A stretch of 37,478 nt of DNA from Bacteriovoracaceae bacterium (GTDB lineage: Bacteria > Bdellovibrionota > Bacteriovoracia > Bacteriovoracales > Bacteriovoracaceae). The stretch is taken from assembly GCA_947448205.1 (NCBI GenBank), contig CANFNL010000006.1, positions 1-37,478 on the forward strand, read 5' to 3'. A model generated the notes under the pieces. The model was not told the origin of the DNA, ran no database searches, and worked only from the letters and a program-made list of their open reading frames with translations. Shown here piece after piece: positions 1 through 37,478 of the stretch; position 1 is the first letter of the stretch; each line of letters opens with the position of its first letter. Both the position numbers and the translations under genes were made by a program.

Positions 1-220
1 AACGATCGACATCAATGCCACTTTCTTCAATTGATTGTTGCTCTTGGAAAAAAACACTATACCTAAGTCTGCAACTTTCAACTAGCTCTTCATAAGTGTT
101 AGCAGTTTTTAAAATATATTGAGAAGTCTCGAGGGAAAAAATAATTTTAGGTCTAAAATTATAGACTCCGTTCCATCTGAGGATAGTATTTTCTTTGATT
201 TCTTTCGCCCATGTCATCAT
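1..220 (-). CDS. OlsB/hemolysin-type N-acyltransferase, N-terminal part
   Basis: This gene runs off the left edge; 73 residues are visible. The frame starts with two ATG codons at 215-220, preceded by a strong GGAGG (minus strand) about 5 bases upstream, so the start is well supported. Residues around 40-73 read as an ETSQYILKTANTYEELVESC segment, then LRYSVFFQE, then DVDR. This matches the opening of GNAT-like acyl-ACP N-acyltransferases (OlsB and the so-called putative hemolysin family, COG3176), where an LRYxVFxxE helix and a DxDxFD motif follow. The start overlaps the end of the arginase gene by 62 bp, so the two are probably co-transcribed. Known OlsB enzymes acylate ornithine, the arginase product; a link to ornithine lipids is inference. 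The acyl-acceptor specificity cannot be told from this fragment. Confidence 0.7.
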   Translation of the reverse strand, partial: MMTWAKEIKENTILRWNGVYNFRPKIIFSLETSQYILKTANTYEELVESCRLRYSVFFQEQQSIEESGIDVDR

Positions 221-1127
221 AAAGTCCTCCAGGATAATTCTCACTAAAAATGGAAATTAAAAAATTAAATGCAGTTGAATATGTCAGATTAACCTGGTCC
301 AAATTTCCTATGGCAGGGTTGACTTCAACTATATCTATAGATTTGATGAGTGATTTTCTAAATAATTGCTCACCTAAAATATAAAAATCAAAAGGCGTAA
401 GACCTTCATGAGCGATAACTCCAGTTGAAGGAGCGTAAATTGGATTTGTGCTGTCAATGTCGAAGCTTATGTGTAAGGGAGAGCCCTTTGTGATTTCATG
501 AATTTCATTAGCAACATTCACAATCCCGAATTCTAAAATATCTTCATAAAAAAAAGTCTTAATACGAAGTTTTTTAATTTGATCGATTTCATAGGGATCT
601 AGATCCCTTAGGCCAAGATAAATTAATTTATTTGTATCGAGAGTTTCTTGAAGCCAGGGAAAAGATTCGTTTGCAATGTTATCTATATTTAATAATACTG
701 CCAGTGGCATTCCGTGAAAGTTGCCAGTTAGCGAGCTTTTGGGGAGATTTAAATCGGCGTGTGCATCTATCCAAAGGACATACCCTTCATTTTTAAAATG
801 CGTAGCAAATGCTCCGACAGTTGATAGGGCGATGCTGTGATCCCCTCCCCAATTTAATAGAGGTGTGCTATGATTTAATAGACTCAGGCACTTATTATAA
901 GCAAGTTGGTATCTTTGCCATTCTATTTTTTTTAAATCATTATCATTGTGAATTTTTAGTTGATCTTGTGGTAATTGAGGGGAAATAGTGCCGTAATCAA
1001 TAAATTTTAAGCCTGAATCAGCTAGGGCAGGAAAATAGCTTCTTGCTTTTGTACTAGAAAGACTCAATCCAGGCACTGGCTGTCCAACTTCAAAGTCTAT
1101 ACTAAAAAAATTAATATGTATTTCCAT
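159..1127 (-). CDS. rocF: arginase (ureohydrolase family)
   Basis: This encodes a cytosolic binuclear-manganese hydrolase of 322 aa, a normal length for arginase, which splits arginine to ornithine and urea. All metal ligands of the family are visible: H97 in GGDHS (94-98), D121, H123 and D125 in DAHAD, and D223 and D225 in SFDID. H138 in NFHGMP and E268 in EVNP match the catalytic His and the substrate-side Glu of arginases. The SFDIDSTNP segment differs slightly from the usual DVDGLDP, and the loop after it (STGVIAHEGL) lacks the usual TGTPVxGG, so another ureohydrolase such as agmatinase or formimidoylglutamase is possible, although EVNP favours arginase. The Shine-Dalgarno sequence is weak. 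The 3' end overlaps the next gene by 62 bp, which is unusually long. Confidence 0.82.
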   Translation of the reverse strand: MEIHINFFSIDFEVGQPVPGLSLSSTKARSYFPALADSGLKFIDYGTISPQLPQDQLKIHNDNDLKKIEWQRYQLAYNKCLSLLNHSTPLLNWGGDHSIALSTVGAFATHFKNEGYVLWIDAHADLNLPKSSLTGNFHGMPLAVLLNIDNIANESFPWLQETLDTNKLIYLGLRDLDPYEIDQIKKLRIKTFFYEDILEFGIVNVANEIHEITKGSPLHISFDIDSTNPIYAPSTGVIAHEGLTPFDFYILGEQLFRKSLIKSIDIVEVNPAIGNLDQVNLTYSTAFNFLISIFSENYPGGLYDDMGERNQRKYYPQMERSL

Positions 1128-1443
1128 CCACTTAAAATCTTAAAAGAGAAGATTTGAAAAGTAGTGTTAGTTTTTTATTAATTGCCCCTGACAAGATCCT
1201 GACATTTGATGATTTTTGTGGATGATCATTTACACATAACGGGATGAGTTTATATTTTGGTATTGAGGTTCTTGTCTGCATAGCTCTTGGTTATGTGCCT
1301 CTCGATGAGTAGAGCTAGAAGCTTCATCTTAAAAAGTAATTATCATTATTTCTTAAATATATTTTTTAAAATTCTCACAAAAGTTTATCCTCCAATTAGT
1401 TTGATATTTACTCAAACGAGTAATTTATAACAAAGGAGATTCT
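1128..1443. other. divergent intergenic region, 316 bp
   Basis: This is a non-coding gap between the divergent arginase and exported-protein genes, and is AT-rich in its right half. A 6-bp inverted repeat (TTACTC-N4-GAGTAA, 1408-1423) lies just before the Shine-Dalgarno of the rightward gene and could be an operator. I could not place a convincing promoter for either gene, and I see no RNA gene or mobile element here. Confidence 0.4.
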
Positions 1444-1878
1444 ATGAAAAAGCTTACTAGTTTGCTTTTTGCTTTTAGTATCACTGCACTATTGTCATTG
1501 AGTGCATTTGCAGCAGATTCAGATTTTTTGGGAACGTGGGTAAATATGAATCCGAATACTAGAGGTATTGTGAAAATTGAAATCACGGCCGGCTTAAATA
1601 TGAGAATGTGGGGATCCTGTACACCCACACCTTGCGATAATGGAACGACTCCACTTGTAACTTATGGTGCAAACTCATCCGATACTAATCATAAAGTGGC
1701 TACTGGAATGTATGTCTTCTCCTTTAAAACAGTGGGAACAACTCTTAAAGTCATTTCACCTACACGTTTAAACTTTGAACATTTTAATAAGTTTACTGAC
1801 GGAAGTATTAGACAAAATTATTGGATGTTAGAAAAGTTTAAAAAATTAAATTCTAGCCTTGATTTGAGTGATTTATAA
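1444..1878 (+). CDS. small exported protein of unknown function
   Basis: This encodes 144 aa with a clear Sec signal peptide (cleavage near residue 23, AFA|AD) and a strong Shine-Dalgarno AAAGGAG 6 bases before ATG. The mature part opens with GTWVNMNPNTRGIVKIEI and continues with a WGSCTPTPCDNGTT segment (about 56-70) holding two cysteines. It looks like a compact beta-rich domain, similar in pattern to small proteins that carry GTWxNxxPxTRGI and WGxCxPxxCDxG motifs. I know of no biochemical function for that group. The two cysteines could form a disulphide in the periplasm. It is monocistronic: the gene behind it is convergent, and a strong hairpin terminator follows inside that gene. Confidence 0.75.
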   Translation: MKKLTSLLFAFSITALLSLSAFAADSDFLGTWVNMNPNTRGIVKIEITAGLNMRMWGSCTPTPCDNGTTPLVTYGANSSDTNHKVATGMYVFSFKTVGTTLKVISPTRLNFEHFNKFTDGSIRQNYWMLEKFKKLNSSLDLSDL

Positions 1879-1895
1879 AAGAGGTTTTGGCGAGT

Positions 1896-2726
1896 TTAGA
1901 GAACTTCAAGCGAATGTAATAATGCTTGAAGTTCTTTTATCCGTGATAGTTGATTATGTTTTTCATAACCTTTTAATAAAATATGCGCTTTCTTTTTGAT
2001 GACTTCTAAAATTATTAATTTATGTGAATTTTCTATATCCTTTTGTTCATACAAATCATGAAGAGATTTAATCCGAAATAAATCCATGGCCACAAATTGA
2101 GTTGATAATTGGTCTTCATGCCCTCCATATTTTATCACTAGTGCTTCATTGAGATAGTCTATGCTGATTCTGGCTAATATTTTGTTCCATAGATCGTAAT
2201 CCTCACAGACTATAAAGGTTTCTTTAAAAGGGCCGTATTTTTCAAAAAGGGTCCTTTTTAAGAGAACTGTCGAAGGCGAGATGAGACAAAAATCAAGGGA
2301 TCTAAGAGCGATATTTTCAGAGTTTTTACTATGTTTTTTTTTGGGATTTACTCGCACATTATTTCTCATCCAAATCTCCTCTGAGTGTAGGAACTGGCAA
2401 AGAGGATTGTTTTGAATAAAGTCGACTTGCTTTTTTAATTTGTCTTTTAGCCATTCATCATCTGAATCAAGAAAACTAATCCAAGGTGAATGAGAATTGA
2501 GAATGCCATAATTTCTAGCTGCGCTGACTCCTTTATTTTTTTGAGTAAGTATTTGAATTTGAGGATGGTTACAATATTTTTTTAATATGTCATTTGTCTC
2601 ATCAGTAGAGCCATCATCAATGATCATAATTTTAAAATTTTGATAACTTTGATTGAGTACTGATTCGATGGCCCTATTGAGAACTCCGGCCCGATTATAG
2701 GTGGGGATAATAATATCAATCATCAT
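1896..2726 (-). CDS. family 2 glycosyltransferase
   Basis: This encodes a 276-aa GT-A fold glycosyltransferase that moves a sugar from a nucleotide-sugar donor, probably at the cytosolic face, for envelope polysaccharide or glycan synthesis. The N-terminal strand IDIIIPTYNR (3-12), the nucleotide-binding IIDDGSTD (35-42), the GVSAARNYG segment (66-74) and the metal-binding DSD in FLDSDDEW (85-92) are all in the expected order. No membrane helix is seen. Two consecutive ATG codons open the frame, preceded by AAGG. It stands alone, with no other polysaccharide genes nearby, so the acceptor is unknown. Its 3' end carries the terminator of the convergent gene. Confidence 0.85.
   Translation of the reverse strand: MMIDIIIPTYNRAGVLNRAIESVLNQSYQNFKIMIIDDGSTDETNDILKKYCNHPQIQILTQKNKGVSAARNYGILNSHSPWISFLDSDDEWLKDKLKKQVDFIQNNPLCQFLHSEEIWMRNNVRVNPKKKHSKNSENIALRSLDFCLISPSTVLLKRTLFEKYGPFKETFIVCEDYDLWNKILARISIDYLNEALVIKYGGHEDQLSTQFVAMDLFRIKSLHDLYEQKDIENSHKLIILEVIKKKAHILLKGYEKHNQLSRIKELQALLHSLEVL
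1900..1939 (+). terminator. terminator inside the facing gene
   Basis: A perfect 12-bp inverted repeat (AGAACTTCAAGC at 1900-1911, its complement at 1924-1935) with a 12-nt loop is followed by TTTT. It lies 22 bp after the stop of the exported-protein gene and wholly within the last codons of the glycosyltransferase on the other strand. Confidence 0.65.
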
Positions 2727-2817
2727 TTTTATGCCTTAAATCTTTGTCCTAATATAGTCAATTCGCTTCCATAAAGCTATAAATTTGGCTTGTCATTTTA
2801 ATTTCCAAAGGCAAACT

Positions 2818-4044
2818 ATGAAAAAATCATTATTTTCTCGAATCGTCACACCTACAGTTCTTATTGCAGCTCTTGGTTATTTTGTGGATATGTTTGATAT
2901 CACTCTCTTTGGAGTTGTAAGAGTTGGGTCTATGCAAGCACTTGGTATAACCAAGATGGAAGATATGATTCATGTTGGTGTTAGTCTCTATAATTTTCAA
3001 ATGGGGGGAATGCTTTTAGGTGGAATCTTTTGGGGAATTTTAGGTGATAAAAAAGGCAGACATACAGTTTTATATTCTTCTATTTTGATGTACTCCATGG
3101 CCAATCTCCTCAACGGTTTTGTGACAAATATTTGGCAATATGAATTTTTACGTTTTTTAGCTGGAGTGGGCCTGGCGGGTGAACTTGGAGCTGCCGTTAC
3201 TCTCGTTGCCGAATCTCTAGATAAAGAAGACCGAGGTTATGCGACAACTCTAGTTGCCACATTGGGGATGGTTGGCAGTTTATGTGCTGCGGTTGTAGGA
3301 AAATATTTTGCTTGGAACCATGCCTATATTATTGGCGGAGTTTTAGGTTTAGCCCTTCTTGTTGCTCGTTTAAAAAGTTTTGATTCGGACATGTTTAAAG
3401 CCTTACAACATAAAAAGATAGCACGAGGGAATGTAAAATTACTTTTTGCTCCAAAAAGAGCCATTCGTTATTTAAGCTCTGTGGCAGTGGGAATACCGAT
3501 TTATTTTATTACAGCAATACTTCTAACACTTGCTCCAGAGGTTACCTCTGAGCTGCACTTACTAAGTCCAGTTACTGCTGCCGATGCTCTGATTTATGGA
3601 TCAATTGGGTTAGCCTTAGGCGATTTAATAAGTGGTGTTGTCTCGCAGTTATTAAAAAGCAGAAAGAAGGCTATCGGATTATTCTTAGTGGTGGCATTTC
3701 TGACTATTATTGTTTACACACAAGCCAGGGGGGCTTCTCCACAGTATATTTATAGTCTCTGCTTATTATTAGGGACTTGTGCAGGTTATTGGGCGGTGCT
3801 CGTTACTACTGCGGCCGAACAATTCGGGACAGATATTCGTTCAACGGTGGCGACAACGGTTCCAAACTTTGTCAGAGGATCAGGAATGATTATTGCTACA
3901 ACTTTTTTATATTTGAAACCCCATTTTAGTATTATTCAATGTGTTTTGATCATTGGTGGTGTGGTCTTTTCCATGAGCTTTATTTCCCTGTTTATCTTGA
4001 ATGAAACCTATGGAAGAGATTTGGATTTTCTCGAGGAAAATTAA
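2818..4044 (+). CDS. MFS transporter
   Basis: This encodes 408 aa with about 12 membrane helices, a major facilitator superfamily member. Family landmarks are the acidic helix-1 stretch YFVDMFDITLFG, the loop 2-3 motif GDKKGRH (motif A-like) and the GELGAAVTLVAES segment in helix 4. This pattern resembles the metabolite:proton symporter branch that carries organic acids or sugars, but no substrate can be read from sequence. The start is set at 2818 because AAAGG lies 6 bases before this ATG and a basic KKS N-terminus precedes helix 1. A TTG at 2785 would add 11 residues without support. It is transcribed alone, divergent from the glycosyltransferase. Confidence 0.8.
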   Translation: MKKSLFSRIVTPTVLIAALGYFVDMFDITLFGVVRVGSMQALGITKMEDMIHVGVSLYNFQMGGMLLGGIFWGILGDKKGRHTVLYSSILMYSMANLLNGFVTNIWQYEFLRFLAGVGLAGELGAAVTLVAESLDKEDRGYATTLVATLGMVGSLCAAVVGKYFAWNHAYIIGGVLGLALLVARLKSFDSDMFKALQHKKIARGNVKLLFAPKRAIRYLSSVAVGIPIYFITAILLTLAPEVTSELHLLSPVTAADALIYGSIGLALGDLISGVVSQLLKSRKKAIGLFLVVAFLTIIVYTQARGASPQYIYSLCLLLGTCAGYWAVLVTTAAEQFGTDIRSTVATTVPNFVRGSGMIIATTFLYLKPHFSIIQCVLIIGGVVFSMSFISLFILNETYGRDLDFLEEN

Positions 4045-4148
4045 ATATTCGGTAGAAGATTAATTTGATTAAGCATAGAATCTTTATCTGATATTATTGA
4101 ATTAAAATGTGTATCTCTAGCAAGCAATTTTTAGATTCAAGGAGAATT

Positions 4149-4646
4149 ATGAGTTATTTAAAACGTCGAAATTATATAATAAATCGTAATTTTCAATTCA
4201 AGTTTATTTTATATACTTTGATACCTAGTGCATTTTGCTTCATAATCTTTTATTTCTCACTCAATATTTATTTTTCTAAATTAGTAGATCAAGGAGTCGT
4301 TACTGGATTGCCTGCTGATCACCCTTACTTTTCTCTCATCGCTGATCAAAAAAATTTAATGCAATCCTTGTTTCTCATCTGTAGCAGTTTTACTTTACTT
4401 TTTTATATCTTTTGGGGAGTCTTTATTTCACATAAAATTGCGGGTCCACTTTATCGATTAACTAAATTTTTTCAAGAATCAAATGGTAAAGCTTTTGATA
4501 GAAAACTTTCCTTCAGACCAGGGGACTTTTTTTTAGAGATTCCTATTGCCATAAATGAATGGATGGTAAAGGGTTCTCATTTGAGACCAAGCATTCCCAC
4601 TCCAGGCGAGCTTGAAGTCAATAAAAGTGAAAAGCCTGAAATGTAG
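4149..4646 (+). CDS. two-helix membrane protein with HAMP-like segment
   Basis: This encodes 165 aa. The start at 4149 follows AGGAG by 4 bases; an earlier ATG at 4107 has no such site. The protein has a basic cytoplasmic N-terminus (RRNYIINRNFQFKF), a first membrane helix (about 20-40), a short external loop, a second helix (about 75-97) and a cytoplasmic tail beginning SHKIAGPLYRL. That motif, followed by the LSFRPGDFF region, resembles the HAMP linker opening of chemoreceptors and sensor kinases. No kinase or signalling domain follows. Similar short proteins are known in delta-type bacteria but have no assigned role. A partner protein that reads the HAMP state is conceivable but not shown. 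Confidence 0.6.
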   Translation: MSYLKRRNYIINRNFQFKFILYTLIPSAFCFIIFYFSLNIYFSKLVDQGVVTGLPADHPYFSLIADQKNLMQSLFLICSSFTLLFYIFWGVFISHKIAGPLYRLTKFFQESNGKAFDRKLSFRPGDFFLEIPIAINEWMVKGSHLRPSIPTPGELEVNKSEKPEM

Positions 4647-4748
4647 TCTCTGCTTCAAGCCAGAATTTAAGTTCCTTGGAGAGCCTTTTTTTAGTTTAGC
4701 GTTACTAAATTCTATTATTGTTTATTTCGTAAATATAAATTGAAGAAT

Positions 4749-4777
4749 TTGACTCAAAGTAGCATGATTAGTATAGA
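4749..4777 (+). promoter_or_regulatory. probable sigma-70-type promoter of the YceI operon
   Basis: TTGACT, a 17-bp spacer and TATAGA lie just before the YceI gene. Initiation near 4784 would give a leader of about 12 nt that still holds the GAGGAG ribosome site. The spacing to the gene is tight, so this is a candidate only. Confidence 0.45.
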
Positions 4778-4795
4778 CGTAATAGAGGAGACTTT

Positions 4796-5347
4796 ATGAG
4801 AAATGTCCTAATAACTCTTTTTTTAATTTTTTCCCCCGTACTTTTCTCTAAAGAGATTCTCTATTCTGGAGATGTTTCATTTAGAGCAGAAACAAATGTT
4901 CCAGGATTGACAATTGAAGGCAGCTCTAAGATTTTTAAAAAATTAAGTGCTGATTTTTCTGATGACTTATTAACTCTTAAAAAAATTGAAGTTGAGCTAG
5001 ATGCGCAGACCCTCAAAACCGGAATTGATCTTCGGGATCAACACATGTTCGAAAAGGTTTTTTTAGTACTATCGGCAAAAGAGAAGCCTGCTCTTTTAAA
5101 AATGAATTTAGATAAAGCCACCTGTGAAAAAACAGCGTCAATTCTCATTAAATGCAACGGCGAAGCTAACTTTCTTTTTGGAAAAAAAGCATTCAGTAAA
5201 AAAATTGAATTAAATTTTGATAAAAATCAAAATACGGATGTCTCCTTTAATATAAGTCTAAAAGAATTGGCGATAGAAATTCCTAGTTACTTAGGTATCG
5301 AACTAGAAGATAGCGTCGTAATTAAAATGAAGGTGTTCAAAAAATGA
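4796..5347 (+). CDS. YceI family periplasmic lipocalin-like protein
   Basis: This encodes 183 aa with a signal peptide ending near residue 18 (VLFS|K). The YceI family forms a lipocalin-like barrel that binds isoprenoid-type ligands in the periplasm. Supporting features are the GDVSFRAETNVPGLTIEGSS strand pair, the hallmark KTGIDLRDQHMFEKVF (about 74-90), and the C-terminal SFNISLKELAIEIPSYLGI. GAGGAG lies 5 bases before ATG. The stop overlaps the ATG of the next gene (ATGA), so translation is probably coupled to the two downstream haem proteins. In other bacteria YceI genes often sit next to a cytochrome b561 gene; here the partners are c-type haem proteins. A quinone-like ligand is inference. 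Confidence 0.82.
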   Translation: MRNVLITLFLIFSPVLFSKEILYSGDVSFRAETNVPGLTIEGSSKIFKKLSADFSDDLLTLKKIEVELDAQTLKTGIDLRDQHMFEKVFLVLSAKEKPALLKMNLDKATCEKTASILIKCNGEANFLFGKKAFSKKIELNFDKNQNTDVSFNISLKELAIEIPSYLGIELEDSVVIKMKVFKK

Positions 5348-6483
5348 GACTAAAGAGTTTTTTTAGATTTCTAATTTTACTTACACTTTTTCTTTTTTCA
5401 TCTCATATCTTTGCTTATCCTACTTATATTCGCTTAAATTATTCTAGTTGCCTGGCTTGTCATCAATCGGCCGAAGGTGGAGGCTCCTTAAGCGCCTATG
5501 GAAAAGGGATTGCTTATACTGAAAGTTATTTAAGTCGAGAATATACTGCGACTAAGGAGAATTCATTTTTAAATTTTGAAGGAAAAATGGAGCATTCACT
5601 TGAAGCTAGAGTAATGGTCCTTGAAAGACTTTATGATTACAGCGGCAACAAGACTCGAATTTTTCCGATGCAGCTCGATTATACCAATAGCATAAAGTGG
5701 AAAAAAGATTTGAGACAAGAGATCACTTTTGCAGTGGCTCCAAATACGGCCAGACAAAAAGGGGTAGATAGCGATACTGCCAAACAATCGAGTTGGATCA
5801 ATAGACTTTATCTTCGAACTTTCAAGCTTGATTATTCAATTGATAAAAATAATCATTTAGTATTTGGGGGAAGTAACCTTCCAATGGGGCTACATCTGAT
5901 AGATCACACTGCTTATGTTAGAGAGCGAAACCGCTTAGGTGTTAGCGATGTGCCGATTCAAGTTCAGTATTTAAGACTTAATAAACAATGGCAGCAAACT
6001 TATCTGCTTTTTGCACCAAATCCATCAGATAATATAGCTAATAGAGAATCTGGATTTGCTACTAAACAAGAATTTTTTCTCATGCCTAATTTAGTATTGG
6101 GACCTCAGACACTCTTAGCTTTTGGCAAATCGATTAATAGAGGACTGCTTGGCGCTTTTACTAAGTGGGGTGCTGGACCCTGGGCCATAATGTCGGAACT
6201 AGACTTTACCAAAAGAGAGATTAAAAACTCTAAAATGAAATTTGATCAATGGTCTTCTTTGATAGAGGCTCACTACTTTATACAAGAGTATTTTCGAACT
6301 TCATTGGGAGTACAATTTTTAAAAGTAGATAGTCCCTTCTCTGAGAAAGAAGAGCTCTACACTTTTAATAATGAATTTAAATTCTCACCCCATGTATCTT
6401 TTATAGTGGAGTACAGACAAAAGAGCACAGATCTGCTACTAGAGAAGACGCTCTTTGGTCAAATATTTTTAAACTGGTGGTAA
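5344..6483 (+). CDS. exported mono-haem protein with barrel-like body
   Basis: This encodes 379 aa with a signal peptide (cleavage near 24, IFA|YP). One c-type haem site, CLACH (36-40), sits just after it in the context YPTYIRLNYSSCLACHQS. The following 330 residues are rich in alternating aromatic and charged strands (for example HYFIQEYFRTSLGVQFLKV), end in aromatic FLNWW and hold no further CXXCH. This fits an outer-membrane beta-barrel or a large beta-rich periplasmic protein with a haem plug. It lies between YceI (4-bp overlap) and a di-haem lipoprotein (3-bp gap), so the three are one operon, plausibly for electron transfer across the envelope. Porin-cytochrome behaviour is inference; barrel prediction would decide it. 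Confidence 0.6.
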   Translation: MRLKSFFRFLILLTLFLFSSHIFAYPTYIRLNYSSCLACHQSAEGGGSLSAYGKGIAYTESYLSREYTATKENSFLNFEGKMEHSLEARVMVLERLYDYSGNKTRIFPMQLDYTNSIKWKKDLRQEITFAVAPNTARQKGVDSDTAKQSSWINRLYLRTFKLDYSIDKNNHLVFGGSNLPMGLHLIDHTAYVRERNRLGVSDVPIQVQYLRLNKQWQQTYLLFAPNPSDNIANRESGFATKQEFFLMPNLVLGPQTLLAFGKSINRGLLGAFTKWGAGPWAIMSELDFTKREIKNSKMKFDQWSSLIEAHYFIQEYFRTSLGVQFLKVDSPFSEKEELYTFNNEFKFSPHVSFIVEYRQKSTDLLLEKTLFGQIFLNWW

Positions 6484-6486
6484 TAA

Positions 6487-7131
6487 ATGTCATTCATGAA
6501 TAAATTTATGATCCCCTTGCTCTTTGTGACTTCAGTTGCATGTAAAATAGAGACTGGAACAGACGAGAGTTCACGCTTTAAAGTTTTTAATTACTCCATC
6601 GACCAAGTTAATTTTTCTGTTTTACATGAAAATGTTTTAAAGCCTCAGTGCATGCATTGTCATTCATGGGTTAATAGCGAAGCCGAAGTTATTAAAAGAT
6701 TAGTGCCTGGGGATCCGGCCAACTCTGAGTTATATAAACTTGTTCAATCAGGGCAAATGCCTCAGAGTTCTCCTCGTTTGACATCTCAGTCGCTAGATTT
6801 AGTAAGGTTTTATATACTGAAAGTTAATGGAGGCCAAGCTCAAAAACCAACTCCATTGGCCCCCACTTATTCATCGCTTAAAGTAAACCTCTTTGAAAAA
6901 AGCTGCATCCGCTGCCACAATCCAGATGTTTTGGCCAAGCATCCTAAAAGACCTCAGTATATGACCAAAAAGGAAATCGTCGACAAATATGATGATATTC
7001 TTTATTCAGTAACTGATGCTTGGATTACTAACGATAACGAAATGCCACCTCAAACAAGTTCAGTCCCAAGAGTGTCTGAAGAAGTCATTGAGATGCTCAA
7101 GAAATGGAAAGATTCGGGGTTTGCAGATTAA
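6487..7131 (+). CDS. di-haem c-type cytochrome, probable lipoprotein
   Basis: This encodes 214 aa. The N-terminus is hydrophobic and ends in TSVAC (C19), a loose lipobox, so outer-membrane or periplasmic anchoring is likely. Two haem-binding sites are visible: CMHCH (55-59) and CIRCH (140-144). Each is followed at a suitable distance by a methionine in a GQMPQ (M91) or NEMPPQ (M186) turn that could be the distal iron ligand. The LVPGDPANSELYKLVQSGQMP stretch is typical of the cytochrome-c-like domains (PSCyt1/CxxCH repeat type) seen in Planctomycetes and Bdellovibrio relatives. It closes the YceI/haem operon, and a strong bidirectional terminator follows. Confidence 0.75.
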   Translation: MSFMNKFMIPLLFVTSVACKIETGTDESSRFKVFNYSIDQVNFSVLHENVLKPQCMHCHSWVNSEAEVIKRLVPGDPANSELYKLVQSGQMPQSSPRLTSQSLDLVRFYILKVNGGQAQKPTPLAPTYSSLKVNLFEKSCIRCHNPDVLAKHPKRPQYMTKKEIVDKYDDILYSVTDAWITNDNEMPPQTSSVPRVSEEVIEMLKKWKDSGFAD

Positions 7132-7160
7132 AAAAAATATTTAAACAAAAAAAGACCAAA

Positions 7161-7190
7161 AAAAAGCCAAACATAAGTTTGGCTTTTTTT
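7161..7190. terminator. bidirectional rho-independent terminator
   Basis: An A-run, AAGCCAAAC, a 4-nt loop (7173-7176), GTTTGGCTT and a T-run form a stem flanked by A and T tracts. It sits between convergent genes and can serve both. Confidence 0.85.
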
Positions 7191-7202
7191 GAGATTAGTT
7201 AA

Positions 7203-7595
7203 CTATTTATATTTATCATGTCCTTCTTTCTTCAAGCTATTTACTCTTTGAGCAATATTTAAAGCGGCAGTATTATCATTGCTTAAAAATGCTGCTTGTA
7301 GTTCTTTTAAGACGGCAATCTCTTGAGTGATTAAAGATTGGTAATCAGCATAAGAGCCGTTAGTGACTGAGTCAGGATTTTGATTTTTTGCGGCTTCAAG
7401 GTAACCAATAATTTTTTCTACTAAAGCGGCATTTTCTTGGTTTTTAGTAGTATCACTTATAGTTGTAGATATTTGCTTAAAAGCGATTCCACTTTGCTTC
7501 ATGTTGTTTTTTAAACTTAATGTGTCTAAGTCTTGAGCAAAGCTAGAATTAGAAAGTGCAAAAGAGAGAGTGAATAATAGTGCTAAATGCTTCAC
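7203..7595 (-). CDS. cytochrome b562-like four-helix protein
   Basis: This encodes 130 aa with a signal peptide ending at residue 20 (SFA|QD). The mature protein is all-helical and aligns by eye with periplasmic cytochrome b562. The distal-ligand methionine is M32 (KNNMKQ, compare DNMET in E. coli). The proximal histidine is H126, fifth from the end in GHDKYK (compare YHQKYR). The two ligands lie 94 residues apart, against 95 in E. coli. It should bind one non-covalent haem b, or be a haem-free relative. The family's physiological role is poorly known. A GAGGATC-type ribosome site precedes the ATG. It faces the c-type haem operon across a shared terminator, so it lies in a redox context. Confidence 0.68.
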   Translation of the reverse strand: MKHLALLFTLSFALSNSSFAQDLDTLSLKNNMKQSGIAFKQISTTISDTTKNQENAALVEKIIGYLEAAKNQNPDSVTNGSYADYQSLITQEIAVLKELQAAFLSNDNTAALNIAQRVNSLKKEGHDKYK

Positions 7596-7630
7596 AGAGA
7601 TCCTCCTGAGATATGTTGTCGATTCGGTGG

Positions 7631-8176
7631 TTAAAAAACCTTTAATTCGTCTAAAACTTGTTTTTGTAGTCTGATCGCATCTTCATCAGAGAGTCCTGCC
7701 AGTTCACTAAATTCGTGAAAGACAAGTGCTGTAGCCTGAAGTGGAACTTCATTTTTTTCACATTTAGCTGCAATGGTAAAAGCGCTAATACAAACTGAAT
7801 GATGACTTTGACCAAAGGTACTGCCGTCAAATTGATTTCCTTGGCTATCGTAACAAGGCTTATCAAGAGGGGAGTCAATAGTGATTTCTTCCAAAACTTC
7901 GTGGATGTTATTTTCGCCATCAGCAAATAGTGAAGTGTAAAGCTTCAAACTCTCAAAATCCATATTACCACTTTTATAAAGTGAGTACTTTGCGTTAACA
8001 AATTTTTGCAGTAAATTCTTTGAACCTTTTATAATGGCCCTAATTTCTTTGGGGTCTTGAACTTCAGCAGGAGCAGTAGGCGATATTAAACTTCCGCCCC
8101 CGCCAGAGACTCCACCAAGATTTTTAGCTTGAAGGCCAAAAGAAAAAAAGAGCACTATTACAGATAAAAACTTCAT
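7631..8176 (-). CDS. exported protein with altered zincin-like motif
   Basis: This encodes 181 aa with a signal peptide ending near residue 17 (LQA|KN), followed by a Gly/Ser-rich stretch (GGVSGGGGSL, 21-30). The C-terminal third has ALVFHEFSELAGLSDEDAIRLQ around 150-171. Its HEFSE (154-158) sits where related exported proteins of these bacteria often have HExxH, followed by a similar GxSDExA helix. The second His is replaced by Glu, so this may be an inactive or differently metal-bound relative. Three cysteines (108, 129, 139) may form a disulphide. It lies 36 bp upstream of the b562-like gene on the same strand and could share its transcript. No function is assigned. Confidence 0.6.
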   Translation of the reverse strand: MKFLSVIVLFFSFGLQAKNLGGVSGGGGSLISPTAPAEVQDPKEIRAIIKGSKNLLQKFVNAKYSLYKSGNMDFESLKLYTSLFADGENNIHEVLEEITIDSPLDKPCYDSQGNQFDGSTFGQSHHSVCISAFTIAAKCEKNEVPLQATALVFHEFSELAGLSDEDAIRLQKQVLDELKVF

Positions 8177-8248
8177 AGAGACCTACCTTTATTAGTTTTC
8201 TATAACATATTTTTATCAAGCATAGACGTAACCGTGCAATTATTATTC

Positions 8249-8282
8249 ACTAAAATTGTAGTGACTAATTTAGTAATACTAA
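8249..8282. promoter_or_regulatory. cluster of ACTAA/TTAGT repeats
   Basis: Three ACTAA copies (8249, 8264, 8278) and one TTAGT (8270) are packed in 34 bp between divergent genes, about 25 bp before the TIGR02147 gene. TTAGT-AAT-ACTAA forms a dyad at 8270-8282. This is a candidate operator, possibly autoregulatory. Confidence 0.35.
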
Positions 8283-8306
8283 ATATTATCATTTAGGGGA
8301 GTTGAT

Positions 8307-9119
8307 ATGAAAAAGTCATCTATTTATGAATACAAGAGTTACAAGCAGTTTATCTTAGATTGGATCGATAAGACGCCTAACCTTGGTCGTGGACAACGAA
8401 AACAAATTGCAGAGGCCATTGGTTGCCAAAACCCCTTTATTACTCACGTCTTGTCAGGAGATTACCATTTTAGCCTGGAACAAGCTGAAGCTTGTGCTCG
8501 CTATATGGAGTTGAGTGAAGTGGATAGCGAATTTTTTATTTTATTGGTTCTAAGAGAGCGCTCTGGAACTAAAACTCTAGAAAATATTTTTGGTAAGCAG
8601 ATCTCGCAAAGATGCGAGCAACACTCAGTTTTGAAAAAGCGATTGAATATTAAAGAGAGTATGCAATTAGAAGATCAAATGATTTATTACAGCAGTTGGC
8701 ATTATGCTGCCATTCATATGGCGCTGATGATTCCTGAACTTCAAAATGTCAGTAGCCTTACTCGTTATTTCAATCTTCCGGTGGCCAGGATTTTATCGGT
8801 GCTACAATTTTTGGGCGATAATAATTTGATTGAACAAAAAGGCTCCAATTACAAGATTAAAAAATCTGTATTGCACTTGGAAAAAGATTCACCCATTCTC
8901 ACTCAGCACCATAGCCATTGGCGCTTAAAGGCCATTGAAGCGATTCAAACGCCTAGGCAAGATAATCTTCACTATTCGGGGATTATGTCCTTGTCTAAAG
9001 ATGATTATGAGTGGGTGAGAGAGAAGTTAGCGCTTTTATTAGAAGAAGTTGTGGAGCGCCTTGCCCCTTCCAAGGATGAAAAGCTTGCAACCCTCTGTTT
9101 TGACCTCTTTCAAATATAA
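8307..9119 (+). CDS. TIGR02147 family protein (probable DNA-binding regulator)
   Basis: This encodes 270 aa, the normal length for this family, which is expanded in Fibrobacter and Bdellovibrio relatives. The opening SIYEYKSYKQFILDWI is the family signature. The following segment GRGQRKQIAEAIGCQNPFITHVLSG (about 27-51) is a helix-turn-helix of the lambda-repressor type. The middle (FFILLVLRERSGT) and the SSWHYAAIHMAL region (about 128-140) are also typical. The C-terminal part predicts as helical, with a second winged-helix-like segment at about 150-190 (LTRYFNLPVARILSVLQFL, then GDNNLIEQKG). GGGGAG lies 6 bases before ATG. The family is assumed to be regulatory; targets are unknown. The repeat cluster just upstream could be its own site. 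Confidence 0.8.
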   Translation: MKKSSIYEYKSYKQFILDWIDKTPNLGRGQRKQIAEAIGCQNPFITHVLSGDYHFSLEQAEACARYMELSEVDSEFFILLVLRERSGTKTLENIFGKQISQRCEQHSVLKKRLNIKESMQLEDQMIYYSSWHYAAIHMALMIPELQNVSSLTRYFNLPVARILSVLQFLGDNNLIEQKGSNYKIKKSVLHLEKDSPILTQHHSHWRLKAIEAIQTPRQDNLHYSGIMSLSKDDYEWVREKLALLLEEVVERLAPSKDEKLATLCFDLFQI

Positions 9120-9178
9120 TTTACTGAGTTGTCTTAATTGTTTTTACCAATTATTACAAAATAATTACATTGCAAAAA

Positions 9179-9199
9179 ACCATATTATTTTTATATGGT
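9179..9199. repeat. inverted repeat downstream of the TIGR02147 gene
   Basis: ACCATAT, a 7-nt loop (9186-9192) and ATATGGT form a 7-bp stem 60 bp after the TIGR02147 stop. No T-run follows directly, so it may be a weak terminator or an operator for the next gene. Confidence 0.35.
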
Positions 9200-9267
9200 C
9201 CTCATTTTAAAATTGTCGAATTAAAAAAAAAGTGTAAATTGCTCTACAATTACTTGTCTTTAACAAC

Positions 9268-9285
9268 AAGCAAAATATTTTGCTT
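9268..9285. promoter_or_regulatory. perfect 18-bp palindrome before the Ala/Lys-rich gene
   Basis: AAGCAAAATATTTTGCTT is a perfect dyad ending about 8 bp before the GGGAG ribosome site of the next gene. It could be an operator or an mRNA hairpin next to the ribosome site. Confidence 0.45.
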
Positions 9286-9302
9286 AAAAAATGGGAGTCC
9301 AC

Positions 9303-9629
9303 ATGAAATCATTGATCGTAATCGCTCTTGCTCTAACTTCAGTTGCAGCTTTTTCAGCTACAGAAACTAAAATTGCAGCTAAAAATGAAGTAAAAACTGC
9401 AGCTAAAGCTGAATCAAAAGCTGAATCAAAAGCTTGTGCAAACCTTAAAGGTGCTGAACTTTCTGCTTGCGAAGCTAAAAACGTAAAATCAAACTCTGCA
9501 GTTGCAGAAGTTAAAACAGAAGCTAAAAAAGAAGAAAAAGTAGCTAAAAAAGTTTCTAAAAAAGATTCTAACTTGACTGCTAAGAACACAAAATCTGCAG
9601 CAGCTACTTCTGAAGCAGCTAAAAAATAA
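9303..9629 (+). CDS. Ala/Lys-rich exported low-complexity protein
   Basis: This encodes 108 aa. The start at 9303 is chosen because GGGAG lies 6 bases before it; an ATG at 9291 has no such site. A signal peptide ends near residue 17-18 (AFSA|TE). The mature protein is almost all Ala, Lys, Glu and Ser (AKAESKAESKA and similar), with a short island holding two cysteines (ACANLKGAELSACEAKN). The gene contains a 12-nt tandem duplication (9408-9431), suggesting growth by slippage. Such proteins are common in Bdellovibrio relatives and have no assigned role; binding to polyanions in the periplasm is possible. A strong terminator follows directly, and low use of rare codons suggests high expression. 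Confidence 0.72.
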   Translation: MKSLIVIALALTSVAAFSATETKIAAKNEVKTAAKAESKAESKACANLKGAELSACEAKNVKSNSAVAEVKTEAKKEEKVAKKVSKKDSNLTAKNTKSAAATSEAAKK

Positions 9630-9651
9630 TTTTAATAAATTATTCTTTATC

Positions 9652-9683
9652 AAAAAAGGGAACCATTGGTTCCCTTTTTTTTT
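9652..9683. terminator. rho-independent terminator, usable in both directions
   Basis: Six A, GGGAACC (9658-9664), loop ATT, GGTTCCC (9668-9674) and nine T. It lies between the Ala/Lys-rich gene and the convergent 50-codon gene. Confidence 0.88.
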
Positions 9684-9702
9684 GTTTGGACAGTATTGGA
9701 GA

Positions 9703-9855
9703 TCAAGCTGCAACACTTAAATCTTTTTCAGTTTCTGGAGCCAACAGCATTGTTTCTTTTTTAGCTAAGTTTATCAAATACCTAGGTTGATGTAGACGAA
9801 CAGCATTCGAAATAATTTCTAAAAAAACAATTACCGCCATCGCTAATCTTTTCAT
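9703..9855 (-). CDS. small protein, 50 aa, unknown
   Basis: This is a short reading frame with a good ribosome site (AGGAG, 6 bases before ATG) and a terminator behind it. The first 17 residues, MKRLAMAVIVFLEIISN, could be a short membrane helix or an uncleaved signal; the rest is amphipathic and ends KDLSVAA. I recognise no family. It is divergent from the LysR-type gene, so it could be a target of that regulator, although LysR proteins often sit opposite what they control and this is only positional. Its reality rests on the ribosome site, the codon pattern and the neat fit between terminator and promoter region. Confidence 0.55.
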   Translation of the reverse strand: MKRLAMAVIVFLEIISNAVRLHQPRYLINLAKKETMLLAPETEKDLSVAA

Positions 9856-9928
9856 AAAAAACTCCTATGCACTTTTCAAACCTATTTATGTATTTGCAAC
9901 ACTTCTGCCATAATATAAGTTTTTTATA

Positions 9929-9956
9929 TTGATGGTATTTTGATGGGTTGTATAAT
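9929..9956 (+). promoter_or_regulatory. probable promoter of the NhaR-like gene
   Basis: TTGATG, a 16-bp spacer and a perfect TATAAT. Initiation near 9963 would give a leader of about 145 nt before the LysR-type start, which holds a possible short ORF. Confidence 0.5.
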
Positions 9957-9994
9957 TTGCGTCTGCATTACAATAAAAAAACTGCAGGAAGTAT

Positions 9995-10111
9995 ATGATT
10001 ACTGCCCCCTTCATTGAGGCAAAAAGTCTTTGCTCCAATAGACTTGATAAATTTTTTTCACTATGCCATCTTCTCAACTTTATCTCGCCCTCAAAACCGG
10101 AGGTTCTATGA
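9995..10111 (+). CDS. possible 38-codon leader ORF
   Basis: This is an open frame preceded by AGGAAG 4 bases before ATG. Its TGA overlaps the ATG of the LysR-type gene (ATGA), so the two could be translationally coupled. The peptide (MITAPFIEAKSLC at the start) resembles nothing I know. Within it lies an inverted repeat AAGTCT-N10-AGACTT followed by a T-rich stretch, which would allow attenuation-like folding. A chance open frame is quite possible. Confidence 0.3.
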   Translation: MITAPFIEAKSLCSNRLDKFFSLCHLLNFISPSKPEVL

Positions 10112-11100
10112 GTTTTAATTACAACCATCTCTATTATTTTTATGTTGCTGCAAAAGTTGGAGGCATTACCGCTGCTGCTGAAGAACTGCATGTCAGTCAA
10201 CCAAGCCTAAGTAGTCAGCTTAAAGTTCTGGAAGAATTTCTGGGCTTAAAGTTGTTTGAGAAAGTCGGTCGAAGAAACAAGCTTACAGACAGTGGAAGCC
10301 TTATCTATGAATATTGTAGAAAGATGTTTGAAGTCTCTGCCAAGATGAAGAGCTCAATCTCAAAATCAAATCCTACAAATAATAAAAAAATTAAAATTGG
10401 TGTATCGAGTGAATTAGAAAAAGAATTTATAACAGAAGTTCTTAGTCATTATTTGGGACAATTGCCAATAAAGGAAAGACCCCAGATAAATATTTTTTCA
10501 GGAACAGCAAATCAATTGATAGACCATTTGCATTTTGGAGAAATTGACTTGCTCGTCTCAAGTGAGACAATTATAGATCAGGAATACTATGAATTGCAAG
10601 AAGTGCAAGTTCCAATTGTGCTATGTTGTTCAAAGAAAACTAATCGATTTGAAATTGACATGGATGAAGTGAGTTTATCTTCAGAAACAATTGTGAGTGA
10701 AATCTTAAAAACAAAAAATATGCACTGGGTACTTCCTTCAGGACCGATGGCACTTCGTTCTCAGATAGATAAATTTTTTGATGAAAGAAAAATAGATAAA
10801 AATATTGTATTTGAAAGTGATAGTCTTCCCGCTATTGTCAGGTCAGTTCAAAATGATTTAGGACTATCCTTTCTCCCTCTTTTTAATGTGACAAGCCAAG
10901 CAAGTGGACAATCACTTCTTAGAATTGGAGCAAAAAAAGATTCTTGGATTTTTAGAATTTCTCTCGGTTGTCATGTGAAAAATAAATATGATCGATTGAT
11001 TGTTGATGTTGCAAAAGCATTTAAAGAAAAAGTTGAGCAAGAAAACAAGCAAGTAAAAGAAGTTACCAATTTAGATAGTTCATTAATGAGTCTTGCATAA
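10108..11100 (+). CDS. LysR-type regulator, NhaR-like
   Basis: This encodes 330 aa. The start at 10108 follows GGAGG by 5 bases; an upstream ATG at 10063 would add 15 residues with no site. The N-terminus MSFNYNHLYYFYVAAKVGG and the winged helix (about 18-60, with ITAAAEELHVSQPSLSSQLK as the recognition part) are close in wording to NhaR, the LysR-type activator of sodium/proton antiport genes. The effector-binding half (about 90-300) has the usual two-lobed pattern; the PSGPMALRSQIDKFF stretch also recalls NhaR. No antiporter gene is adjacent, so the target is unknown. The C-terminal tail is longer and more charged than usual. Confidence 0.82.
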   Translation: MSFNYNHLYYFYVAAKVGGITAAAEELHVSQPSLSSQLKVLEEFLGLKLFEKVGRRNKLTDSGSLIYEYCRKMFEVSAKMKSSISKSNPTNNKKIKIGVSSELEKEFITEVLSHYLGQLPIKERPQINIFSGTANQLIDHLHFGEIDLLVSSETIIDQEYYELQEVQVPIVLCCSKKTNRFEIDMDEVSLSSETIVSEILKTKNMHWVLPSGPMALRSQIDKFFDERKIDKNIVFESDSLPAIVRSVQNDLGLSFLPLFNVTSQASGQSLLRIGAKKDSWIFRISLGCHVKNKYDRLIVDVAKAFKEKVEQENKQVKEVTNLDSSLMSLA

Positions 11101-11190
11101 TTTAAAAAAATGAACTCTTTTAATTTTTGTATTTTGTTTTTTAACTTTTCTTTGGAAACATCTTAGCTTCATCTTTTAAGAGGAGGTAAA

Positions 11191-11430
11191 ATGAAGTTAG
11201 TAGAAAATGTAAAGCCGATGATGAGGAGAGATCGTTCAAGTGATTACGAACTAGCTGAACTACGAGAGCATGTTGAAAATATTTCGTTTAATATTTCTAA
11301 GGTTTATCGTCATGTTGAAAAACATTCTCGCAAAAAAGTGAGAAAAGAAGTTGATTATGACAGAAGTAATTTGAAGAAAAAATTTAGCTCAAAAGATAGA
11401 GCGAAAATTAAGGGGGTGCATTTTTATTAA
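11191..11430 (+). CDS. small basic protein, 79 aa, unknown
   Basis: This has a very strong ribosome site (GAGGAGG, 5 bases before ATG). The protein is charged and helical: ELAELREHVENISFNISKVY (about 21-40) predicts as an amphipathic helix, and the rest is Arg/Lys-rich (KHSRKKVRKEV, KKKFSSKDRAKIKG). No cysteines or membrane segment are present. It could bind nucleic acid or be a small partner of the regulator upstream, but there is no family evidence. Its last 23 bp overlap the convergent cyclic-nucleotide-binding-like gene, so no separate terminator exists between them. Confidence 0.55.
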   Translation: MKLVENVKPMMRRDRSSDYELAELREHVENISFNISKVYRHVEKHSRKKVRKEVDYDRSNLKKKFSSKDRAKIKGVHFY

Positions 11431-11764
11431 AAAAAATACGAGTCCATGGTTTTTTCAACTCTGATTTTCCTATAGCTAAAACGATCGAATTTTTTTTCAC
11501 GTAGACATTTGTATTAGCAGCTAAGTTGACTAAAATTTCCCTCATTCCCCATGTTGAGTGAGGGCCAATTTCTGCCATGAGTTTGTTGTTGCTGTTGTAT
11601 AAAAATGCAGATCCTTTAAGAATTCTAAAACCCATTATTGGAATTTTATTATTCTCTAAAATTTTTGTATCAAAATTTAAATTGTAGAGATGTTTAGAGA
11701 TCTTGCTATTTTTGGAGAAAAGTAAAATGGCTATATCTGCTAAATATCCTATTATCCATTTCAT
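11408..11764 (-). CDS. cyclic-nucleotide-binding-like domain protein (second of pair)
   Basis: This encodes 118 aa. The middle part follows the cNMP-binding fold by eye: IMGFRILKGSAFLYNSNNK, then LMAEIGPHSTWGMREILVN, then VYVKKNSIVLAIGKSEL, in the order G-x-a-L-y / P-g-s-x-x-G / s-x-x-l-x-I. The N-terminus MKWIIGYLADIAILLF is hydrophobic and could be a membrane-contacting helix. The phosphate-binding RxxxA signature of true cAMP binders is absent, so ligand binding is doubtful. The ATG overlaps the stop of the upstream gene (ATGA), implying coupling. There is no DNA-binding domain. Confidence 0.5.
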   Translation of the reverse strand: MKWIIGYLADIAILLFSKNSKISKHLYNLNFDTKILENNKIPIMGFRILKGSAFLYNSNNKLMAEIGPHSTWGMREILVNLAANTNVYVKKNSIVLAIGKSELKKPWTRIFFNKNAPP

Positions 11765-12105
11765 GAAATTTCTCCCATCGAAATATTAAATTCATGTTCT
11801 AGAAAATATTTATCAAAAAAATAAATGAGTGAATCGATCTTTGCTCTAGCATCAAAAGGATAACAGGTGAGACTTAAATCCTCACAAAGTATCTTGTCAG
11901 AAGGTAGAAAGCTGTTGATTAAAAAATCTTCTTCATTTTTATAGATCAATTCTATAATGCCACTATAAATATACATGACACCAAATACAGGTGCTCCTTT
12001 TTTAAAGAGGTATTCACCATTTTTATAAAAGTTAGCTACTCCATATAAGGGATAATGGCTGTGGATTAGTTTTTGTAGGCCTTTAGTGAGAGTTGTAGCT
12101 GGCAT
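11761..12105 (-). CDS. cyclic-nucleotide-binding-like domain protein (first of pair)
   Basis: This encodes 114 aa, starting at 12105 because GGAGG lies 5 bases before this ATG; the longer frame from 12117 would use the ribosome site itself as codons. The segment NGEYLFKKGAPVFGVMYIYSG followed by IIELIYKNEE and FLPSDKILCEDLSL is the beta-barrel half of a Crp/Fnr-type effector domain. The GE...RxxA cassette that grips the cAMP phosphate is not intact (DLSLTCYPFDARAK). There is no helix-turn-helix. It resembles stand-alone cNMP-like domains of delta-type bacteria. It is coupled to a second such gene, so a hetero-complex is plausible. Confidence 0.6.
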   Translation of the reverse strand: MPATTLTKGLQKLIHSHYPLYGVANFYKNGEYLFKKGAPVFGVMYIYSGIIELIYKNEEDFLINSFLPSDKILCEDLSLTCYPFDARAKIDSLIYFFDKYFLEHEFNISMGEIS

Positions 12106-12208
12106 AGTAACCTCCATTTAGTAAAAAGGGGGTACGACATCAGCATATGATAGAAAAAGTGATATCTCAAATGATGAGTAGTTTATAAAACGATTTTGAT
12201 AGATAAAC

Positions 12209-12232
12209 GCTGGGAGTTGGGCTTCTCCCAGC
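12209..12232 (-). terminator. hairpin after the 52-aa gene
   Basis: GCTGGGAG, 8-nt loop and CTCCCAGC: a GC-rich 8-bp stem in an AT-rich gap, 13 bp beyond the stop of the small gene on the minus strand. There is no clear T-run, so termination strength is uncertain. Confidence 0.5.
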
Positions 12233-12245
12233 TCAATGGTATAAA

Positions 12246-12404
12246 TTACTTATTTTTTGTAATTGGCTTCTCTGGTGAGAAACTCTCTTGGCCCGCTTTT
12301 TTCTTTTCCTTTTCAGATGATACCTGAGATTTTCCAGCAGAACCTGAGCCAGGTGTTTTACTTGATTGGGTATTACTTGTTGTGTGTTCTCTAGTTTTTG
12401 GCAT
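12246..12404 (-). CDS. small hydrophilic disordered protein, 52 aa
   Basis: AAAGGAG precedes the chosen ATG by 7 bases; an in-frame ATG two codons earlier is too close to the site. The peptide is nearly all Ser, Thr, Lys, Gln, Glu and Gly (PKTREHTTSNTQSSK, then SEKEKKKAGQES), without hydrophobic core, cysteine or membrane segment, so it should be disordered. Composition recalls small stress-induced hydrophilins. It sits between the cNMP-like pair and the secreted nuclease on the same strand, with a GC-rich hairpin behind it. No family is recognised. Confidence 0.6.
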   Translation of the reverse strand: MPKTREHTTSNTQSSKTPGSGSAGKSQVSSEKEKKKAGQESFSPEKPITKNK

Positions 12405-12505
12405 TATCATTCTCCTTTATTTTGAAAACCAATATAGTTTTCAATAATTAAGAGTTTGCGATAGTTGCTTTAAAATAAAAAAGACAAAATTAAAATGAAA
12501 CTTAT

Positions 12506-13396
12506 TTATTGGGCGTCGCTATCAAAGTTATTTGCAGTGCGAGTAATGCTTACTCCGGATTCTTTTTCAACTTCCTCAATCGTTGTAACATATTTTTGCC
12601 AATCCATTCTATTGCTGCTTTGATTTATCAAGGGAGCTAAACACCTTTGAGGATTATTAAGTGGGCTACTACCATCTTGAAGGACATTGGGCATAATAAC
12701 TGCGATGGTTGGAGTCTCGCTATTGATATCTTTAGCCGTTTGATCTGCATTTATAAAATAAATAATCTTAAAGTTCTTTGAAGGCACAGGTATGTCTTTA
12801 TTGGGTCCAATTTTCCCATAATCGAGCTCGTAGATAGGTCCAGCGATAATATATGCTTTTTTACCATTTTGTTGAACTACGTTGCGAGTGTATTGCTCTA
12901 GATGCTCCCAGATCACTCTGTTTAGGTAAGGTGTTTGCGGAATCATATTACTCATTAAAAAAGTAGCCTCATTATTGGCGATATCATCGGTTCTGTCTGC
13001 CGAAGGTATTTGATGACCGCGGTCAAAGCAGCTTCCTTTGTATTCTGTAGAATCGACAGCATGGCTATTTGCTGGGTTTTGATTCAAAAATGATTCTAGC
13101 TCATTATCGATCATAAAATTATTTGATCTCCCACTAGTGCCTATTTGATTTGCTTCAAGTTTCCAAGCGACCCAATTAGGGGAGCGATTGTTTTTATTGT
13201 AGGATATGACATATTGAGATCTGGAAAGTATGATTTCAGGTTTAGTTGTTTCAGGAACTTTTAGTGCAATATTGGGATTATTTGAAAGTGGGATACTGCC
13301 TAAGACTGTTTCTATTTTTGCTTGCGCAGTGAGTTGAAATAAAGCAAGGATGAAAAAAACAATAGAGAGTATAGTGTTCTGTTTGATTATTTTCAT
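12506..13396 (-). CDS. secreted DNA/RNA non-specific endonuclease (NUC1/EndoG type)
   Basis: This encodes 296 aa, started at 13396 because it gives a clean signal peptide (hydrophobic 9-22, cleavage near AQA|K at 26-27) behind GAGGA; the frame is open to 13429. The catalytic motif DRGHQIPSADR holds the general-base histidine H128. The NMIPQTPYLNRVIWEHLE stretch holds N159 and E167, spaced 8 apart like N119 and E127 of the Serratia nuclease, so the magnesium site is intact. The enzyme should cut DNA and RNA in the periplasm or outside the cell. In a predatory or scavenging lifestyle it would digest released nucleic acid (inference). No immunity-type gene is adjacent, as expected for an exported enzyme. 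Confidence 0.85.
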   Translation of the reverse strand: MKIIKQNTILSIVFFILALFQLTAQAKIETVLGSIPLSNNPNIALKVPETTKPEIILSRSQYVISYNKNNRSPNWVAWKLEANQIGTSGRSNNFMIDNELESFLNQNPANSHAVDSTEYKGSCFDRGHQIPSADRTDDIANNEATFLMSNMIPQTPYLNRVIWEHLEQYTRNVVQQNGKKAYIIAGPIYELDYGKIGPNKDIPVPSKNFKIIYFINADQTAKDINSETPTIAVIMPNVLQDGSSPLNNPQRCLAPLINQSSNRMDWQKYVTTIEEVEKESGVSITRTANNFDSDAQ

Positions 13397-13491
13397 TATC
13401 AATATATCCTCAATAGAGAAATAGGACATTTTAACTTTAGTTGATACTGAACATAAAAGATAGTTTTCAATTATTAGGATTTCATTAAATC

Positions 13492-13659
13492 TTATTCCCC
13501 CCAGTGTTCAAGGGGGCGATTTTGGTTCTCGTGTACCTGTTCTTTTTTTATATCTCTTTCGCGAGATTTTCGCTTTTCATAATCCTGTTTTTGAAGTTCT
13601 TTCTGTTTTGATTGTTCATTTTTTTTATGGTTATTTTTGTTTTTGAAAATTTCCTTCAT
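13492..13659 (-). CDS. small charged protein, 55 aa
   Basis: GGAGAGG lies 5 bases before ATG. The peptide is extremely rich in Lys, Gln, Glu, Asn and Arg (MKEIFKNKNNHKKNEQSKQ at the start), predicted as one long charged helix, and ends in RPLEHWGE. No family is recognised. It lies between the nuclease and the receiver/PilZ-like gene, and is similar in style to the 52-aa gene on the other side of the nuclease. The codon pattern and ribosome site support expression. Confidence 0.58.
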   Translation of the reverse strand: MKEIFKNKNNHKKNEQSKQKELQKQDYEKRKSRERDIKKEQVHENQNRPLEHWGE

Positions 13660-13766
13660 TTTAACCTCTCCATAAATTTATTTATAGAATCTATAGAAAT
13701 TTAAAGCTAAATTTAAAGAGATTGGAATATTTTTAATAATAAGAAATAAAAATGTGTGTGATAGGT

Positions 13767-15275
13767 TTATCTATTCTTTTTATCAGATATTGGCTCATTA
13801 GCAGCCCAAGAGTCAAAACCTTGAGCATTTATTTTTTCTATTGTTATTTTTACTAGTTCATTATCCTTTATGTTTTGTCCCATAAAAATCAAGCGCTGAT
13901 AAATACCTTTTGATTTATCAGTGTTGGCTTTTCCTGAAAACGAACGAAAAAATTGACCTCTTCCCATCTGGGCCAATGTAAAATTATGACTGGATATTTC
14001 ACACGGACAGAAATTAGCGATGTTGAAAGGGAGCTCTATTCCCACTCCGCATAAGGCAAGCTCGGTCAACCTACAAGGAGAGTGAAAAGTTAGGCGGCTA
14101 TAGGGGGAGTGCTTGTTGAAAAAAATTTTTTTCTCATCAGTTTGCTGATTTTGAGGTAATTTTTTTTCTAGTTTGGATATCATTGATTCAAGCAAGTCTA
14201 ATTCAATTATTTTTGGAGAGTGCATGATATTGGGATAATTTTTTTTAAACTCATCCAAATCATAAATGTCACTAGAGGAGTATGTGATACAAAAACAAAA
14301 ATGATTTTGCATATAAGATTTAAGTGCATCAAATTTAGATTTATTTTTTTGAATCAAATCTCTGTTTATCAATAAGAGATGAGGCATTTGATATTCGAGA
14401 ACTTCTTGAAAATCTTCCAAATGAGAATAGCCACGTGCACAGTAGCGCTTATCTGTTTTTATCATTTGCTTAATTTCATTGCGGTAATTGGCATCTGATT
14501 CAAAGTAGACTAATTTAATGGGCTTATGTTTGGAAATCTCATGGTTGTTTTCAATCCACGCCGATAATTTTTTAGCGTCTTTAACTCTGTCTTTACTTTC
14601 GATTTTGCATAGGAGGCTATTGGAGTATTGATAGTAACGTCCAACCTTATTTTTTTCGATACACTCGAGTTTTAAATTTTTAATTTCTAATTCTTCAAAT
14701 AGAGTATTTCTTATTTCGATACTCTGCCCAGGATTTAAATTGATATTGGTTTCTACTAAACATTGATTTTCAGATATCCAGCCTATTCGACCATAACTTG
14801 TGAACTCTGCTGGTGCCAAAAAAGGCACTGGTTTATAATCAAAGATGAGAGGCTCAGGTGATTTATAAGTTAAAAACCACTTAATCAGACTTGCAAAAAA
14901 TTTTGGAGAAGGACTAAAACCTCGTCCACGGTAGAGAACTTGTCCGGCCCCTGCAATTAAAAGTGATTTTTTAAAGTCACTTGAAATATCAGAAGTCATA
15001 ACGATAAAGAGAGTATTTCTGGCGAAGACGTGATTGCGCATCCTTCCGATGAAGATTTCCGGAAGTAGGGATTTATCATCACCATTTATGATAACTATTT
15101 GTGGCAGTTCTTGGAGAATATATTTTTCACCAACATCGATGCTTTGAATATGCTTGAGGGGAATTTCATCTTGTAAGAGAGCATTGCTCACAAACCAAAA
15201 AAGCTCAGGACCTTGATCTAGAACGGCTATGCTCATATCATAATTAAACACCCAAAAAGAATTTGGGTCAAACAT
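13767..15275 (-). CDS. multidomain protein with receiver-like and PilZ-like parts
   Basis: This encodes 502 aa with no signal or membrane helix. By pattern I see a receiver-like alpha/beta domain (about 13-125: IAVLDQGPELFWFV, PQIVIINGD, NTLFIVMTS) and a beta-rich PilZ-like part (about 160-235: GRIGWISENQCLVETNINLNPGQ). A second receiver-like domain follows (about 250-365: KLVYFESDANYRNEI, MPHLLLINRD, HFCFCITYSSS), then a second PilZ-like part (about 385-480: SPCRLTELALCGVGIELPF). Neither receiver has the normal acidic pair plus phospho-Asp and Lys, so both look degenerate. No RxxxR-type c-di-GMP motif is evident. It may be a signalling scaffold in the glutaminase/MscS/Usp block. Its domain calls are by eye only. 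Confidence 0.55.
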   Translation of the reverse strand: MFDPNSFWVFNYDMSIAVLDQGPELFWFVSNALLQDEIPLKHIQSIDVGEKYILQELPQIVIINGDDKSLLPEIFIGRMRNHVFARNTLFIVMTSDISSDFKKSLLIAGAGQVLYRGRGFSPSPKFFASLIKWFLTYKSPEPLIFDYKPVPFLAPAEFTSYGRIGWISENQCLVETNINLNPGQSIEIRNTLFEELEIKNLKLECIEKNKVGRYYQYSNSLLCKIESKDRVKDAKKLSAWIENNHEISKHKPIKLVYFESDANYRNEIKQMIKTDKRYCARGYSHLEDFQEVLEYQMPHLLLINRDLIQKNKSKFDALKSYMQNHFCFCITYSSSDIYDLDEFKKNYPNIMHSPKIIELDLLESMISKLEKKLPQNQQTDEKKIFFNKHSPYSRLTFHSPCRLTELALCGVGIELPFNIANFCPCEISSHNFTLAQMGRGQFFRSFSGKANTDKSKGIYQRLIFMGQNIKDNELVKITIEKINAQGFDSWAANEPISDKKNR

Positions 15276-15309
15276 ATTGACTACTCTTGTCTCAAAAAGG
15301 GGGCTGAAA

Positions 15310-15756
15310 TTATTTTTTAGGTCTTAAAACAAGGATATCGCAAGGAGAATACTTGCAAAGGAAATCGGTAAGGGAGCTGGAGAAAAAACCCTCAATACCA
15401 TGTTTTCCCCTGGTCGCCACAACGCTTAAATCTGCATCGACCTCTTTAAGGTAAGAGATTATTTTTTCTTCTCGAGAATGAGAAAAGTAGCATTTAAGTT
15501 GGACATTTATAGGTTTGATACCAATATCTTTTGATAATTGATCAAGCATTTTAAGTGTACTAGCTTCAATATCTGGATACTGAACTTCTGTTGGGAAAAT
15601 AATAGGAACTAGGTCTGCATTGTAGATATGAATTTCGAAAATATGAACTAGGTGTATTTTGGCGTTTTCAAAGAGTATATTGTGCTGAAGCTTTTTAAGT
15701 GTCTCAAGACTCTCTTGGTTTAGGTCTACACAAACAACGATATTTTTATTTTTCAC
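15310..15756 (-). CDS. universal stress protein (UspA family), GTG start
   Basis: This encodes 148 aa from a GTG, chosen because TGGAGG lies 6 bases before it; the longer ATG frame (to 15789) would translate the ribosome site. The Rossmann-like fold is seen in NIVVCVDLNQESLETLKKL, KIHLVHIFE, the central ADLSVVATRGKHG (about 106-118) and the final PCDILVLRPKK. The nucleotide loop reads GKHGIEGFFSSS, shorter than the G-2x-G-9x-G(S/T) of ATP-binding members, so ATP binding is uncertain. It lies 61 bp after the MscS gene and 34 bp before the receiver/PilZ-like gene, on the same strand. Usp proteins are commonly induced by stasis or energy loss. Confidence 0.85.
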   Translation of the reverse strand: MKNKNIVVCVDLNQESLETLKKLQHNILFENAKIHLVHIFEIHIYNADLVPIIFPTEVQYPDIEASTLKMLDQLSKDIGIKPINVQLKCYFSHSREEKIISYLKEVDADLSVVATRGKHGIEGFFSSSLTDFLCKYSPCDILVLRPKK

Positions 15757-15817
15757 AGAATACCTCCACTGAATTATTAATCTATTCAATATCAGTTAAT
15801 GGTGAAAGATAAATACT

Positions 15818-16870
15818 TTAATCTTCTGAATCAGAATTGATTAAATTAATGACAGGGTTTGCGAGTGATAAATTGTATTTTCTTATATGATCCATAATTT
15901 GATTTATAACCTGATCCCCAGTTCTATAACGGGTTCCATAATCTTTAAGGGAATAAAAAACTTTAAGGCAGATCCAAGAATCTGTAACTTCAGTAATCAG
16001 TGTCCGAGGAGGAGGTTCACTAACGATTTCTGGAATATTGGCCAGTCCTTCCAGTAAGGCTTTTCTGGCCAGTGGTATTGAGGCATCTAGCTTAAAGCGA
16101 AACATTTGATTAAGACGTGCAGGTTTTTGTAGATGAGAAAAATTGATAAGCTGACTTTGAGCAATCAATTTATTTGGGATTAAAATTAGTTCATCAGCAA
16201 AACCCATAAGTGTTGTGGCCCGCCAACTTATTTCTTGAACTTGTCCATTCCATTTCTCAGAAGCACAATGAATTTCAACCCAATCGCCAATCTTAAATGG
16301 TCTATCAATTTGCAAGGCAACCCCTGAAAATAAATTTCCTAAAGTATCTTGAAGCGCTAACCCCATCACTAAAGAGAAGACAGCAGAAGTTGCTAAAACT
16401 GCGGCCAATTGAAAACCAAAAACATCTGCTGCCAGCCAACTGATAATGATAAGGGAAAATGCCAAGGTAAACATATTGGCCAATAATCTTGGAACACCAA
16501 CACTCATGTTCATAAAAAATAAATAGAGATAAACATAGATCTGGGCCAGTTTTACGAGAGAAATAACGCCAAAGATAAGGGCAAATAAACTTAGATAGCT
16601 TGAAAATTTTACAAGTGTGTACTCATTATTTGTTTGGTAGGCATTTTTAAAAACAAACCAATGAATCGCCGCAAGCACTGTAGTCATAGCGAGATGAATG
16701 AGTGTTTTCTTAAAGCGATCTCTTAAATTAGCATGTCTCTTGTCACTTATTCTTGTTAAAAATATTTTATAAAAAAGAAAAGCCAATGGTAGTAACACCC
16801 AAAAGAGGATGAAAGTTTCAGATTGAATTAAGAATTGAATCTTTTCTACAGGAATCCATTGATCGTGCAT
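15818..16870 (-). CDS. MscS-type mechanosensitive ion channel
   Basis: This encodes 350 aa, somewhat longer than E. coli MscS (286), with about five membrane helices. The pore helix and gate are clear: FGFQLAAVLATSAVFSLVMG (about 151-170), then LALQDTLGNLFSGV, then the beta domain start PFKIGDWVEI (191-200) and QVQEISWRATTL. In MscS channels this unit opens under membrane tension and releases small solutes. The ATG overlaps the TAA of the glutaminase gene (TAATG), so translation is coupled. Because the upstream gene produces glutamate, a major osmolyte, an osmotic pairing is attractive but inferred. Confidence 0.87.
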   Translation of the reverse strand: MHDQWIPVEKIQFLIQSETFILFWVLLPLAFLFYKIFLTRISDKRHANLRDRFKKTLIHLAMTTVLAAIHWFVFKNAYQTNNEYTLVKFSSYLSLFALIFGVISLVKLAQIYVYLYLFFMNMSVGVPRLLANMFTLAFSLIIISWLAADVFGFQLAAVLATSAVFSLVMGLALQDTLGNLFSGVALQIDRPFKIGDWVEIHCASEKWNGQVQEISWRATTLMGFADELILIPNKLIAQSQLINFSHLQKPARLNQMFRFKLDASIPLARKALLEGLANIPEIVSEPPPRTLITEVTDSWICLKVFYSLKDYGTRYRTGDQVINQIMDHIRKYNLSLANPVINLINSDSED

Positions 16871-17823
16871 TATTTTTCTCCGCTAGAAAAAATACTTAGT
16901 GAATACTTTGAAGACAGATCTTGAAAAACTTTAAGCGCACGGACTGAGTGTCCACGCTCGTCTATTAGTGGGGAAAAAACGGCTATACCCATCACTCCAG
17001 GAAGTGCGGCAAGAACTCCGCCACTAACCCCACTCTTAGCTGGTAAGCCGACGCTGTAAGCCCACTGGCCAGTAGAGTCGTACATGCCACAAGTAAACAT
17101 TAAACTTAGAATATCCCGCGAAGTATCACTTGATAAAATTTGCTCTTTGTTGTGAGGGTGAACTCCATTATTTGCCAAAGTTGCTGCAAGAGTTGAAAGA
17201 TCTTGGGTATTAACTAAAATTGAGCATTGTTTAAAATATAGATCGAGCGACTCTTCAATATTTTCTTCTTCAATAATGCCAAAATGCTTCAGTAAATGAG
17301 CGATAGCACGGTTGCGATGCGCAGTTTTTTTTTCTGATAAGAAAACATTTTCATCAATCGTGAGATTATGTCCTACATATTTTTCAAAGAGGGAAACAAT
17401 TTTTTTAAGTCTTTCCTCAAAATTTTTGCCTGCAACTAAGCTGCTAACGGCTATAGCTCCAGAGTTAATCATGGGATTATAGGGTCTGTGAGATTGCTCT
17501 TCTAATTCTATTATGGAATTAAAAGCATCTCCGGTTGGCTCGACTCCAACTTTAGAGAGCATTTTTTCTCTTCCGATTTCTTCGAGGACATAACCATAGA
17601 CAAAAGGTTTAGAAGTTGACTGCAGAGTGAAGTTGTGTTCAAAATCTCCAACTTTAAAAACCTGGCCGTCTACTGTGGTGACAACGATCGCAAAATGATC
17701 TTTCGAGGCTTTTGCCAATTCTGGAATATAGTCAGCTGTTTTGCCAGCGTTAAGAGGTAAATATTTTTGGTAAAGCTCTTCAATATATTTTTGAATAGAG
17801 CCGGTATGAAATACTTTTTTCAA
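16870..17823 (-). CDS. glsA: glutaminase A (serine beta-lactamase-like fold)
   Basis: This encodes 317 aa, the usual length. The enzyme deamidates glutamine to glutamate and ammonia in the cytosol. The catalytic S-x-x-K is S69-T-S-K72 in LQSTSKPF; further family marks are NPMINSGAI (about 115-123), the VFLSEKKTAHRNRAIAHLL stretch, and the GVSGGVLAALPG glycine loop near residue 270. The start is a TTG that overlaps the TGA of the CDF gene (TTGA), with GAGGA 6 bases before it, so translation depends on the upstream gene. Its stop overlaps the MscS start. It may supply glutamate for osmoprotection or acid resistance, as in other bacteria where glsA accompanies acid or osmotic stress genes. Confidence 0.92.
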   Translation of the reverse strand: MKKVFHTGSIQKYIEELYQKYLPLNAGKTADYIPELAKASKDHFAIVVTTVDGQVFKVGDFEHNFTLQSTSKPFVYGYVLEEIGREKMLSKVGVEPTGDAFNSIIELEEQSHRPYNPMINSGAIAVSSLVAGKNFEERLKKIVSLFEKYVGHNLTIDENVFLSEKKTAHRNRAIAHLLKHFGIIEEENIEESLDLYFKQCSILVNTQDLSTLAATLANNGVHPHNKEQILSSDTSRDILSLMFTCGMYDSTGQWAYSVGLPAKSGVSGGVLAALPGVMGIAVFSPLIDERGHSVRALKVFQDLSSKYSLSIFSSGEK

Positions 17824-18752
17824 ATAACATCCTCAGGTTTTAAGTGACATTCAAAATGTTCTTCTAAAAATTCAAATTGAATTGTAGGGTGATTAATTTT
17901 AAAATTCTCATTAAGATATTGTGAAATTTGAGTAATTTTTTTATTGTTGAGTCTATTAGTTTTGACTGTTAGGTGTACACTAAGCGCTGTCTCTGTAGTG
18001 CTCATCGCCCAAATGTGCAGGTCGTGAACTTCATGAATATCTTCTAAATTTTCAAAATATTTTTTCACTGTTATAGGGTTAATTCCAGTTGGGACTGCAT
18101 CCATAGATAATAAAAATGAGTCTTTTAAAAGATCCCAAGTACTGTAGATAATAAAAAAAGAAATAATTAAACTAATAATAGGATCAAGCCAAAACCAAGA
18201 AGTTTTAGAAATAACCAAAGCTGAAATGACCACTCCCAATGACAAGAGGGCGTCTGCGGCCATATGAAGATATGCTCCGCGGATATTTAAGTCGTGATTT
18301 TTATCCTTAAAAAAAAGCATGGCCGTTAGCGAGTTAATGACAATTCCAATACCAGCAACAATCATAACAGTTTGGGACTCGATAGGGTTTGGATTCCAAA
18401 GCCGGTGAAGGGCTTCCCAGATAATAATGCCAACTACAATTAATAAAATAATAGCGTTAAAAAGAGCAGAAATTATTGAGGATTTTCTTAATCCAAACGT
18501 AAATTGAGTAGTTGGTTTTTTTGTCGATAGCCAAAAAGCTCCCCAAGCTAAAAATAATCCTGCAACATCACTTAAATTATGTCCAGCATCAGCGATTAGA
18601 GATAGCGAATGAGAGAAGTATCCATAAAAAGCTTCGATGCAGACAAAGAAAAAATTTAAAGTAATGCCAATTATAAAAGCATTATTATAATTGCTAGTCC
18701 TTGAATGATGGTGGTGGTGATGCGAGTGATTGCAATGTTGATGTTCAGACAT
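17820..18752 (-). CDS. cation diffusion facilitator (zinc/cobalt/cadmium exporter)
   Basis: This encodes 310 aa with six membrane helices and a cytoplasmic C-terminal domain. The His-rich N-terminus (HCNHSHHHHHHSR, residues 6-18) resembles CzcD/ZitB members. The transport site is H58-x3-D62 in helix 2 (DAGHNLSD) and H163-x3-D167 in helix 5 (HMAADALL), the zinc-type arrangement of CzcD/ZitB proteins. The C-terminal domain ends HPTIQFEFLEEHFECH, also with metal ligands. Metal:proton antiport out of the cytosol is the known family role. It leads the coupled CDF-GlsA-MscS chain and is preceded by a small exported protein. An AAGGGA ribosome site is present. Confidence 0.9.
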   Translation of the reverse strand: MSEHQHCNHSHHHHHHSRTSNYNNAFIIGITLNFFFVCIEAFYGYFSHSLSLIADAGHNLSDVAGLFLAWGAFWLSTKKPTTQFTFGLRKSSIISALFNAIILLIVVGIIIWEALHRLWNPNPIESQTVMIVAGIGIVINSLTAMLFFKDKNHDLNIRGAYLHMAADALLSLGVVISALVISKTSWFWLDPIISLIISFFIIYSTWDLLKDSFLLSMDAVPTGINPITVKKYFENLEDIHEVHDLHIWAMSTTETALSVHLTVKTNRLNNKKITQISQYLNENFKINHPTIQFEFLEEHFECHLKPEDVI

Positions 18753-18773
18753 ATTGTCCCTTTATAAAAAATC

Positions 18774-18953
18774 TTAAGGTTTAAGGCAGCTAAAAATAAC
18801 TTTATAAGCTTCTACATTTTCACAAGCAGCCATATATGGATTGACTGTTTTCCAGATGGGCATACTACTATTTTTAAAGTCGCTGGCAAAAACTGAGGCG
18901 TGGGTTAGTAAAAGAATAAATAAATAGATTTTAAAATTTGGATCATTTCTCAT
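18774..18953 (-). CDS. small exported protein, 59 aa
   Basis: This short frame ends 21 bp before the CDF gene. A signal peptide is clear (hydrophobic YLFILLLTHASVFA, cleavage near residue 23 before SD). The mature part is only about 36 residues, with two cysteines (AACEN and FSCLK) that could pair. The ribosome site is weak, which lowers confidence. Placed before a metal exporter, it could be a periplasmic metal-binding or sensing peptide, but it has few ligand residues, so this is only positional. It shares its upstream region with the divergent efflux operon. Confidence 0.5.
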   Translation of the reverse strand: MRNDPNFKIYLFILLLTHASVFASDFKNSSMPIWKTVNPYMAACENVEAYKVIFSCLKP

Positions 18954-19006
18954 TTTTAAATGTTAACTGCATTGTCTGTAACTTGTCTAATGAAAGCAGC
19001 TCTTTA

Positions 19007-19022
19007 TTAAACAAATGATTAA
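19007..19022. promoter_or_regulatory. operator-like site, copy 1
   Basis: TTAAACAAATGATTAA matches 14 of 16 bases of the perfect palindrome at 19058-19073. It lies 8 bp before the -35 box of the efflux operon, and the two centres are 51 bp apart, close to five helical turns. It is also embedded in an 8-bp inverted repeat, TTTATTAA-N8-TTAATAAA (19004-19027). It is a candidate binding site for the operon's TetR protein. Confidence 0.45.
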
Positions 19023-19030
19023 TAAAATAG

Positions 19031-19058
19031 TTGACGACTCTTTTTTCATCCTTATATT
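19031..19058 (+). promoter_or_regulatory. probable promoter of the efflux operon
   Basis: TTGACG, a 16-bp spacer and TATATT, giving initiation near 19065, within the perfect palindrome. Repressor bound there would block initiation. Confidence 0.55.
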
Positions 19059-19073
19059 TAAACAATTGTTTAA
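19058..19073. promoter_or_regulatory. operator-like site, copy 2 (perfect palindrome)
   Basis: TTAAACAATTGTTTAA is a perfect 16-bp palindrome that covers the expected transcription start. Size, symmetry and position fit a TetR-type operator controlling the operon that encodes the repressor. Confidence 0.55.
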
Positions 19074-19097
19074 TTAATAAGAGAAAGAGGAATTTTT

Positions 19098-20408
19098 ATG
19101 AGTAATACTTGGGCCAAACGTTCTTTGTGCCTACTATTTGTACTTTTAGTTTTTAAAAATGCAATGGCTCAAAGTGATTTAACTTTAGATCAGGCATTAA
19201 AAGAAGGGGTAGAAAATAGTCATGAGTTGAAATCAGCTCAGTCTGCTTTTGAACTAGCCCACTGGAAAAAGCGCGAAGCCCTGGGAAGTTTTTTACCACG
19301 AATAGATATTGTTGCTAATCATGTTTTTGATTTAAAATATCAACAGATTCAAATTTCACCGACTTCTGTTTTTGAAAGCACCTATCCCAAGACATCTTTT
19401 GGAGCACTTGCTTCTTTTAATCTCTTTGATGGTTTTAGATCCAGCTTTAATTATATGGCCGGAATAAAAAATGAAGAAGCAGCTCAGCTGGAATACGAGC
19501 ACAGTAAAATAGCGATTGAAAATGCGATTCGTCTAAAATATTTTCAAGCCCTAGGCGCACAAGTATTAGCAACGGTTGCAGAGGCAAATCTAAAAACGCT
19601 GACAGATCATTTAAAAAAAGCTCAAGATTTATTAAAGCAAGGGGAGCTAACTAAGGTCGATGTTTTAAAAATTCAGGTTCAAGTCGAGCAGGCGATCCCT
19701 GAAAAATTTTCGGCCCAGGATAATGTGTACCTGGCAAGAAAATCACTAGCAGAAGCAATGGGAAGCCAAGACGAGACGAGAGTATTAATTGAAGCACTCC
19801 CCACACCAGATGAAAAATTATTTGATCATTTCGATCTTAATTCCGAAGTGCAATCAATGGGACGATTGGATTTAAAAGCCATGAAAAAAAGGGTTGAGGC
19901 CAGTGAAGTTATCAATAAAAGTGACAGGTCTCAGTGGTTGCCTAAAGTGAATTTAGTAGCGGACTATCAATATTATAATAATAGAAATTTTTCACTTAAC
20001 GAAACTGACAAATTTAGAAATGCTTACTCTTTTGGTATTAATTTTTCTTGGAACGTTTTTGATGGGGGAGTTAGCTACGCTAAATTCAATGAAAGCTATT
20101 ATCAAAAAAAGCAACTTGAAGAGAAGTCTAAAAAAAGCGAAATGAGCTCTGCTAATGATGCAGAATTTTGGAAAAGACGATTTCTCAATAGTGCAGTTCT
20201 CTATTCTGCTAAGTTGCGATCTGTTGTTGCTTCAAAAGAGAGTGTACGCATCTATCAAACAGGTTTAAAAGCCGGAACTAGAACAAGCTCTGATCTTCTT
20301 GATGCTGAATTGGACTTGGCCCGTTCTGAGGCTGGAGTGGTTAAAGCTCAACTCGATGCGATTGAAGCAAAACTTAATTTAGAATTAGCAATTGGAAGGA
20401 GAATATAA
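19098..20408 (+). CDS. TolC-family outer-membrane efflux protein
   Basis: This encodes 436 aa with a signal peptide (cleavage near 24, AMA|QS). The first mature residues, DLTLDQALKEGVENSHELKSA, are the standard opening of outer-membrane efflux proteins. The two repeated helical/barrel halves are visible: long coiled-coil stretches (about 130-215 and 335-430) and membrane-strand parts such as SFNLFDGFRSSFNY and SFGINFSWNVFDGGVSYAKF. It forms the trimeric exit duct of the tripartite pump encoded by the next two genes. AGAGGA precedes ATG. It is first in the operon, two bases before emrA-like. Confidence 0.92.
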   Translation: MSNTWAKRSLCLLFVLLVFKNAMAQSDLTLDQALKEGVENSHELKSAQSAFELAHWKKREALGSFLPRIDIVANHVFDLKYQQIQISPTSVFESTYPKTSFGALASFNLFDGFRSSFNYMAGIKNEEAAQLEYEHSKIAIENAIRLKYFQALGAQVLATVAEANLKTLTDHLKKAQDLLKQGELTKVDVLKIQVQVEQAIPEKFSAQDNVYLARKSLAEAMGSQDETRVLIEALPTPDEKLFDHFDLNSEVQSMGRLDLKAMKKRVEASEVINKSDRSQWLPKVNLVADYQYYNNRNFSLNETDKFRNAYSFGINFSWNVFDGGVSYAKFNESYYQKKQLEEKSKKSEMSSANDAEFWKRRFLNSAVLYSAKLRSVVASKESVRIYQTGLKAGTRTSSDLLDAELDLARSEAGVVKAQLDAIEAKLNLELAIGRRI

Positions 20409-20409
20409 A

Positions 20410-21261
20410 ATGCCATTAAGATTAAAGAAATTAGTTATACCTTTTTTAATATTTATCCTCCTCTTGGGGAGCTACTATGGTTACGACAGTTATTTGCATA
20501 TAACGACAGATAATGCCCAAGTTTCAGCTCACTTTTTAATGATCTCCTCTCGAGTTAACGGCACAATTAGCAAAGTTTTTGTCGAAGAACACCAAAAAGT
20601 TAATGCTGGTGATGTGTTGGCTCAAATCGATACTTCTGATTATTCAAATGCAACTACTGCTGCCAGCGCGATGGTTTCTTCTTTGGTGGCCCGAGTGCAG
20701 GAAGCTAAAGTTAATTATAGTCGCGCTCAAGAACTATACAAAACTCAGGCGATTAGTATGGAGCGCTTTGATAAAGCTCAGGCTGATTTTAAAGATTTAG
20801 AGGCAAAACTTAAGGCTGCCAAGTCTCAAGCTGAGCAAGCTGGTTTAAATGAGTCATACACAAAAATTCTCGCTCCAAGTGATGGAGTGATTGCAAGAAA
20901 ATCTGTCGAGCCGGGACAATTTGTTCCCGCCGGACAACCACTTTTTGGGTTTGTTGCAGAAAAGAAAAGATGGGTTGTAGCTAATTTAAAGGAAACAGAG
21001 CTTAAAGATTTAAAAATTAATCAAGAGGTTGTAATCGAAGTTGATGCGATTGCGCATAAGAAATTTTCTGGCAAGGTTGTAAGTATTGCTCCAAGCACTG
21101 GAGCGGTATTTAGTTTGTTGCCTCCTGATAATGCCACTGGGAATTTTACTAAGGTTGTTCAGCGAGTTCCCGTGAAAATTGATTTAGAAAATTTGTCAGA
21201 TAGTGACATAGATGCTCTGCAGTTAGGACTTTCGGCAGTGGTATCAATCAGGATTCATTAA
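20410..21261 (+). CDS. EmrA/HlyD-type periplasmic adaptor
   Basis: This encodes 283 aa. The start at 20410 follows AAGGAGA by 5 bases; the longer frame from 20392 would translate the ribosome site. One N-terminal membrane helix (about 8-26) anchors the protein; TTDNAQVSAHFLMISSRVNG is a classic EmrA phrase. A lipoyl-like half (KVFVEEHQKVNAGDVLAQID, about 52-71), a short coiled-coil hairpin (about 80-150), the second lipoyl half (APSDGVIARKSVEPGQFV) and a beta-barrel region follow. It bridges the inner-membrane pump and the TolC duct. Its stop overlaps the ATG of the emrB-like gene (TAATG). Confidence 0.92.
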   Translation: MPLRLKKLVIPFLIFILLLGSYYGYDSYLHITTDNAQVSAHFLMISSRVNGTISKVFVEEHQKVNAGDVLAQIDTSDYSNATTAASAMVSSLVARVQEAKVNYSRAQELYKTQAISMERFDKAQADFKDLEAKLKAAKSQAEQAGLNESYTKILAPSDGVIARKSVEPGQFVPAGQPLFGFVAEKKRWVVANLKETELKDLKINQEVVIEVDAIAHKKFSGKVVSIAPSTGAVFSLLPPDNATGNFTKVVQRVPVKIDLENLSDSDIDALQLGLSAVVSIRIH

Positions 21262-22847
21262 TGCGCTCAAAACTTATTGTTTTAACTGCCGTATTAGCTT
21301 CGCTTTTAGAAATTATCGACACCTCTATAGTGAATGTCGCCATTCCTTCTATGATGGGAAATTTGGGTGCCACTCTCGATGAAATTAGCTGGGTCGTAAC
21401 CGGCTATATTATTGCCAATGCTATCGTATTACCGATTTCGAGTTGGTTATCAGCGCAGTTTGGAAGAAAACTTTATTACACAAGTTGTATTATACTTTTT
21501 ACGGCCTCATCAGTTGCCTGTGGACTCTCGACAAGCCTAGGGATGCTAGTTTTTTTTAGAATTCTTCAAGGGCTTGCTGGAGGTGCATTACTTCCAACTT
21601 CACAAGCTTTAATTTTTGAATCTTTTCCCAAAGAAAAAGCTGGAACGGCCAGTGCCATTTACGGCATGAGTGTTATGGTTGGACCTACTATTGGTCCAGT
21701 TCTTGGTGGATACCTGACGGATCATTTTGGCTGGAGAATGATATTTAATATCAATTTGCCAATTGGAATTATTGTAGCAGTTTTATCCTTTATTTTAGTT
21801 GAAGATGTTGGCTTTGATCCAAGTCTAAAACTTTCTAAAGCAGAACTAAAACAAAAGCGTAAGGATAACAAAACTCCCATTGATATTTTGGGGCTTATTT
21901 TACTAATTACTGGAATTGGTTCTTTGCAATTTGTTCTTGAACGTGGACAGGCTGATGATTGGTTTGATTCTAGGTTAATTCTGGTAAATACAATCATTGC
22001 AGTTAGCTCTCTCATTGGTTTAATTTGGTGGGAGCTTAGAAACAAGCATCCTATTTTAGAGCTTAGGCACTTTAAAAATAAAACCTTTACTGGTGGAGTT
22101 TTATTAATGAGTGGTGTAGGGGTAGCACTTTATGGACTAATTTTTATAATTCCTGTTTTTGTTTCTAATATACAAGGTTTGACGGCTACACAAACGGGAG
22201 CCCTTTTTATCCCTGGAGCATTTCTCGCCGCTATGATTATGCCTATCATAGGCGCTAGTCTTCGCAAGGTAGATGCCCGCTTTTTAATCGCCACTGGAGT
22301 TATCACACTTTCAATAGCTATTTTTAAAATTTCTTATTTCGATGCTCTCACTTCTGTTGATGGAATGTTTGTCCCACTACTATTTAGAGGAGCAGCTTTG
22401 GCTTTTTTATTCGTTCCGATAAACACGATTGTGCTTTCTCAATTCCAAGGTCAAGAAATTGGTCAAGCCGCTGGACTTCTCAATCTTTGTCGTCAATTGG
22501 GCGGGAGTGTGGGGATAGCATTGATCTCTACTTTTTTCTCGCGCAATCAAGCTGCCTCTTATGCTACTTTAATTTCTCATATAAGTTTACTTGATCACCA
22601 AGCCTATCGTCTAGCTCTCCAATTACAAATGAGTATGCAAGGGAAAATGACAACTCTTGTAGGAATGGGATCGCACACACTAGATTCTGTAAAAATTTTA
22701 ACTGGCATGGCCCACAAGCAAGCATTTGTTATTGGCTACCAAAAAATTGTTCGCACCATTGCTTTTGGTTATTTGTTATCTTTATTGCCATTGCTCTTGA
22801 TTAAAAAGAAAGAAGGTACTGCTAAGCCTGTTATGGATGCTCATTAA
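21261..22847 (+). CDS. EmrB/QacA-type drug:proton antiporter (DHA2, 14 helices)
   Basis: This encodes 528 aa, the usual size for the 14-helix DHA2 group. Family motifs are IIDTSIVNVAIPSM in helix 1 (motif D1), the WLSAQFGRKLYYT loop (motif A), the RILQGLAGGALLPTSQA stretch, and motif C in helix 5 (GMSVMVGPTIGPVLGGYL). It exports drugs or other hydrophobic compounds with proton influx, using the EmrA- and TolC-like partners just upstream. The substrate cannot be read from sequence. The last residues form a short basic tail. It is followed two bases later by the TetR gene. Confidence 0.93.
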   Translation: MRSKLIVLTAVLASLLEIIDTSIVNVAIPSMMGNLGATLDEISWVVTGYIIANAIVLPISSWLSAQFGRKLYYTSCIILFTASSVACGLSTSLGMLVFFRILQGLAGGALLPTSQALIFESFPKEKAGTASAIYGMSVMVGPTIGPVLGGYLTDHFGWRMIFNINLPIGIIVAVLSFILVEDVGFDPSLKLSKAELKQKRKDNKTPIDILGLILLITGIGSLQFVLERGQADDWFDSRLILVNTIIAVSSLIGLIWWELRNKHPILELRHFKNKTFTGGVLLMSGVGVALYGLIFIIPVFVSNIQGLTATQTGALFIPGAFLAAMIMPIIGASLRKVDARFLIATGVITLSIAIFKISYFDALTSVDGMFVPLLFRGAALAFLFVPINTIVLSQFQGQEIGQAAGLLNLCRQLGGSVGIALISTFFSRNQAASYATLISHISLLDHQAYRLALQLQMSMQGKMTTLVGMGSHTLDSVKILTGMAHKQAFVIGYQKIVRTIAFGYLLSLLPLLLIKKKEGTAKPVMDAH

Positions 22848-22849
22848 GT

Positions 22850-23512
22850 ATGATAGTTACTAAAAATAGAGGTAGGCCTGTTGAATTTGATAAAAATAAA
22901 ATTATTAAAGTCGCGCGTACTTTGTTTGCTGAATTGGGATTTGCAGGTGCTAGTACTCGCTTGATTGCCCAAAAAGCGGGCTGTAATGTAGCAATGATTG
23001 GCTATTATTTTAAAAATAAAGAAGGCCTACTTGATATTATACTCACTTTATACTTTCAAGAAGCCACAAAAGTTTTTTCTCATTTTGATTTGAGTACAGT
23101 CGATAGCAGTTTAGAGTTTTTTGAATTTTCAGATAGGGATATTCGCCAATTTTGCAAAGCCCTTTATGAGTTTGCCGTTTATTCTTATTCAAACCGAGAA
23201 ATTCATCAGATTGTAATACGCGATACAATGTCTGGCGGAAAACTTATGCTTAATGCTCTAGCTAAAAACGACTATGGAGTTGTTCCAGTTATTCATAAAA
23301 GACTTAAATATTTTATCGGCCAAAAAAAATTACCAAATGATTTAGACATCAATGTTGTCGGCTTAAATTTAATAGCCCCAATAACTTGTGTTTGTATTTC
23401 CGGGCAAATTGCAACTAAAATTCATGGATTTGAAAAGATTGATGAGAGTTTTTTTCGTCGTCTTTGTGTCAATCAAGTGAAAATCTTATTTTCTGATTAT
23501 AAAAAATTATAA
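22850..23512 (+). CDS. TetR-family regulator of the efflux operon
   Basis: This encodes 220 aa. The N-terminal helix-turn-helix is typical: KIIKVARTLFAELGFAGAST, then RLIAQKAGCNVAMIGYYFKNKEGLLDII (about 37-64). The C-terminal half is all-helical and contains a ligand pocket that cannot be predicted; the length and ICVSGQ-type segment resemble CerR/DUF1956-type TetR proteins. The ribosome site is poor, so translation probably depends on the emrB-like gene two bases upstream. Likely role: autorepression of the operon through the palindromes near 19.0-19.1 kb, relieved by a pump substrate (inference). Confidence 0.88.
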   Translation: MIVTKNRGRPVEFDKNKIIKVARTLFAELGFAGASTRLIAQKAGCNVAMIGYYFKNKEGLLDIILTLYFQEATKVFSHFDLSTVDSSLEFFEFSDRDIRQFCKALYEFAVYSYSNREIHQIVIRDTMSGGKLMLNALAKNDYGVVPVIHKRLKYFIGQKKLPNDLDINVVGLNLIAPITCVCISGQIATKIHGFEKIDESFFRRLCVNQVKILFSDYKKL

Positions 23513-23532
23513 AATTTCAATGAGGAATTATT

Positions 23533-24435
23533 ATGAAGTTTGTCAGCATTATATTTACCTTTTTACTTACTTCTTGTTCTGCTCTTACTCCTCATTTTGA
23601 AAAATCAGATTTGTATTGGAGCCAATTAGTTACTTTATCCGTTGAAAAAAAGGAATCAATTCTCTCAATTTTGAAAGATAAAAATTCACATCTTTATAAA
23701 CAAATCCAAAATGATGCTCGTGATATGTCCCTCACTAGTTTTTGGGGAAAGAGTTTAAATTTTGATTCCGGGGCTAAAAATAAAATTATTGCTGATCAAA
23801 TACTTTCAGATTTGCAAGCAGTCTTTAGTATTCATAACGATAATTATATTGTTCATGCAGGCATTACTCATACCTATGGCTATCTTTTTAGTGTGCTTGA
23901 AACTCCTTATGGTTACAAACGTAAACGCTGGATAGATTCGAGCCTCAATTATGCCTTTTCATTATCAGAGCAATCATTATCTCCAGAGACTAAAAATGGG
24001 GGATTGCTCTCTAATATCACTTATTTTTCTGGCATGATTGCTTTTAAAGAGCAGGAACAAAAAAATCGTCTAAAAAATCTTTTAAATGTCTCTTTGGAAA
24101 TTAAAAATTTTGATTACTCTATGCTTAAAGTTAATCATCTCGAAGAAGTTGTCAGTGGTGATGAAAGTACTAATGTTACGCTTCGTACGACATTAGTTTT
24201 GCTGCCTAAAAAAATGAAAGATAGTGAAAATGATTATCTATTAATCTACTCTCTCTACGATCAAAAAAAGCGCCATGAAGTTTTGATTACGGCCTTTCCT
24301 ATCAAAGCAGATGCTTACAAAAAGATTACTGATCCCCGCGAATTAGGGGGCAATCGCCCTATTGTAGTGCGCTATAATGCTTACTGGCCGGCTTTGATGG
24401 AGAAAAATCTTAGCGGATCTCGCAATATTTATTAA
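23533..24435 (+). CDS. lipoprotein of unknown function
   Basis: This encodes 300 aa with a lipoprotein signal peptide and lipobox LTSC (C15). GAGGA lies 6 bases before ATG, 20 bp after the TetR stop, so it may be the last gene of the efflux operon. Features seen: a helical N-terminal half, a GITHTYGYLFSVLETPYGYKRKRW stretch (about 116-139) and beta-rich strands near the end (VTLRTTLVLLPKK, DYLLIYSLYDQKKRHEVLITAF). No family is recognised. The position suggests an envelope role that is switched with the pump, but it could be unrelated. Confidence 0.65.
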   Translation: MKFVSIIFTFLLTSCSALTPHFEKSDLYWSQLVTLSVEKKESILSILKDKNSHLYKQIQNDARDMSLTSFWGKSLNFDSGAKNKIIADQILSDLQAVFSIHNDNYIVHAGITHTYGYLFSVLETPYGYKRKRWIDSSLNYAFSLSEQSLSPETKNGGLLSNITYFSGMIAFKEQEQKNRLKNLLNVSLEIKNFDYSMLKVNHLEEVVSGDESTNVTLRTTLVLLPKKMKDSENDYLLIYSLYDQKKRHEVLITAFPIKADAYKKITDPRELGGNRPIVVRYNAYWPALMEKNLSGSRNIY

Positions 24436-24518
24436 ATTATCGTTAACGCCAAAATAAAGATAGACAGATACAGCCTTGATCCGTTAGTTTCCCTAATACA
24501 ACCCATTAGTGAGGCTTT

Positions 24519-24986
24519 ATGAAATCGATCATTATCTCTTCTCTTTTTATCCTGTTGTCTTTTTCCTCTTTTGCAACTTCTTTTAATCCTGCTAATCTTC
24601 CAGATTGCAAAGACCTAAGAGGGAATGTTCTTGCTAATACAGTTGATCAATTAAAAGTAGTGATGAGATCTAATGCAAACCGCCCTCAAGTGGCCGTCAC
24701 CGGCATTGTTTCACAAATTCTTCCTGAAGATCATGATGGGCTTCCTCACCAAAAATATACGCTTACAGTGGGCGGTCAAATTAAATTATTAATCGTTAGT
24801 AATTTAGATTTCGGTCGTATTCCTCTTCAAGTTGGACAGACTCTTACTGTTTGTGGCGAGTACAAAAAAGTAGGTCAAGGTATGATTCACTGGACACACT
24901 TTGATCCACACGGCGGACATCCAGATGGATTCACGGTAGTTAACGGATCTCTTTACGGTGATAAAGAAACTCCAGTTCAAAACTAA
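24519..24986 (+). CDS. DUF3465-type exported protein
   Basis: This encodes 155 aa with a signal peptide (cleavage near 19, SFA|TS). The body matches the DUF3465 pattern: VTGIVSQILPEDHDGLPHQK, then TLTVGGQIKLLIVSNLDFGR, then LTVCGEYKKVGQGMIHWTHFDPHGGH near the end. The HQK and IHWTHFDPHGGHPDG histidine-rich motifs are conserved in that family and suggest a metal or nucleic-acid binding surface on a small beta-barrel (OB-like) fold. No biochemical role is known to me. It is transcribed alone; a bidirectional terminator follows. Confidence 0.78.
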   Translation: MKSIIISSLFILLSFSSFATSFNPANLPDCKDLRGNVLANTVDQLKVVMRSNANRPQVAVTGIVSQILPEDHDGLPHQKYTLTVGGQIKLLIVSNLDFGRIPLQVGQTLTVCGEYKKVGQGMIHWTHFDPHGGHPDGFTVVNGSLYGDKETPVQN

Positions 24987-24992
24987 GATATT

Positions 24993-25025
24993 AAAAAAGC
25001 CCTCTTTAACAGAGGGCTTTTTTTT
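24993..25025. terminator. bidirectional rho-independent terminator
   Basis: A-run, AGCCCTCT, loop TTAAC, AGAGGGCT and T-run between convergent genes. Confidence 0.9.
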
Positions 25026-25035
25026 GCCTCAAAAG

Positions 25036-25368
25036 CTATTCCGCCTTAACTTTTAATTTCAATTTTGTTTTATTAACTAAAAATTCGACTTCAACGAGTT
25101 TTACTTTTTCTGCCTCTTCTATTTTAAAAACACCTTTGGCCGTTTTAGAAAATTTGAGATTCTTTCCATCAGCAGTGAAACTCTCAAGTGAGCTGTGTTT
25201 TAAATCCTGATAGGGGCCATCATGAGTTTTTTTATCGCTGTAAATGTAGAGAAGATTTGATTCTAGCATTAAACATACTTTTTCTGCTTCAAAGTGCGTT
25301 GGACAATGAGCATAAAGAGTTGCGCTGGTTAAAAAGGTAGCAATAAGTGCAGTGATTTTTATTTTCAT
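25036..25368 (-). CDS. small exported protein of unknown function
   Basis: This encodes 110 aa. The start at 25368 follows CGGAG by 6 bases and gives a perfect signal peptide (KIKITALIATFLTSATLYA|HC); the open frame extends to 25461 without support and would overlap the divergent DedA gene. The mature protein begins HCPTHFEAEKVCLMLE, with two cysteines, then strands rich in Lys and Val (KVKLVEVEFLVNKTKLKLKVKAE). The HC..H motif at the mature N-terminus could bind copper, as seen in several small periplasmic proteins, but this is inference. It is divergent from dedA. Confidence 0.62.
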   Translation of the reverse strand: MKIKITALIATFLTSATLYAHCPTHFEAEKVCLMLESNLLYIYSDKKTHDGPYQDLKHSSLESFTADGKNLKFSKTAKGVFKIEEAEKVKLVEVEFLVNKTKLKLKVKAE

Positions 25369-25446
25369 TTTATACTCCGTAAATATTGTTTTAATATTCA
25401 TTATACCTGAAAATAAAAACCTACAACTATTTATAGGATACTTTTT

Positions 25447-26100
25447 ATGGATATTCTTCACACCTTACTCGACTATCTCCTTCACTTTGAAGTGCATCTT
25501 GATTTTGTGATAAAAAATTATCATTCTTGGACATATTTGATACTTTTTCTCATCATTTTTATTGAAACGGGCTGTATTATACTTCCTTTTCTACCAGGAG
25601 ATTCTTTGTTGTTTGCGATTGGAGCTTTTAGTGCCAGGGGCTCCTTTGATTTGTTGTCTATTTTGCTCACATTAACTTCAGCTGCTATTTTAGGTGATAC
25701 AGTTAATTACTCTATCGGAAAATTTATCGGACCTAAAATTTTTGCTAATTCAGATCGCCAGAGTCTTCTCTTTAAGAGAGAAAACTTGGATCATGCCCAC
25801 CGCTTCTATGAAAATTATGGTGCCAAAACTATTATTCTTGCTCGCTTTATTCCTATCGTTCGCACATTTGCTCCCTTTGTCGCAGGAATCGGGAAGATGT
25901 CTTATCGCAAATTTATGTCCTATAATATTTTAGGAGCCACATTTTGGGTGTGCTCATTTATCCCACTTGGATATTTTTTCGGTAACCTGCCTTTTGTTCA
26001 AAAGAACTTTAAAATAGTCATGTTAGCAATCATTGTTTTTTCGGTTTTACCAGGCCTAGTCGAGTTTTTAAAAGCGAAGTTTTTACAAAAAGCTGCTTAG
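25447..26100 (+). CDS. DedA-family membrane protein
   Basis: This encodes 217 aa, standard for DedA. Signature parts: [20 protein letters not shown] (the E and PGD region, about 37-56), [14 protein letters not shown] (about 86-99), and the [28 protein letters not shown] stretch with the essential arginines in [11 protein letters not shown]. These proteins are thought to move lipid carriers such as undecaprenyl phosphate or phospholipids across the inner membrane. Helices are re-entrant plus several transmembrane segments; the C-terminus is basic. AGGA precedes ATG. No close partner gene is seen on the same strand. Confidence 0.9.
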
Positions 26101-26238
26101 TTTTAGAAATTGGTGTCATTTTCTCCAAGCATTCTTTTTATAATTATAAAATTCTTACTTTTCCCCTACTTAAGTGGCCCTTTGGCACTTTATGCACTAA
26201 TCTGAATTTGTTAGAATTTTATTTACAGAGAGGTTTAT

Positions 26239-26838
26239 ATGAAATTTTTAATGGCTTTGCTTCTTACTGCTCTTTTTCTTGTTAGCTGTGATCGCTTAGA
26301 AGGGCAATTAAACATCACTAAAGAATTAAGCTTAGTTAATTCAAAAGGGGACTCTCATCTTTTGAAAATCGGAACTTATTCTGCTGATTTACGTGAATCT
26401 ACTTTTGGGAAAAAAATTGTTTTAAGATTAAAAAATGATGCGGATGAAAAATTTAATTTTACTATTCCTAATGGATCAAAAATTCCAACCAATGGGACTT
26501 TTAAATTATTTGCAAATGACATTGGTCAAAATGTAGACTTGGCCGGAATTGTGAGTACAACTTATATAGATTCTGAAACTCGCGAAGCCTATCAGTCTTG
26601 TAGTTACACTGAACCCTACACAGTTTGTGCGCCTACAGGTCCAAATGGACAAGTAAGCTGCCAAACTGGTATGAGAACAGTTTATGGAACTCAATGGACT
26701 AGATTTTTTGATAGAACAACTCAACAGAACATCAATATGTCGATTTTAGTTGCTAATTCTTCTGAGGAGTCAGCCCAGTTTTTAGGTAGTGCAGCTTTTG
26801 TTCAAAGAATTATAGTAAGCCAAACAGCTTGTAGATAA
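26239..26838 (+). CDS. lipoprotein of unknown function
   Basis: This encodes 199 aa with a lipobox LVSC (C17) and GAGAGG 5 bases before ATG. The mature part is beta-rich (ITKELSLVNSKGDSHLL, KIVLRLKNDADEKFNFTIP). It carries a cysteine-bearing loop around 117-137 (SCSYTEPYTVCAPTG, then QVSCQTG) and a final TACR, giving even numbers of cysteines for disulphides. I recognise the overall look from other Bdellovibrio-type lipoproteins but no named domain. It is convergent with the next gene with only one base between stops. Confidence 0.65.
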   Translation: MKFLMALLLTALFLVSCDRLEGQLNITKELSLVNSKGDSHLLKIGTYSADLRESTFGKKIVLRLKNDADEKFNFTIPNGSKIPTNGTFKLFANDIGQNVDLAGIVSTTYIDSETREAYQSCSYTEPYTVCAPTGPNGQVSCQTGMRTVYGTQWTRFFDRTTQQNINMSILVANSSEESAQFLGSAAFVQRIIVSQTACR

Positions 26839-26839
26839 T

Positions 26840-27232
26840 TTAAGATTTTTTATGGGCCTGCGACCAAGCAGGTCCATCTTCATTTCCCACTAAGTTCCAA
26901 TTATCCACAATTGAATCCAAGACTGCTTCATCATCTAAATATTCACCCAACTCTTCTAGTAATTCATCTTGATCTTCAACATTTGTTAAAAGCACATTAC
27001 TCCAATAATGAGTTCTTTCATCTTCAAGAACCTCTTTAAGGTTTGATAAAATAATCAGGTTGTAAGGAGCGAGAGTGCCTTTTTTTAAGGCAATCATCTT
27101 TTGATTGGGAAGTTTATGAAACTTGTCCCCAAAAAAATGAGTAATTTCAGTCACCACAATTTTTTCGAGTGTAATACGAAAACGTAGGTTTTTATATTCG
27201 GTTTCAAAATTCATGTTAAAATAATCTATCAT
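26840..27232 (-). CDS. acidic protein of unknown function, divergent from the histone-fold gene
   Basis: This encodes 130 aa (or 124 aa from a second ATG at 27214; neither start has a clear ribosome site). The first half is beta-rich (TEYKNLRFRITLEKIVVTEI), and the second is very acidic and helical (NVEDQDELLEELGEYLDDEAVL). No signal peptide, membrane helix or cysteine is present. Its 5' end is 30 bp from the start of the zinc-finger/histone gene, so they share a promoter region. An acidic protein next to a basic DNA-binding protein is suggestive of a partner, but unproven. Confidence 0.55.
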   Translation of the reverse strand: MIDYFNMNFETEYKNLRFRITLEKIVVTEITHFFGDKFHKLPNQKMIALKKGTLAPYNLIILSNLKEVLEDERTHYWSNVLLTNVEDQDELLEELGEYLDDEAVLDSIVDNWNLVGNEDGPAWSQAHKKS

Positions 27233-27262
27233 ATAAAATTAGAGTTCGTCTAAGGGGCAAAG

Positions 27263-27736
27263 ATGGAAGTGGAGCAAAATTATTGGCGTAAATGCAGCAC
27301 TTGTAAAAAAGAGATCGGTTTTAATACTATCTATCAAGTATGCAATGTTAGCACTTGTAAAAAATGGGTCTATTGTAGTGTGGATTGTTGGAATTTGCAT
27401 AATCCCGTTATGAATCATAAAAGTTCTTGGGCCGAAGAAATGAGATCTCCCCGAAAAGAAAATGCTCAGGCCATTGTTGAAGCAGGCCCTAGACGAATTC
27501 TCATTCAGGATAAGTCTCAAACTTCTCAGAGCTCCCTTGAGGGACAAGCCAATGAGGGGGAAATTCTCATTGTTGCCTCTAAGCTCAAGCAATACATTAA
27601 AGACAAATACGATATGAACACTTCAGCGAATGTGATGGAAATTCTCTCGCATAAAGTGAGAAGACTTACTGAGCGCGCAGTTGAAAAGGCCCGAAGCGAA
27701 GGTCGTAAAACTGTGATGGATCGAGACTATGAATGA
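27263..27736 (+). CDS. zinc-finger protein with C-terminal bacterial histone fold
   Basis: This encodes 157 aa, probably a DNA-associated cytosolic protein. Residues 11-52 carry a C6H2 set: C11, C14, C27, C32, C38, C42, H46 and H52. The YCSVDCWNLH phrase is typical of MYND/HIT/ZZ-like cross-brace fingers that bind two zinc ions. A 45-residue linker rich in Ser, Gln and Glu follows. Residues 100-157 read as a histone fold: EILIVASKLKQYIKDKYDMN (helix 1), TSANVMEILSHKVRRLTERA (helix 2) and SEGRKTVMDRD. R148, T150 and D155 match the R-T pair and R-D clamp of archaeal HMf histones (R52, T54, D59), and the wording is close to the Bdellovibrio histone Bd0055. The third helix is cut short by the stop. 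AGGGG precedes ATG. The frame overlaps the next gene by 8 bp. Confidence 0.82.
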   Translation: MEVEQNYWRKCSTCKKEIGFNTIYQVCNVSTCKKWVYCSVDCWNLHNPVMNHKSSWAEEMRSPRKENAQAIVEAGPRRILIQDKSQTSQSSLEGQANEGEILIVASKLKQYIKDKYDMNTSANVMEILSHKVRRLTERAVEKARSEGRKTVMDRDYE

Positions 27737-28346
27737 CCAGATTCAAAAATGCTTAGAGGTCGCAAATTGCTTTGAATTTATGCCAGGAAGTGACGGGAAG
27801 CACTCACAAGTTGAGCTCTCAAAGCTTTTTTTAAAACATCCTATCAAAGATTCCGTTACTTTTTTTGGTGGCAGCTTTAAACCTTTCCATCAAGGACATA
27901 GAGCTTGTCTAGATTTGTGTCCAGAAAAAAATATACTCATTATTCCCGATAGAAATCCCTTTAAAGAAATTAATGATGATGAAAAAATTTGGAATGAATT
28001 TATTCAATTGGCACAATCGCTTAAGGAAACAAACTACTCACTCTATCCAGGATTTTTAGTTCATAAGGTTGCCAACCCAACTTCTTCTTGGTTGCCATTA
28101 GTGAAAATTTCTCAGAAAAATTTTTTAATGGGAGATGACTCTTATCTGAATCTTTTGGCATGGAAAAATCCAGAAGTATTACTTAAATCTCTTACTAAAC
28201 TCTATGTAGTTCCCAGAGAATTTACCAAAAATGACTACTTAAAATATGAGCCAGAACTTTTGAAAATAAATCCCAAGTTAGAGATTCACTATTTGGATAA
28301 ACATCCTTATATGAATATATCTTCTAGTAAGCTCCGGATGAAATAA
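27729..28346 (+). CDS. NadD-like nucleotidyltransferase
   Basis: This encodes 205 aa of the HxGH nucleotidyltransferase fold. VTFFGGSFKPFHQGHRACL (43-61) contains the phosphate-binding HQGH (54-57); ILIIPDRNPFKE follows; the ISSSKLR at 197-203 is the second ATP-binding motif (ISSTxxR). This order fits nicotinate- or nicotinamide-nucleotide adenylyltransferases, which make NAD precursors from ATP and mononucleotide. An N-terminal extension of about 40 residues before the first strand is unusual. Its ATG lies inside the last codons of the histone-fold gene (8-bp overlap), with no independent site, so translation is coupled. It might be the cell's NadD or a related enzyme; substrate pocket residues were not checked. 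Confidence 0.75.
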   Translation: MNDQIQKCLEVANCFEFMPGSDGKHSQVELSKLFLKHPIKDSVTFFGGSFKPFHQGHRACLDLCPEKNILIIPDRNPFKEINDDEKIWNEFIQLAQSLKETNYSLYPGFLVHKVANPTSSWLPLVKISQKNFLMGDDSYLNLLAWKNPEVLLKSLTKLYVVPREFTKNDYLKYEPELLKINPKLEIHYLDKHPYMNISSSKLRMK

Positions 28347-28374
28347 AAAAGCCACTCTTACGAGTGGCTTTTTT
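28345..28374. terminator. bidirectional rho-independent terminator
   Basis: A-run, GCCACTC, loop TTAC, GAGTGGC and six T between the nucleotidyltransferase and the convergent rpsD gene. Confidence 0.88.
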
Positions 28375-28397
28375 CTATAATAAAATTTAAAAATTTA

Positions 28398-29018
28398 TTA
28401 TTTAACTTTCCAGTAATATTCCGTTACCAACTGTCCTTCGTATTCGAATGGGATATCAGATGGAAGTGGAAGGTCTACAACTTTAGCTGTTTTTCCATCT
28501 ACTGTATAACAAGCAGGGATACTTGGTAGACGTGGGGTTGCTTGAGCTTGAGTATAATTAAGTGAACCAAATCCACGAGCTGTAAGTGAAATAGTATCTC
28601 CTTTAGAGATAGTGTATCCAGCTACGTTGATTTTTTTTCCGTTAACAGTAACAAGTCCATGAGAAACCATTTGGTTTGCTGCTGGCATTGATGGAGCCCA
28701 GTTTAGACGGAAGATAACGTTAGCTAATCTTCTCTCAAGAGTGATTAGTAAAGTTTCCATCCATGCACGCGACTTATCTTTTTTAGCTTTTTTTACGTAA
28801 TTAACTAATTGACCTTCACGAATTCCGTAGTGGTATCTAAGTTTTTGCTTTTCTTTCATACGAACAGCAAAGTCAGAAATTTTCTTTCTTTTATTTCCGT
28901 GTTGACCTGGACCGTATGGTCTTCTCTCTAGTGCTCCGGCTTTTCCTAAACCTGGAATTTCAAGACCTAATGATCTTTGAATCTTAAAGCGGCTTCTACC
29001 TGTAGTACTTCGTGCCAT
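28398..29018 (-). CDS. rpsD: 30S ribosomal protein S4
   Basis: This encodes 206 aa, standard length. The N-terminus MARSTTGRSRFKIQRSLGLEI and the segment RRPYGPGQHGNKRKKISDFAVRMKEKQKLR are S4 hallmarks, followed by the S4 RNA-binding domain (LERRLANVIFRLNWAPS, then ANQMVSHGLVTVNGKKIN). S4 nucleates 16S rRNA assembly and, in many bacteria, represses its own operon. The zinc cysteines of some S4 proteins are absent. It has its own strong promoter, lacks S11, S13, RpoA or L17 next to it, and so is a stand-alone rpsD. GGGGA precedes ATG. Confidence 0.97.
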   Translation of the reverse strand: MARSTTGRSRFKIQRSLGLEIPGLGKAGALERRPYGPGQHGNKRKKISDFAVRMKEKQKLRYHYGIREGQLVNYVKKAKKDKSRAWMETLLITLERRLANVIFRLNWAPSMPAANQMVSHGLVTVNGKKINVAGYTISKGDTISLTARGFGSLNYTQAQATPRLPSIPACYTVDGKTAKVVDLPLPSDIPFEYEGQLVTEYYWKVK

Positions 29019-29077
29019 GCAAACATTCCCCTATAATATAGCTGATATCGGTGATTTTAATAAAAATACGTCCGTTA

Positions 29078-29106
29078 GTAATACTGGCAGCGCAAAGGGA
29101 TGTCAA
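29078..29106 (-). promoter_or_regulatory. strong promoter of rpsD
   Basis: On the minus strand: perfect TTGACA (29101-29106), a 17-bp spacer and TATTAC (29078-29083). Initiation near 29071 gives a leader of about 52 nt. The -35 box abuts the stop codon of the upstream gene. Confidence 0.65.
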
Positions 29107-29967
29107 TTAGTTTTGGAGGTTAAGGTAATCAAGATAGCTTTTTAAAAGCTCTAAAGTCAATTTTCCTGGTTTTCCATTGCTTATTTTTTGACCTTCGATC
29201 ATGGTCACCGGGACAATATTGCGCGTAGTGCTAGTGAGAAAGCATTCATCGGCAGATAAAAAATCTATTTTGGTTAGGCTTTGTTCTTGAATTCTAAATT
29301 CAGACTTCAAAGCCATTTCAAAGATTGTCTTTCTAGTTAAGCCTTCAAGCACTCCGTCGGAGAGGGGGGGAGTTAAAATCAAGCCATTTTTAGCCAACCA
29401 AATATTGCTAGTGGTTCCTTCTAGGACCAGGCCTTCTGGGCTAACCATAATAGCATCAAAGGCAGATCTTTTTGTAGCCTCTTTAAAGGCTTTGACATTT
29501 TCTTGGTAATTTCCCGATTTAGGCAAAGGCCCTTTGTGTGAACTTTCTTTGGTGTGAAAAATCATCGACACCCCATCACTCAGCCACCAATCTGGGTTGG
29601 GAGGAATCGCCTTAGTGAAAATGATTAAATTATTTTCACTGGAGAGGTCAGGATCAAGACCTAGGTCACTGTTGGTTCCTCTGGTGAGAACAATACGTAA
29701 ATTAATATTTTCAAAAGGAGAAGCCAAAATGGTTTTTTCAATTTGAGTGGTTATTTCTTCTCTGGTAAGTGTGGGGGAAAGTTCAATTTTTTTGGCGGAA
29801 CTAAAGAGTCGATCGAGGTGATGATTGAGTCTAAAGGCCTTGCGATTAAATGTGCGGGTAGCCTCATAAACAGAATCACCGTAAAGAAAACCTCGGTCAA
29901 AGACAGAAATGAGCGCATTGGTCTCATCGAAGAGTTCTCCATTAATATTAATGAGATATTTTGACAT
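29107..29967 (-). CDS. class IV PLP-dependent aminotransferase
   Basis: This encodes 286 aa of the branched-chain aminotransferase / D-amino acid aminotransferase / aminodeoxychorismate lyase fold. ISVFDRGFLYGDSVYEATRTF is the family opening (20-40). The PLP lysine is K150 in LPKSGNYQENVKAFKEA, and the cofactor-gripping glutamate is E183 in LEGTTSNIW. The TTSNIW and GVLEGLTRKTIFEMA segments are typical. Residue patterns do not separate branched-chain from D-amino acid substrates: KSGNY is between KSLNY of lyases and GGNY of IlvE. It is transcribed away from the CFI-box gene and ends at the rpsD promoter. Confidence 0.85.
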   Translation of the reverse strand: MSKYLININGELFDETNALISVFDRGFLYGDSVYEATRTFNRKAFRLNHHLDRLFSSAKKIELSPTLTREEITTQIEKTILASPFENINLRIVLTRGTNSDLGLDPDLSSENNLIIFTKAIPPNPDWWLSDGVSMIFHTKESSHKGPLPKSGNYQENVKAFKEATKRSAFDAIMVSPEGLVLEGTTSNIWLAKNGLILTPPLSDGVLEGLTRKTIFEMALKSEFRIQEQSLTKIDFLSADECFLTSTTRNIVPVTMIEGQKISNGKPGKLTLELLKSYLDYLNLQN

Positions 29968-30049
29968 ATTTAAAAATAGAGAATTTATTGGAATAAATCA
30001 ACGCCTTTAATATTTGACGAGTCCCTGACAAAAAAGTCATAATTTTTAG

Positions 30050-31411
30050 ATGAGAACTCTTAAGCCAATGATCACTTTATGCCTCGCAATTTTTATAACT
30101 TGCACTAGCTTTGCGAGCGATACGGTGCGTATTTATAATCCGAGCACTCTTTCCCTAACTGGCTTTACAAATAAGACCTTTACCATCAATTCTACCGGCC
30201 CAAGTGGTGAAGCAACTAGTGATACAGCTCCCGCCAGAGTTTATGTGCCGATAAAGAGAATTGTTGGTCCTTTTGATAATATTAATTATTCACTTTTAAG
30301 TTTATCTGGTGTGAATTCACTTTTTGATATCACCAATGTGACTCATTATATTAGCTATCCTTTAGTGCTCAATGTAGGCTCTACTGCTAAATATCTCTAC
30401 ACTGCTGTTCGAATAACAACTAGCGGGACTAGTTATTATGTTGTTAGTAAATCCTCGGGTACTACTCCGACTTATAGCAATTTAACTAACTCTCAAGTGA
30501 ATTCTCTTTTATCACCAATGGATCTTTGTAAAGCAGTCAACAGCAATGGCGGAACGGTCTGTAATTCTTCCACTGGAGATTTGCGTCCAAATTCTACAAA
30601 TGAAATTGCTCCCTTTAAGCCCATGGTTTATTTTTTCTTAAGTGATGAATCATTGTCTATCGATGGAGGAACGCCCATTGATCCAACCGCCTCAGCCTAT
30701 TCGGGTGGGGTCTTTTTTGAAACTCAAATGACTAATCGGGTTTATGATTCAACTGAACTAGAGACAAGTATTAGTAAAGTTCAATTAGGGGATAAGCGCC
30801 TTATCGTTACTTACAGCAGTAGTGCCACAATGGATGCGAGCATCTTTAAAAAGGTCGTGGCTTTTAATCGAGCTGCAGATTCTACAACCAATGATACTCT
30901 CGACAAACTTGGTCTTGGGAAAATGTTTAGTAATGAGCTCTCCACACCTCAAAGTGGATCTTTTACCCTCAATGGTCTTACAAATGATGTCACCTATATT
31001 TTATCAGTGGCTTTAGAAGATAATTTTTTATTTCTCACCACGATGTCTCCTACGGTTTCGGGAACACCCTTGGAAATTCAAGAACTTTTAAAAAAGCAAG
31101 CATGCTTTATTTTGACAGCAGGTTTTGGAGAGGAGCACTATATCACTAATTATTTCCGTCATTATAGAGACACAGTTTTGTTTCATTCATGGTTAGGAAA
31201 AAAATTAATCAAGTATTATTATCATTCAGCACCAAAGTACGCTTTGATTATTTACCAGAGCGAATCGCTTCGTTTTGTTGTAAGATTGATGGCCTACGCT
31301 CTCTACTTCGTTTTTAATTTTAGTTGGTTGATACTGATTTTTCCATTATTGAGCTTCTGTTTAGCCTTGAGAGTAAAATATTTTAATCAAATTGCTAAAA
31401 ATAGTTTATAA
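30050..31411 (+). CDS. exported CFI-box-CTERM protein
   Basis: This encodes 453 aa with a signal peptide (cleavage near 22-23, FAS|DT). The N-terminal 340 residues are Ser/Thr-rich and beta-strand-like, as in surface or adhesin-type domains (RIYNPSTLSLTGFTNKTFTI, TTSGTSYYVVSKSSGTTP). The C-terminal part begins KKQACFILTAGFGEEHYI (349-365), followed by FRHYRDTVLFHSWLGKKLIKYYYHSAPKYA and two hydrophobic stretches: this is the CFI-box C-terminal domain (CfIaTAxFG ... FRD ... G ... YY..SP..A). The C-terminal half-helix pair likely anchors or sorts the protein in the envelope. No clear ribosome site is seen. Confidence 0.72.
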   Translation: MRTLKPMITLCLAIFITCTSFASDTVRIYNPSTLSLTGFTNKTFTINSTGPSGEATSDTAPARVYVPIKRIVGPFDNINYSLLSLSGVNSLFDITNVTHYISYPLVLNVGSTAKYLYTAVRITTSGTSYYVVSKSSGTTPTYSNLTNSQVNSLLSPMDLCKAVNSNGGTVCNSSTGDLRPNSTNEIAPFKPMVYFFLSDESLSIDGGTPIDPTASAYSGGVFFETQMTNRVYDSTELETSISKVQLGDKRLIVTYSSSATMDASIFKKVVAFNRAADSTTNDTLDKLGLGKMFSNELSTPQSGSFTLNGLTNDVTYILSVALEDNFLFLTTMSPTVSGTPLEIQELLKKQACFILTAGFGEEHYITNYFRHYRDTVLFHSWLGKKLIKYYYHSAPKYALIIYQSESLRFVVRLMAYALYFVFNFSWLILIFPLLSFCLALRVKYFNQIAKNSL

Positions 31412-31447
31412 TTTAGAGATAATTAAAATTAATTTAGGATCGACTTA

Positions 31448-31816
31448 ATGGCATCTAAAAATTTAACCGTTCTTATCGTTGATGATGAACCTGATATTTT
31501 AGAATTAATGGAAGAAGAGTTTAAGTATTGTGGCTATAATACTCTCGTTGCAATGTGTGGCAACGATGCTATTAAAATACTCGATACTCAAAAAATTGAT
31601 ATTGTTGTTTCGGACTATAAAATGCCCAATGGCAATGGAATGTCAGTGCTCTCTCATGTAAATAATATGAAAGCGCGACCACTTTTCTTTTTTGTTTCTG
31701 GCCAAGCTGATGTGAGTATTGAAGCTGCTCTAAGTGCTGGCGCTAGAAAATTTTTCTCTAAGCCTTTTAATCTCGATGAGCTTATTAAAGATATTGAAAA
31801 TGATTTAAATGCGTAG
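31448..31816 (+). CDS. single-domain response regulator (CheY-like)
   Basis: This encodes 122 aa, a receiver only. Acidic pair D12-D13 (VDDEPD), phospho-acceptor D56 (SDYKMP), S84 (VSG) and K105 (FFSKPF) are all in place, so phosphorylation and conformational switching are likely. No output domain follows, so it must act through protein-protein contact, like CheY or Spo0F. AGGA lies before ATG. No histidine kinase is nearby in the window. It ends inside a 28-bp palindrome. Confidence 0.9.
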   Translation: MASKNLTVLIVDDEPDILELMEEEFKYCGYNTLVAMCGNDAIKILDTQKIDIVVSDYKMPNGNGMSVLSHVNNMKARPLFFFVSGQADVSIEAALSAGARKFFSKPFNLDELIKDIENDLNA

Positions 31817-31835
31817 AGAGTACTCTCTACGCATT
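31808..31835. repeat. perfect 28-bp palindrome across the stop codon
   Basis: AATGCGTAGAGAGT followed by its exact complement. The response-regulator stop (31814-31816) is inside it. It lies between convergent genes and could act as a hairpin terminator for both, although no T-run follows. Confidence 0.6.
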
Positions 31836-31847
31836 AGTCGATATTGA

Positions 31848-32216
31848 TTATAATTTAAGTACAGATTCTAGTTCACCATTATTCATCATTTCTGTAATAA
31901 TGTCATTTCCACCAACTAATTGTCCCTTAATATAAAGTTGAGGGTAAGTAGGCCAGTTAGAGTATTGCTTTAAGCCCTCTCTTATATCCATATCTGAGAG
32001 TATGTTAAAAGCATTGAAGCTGACGCTGAAATGATTGAGAATTTTCACCACATTTGCAGAAAATCCACATTGAGGCATATCTGGTGTACCTTTCATGAAG
32101 AGCATAATAGGTGCCGAATTGACAAGGTTTGATAAGCGAGAGTTGATGTCTAGGTTTTTATTTTGCTGTGATTCTTCAATGGCCTGACCACCGACAACTT
32201 GAAACGGATTACTCAT
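31848..32216 (-). CDS. grxD: monothiol glutaredoxin (Grx4 type)
   Basis: This encodes 122 aa. The active site is C50 in CGFS, with the glutathione- and cluster-binding residues K42 (MFMKGTPD region), WPTYPQLYIKG and GGNDII. Grx4 proteins hold a [2Fe-2S] cluster between two subunits and pass it on or swap it with BolA. The neighbour 21 bp upstream is a BolA-family gene, exactly the known partner. An N-terminal extension of about 25 residues (SNPFQVVGGQAIEESQQ) is longer than in E. coli GrxD. CTGGAG lies 8 bases before ATG. Confidence 0.93.
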   Translation of the reverse strand: MSNPFQVVGGQAIEESQQNKNLDINSRLSNLVNSAPIMLFMKGTPDMPQCGFSANVVKILNHFSVSFNAFNILSDMDIREGLKQYSNWPTYPQLYIKGQLVGGNDIITEMMNNGELESVLKL

Positions 32217-32237
32217 TTTATGACTCCAGTTAATAGA

Positions 32238-32498
32238 TTATTTCGAAATTTTGATTCCGCGTTTTTTTGCGTCTTCAAAGCTCATTGTTTTTAATTGAAC
32301 CGCGTGTATTTCAGCTTTTAAACTCTCTTTTAGAAGCTCCATTACCATTTGGTGTTGTTGAATAAGCATTTTTCCCTTGAAGAGATCACTTATAATTAAG
32401 AGATCCAGATGGTCTCTTGTTCCAGTCATGTCGCTGACTTCTACATGGGCATCGGTTAGCCCTTTTTTGATAATATTTTTTACTGATTCGAATTCCAT
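32238..32498 (-). CDS. BolA/IbaG family protein
   Basis: This encodes 86 aa, typical of IbaG-type BolA proteins. Family features: an ESVKNIIKKGLTDAHVEVSDMTG start, the DHLDLLIISDLFKGKMLIQQHQMV core, and the IHAVQLKTMSFEDAKKRG end. H30, H49 and H65 are possible cluster ligands; BolA partners offer a His to the mixed [2Fe-2S] cluster with Grx4. Gene order BolA then Grx4 with a 21-bp gap indicates co-expression and a complex in iron-sulphur handling. GAGGA precedes ATG. Confidence 0.85.
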   Translation of the reverse strand: MEFESVKNIIKKGLTDAHVEVSDMTGTRDHLDLLIISDLFKGKMLIQQHQMVMELLKESLKAEIHAVQLKTMSFEDAKKRGIKISK

Positions 32499-32508
32499 TT
32501 AATCCTCG

Positions 32509-32898
32509 TTATTTTGGAGTGACTGCAAAAAAACTAGTTAACAAAGTTAGAGTTCTTAGTGCAAAGCACACCCAACCGAAGAGTTTGTGCCTTGGCTTTA
32601 TAGTCTTGTTACCCTTGAGTAATTTTCTGCCAGTATAAATCAAAAGCATATAGAAAACTACACAGGAGACAGCAAAGGAGACATGAATATTAAGAAGCAT
32701 TGGGTTGACCATGGCCTTACTGGCTTTTTCTACAGCGCCGCGATTAAGTTCAATTTGGAGAATGAGAATGATGTCCCAAGTGATGGTGACAAGCATGGTC
32801 GGCACATGTATTTTTCTTTGTTTGCGTTTTGAAATACCAAAAAGCATGAGTAAATAGATACATATTGACTGTATTTGAAAAACAACTGCACTTGTCAT
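32509..32898 (-). CDS. four-helix membrane protein with conserved-type histidines
   Basis: This encodes 129 aa with four membrane helices (about 3-21, 33-50, 70-90, 106-124). Histidines at the membrane edges (H31, H72, H104) and acidic residues in helix 2 (D42, E50) resemble haem-binding or redox-type small membrane proteins (DUF420/cytochrome b561-like look), but I cannot name the family. AAGGATA lies before ATG. It ends 10 bp before the BolA gene, so it is first in a three-gene operon with BolA and Grx4, which makes a haem or iron link plausible (inference). Confidence 0.55.
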   Translation of the reverse strand: MTSAVVFQIQSICIYLLMLFGISKRKQRKIHVPTMLVTITWDIILILQIELNRGAVEKASKAMVNPMLLNIHVSFAVSCVVFYMLLIYTGRKLLKGNKTIKPRHKLFGWVCFALRTLTLLTSFFAVTPK

Positions 32899-33012
32899 GT
32901 TTATTATCCTTTATTTAAGAAGCTCACAATAGATGAAAAAACTAATTTCATCAATATTCTAATTGCTCAGACTGTGATAAAAAGCATTCTATTTTAAAAA
33001 AAAGGAAAAACC

Positions 33013-35913
33013 ATGAATCATCGCCTAGGGAAATGGGCCGTCATTGATGTTGAAACATCGGGGGCAGATCCAAGTTTTGATCAAGTTATCGACCTTGGGT
33101 ATCTTTTATTTGATGGTGTAACTTTAACTAAAAAATATACCTCTCTTGTGGCTTATCCTTCGGAACTATCGAGCTTTATTCAAAAACTTACCGGTATCAC
33201 TAATAAAATGCTCTCGAAAGCTCCCTCTTGGAGACAGGTAGAAGGGGATTTGCAAGAGCTCTATGGCATTAATCTCATTGCTCACAACGCTGATTTTGAA
33301 GAGGGATTTCTCAAACGCTCGTTTGATAAAATTGACGATGGTTCACCTAGGGAAGTTTATTGTGATAGCTTGTTATTTTTAGGACTTCTTTTTCCCGAAT
33401 ATGCTTCTTTGAAACTCGAACATTTTATTCAAGACTGGGGCATTGCCGAAAGTGAAGTTCATCGAGGCTATGAAGATGCTCGCGATCTATTAAAAGTAAT
33501 TTTGGTTGCAAGTAGTGTAACCAGAGCAGATAAAGCTTTTTTCCAGTTCATTAATCTGCAATTACTAGAAAAAAAATTAGAAAACTTTTGGCTCTCCAAT
33601 TTTCTTTATTGCAGCGATGCTGAGCTGAAAGCTTTATCAGAGGCTATTGATTTTGACTTAGAATCTTCTGTAAAAATGGCCAAAGAGAAAATCTGGCCCA
33701 AGAGATTTCCAGAAATCACTCCGCCTAAAAAAAGTGAAAAGAATTTTTCTCTAGAATTTAGTGGTGCTAATATAAAAAATATTTTTAGTGATGAAGAAAA
33801 AATCAAGTCACTATTTCCCAATTATCGAAAAAGGCAAGCCCAAATCGATCTGGCCTTAAAAGCTGGACAGTCATTTAAAAATTCTATCCATAGCCTCATA
33901 CAGGCGCCAACAGGAACAGGTAAAACCTTTGGCTATTTAGTTCCCTCAGTGCTTTTTGCACTGGAAGAAAAAAAGCCAGTGCTTGTTGCTACTGGAACTA
34001 AAACTCTTCAGCATCAAGCTTTTGCTAAAGACGTCCCGCAAGTTCGTGAGTTCTTAGGACTCAATGAAGATGAAATAAAAATTAAACTTTTAGTGGGCTC
34101 AAATAATCATTTATGTGAATCACTTTTTCGGCAAGAAGAGAATGAAAATACCCTAATGGGATCTATTAAGACTTTTGATGAATTATTTACTTCGATCTAC
34201 TTTGAAACTATTTTTTTTCATAATGCTCGCTTGAAAAGTAGTCATAAAATTTTAAGAGATGATCTTCCTTATGTTTTAAAAAGAAAAATAGAAGCACTTA
34301 AGATGCGTGAAAAAGAAATCGCTGTTGATTTTAGATCTTGTTCGGGAAGTAATTGTCCATTTAAAGGCAACTGCAGTTATATTTCAGGTCTCAAAGAAGC
34401 CAAAGAAGCTCATATCATTATTGGCAACCATTCGTTAATGTTTTCTTGGCCTAAAGGAATGCCAAGACCACTTAATATTGTCGTTGATGAAGCCCATAAA
34501 ATTGAAGATGAAGCCACTAAGGCTTTTTCACTAGAAATTGATCAAGTGGGATTTGAAGTTTTTTGCTCGAGTCTGCAACATCTTCAAGGGATAGGGTCTC
34601 TGTTTTATTTACTGGCTCAAAATGAGTCCGTTTCAGGGGAGTCTAATGAAGTGATTAGAACACTTCGTGAAGAGACTTTGAAAACCTATCAAATGCTTAC
34701 TGACCACCTTGCACCTTTGCGAGAAATGATCGCCTTTTATTTTAAGCGCATGCCAAAATATACAGAACTTTTTTGGAACGAACTTCCGATGTTGAGCAGG
34801 CTTACTCATACTGAGAGTACGGCTCAGGGCATATTAAATCATCTAGAAAGTATTCATTTTATTTTGCAAACCTATCTCAATCAGCTCGTGCCATTTGCTG
34901 GTCGTTTTGAGGCTAAAAATTTAAAAAGTGAAAATGAAATAATCGCATTTACTCGTTTTGAATCTTTTTTCTCGCAGCTTGCTGATTATGTTGCTTGCTT
35001 TGATAAACTTATTGTTCCCACTAATAATTACTGCCGTTCAATGAAGTTTTTAGAAAACCAGGGATACCTTTTTACTTCCTCGCCCATTGATGTTGGAGTG
35101 ATCGTAAAAGAGCAATTGCTTGCCACTTCTGCTTCTGTGATTTTTACATCGGCAACACTGGCTAACGGAACTGGAGATACCGGTGCTCGTGGAATTGAAT
35201 GGGCAACTGGCTATTCTTACCTCGATGCCGACAAAAGATTTAAGGCGGGAACTTATTTACCTTCTACTTATGATTATAAAGCGAAAACAAAAATCTTTTT
35301 ATGTGACGATGGTCCCGCTCTTTATCAATCAAATTTTGTAGAACATAATCTTTTTAAAATTAAGCCTCTTATCCGTAAACTTAACGGCAAAACACTTCTA
35401 CTATTTTCTGCCAAGGCACGCTTTGAAGTGGCCAGAGAAATCTTGCTGAAAGAATTTGAGGGACAAATTCCGCTCTTCATTCAAGGAATGGGAACCAATG
35501 TAGTTGAAGACTATAAACGCTCTACTTCGGGAATACTTTTAGGAATGGAGTCGTTTGGAGAGGGGATTGATATACCTGGAGATGCCCTTCAGTTTATTTT
35601 TATTGATAAAATTCCAGATCTTCGCATGGATTTGGTGATCAATGAAAGAAGAGATTTTTTTGAATCGCACTTAGGAAATGAATTTACTGACTACTATCTG
35701 GCTCACCGAACCCGCTCACTTCATCAAAAACTTGGTCGCCTACTTAGAACTGAAGCAGATTTCGGAGGAGTCATCATCGTGGATAGCCGTGTGAAAAGTT
35801 GGAAAGGTAAGACTATGGAAAAATTAATCAAACTTATGGAGCCTTACGATTTACTCCGCTCTCCAATTGAAGAAGCCTGTCAGGAAATTGAAAAATTTAT
35901 TCTTTATCCGTAA
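33013..35913 (+). CDS. dinG: DnaQ-type exonuclease fused to DinG helicase
   Basis: This encodes 966 aa, typical for exonuclease-DinG fusions. The N-terminal DEDDh exonuclease has D12 and E14 (VIDVETSG), D94 (AHNADFE), H150 and D155 (HRGYEDARD). The superfamily 2 XPD-like helicase has Walker A APTGTGKT (298-305), DEAH at 492-495, motif V near GMESFGEGIDIPGD and motif VI RSLHQKLGRLLR. Four cysteines (C368, C443, C448, C454) match the DinG [4Fe-4S] set, so it should hold a cluster, unlike the Firmicute fusions that lack it. It unwinds DNA 5' to 3', with roles in R-loop and damage repair. It stands alone. Its 3' end overlaps the convergent gene by 17 bp. Confidence 0.88.
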   Translation: MNHRLGKWAVIDVETSGADPSFDQVIDLGYLLFDGVTLTKKYTSLVAYPSELSSFIQKLTGITNKMLSKAPSWRQVEGDLQELYGINLIAHNADFEEGFLKRSFDKIDDGSPREVYCDSLLFLGLLFPEYASLKLEHFIQDWGIAESEVHRGYEDARDLLKVILVASSVTRADKAFFQFINLQLLEKKLENFWLSNFLYCSDAELKALSEAIDFDLESSVKMAKEKIWPKRFPEITPPKKSEKNFSLEFSGANIKNIFSDEEKIKSLFPNYRKRQAQIDLALKAGQSFKNSIHSLIQAPTGTGKTFGYLVPSVLFALEEKKPVLVATGTKTLQHQAFAKDVPQVREFLGLNEDEIKIKLLVGSNNHLCESLFRQEENENTLMGSIKTFDELFTSIYFETIFFHNARLKSSHKILRDDLPYVLKRKIEALKMREKEIAVDFRSCSGSNCPFKGNCSYISGLKEAKEAHIIIGNHSLMFSWPKGMPRPLNIVVDEAHKIEDEATKAFSLEIDQVGFEVFCSSLQHLQGIGSLFYLLAQNESVSGESNEVIRTLREETLKTYQMLTDHLAPLREMIAFYFKRMPKYTELFWNELPMLSRLTHTESTAQGILNHLESIHFILQTYLNQLVPFAGRFEAKNLKSENEIIAFTRFESFFSQLADYVACFDKLIVPTNNYCRSMKFLENQGYLFTSSPIDVGVIVKEQLLATSASVIFTSATLANGTGDTGARGIEWATGYSYLDADKRFKAGTYLPSTYDYKAKTKIFLCDDGPALYQSNFVEHNLFKIKPLIRKLNGKTLLLFSAKARFEVAREILLKEFEGQIPLFIQGMGTNVVEDYKRSTSGILLGMESFGEGIDIPGDALQFIFIDKIPDLRMDLVINERRDFFESHLGNEFTDYYLAHRTRSLHQKLGRLLRTEADFGGVIIVDSRVKSWKGKTMEKLIKLMEPYDLLRSPIEEACQEIEKFILYP

Positions 35914-36640
35914 GATCGTTCAAATACTTAATTTGAATTTTGGTTCCATCATCTGTACGCAACAAATAAGGAATGGCTCCGTGTTGGCTTAAATAAATTT
36001 TAATATGTTGTGGCTCTTTGACTAATTTAAAATCGGTCTCGTCATCAAACATTCGGTATTGAGTTGCTTGAACATTTTGTCCGTCGATGTTAATTTTTTC
36101 TGTGGTGAGATTGGCCCGTTCCAGAATAATATTTTTAAATTTAGGTTCATCTTTAAATTCCCATTGATTATGGCCAATGAGAATATTAAAAGAGTTTTTT
36201 CCACTAGCATCAAATTTTTTAGAACGAAGAAAGAGCATAGAGCTGGCGGCAGTGGGAGTAGAAATATGATATTTGGGTGCTGTTACTATTTCAACATTTG
36301 ATTCTTCTAATTTTGCATTGATAAATTTATAGAGAAGGTGATTTCTTTTTGCAATATATTGATAAACTTCTTTGGTTTTTTCTTTTCCCAGGTTTTTTTC
36401 GACACACACATAAGTGGGGATATAGTCTTTATTAACAATATATTCAACGAAGAGGTTGAGCACCTCGCCCGTTGTGACCTTGACAATCGCTTCCGAAATA
36501 TAATGATAGCTCATCTCTTTTTTATCGCGATAAACATCGAATATCTCTTCGGCGTATGAGCTTTCGTTGCGATAATAGTTAAAAGCTCCACGATAAATCT
36601 TATCTTCTTTACGGTAATGTCTTGATGTCCATGTTTGCAT
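35897..36640 (-). CDS. protein of unknown function, 247 aa
   Basis: There is no signal peptide or membrane helix. The sequence alternates strands and short helices (SYHYISEAIVKVTTGEVLNLF, YIPTYVCVEKNLGKEKTKEVY, NVEIVTAPKYHISTPTAASS, NILIGHNQWEF) and ends with PYLLRTDDGTKIQIKYLNDL, a pattern reminiscent of beta-barrel lipid-binding or DUF3108-like proteins, but this is weak. I assign no function. The start has no visible ribosome site; the next ATG is 43 residues in. The tail overlaps the end of dinG. Its upstream region is shared with the next, divergent gene, which has a good promoter. Confidence 0.55.
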   Translation of the reverse strand: MQTWTSRHYRKEDKIYRGAFNYYRNESSYAEEIFDVYRDKKEMSYHYISEAIVKVTTGEVLNLFVEYIVNKDYIPTYVCVEKNLGKEKTKEVYQYIAKRNHLLYKFINAKLEESNVEIVTAPKYHISTPTAASSMLFLRSKKFDASGKNSFNILIGHNQWEFKDEPKFKNIILERANLTTEKINIDGQNVQATQYRMFDDETDFKLVKEPQHIKIYLSQHGAIPYLLRTDDGTKIQIKYLNDLTDKE

Positions 36641-36670
36641 AGAGTTTATTGTAAATGTTCTTTGGAAAAC

Positions 36671-36698
36671 TTGAAAGCTTAAGATATTGGACTATAAT
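36671..36698 (+). promoter_or_regulatory. promoter of the small membrane protein gene
   Basis: TTGAAA, 16-bp spacer, perfect TATAAT. The -10 box sits inside a dyad GACTAT-A-ATAGTC (36690-36702), which could be an operator. Confidence 0.6.
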
Positions 36699-36732
36699 AG
36701 TCTTTTGTACAATGTTCTAAACGGAGTAAAGA

Positions 36733-37095
36733 ATGATCAGTTATGACAGTTATAAGGTCTTGCACTTAAGCTTTATACTCCTTTTTTTTGGATCTTTAGG
36801 CTTAGTGGCTTCACACTCTCCATGGGTCATGAAAAAAAGTGGCAAAATAGTCATCGGCTTGGTGAGTTTTTTTATCTTGGTAGCTGGTATGGGGCTTATC
36901 GCGAGGTTAGGCTTCAAGCATGCTCAAGCCTTTCCCAAATGGATCAATATCAAAATTATCAATTGGTTTTTAATTAATGGGCTTTTGCTCTTACTATTTA
37001 AAATAAAAAATAGTCAATTTCGGGCACTGTGTTTTGCATTGATTATGGCAATTGGACTATTGAGTATTTGGGTTGTCCTCAATAAGCCAGCATAA
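36733..37095 (+). CDS. small four-helix membrane protein
   Basis: This encodes 120 aa with four hydrophobic stretches (about 10-27, 37-56, 72-88, 94-115) joined by short basic loops (KKSGK, KIKNSQFR). The opening YDSYKVLHLSFILLFFGSLG has the HL pattern seen in small SirB-like or cytochrome-type membrane proteins, but the family is not certain. ACGGAG lies 7 bases before ATG, and the promoter just upstream is good. The next gene starts two bases after the stop, so they are probably co-transcribed. Confidence 0.62.
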   Translation: MISYDSYKVLHLSFILLFFGSLGLVASHSPWVMKKSGKIVIGLVSFFILVAGMGLIARLGFKHAQAFPKWINIKIINWFLINGLLLLLFKIKNSQFRALCFALIMAIGLLSIWVVLNKPA

Positions 37096-37097
37096 AA

Positions 37098-37478
37098 ATG
37101 AGTATGAAAAAATCTTTAGGTCAGCAGGGTTTTGGCAAGGAGTATTGGGAAGTCAATTATGCCGAACCTGATGAAATGGACAATATTATCAATGCTCGCG
37201 AACACGCTGCTTATATGAAAGCAATTTTCGCACTTGAGGCAATTGATATTAGTAGTGTTATCGATTTAGGCTTTGGCCTTGGTGTTTTGTTTCAAGAAGT
37301 CCTCAACTCCTTCATCCCATACCGCGCCTGTGGCATCGAGCCATCTAAACATATCTTTGATATCACTTCTAAAAAGTTAATTAAGCCCGCAGATAGCACT
37401 AAATTACTTCTAGAAAATATCGACCTGGTGACTTGGGCTCAAAAAGAATATAAATCGGGCAGCAAAAAAGACAAGGTC
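37098..37478 (+). CDS. SAM-dependent methyltransferase, N-terminal part
   Basis: The gene runs off the right edge; 127 residues are visible. SVIDLGFGLGVLFQEVL (about 53-69) is the glycine-rich motif I of class I methyltransferases, and GIEPSK (about 79-84) carries the acidic residue at the end of strand 2 that binds the SAM ribose. The first 30 residues contain GKEYWEVNYAEPDEMDNI, a typical N-terminal cap. The substrate is unknown. It is two bases from the small membrane protein gene. The ribosome site is weak; an in-frame ATG two codons further is an alternative start. Confidence 0.75.
   Translation, partial: MSMKKSLGQQGFGKEYWEVNYAEPDEMDNIINAREHAAYMKAIFALEAIDISSVIDLGFGLGVLFQEVLNSFIPYRACGIEPSKHIFDITSKKLIKPADSTKLLLENIDLVTWAQKEYKSGSKKDKV

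What the first reader, a model, noticed from the sequence alone, without database searches (positions are those of the whole stretch)
27263..27736. Zinc-finger protein fused to a bacterial histone fold
The last 58 residues read like a histone: helix 1 and helix 2 phrases match archaeal histones and the Bdellovibrio histone Bd0055, and R148, T150 and D155 sit at the R-T pair and R-D clamp spacing of HMf. In front is a C6H2 double-zinc finger and a 45-residue flexible linker. A histone with its own zinc-finger tail would be a chromatin-type protein able to recruit partners or read a second ligand. Histones are already described in Bdellovibrio relatives, and I recall zinc-finger histone fusions from surveys of prokaryotic histones, so novelty lies in the function, not the fold.
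Basis: partly seen in the sequence, partly recalled or inferred. Interest (0 to 1): 0.88.

Follow-up and report, generated by a model that had tools for sequence, protein, structure and literature searches.

The report
Bacterial zinc-finger histone of Bacteriovorax relatives
This gene makes a small bacterial histone with a zinc finger on its front end, a kind of protein already described but without a known job; in relatives the two halves can also be separate genes, and the zinc finger can be found where no histone is detected.

Summary
Window 27263-27736 (+) encodes 157 residues: a C6H2 zinc finger (8-63), a variable linker (64-98) and a bacterial histone fold (99-157). The histone part matches Bdellovibrio HBb/Bd0055 (phmmer 5e-12; family profile 1e-22; Foldseek rank 1). 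Nine of ten HBb DNA-contact residues and the R-D clamp are kept.

It is a member of the published "ZZ histone" family (PMC11390915; B. bacteriovorus Bd3044). The passages I saw report no test of its function.

From the relatives:
1. The eight zinc ligands are near-invariant in 63 fused proteins; weak Pfam matches point to FLZ/MYND/FCS fingers, not ZZ.
2. The linker carries a conserved [P]RRI[IL]V-like motif (62 of 81 linkers; shuffle mean 8).
3. The finger also exists alone (28 genomes read, a lower bound); 15 of these keep a ZZ-type histone as a separate, non-neighbouring gene; six genomes of one genus have the finger but no detectable histone.
4. Some fused genes of other families have an internal ATG with a Shine-Dalgarno-like site at the histone start.

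Best reading: an HBb-like DNA-bending dimer carrying two tethered finger adaptors for an unknown partner. Known kind; mechanism open.

The parts
27263..27736 (+). ZZ-type histone gene, 157 aa
   Evidence: ORF; only copy found in its genome; homologues in the phylum
27252..27257 (+). weak Shine-Dalgarno-like AAGGGG before the ATG
   Evidence: read by eye from the sequence; not tested
27284..27451 (+). C6H2 zinc finger, residues 8-63 (ligands C11 C14 C27 C32 C38 C42 H46 H52)
   Evidence: 63-row alignment; profile A2 matches in 179 of 368 phylum genomes at E up to 0.01, five of them weak
27452..27556 (+). variable linker, residues 64-98
   Evidence: low conservation apart from the motif
27488..27505 (+). 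conserved linker motif PRRILI, residues 76-81
   Evidence: pattern in 62 of 81 fused linkers against a shuffle mean of 8.2; PRRI[LM]V in 4 of 4 finger-less relatives of the same family that were read
27557..27733 (+). alpha3-type histone fold, residues 99-157
27704..27727 (+). RKTVMDRD, residues 148-155: R-D clamp, K-T pair and R154 DNA contact
   Evidence: mapped on HBb R51/K52/T53/R57/D58
27729..28346 (+). NadD-like nucleotidyltransferase gene, overlaps the histone stop by 8 bases
   Evidence: TIGR00482 6.5e-11, below its cut-off; best NadD match in the genome, the only other being short and weak; near the histone in 18 of 71 loci compared, all of the window's family
26840..27232 (-). divergent gene of unknown function, a conserved upstream neighbour in 15 of 71 loci
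   Evidence: no Pfam family over its cut-off

Best explanation
A ZZ histone. The C-terminal histone fold forms an HBb-like homodimer that grips and bends DNA through the minor groove without sequence preference (inferred from conserved contact and interface residues). Each dimer carries two zinc fingers on disordered linkers. The finger is most likely a protein-binding adaptor of the cross-brace treble-clef sort that brings an unknown partner to DNA; the conserved RRI[IL]V motif in the linker is a second, separate contact point (partner docking or DNA phosphate). It would act as a scarce, targeted architectural factor, not as the bulk chromatin protein. Shown: domain make-up, ligand and contact conservation, separability of the two halves. 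Inferred: dimer, DNA bending, adaptor role.
For: Histone homology and fold. Nine of ten HBb DNA contacts are identical in the window; across 63 relatives those nine positions keep the contact residue (K/R taken as equal at four of them) in 53-63 rows. HBb dimer-interface positions L31, I35, L38, V11 are L128, V132, L135, L108 here (HBb residues from passages of PMC11317129; I59 was not mapped). Ligands near-invariant. Finger and histone occur as one protein or as two non-neighbouring genes in one genome (15 genomes), which suggests joint action; the finger persists without a detectable histone in 6 of 6 genomes of genus g124 that were searched, which suggests a partner of its own. The linker motif is kept in four relatives without a finger. 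The genome has three HU/IHF genes or fragments, and the relative Bd3044 is described as scarce in B. bacteriovorus (passages of PMC11390915, and PMC10627809).
Against: No partner is known and gene neighbourhoods are not conserved beyond the window's family or, for standalone fingers, beyond one genus. The finger's fold was not predicted with confidence. HBb contact T8 is A105 here and T in 0 of 63 relatives, so DNA binding may differ from HBb. In this genus the ZZ histone is the only histone found, and one review states that Bd3044 is essential (PMC11318664, passages); both leave a bulk chromatin role open.
Confidence: 0.5

Rival explanations
1. The zinc finger is an extra nucleic-acid grip: two fingers per dimer let one histone dimer hold a second DNA segment or a preferred site, so the protein bridges or marks loci.
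For: Residues 1-66 are mildly basic (net +3); the standalone fingers with tails of 20 or more residues end in a hydrophobic-R-R/K motif in 16 of 16.
Against: Of the nine conserved non-ligand positions in the 49-row finger alignment only one is basic and one is acidic; cross-brace fingers of the MYND/ZZ sort are mostly protein-binding (recalled).
Confidence: 0.2
2. The finger reads histone tails, as eukaryotic ZZ domains do.
For: PMC11390915 (passages) models it as structurally like HERC2, p300 and ZZZ3 ZZ domains.
Against: No second histone better than E 0.05 in the 11 window-genus genomes tested that have the gene; finger without a detectable histone in 6 g124 genomes; the same paper finds the eukaryotic pocket residues not conserved and calls tail binding unlikely; ZZ is not among the 25 Pfam families listed for 49 fingers, a list cut at 25.
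Confidence: 0.06
3. In this genus it is the main histone and packages the nucleoid, with the finger as an accessory.
For: Sole histone detected in 11 of 12 window-genus genomes tested, while several other members of the family also carry histone doublets; a review calls Bd3044 essential.
Against: Three HU/IHF genes or fragments in the same genome; the relative Bd3044 is scarce; a long disordered linker and finger would be unusual for bulk packaging (inference).
Confidence: 0.15
4. A local zinc- or redox-responsive regulator of the NadD-like gene that it overlaps.
For: Eight-base overlap; the NadD-like gene lies directly after the histone in 16 of 71 loci compared and within four genes in 18, some loci being duplicate contigs.
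Against: All 18 are of the window's own family; elsewhere the histone has other neighbours.
Confidence: 0.06

Closest known systems
ZZ histones (Schwab et al. 2024, PMC11390915), e.g. Haliangium D0LYE7 and the ZZ histone of B. bacteriovorus (Bd3044)
   Same: N-terminal zinc finger with two predicted zinc sites, linker, C-terminal bacterial-dimer-like histone fold
   Different: Nothing that takes it out of the family. Standalone fingers, linker motif and internal starts were not in the passages that I read. The printed cysteine pair C51/C53 does not fit the C-x3-C spacing of the fingers aligned here; C51/C55 would. That the paper's B. bacteriovorus ZZ histone is Bd3044 is my inference from the two papers' texts
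Bacterial dimer histone HBb/Bd0055 (PDB 8cmp, 8fvx, 9ezz, 9f0e)
   Same: Histone domain, R-D clamp, nine of ten DNA contacts
   Different: HBb has no finger or linker; T8 is not T in any of 63 ZZ histones; HBb-type histones form a separate clade, support 98/96
Eukaryotic ZZ domain (PF00569)
   Same: Eight ligands in two sites (by the published model)
   Different: C-x3-C with an [FY]CS signature instead of the usual ZZ pattern (recalled); not in the listed Pfam hits
MYND / FLZ / FCS-type fingers (PF01753, PF04570, PF06467)
   Same: CxxCKKxI start and [FY]CSxxC knuckle (by eye); weak hits for 11, 20 and 7 of 49 members
   Different: MYND is below its cut-off for the window; scores of the other members were not shown; unrelated families also match weakly. 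Last two ligands H-x5-H, not H-x3-C as in MYND (recalled)

Membership tests
ZZ histone (alpha3 histones) | N-terminal finger with C4 and C2H2 zinc sites | tested here: met
   All eight ligands present, each conserved in 62 or 63 of 63; zinc itself not testable
ZZ histone (alpha3 histones) | C-terminal bacterial-dimer-like histone with truncated alpha3 | tested here: met
   Last helix 153-156 only; HBb best hit
ZZ histone (alpha3 histones) | RKTxxxD motif | tested here: met
   RKTVMDRD, residues 148-155; R148, T150 and D155 in 63 of 63
ZZ histone (alpha3 histones) | Finger folds like a ZZ domain | tested here: inconclusive
   AlphaFold pLDDT about 40-56 on 14 close sequences; weak sequence matches favour FLZ/MYND
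Bacterial dimer histone (HBb) | Single histone domain protein without extra domain | tested here: not met
   Finger and linker in front; HBb type is a separate clade in the tree
Bacterial dimer histone (HBb) | Homodimer that bends DNA | not testable with these tools
   Only monomer prediction offered; interface residues similar
Eukaryotic ZZ domain PF00569 | Match to the family profile | tested here: not met
   Not matched by the window finger at E up to 1 and not among the 25 families listed for 49 members (list cut at 25)
MYND finger PF01753 | Match above the curated cut-off | tested here: not met
   Window: 10.2 bits (whole protein) and 12.7 (finger) against 22.7

The most novel reading that the evidence does not exclude
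The 'ZZ histone' is one state of a two-module system in Bdellovibrionota: an autonomous cross-brace zinc-finger adaptor and a DNA-bending histone that have been joined and parted repeatedly, with the linker RRI[IL]V motif as an independent docking element, and with some fused genes making both the full-length protein and a free histone from an internal start. The finger would then define a bacterial chromatin adaptor that acts even in cells without histones.
Probability: 0.35. Interest if true: 0.62.

Novelty: new member of a known kind. Interest (0 to 1): 0.42.

Why it matters
Bacterial histones are a young field and I saw no test of what the ZZ class does. In the window's genus it is the only histone found, which would make a simple background for a knock-out or depletion. 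The split genes, and the genus that keeps the finger but shows no histone, are natural experiments suggesting that the finger has a job of its own, which makes its partner a findable target.

Tried and rejected
Structure of the finger: two AlphaFold2 jobs (full length; finger alone) on 14 close sequences gave block pLDDT of about 39-47 and 41-56 for it; I draw no fold from them. VIA-align was not available.

Finger against the PDB by profile: ten of eleven hits were cytochrome c3, taken as chance CxxCH matches, the other a mitochondrial ribosomal protein; rejected. The Adeno_E3_15_3 and Alb1 hits are below their cut-offs; rejected. NCBIfam gave no family over its cut-off for three standalone fingers and one fused protein.

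Gene neighbourhood as a clue to function: conserved only within the window's own family (NadD-like gene, divergent unknown gene) and, for standalone fingers, within genus g124; rejected as a general clue. Phages and plasmids (full-length protein) and viral contigs (finger profile): no relatives found.

'The window gene is the only histone because the assembly is incomplete': weakened, since 11 of 12 genus members tested have the ZZ histone and no other, but this genome is 89% complete and G012 (84%) shows not even the ZZ histone. Two of the 14 genus genomes (G008, G014) were not; each had one match.

Essentiality of Bd3044: a review (PMC11318664, passages) says that both histone genes are essential; the passages of PMC10627809 and PMC11317129 that I saw describe deletion attempts for Bd0055 only. 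I do not rely on it.

Trees rest on about 60 columns; many forks are unresolved and the bootstrap had not settled. The three g123 fingers are not in the finger tree. The motif and start-site tests do not correct for relatedness; six of the eleven internal ATGs are from one genus (g139), and the group of families tested was chosen. The standalone fingers were picked by short open frames in a capped list, so 28 is a lower bound and no census.

Full report
WHAT IS THERE. ORF 27263-27736 (+) encodes 157 residues. It is the only copy found in its genome (a 2.63 Mb assembly, 89% complete). Its 15 relatives in the named collection are metagenome-assembled genomes labelled Bacteriovorax, Bacteriovoracaceae or, once, Halobacteriovorax, with up to 82% identity over the best segment, so the window belongs to or near Bacteriovoracaceae, Bdellovibrionota.

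HISTONE DOMAIN. Residues 99-155 match HBb of Bdellovibrio bacteriovorus at 5e-12 with a single sequence; a profile of 40 relatives gives 1e-22 for HBb, 2e-10 for Leptospira HLp, 2e-4 for archaeal histone A and 0.0037 for HMfB. The AlphaFold2 monomer shows a long central helix (118-146) and a one-turn last helix (153-156), and Foldseek puts HBb first, with HMfB and NF-Y subunits further down at probability 0.92-0.99 (E-values are weak, 0.03 at best, because most of the query is unmodelled). From PMC11317129 (passages) the important DNA contacts of HBb are N22, R57, S9, T53, T8, S24, K10, K12, K52 and K16. In the window all but T8 (A105) are identical; over 63 relatives S106, T150, R148 and D155 are invariant, 107 and 109 are K or R in 63, 113 is K or R in 53, and T at 105 occurs in none.

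ZINC FINGER. The pattern is C-x2-C-x12-C-x4-C-x5(or 9)-C-x3-C-x3-H-x5-H. Seven ligands are identical in 63 of 63 distinct fused proteins and one in 62 (63 of the 80 distinct proteins of that call, the other 17 failing one or both of the script's simple patterns). Pfam matches are weak; the most frequent are FLZ (20 of 49), MYND (11) and C1_2 (10), with FCS in 7 and unrelated families in between; ZZ is not listed. The published name 'ZZ' rests on a structural comparison (PMC11390915, passages). My own models of the finger are too poor to decide.

MEMBERSHIP. The features of ZZ histones that could be tested are met, except that the ZZ fold of the finger stayed open, so this is a new member of a known kind. 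The full-text searches listed no experimental study of a ZZ histone that I could recognise from titles and abstracts; PMC11390915 and PMC12701072 name the class, and PMC10627809, PMC12701072 and PMC11318664 mention Bd3044 (passages only; the last calls it essential, which the passages of the primary papers that I saw do not show).

THE TWO HALVES COME APART. A finger profile matches in 179 of 368 phylum genomes at E up to 0.01: 174 at 1.1e-21 or better and five between 0.001 and 0.01 that I did not read; all but one have a single match. I read 81 distinct fused proteins and 25 finger-only proteins, and three more finger-only ones later: 28 genomes, a lower bound. Of these 28, 19 have a clear separate histone (5e-20 or better), three have a divergent one (about 3e-10 to 9e-10), and the six of genus g124 have none (a partial match at 0.065 in one, nothing at E up to 1 in five; completeness 83-98%). 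In the tree 15 of the 19 separate histones fall with the ZZ-type histones (fork support 89/82, not a strong fork); three of the other four sit in the HBb clade (98/96) and one beside it. In these 15 the two genes are not neighbours: they lie on different contigs in 13, and about 17 kb and 740 kb apart in two (coordinates), and a histone search of the fetched flanks of 25 standalone fingers found only a 12-residue match at E 0.20. On the finger tree of 106 rows the standalone state needs eight changes, at least four of them forced by strong branches. Conversely four finger-less histones of the window's family (L097, L098, L100, L102) fall among fused ones, with modest support.

LINKER MOTIF. 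A pattern of one or two basic residues followed by two hydrophobic ones occurs in 62 of 81 fused linkers; 500 shuffles give a mean of 8.2 and at most 17. The four finger-less relatives keep PRRI[LM]V. The standalone fingers with tails of 20 or more residues end in a hydrophobic-R-R/K motif in 16 of 16 (shuffle mean 0.18, most 2); nine of the 25 have short tails of at most seven residues and lack it. Related sequences are not independent, so these numbers show conservation, not repeated origin.

INTERNAL STARTS. In 13 fused genes of families f13, f22, f26 and f27, 11 have an ATG shortly before the histone; ten of the 11 have a Shine-Dalgarno match of four or more bases at proper spacing, five of them of five or more. 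In the other 68 fused genes one of 31 linker ATGs does (Fisher p 8e-8 and 0.003). The grouping was chosen, and six of the eleven are from one genus. The window's linker has no ATG.

CONTEXT. The downstream NadD-like gene overlaps by eight bases and is the best NadD match in the genome, below the family's cut-off. It lies within four genes of the histone in 18 of 71 loci compared, all in the window's family and some of them duplicate contigs. Of the 14 held genomes of the window's genus I tested 12: 11 have the ZZ histone and none a second histone better than E 0.05, whereas several other members of the family also carry proteins with two histone folds. The window genome has three HU/IHF matches, one at a contig edge.

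HOW IT MAY WORK. The histone fold should dimerise and bend DNA like HBb. The finger, being separable and kept where no histone is detected, is unlikely to serve only to read histones; a protein adaptor is the simplest reading, with nucleic-acid binding as the main rival. The linker motif looks like a second functional element because it survives the loss of the finger. None of these activities was tested.

Noticed in passing
L133-L138 (six genomes of one genus, g124): Standalone 72-97 residue zinc-finger frames in genomes with no detectable histone, followed in 6 of 6 loci by a membrane pyrophosphatase-like gene and ExbB/ExbD-like genes (names by eye).
   Followed up: partly
L088-L093, L108, L123, L142, L143, L145-L147, L150-L152: Sixteen standalone finger proteins of about 105-161 residues ending in a conserved hydrophobic-R-R/K tail.
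   Followed up: yes
L061, L064, L076, L103, L121 and relatives: Possible gene-within-gene: ATG with a Shine-Dalgarno-like site at the start of the histone domain inside fused ZZ histone genes.
   Followed up: partly
L044, L045, L210, L211, L215: Histone doublets: two histone folds in one 131-155 residue protein in other Bacteriovoracaceae.
   Followed up: partly
L077 and L196 (genome G350): One genome carries both a fused ZZ histone and a separate ZZ-type histone.
   Followed up: no
window 27729-28346: NadD-like gene overlaps the histone stop by 8 bases; best NadD candidate in the genome although it scores below the NadD cut-off.
   Followed up: partly
window 26840-27232 (-): Divergently transcribed conserved gene of unknown function only 30 bases from the histone start, kept also beside finger-less relatives.
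   Followed up: no
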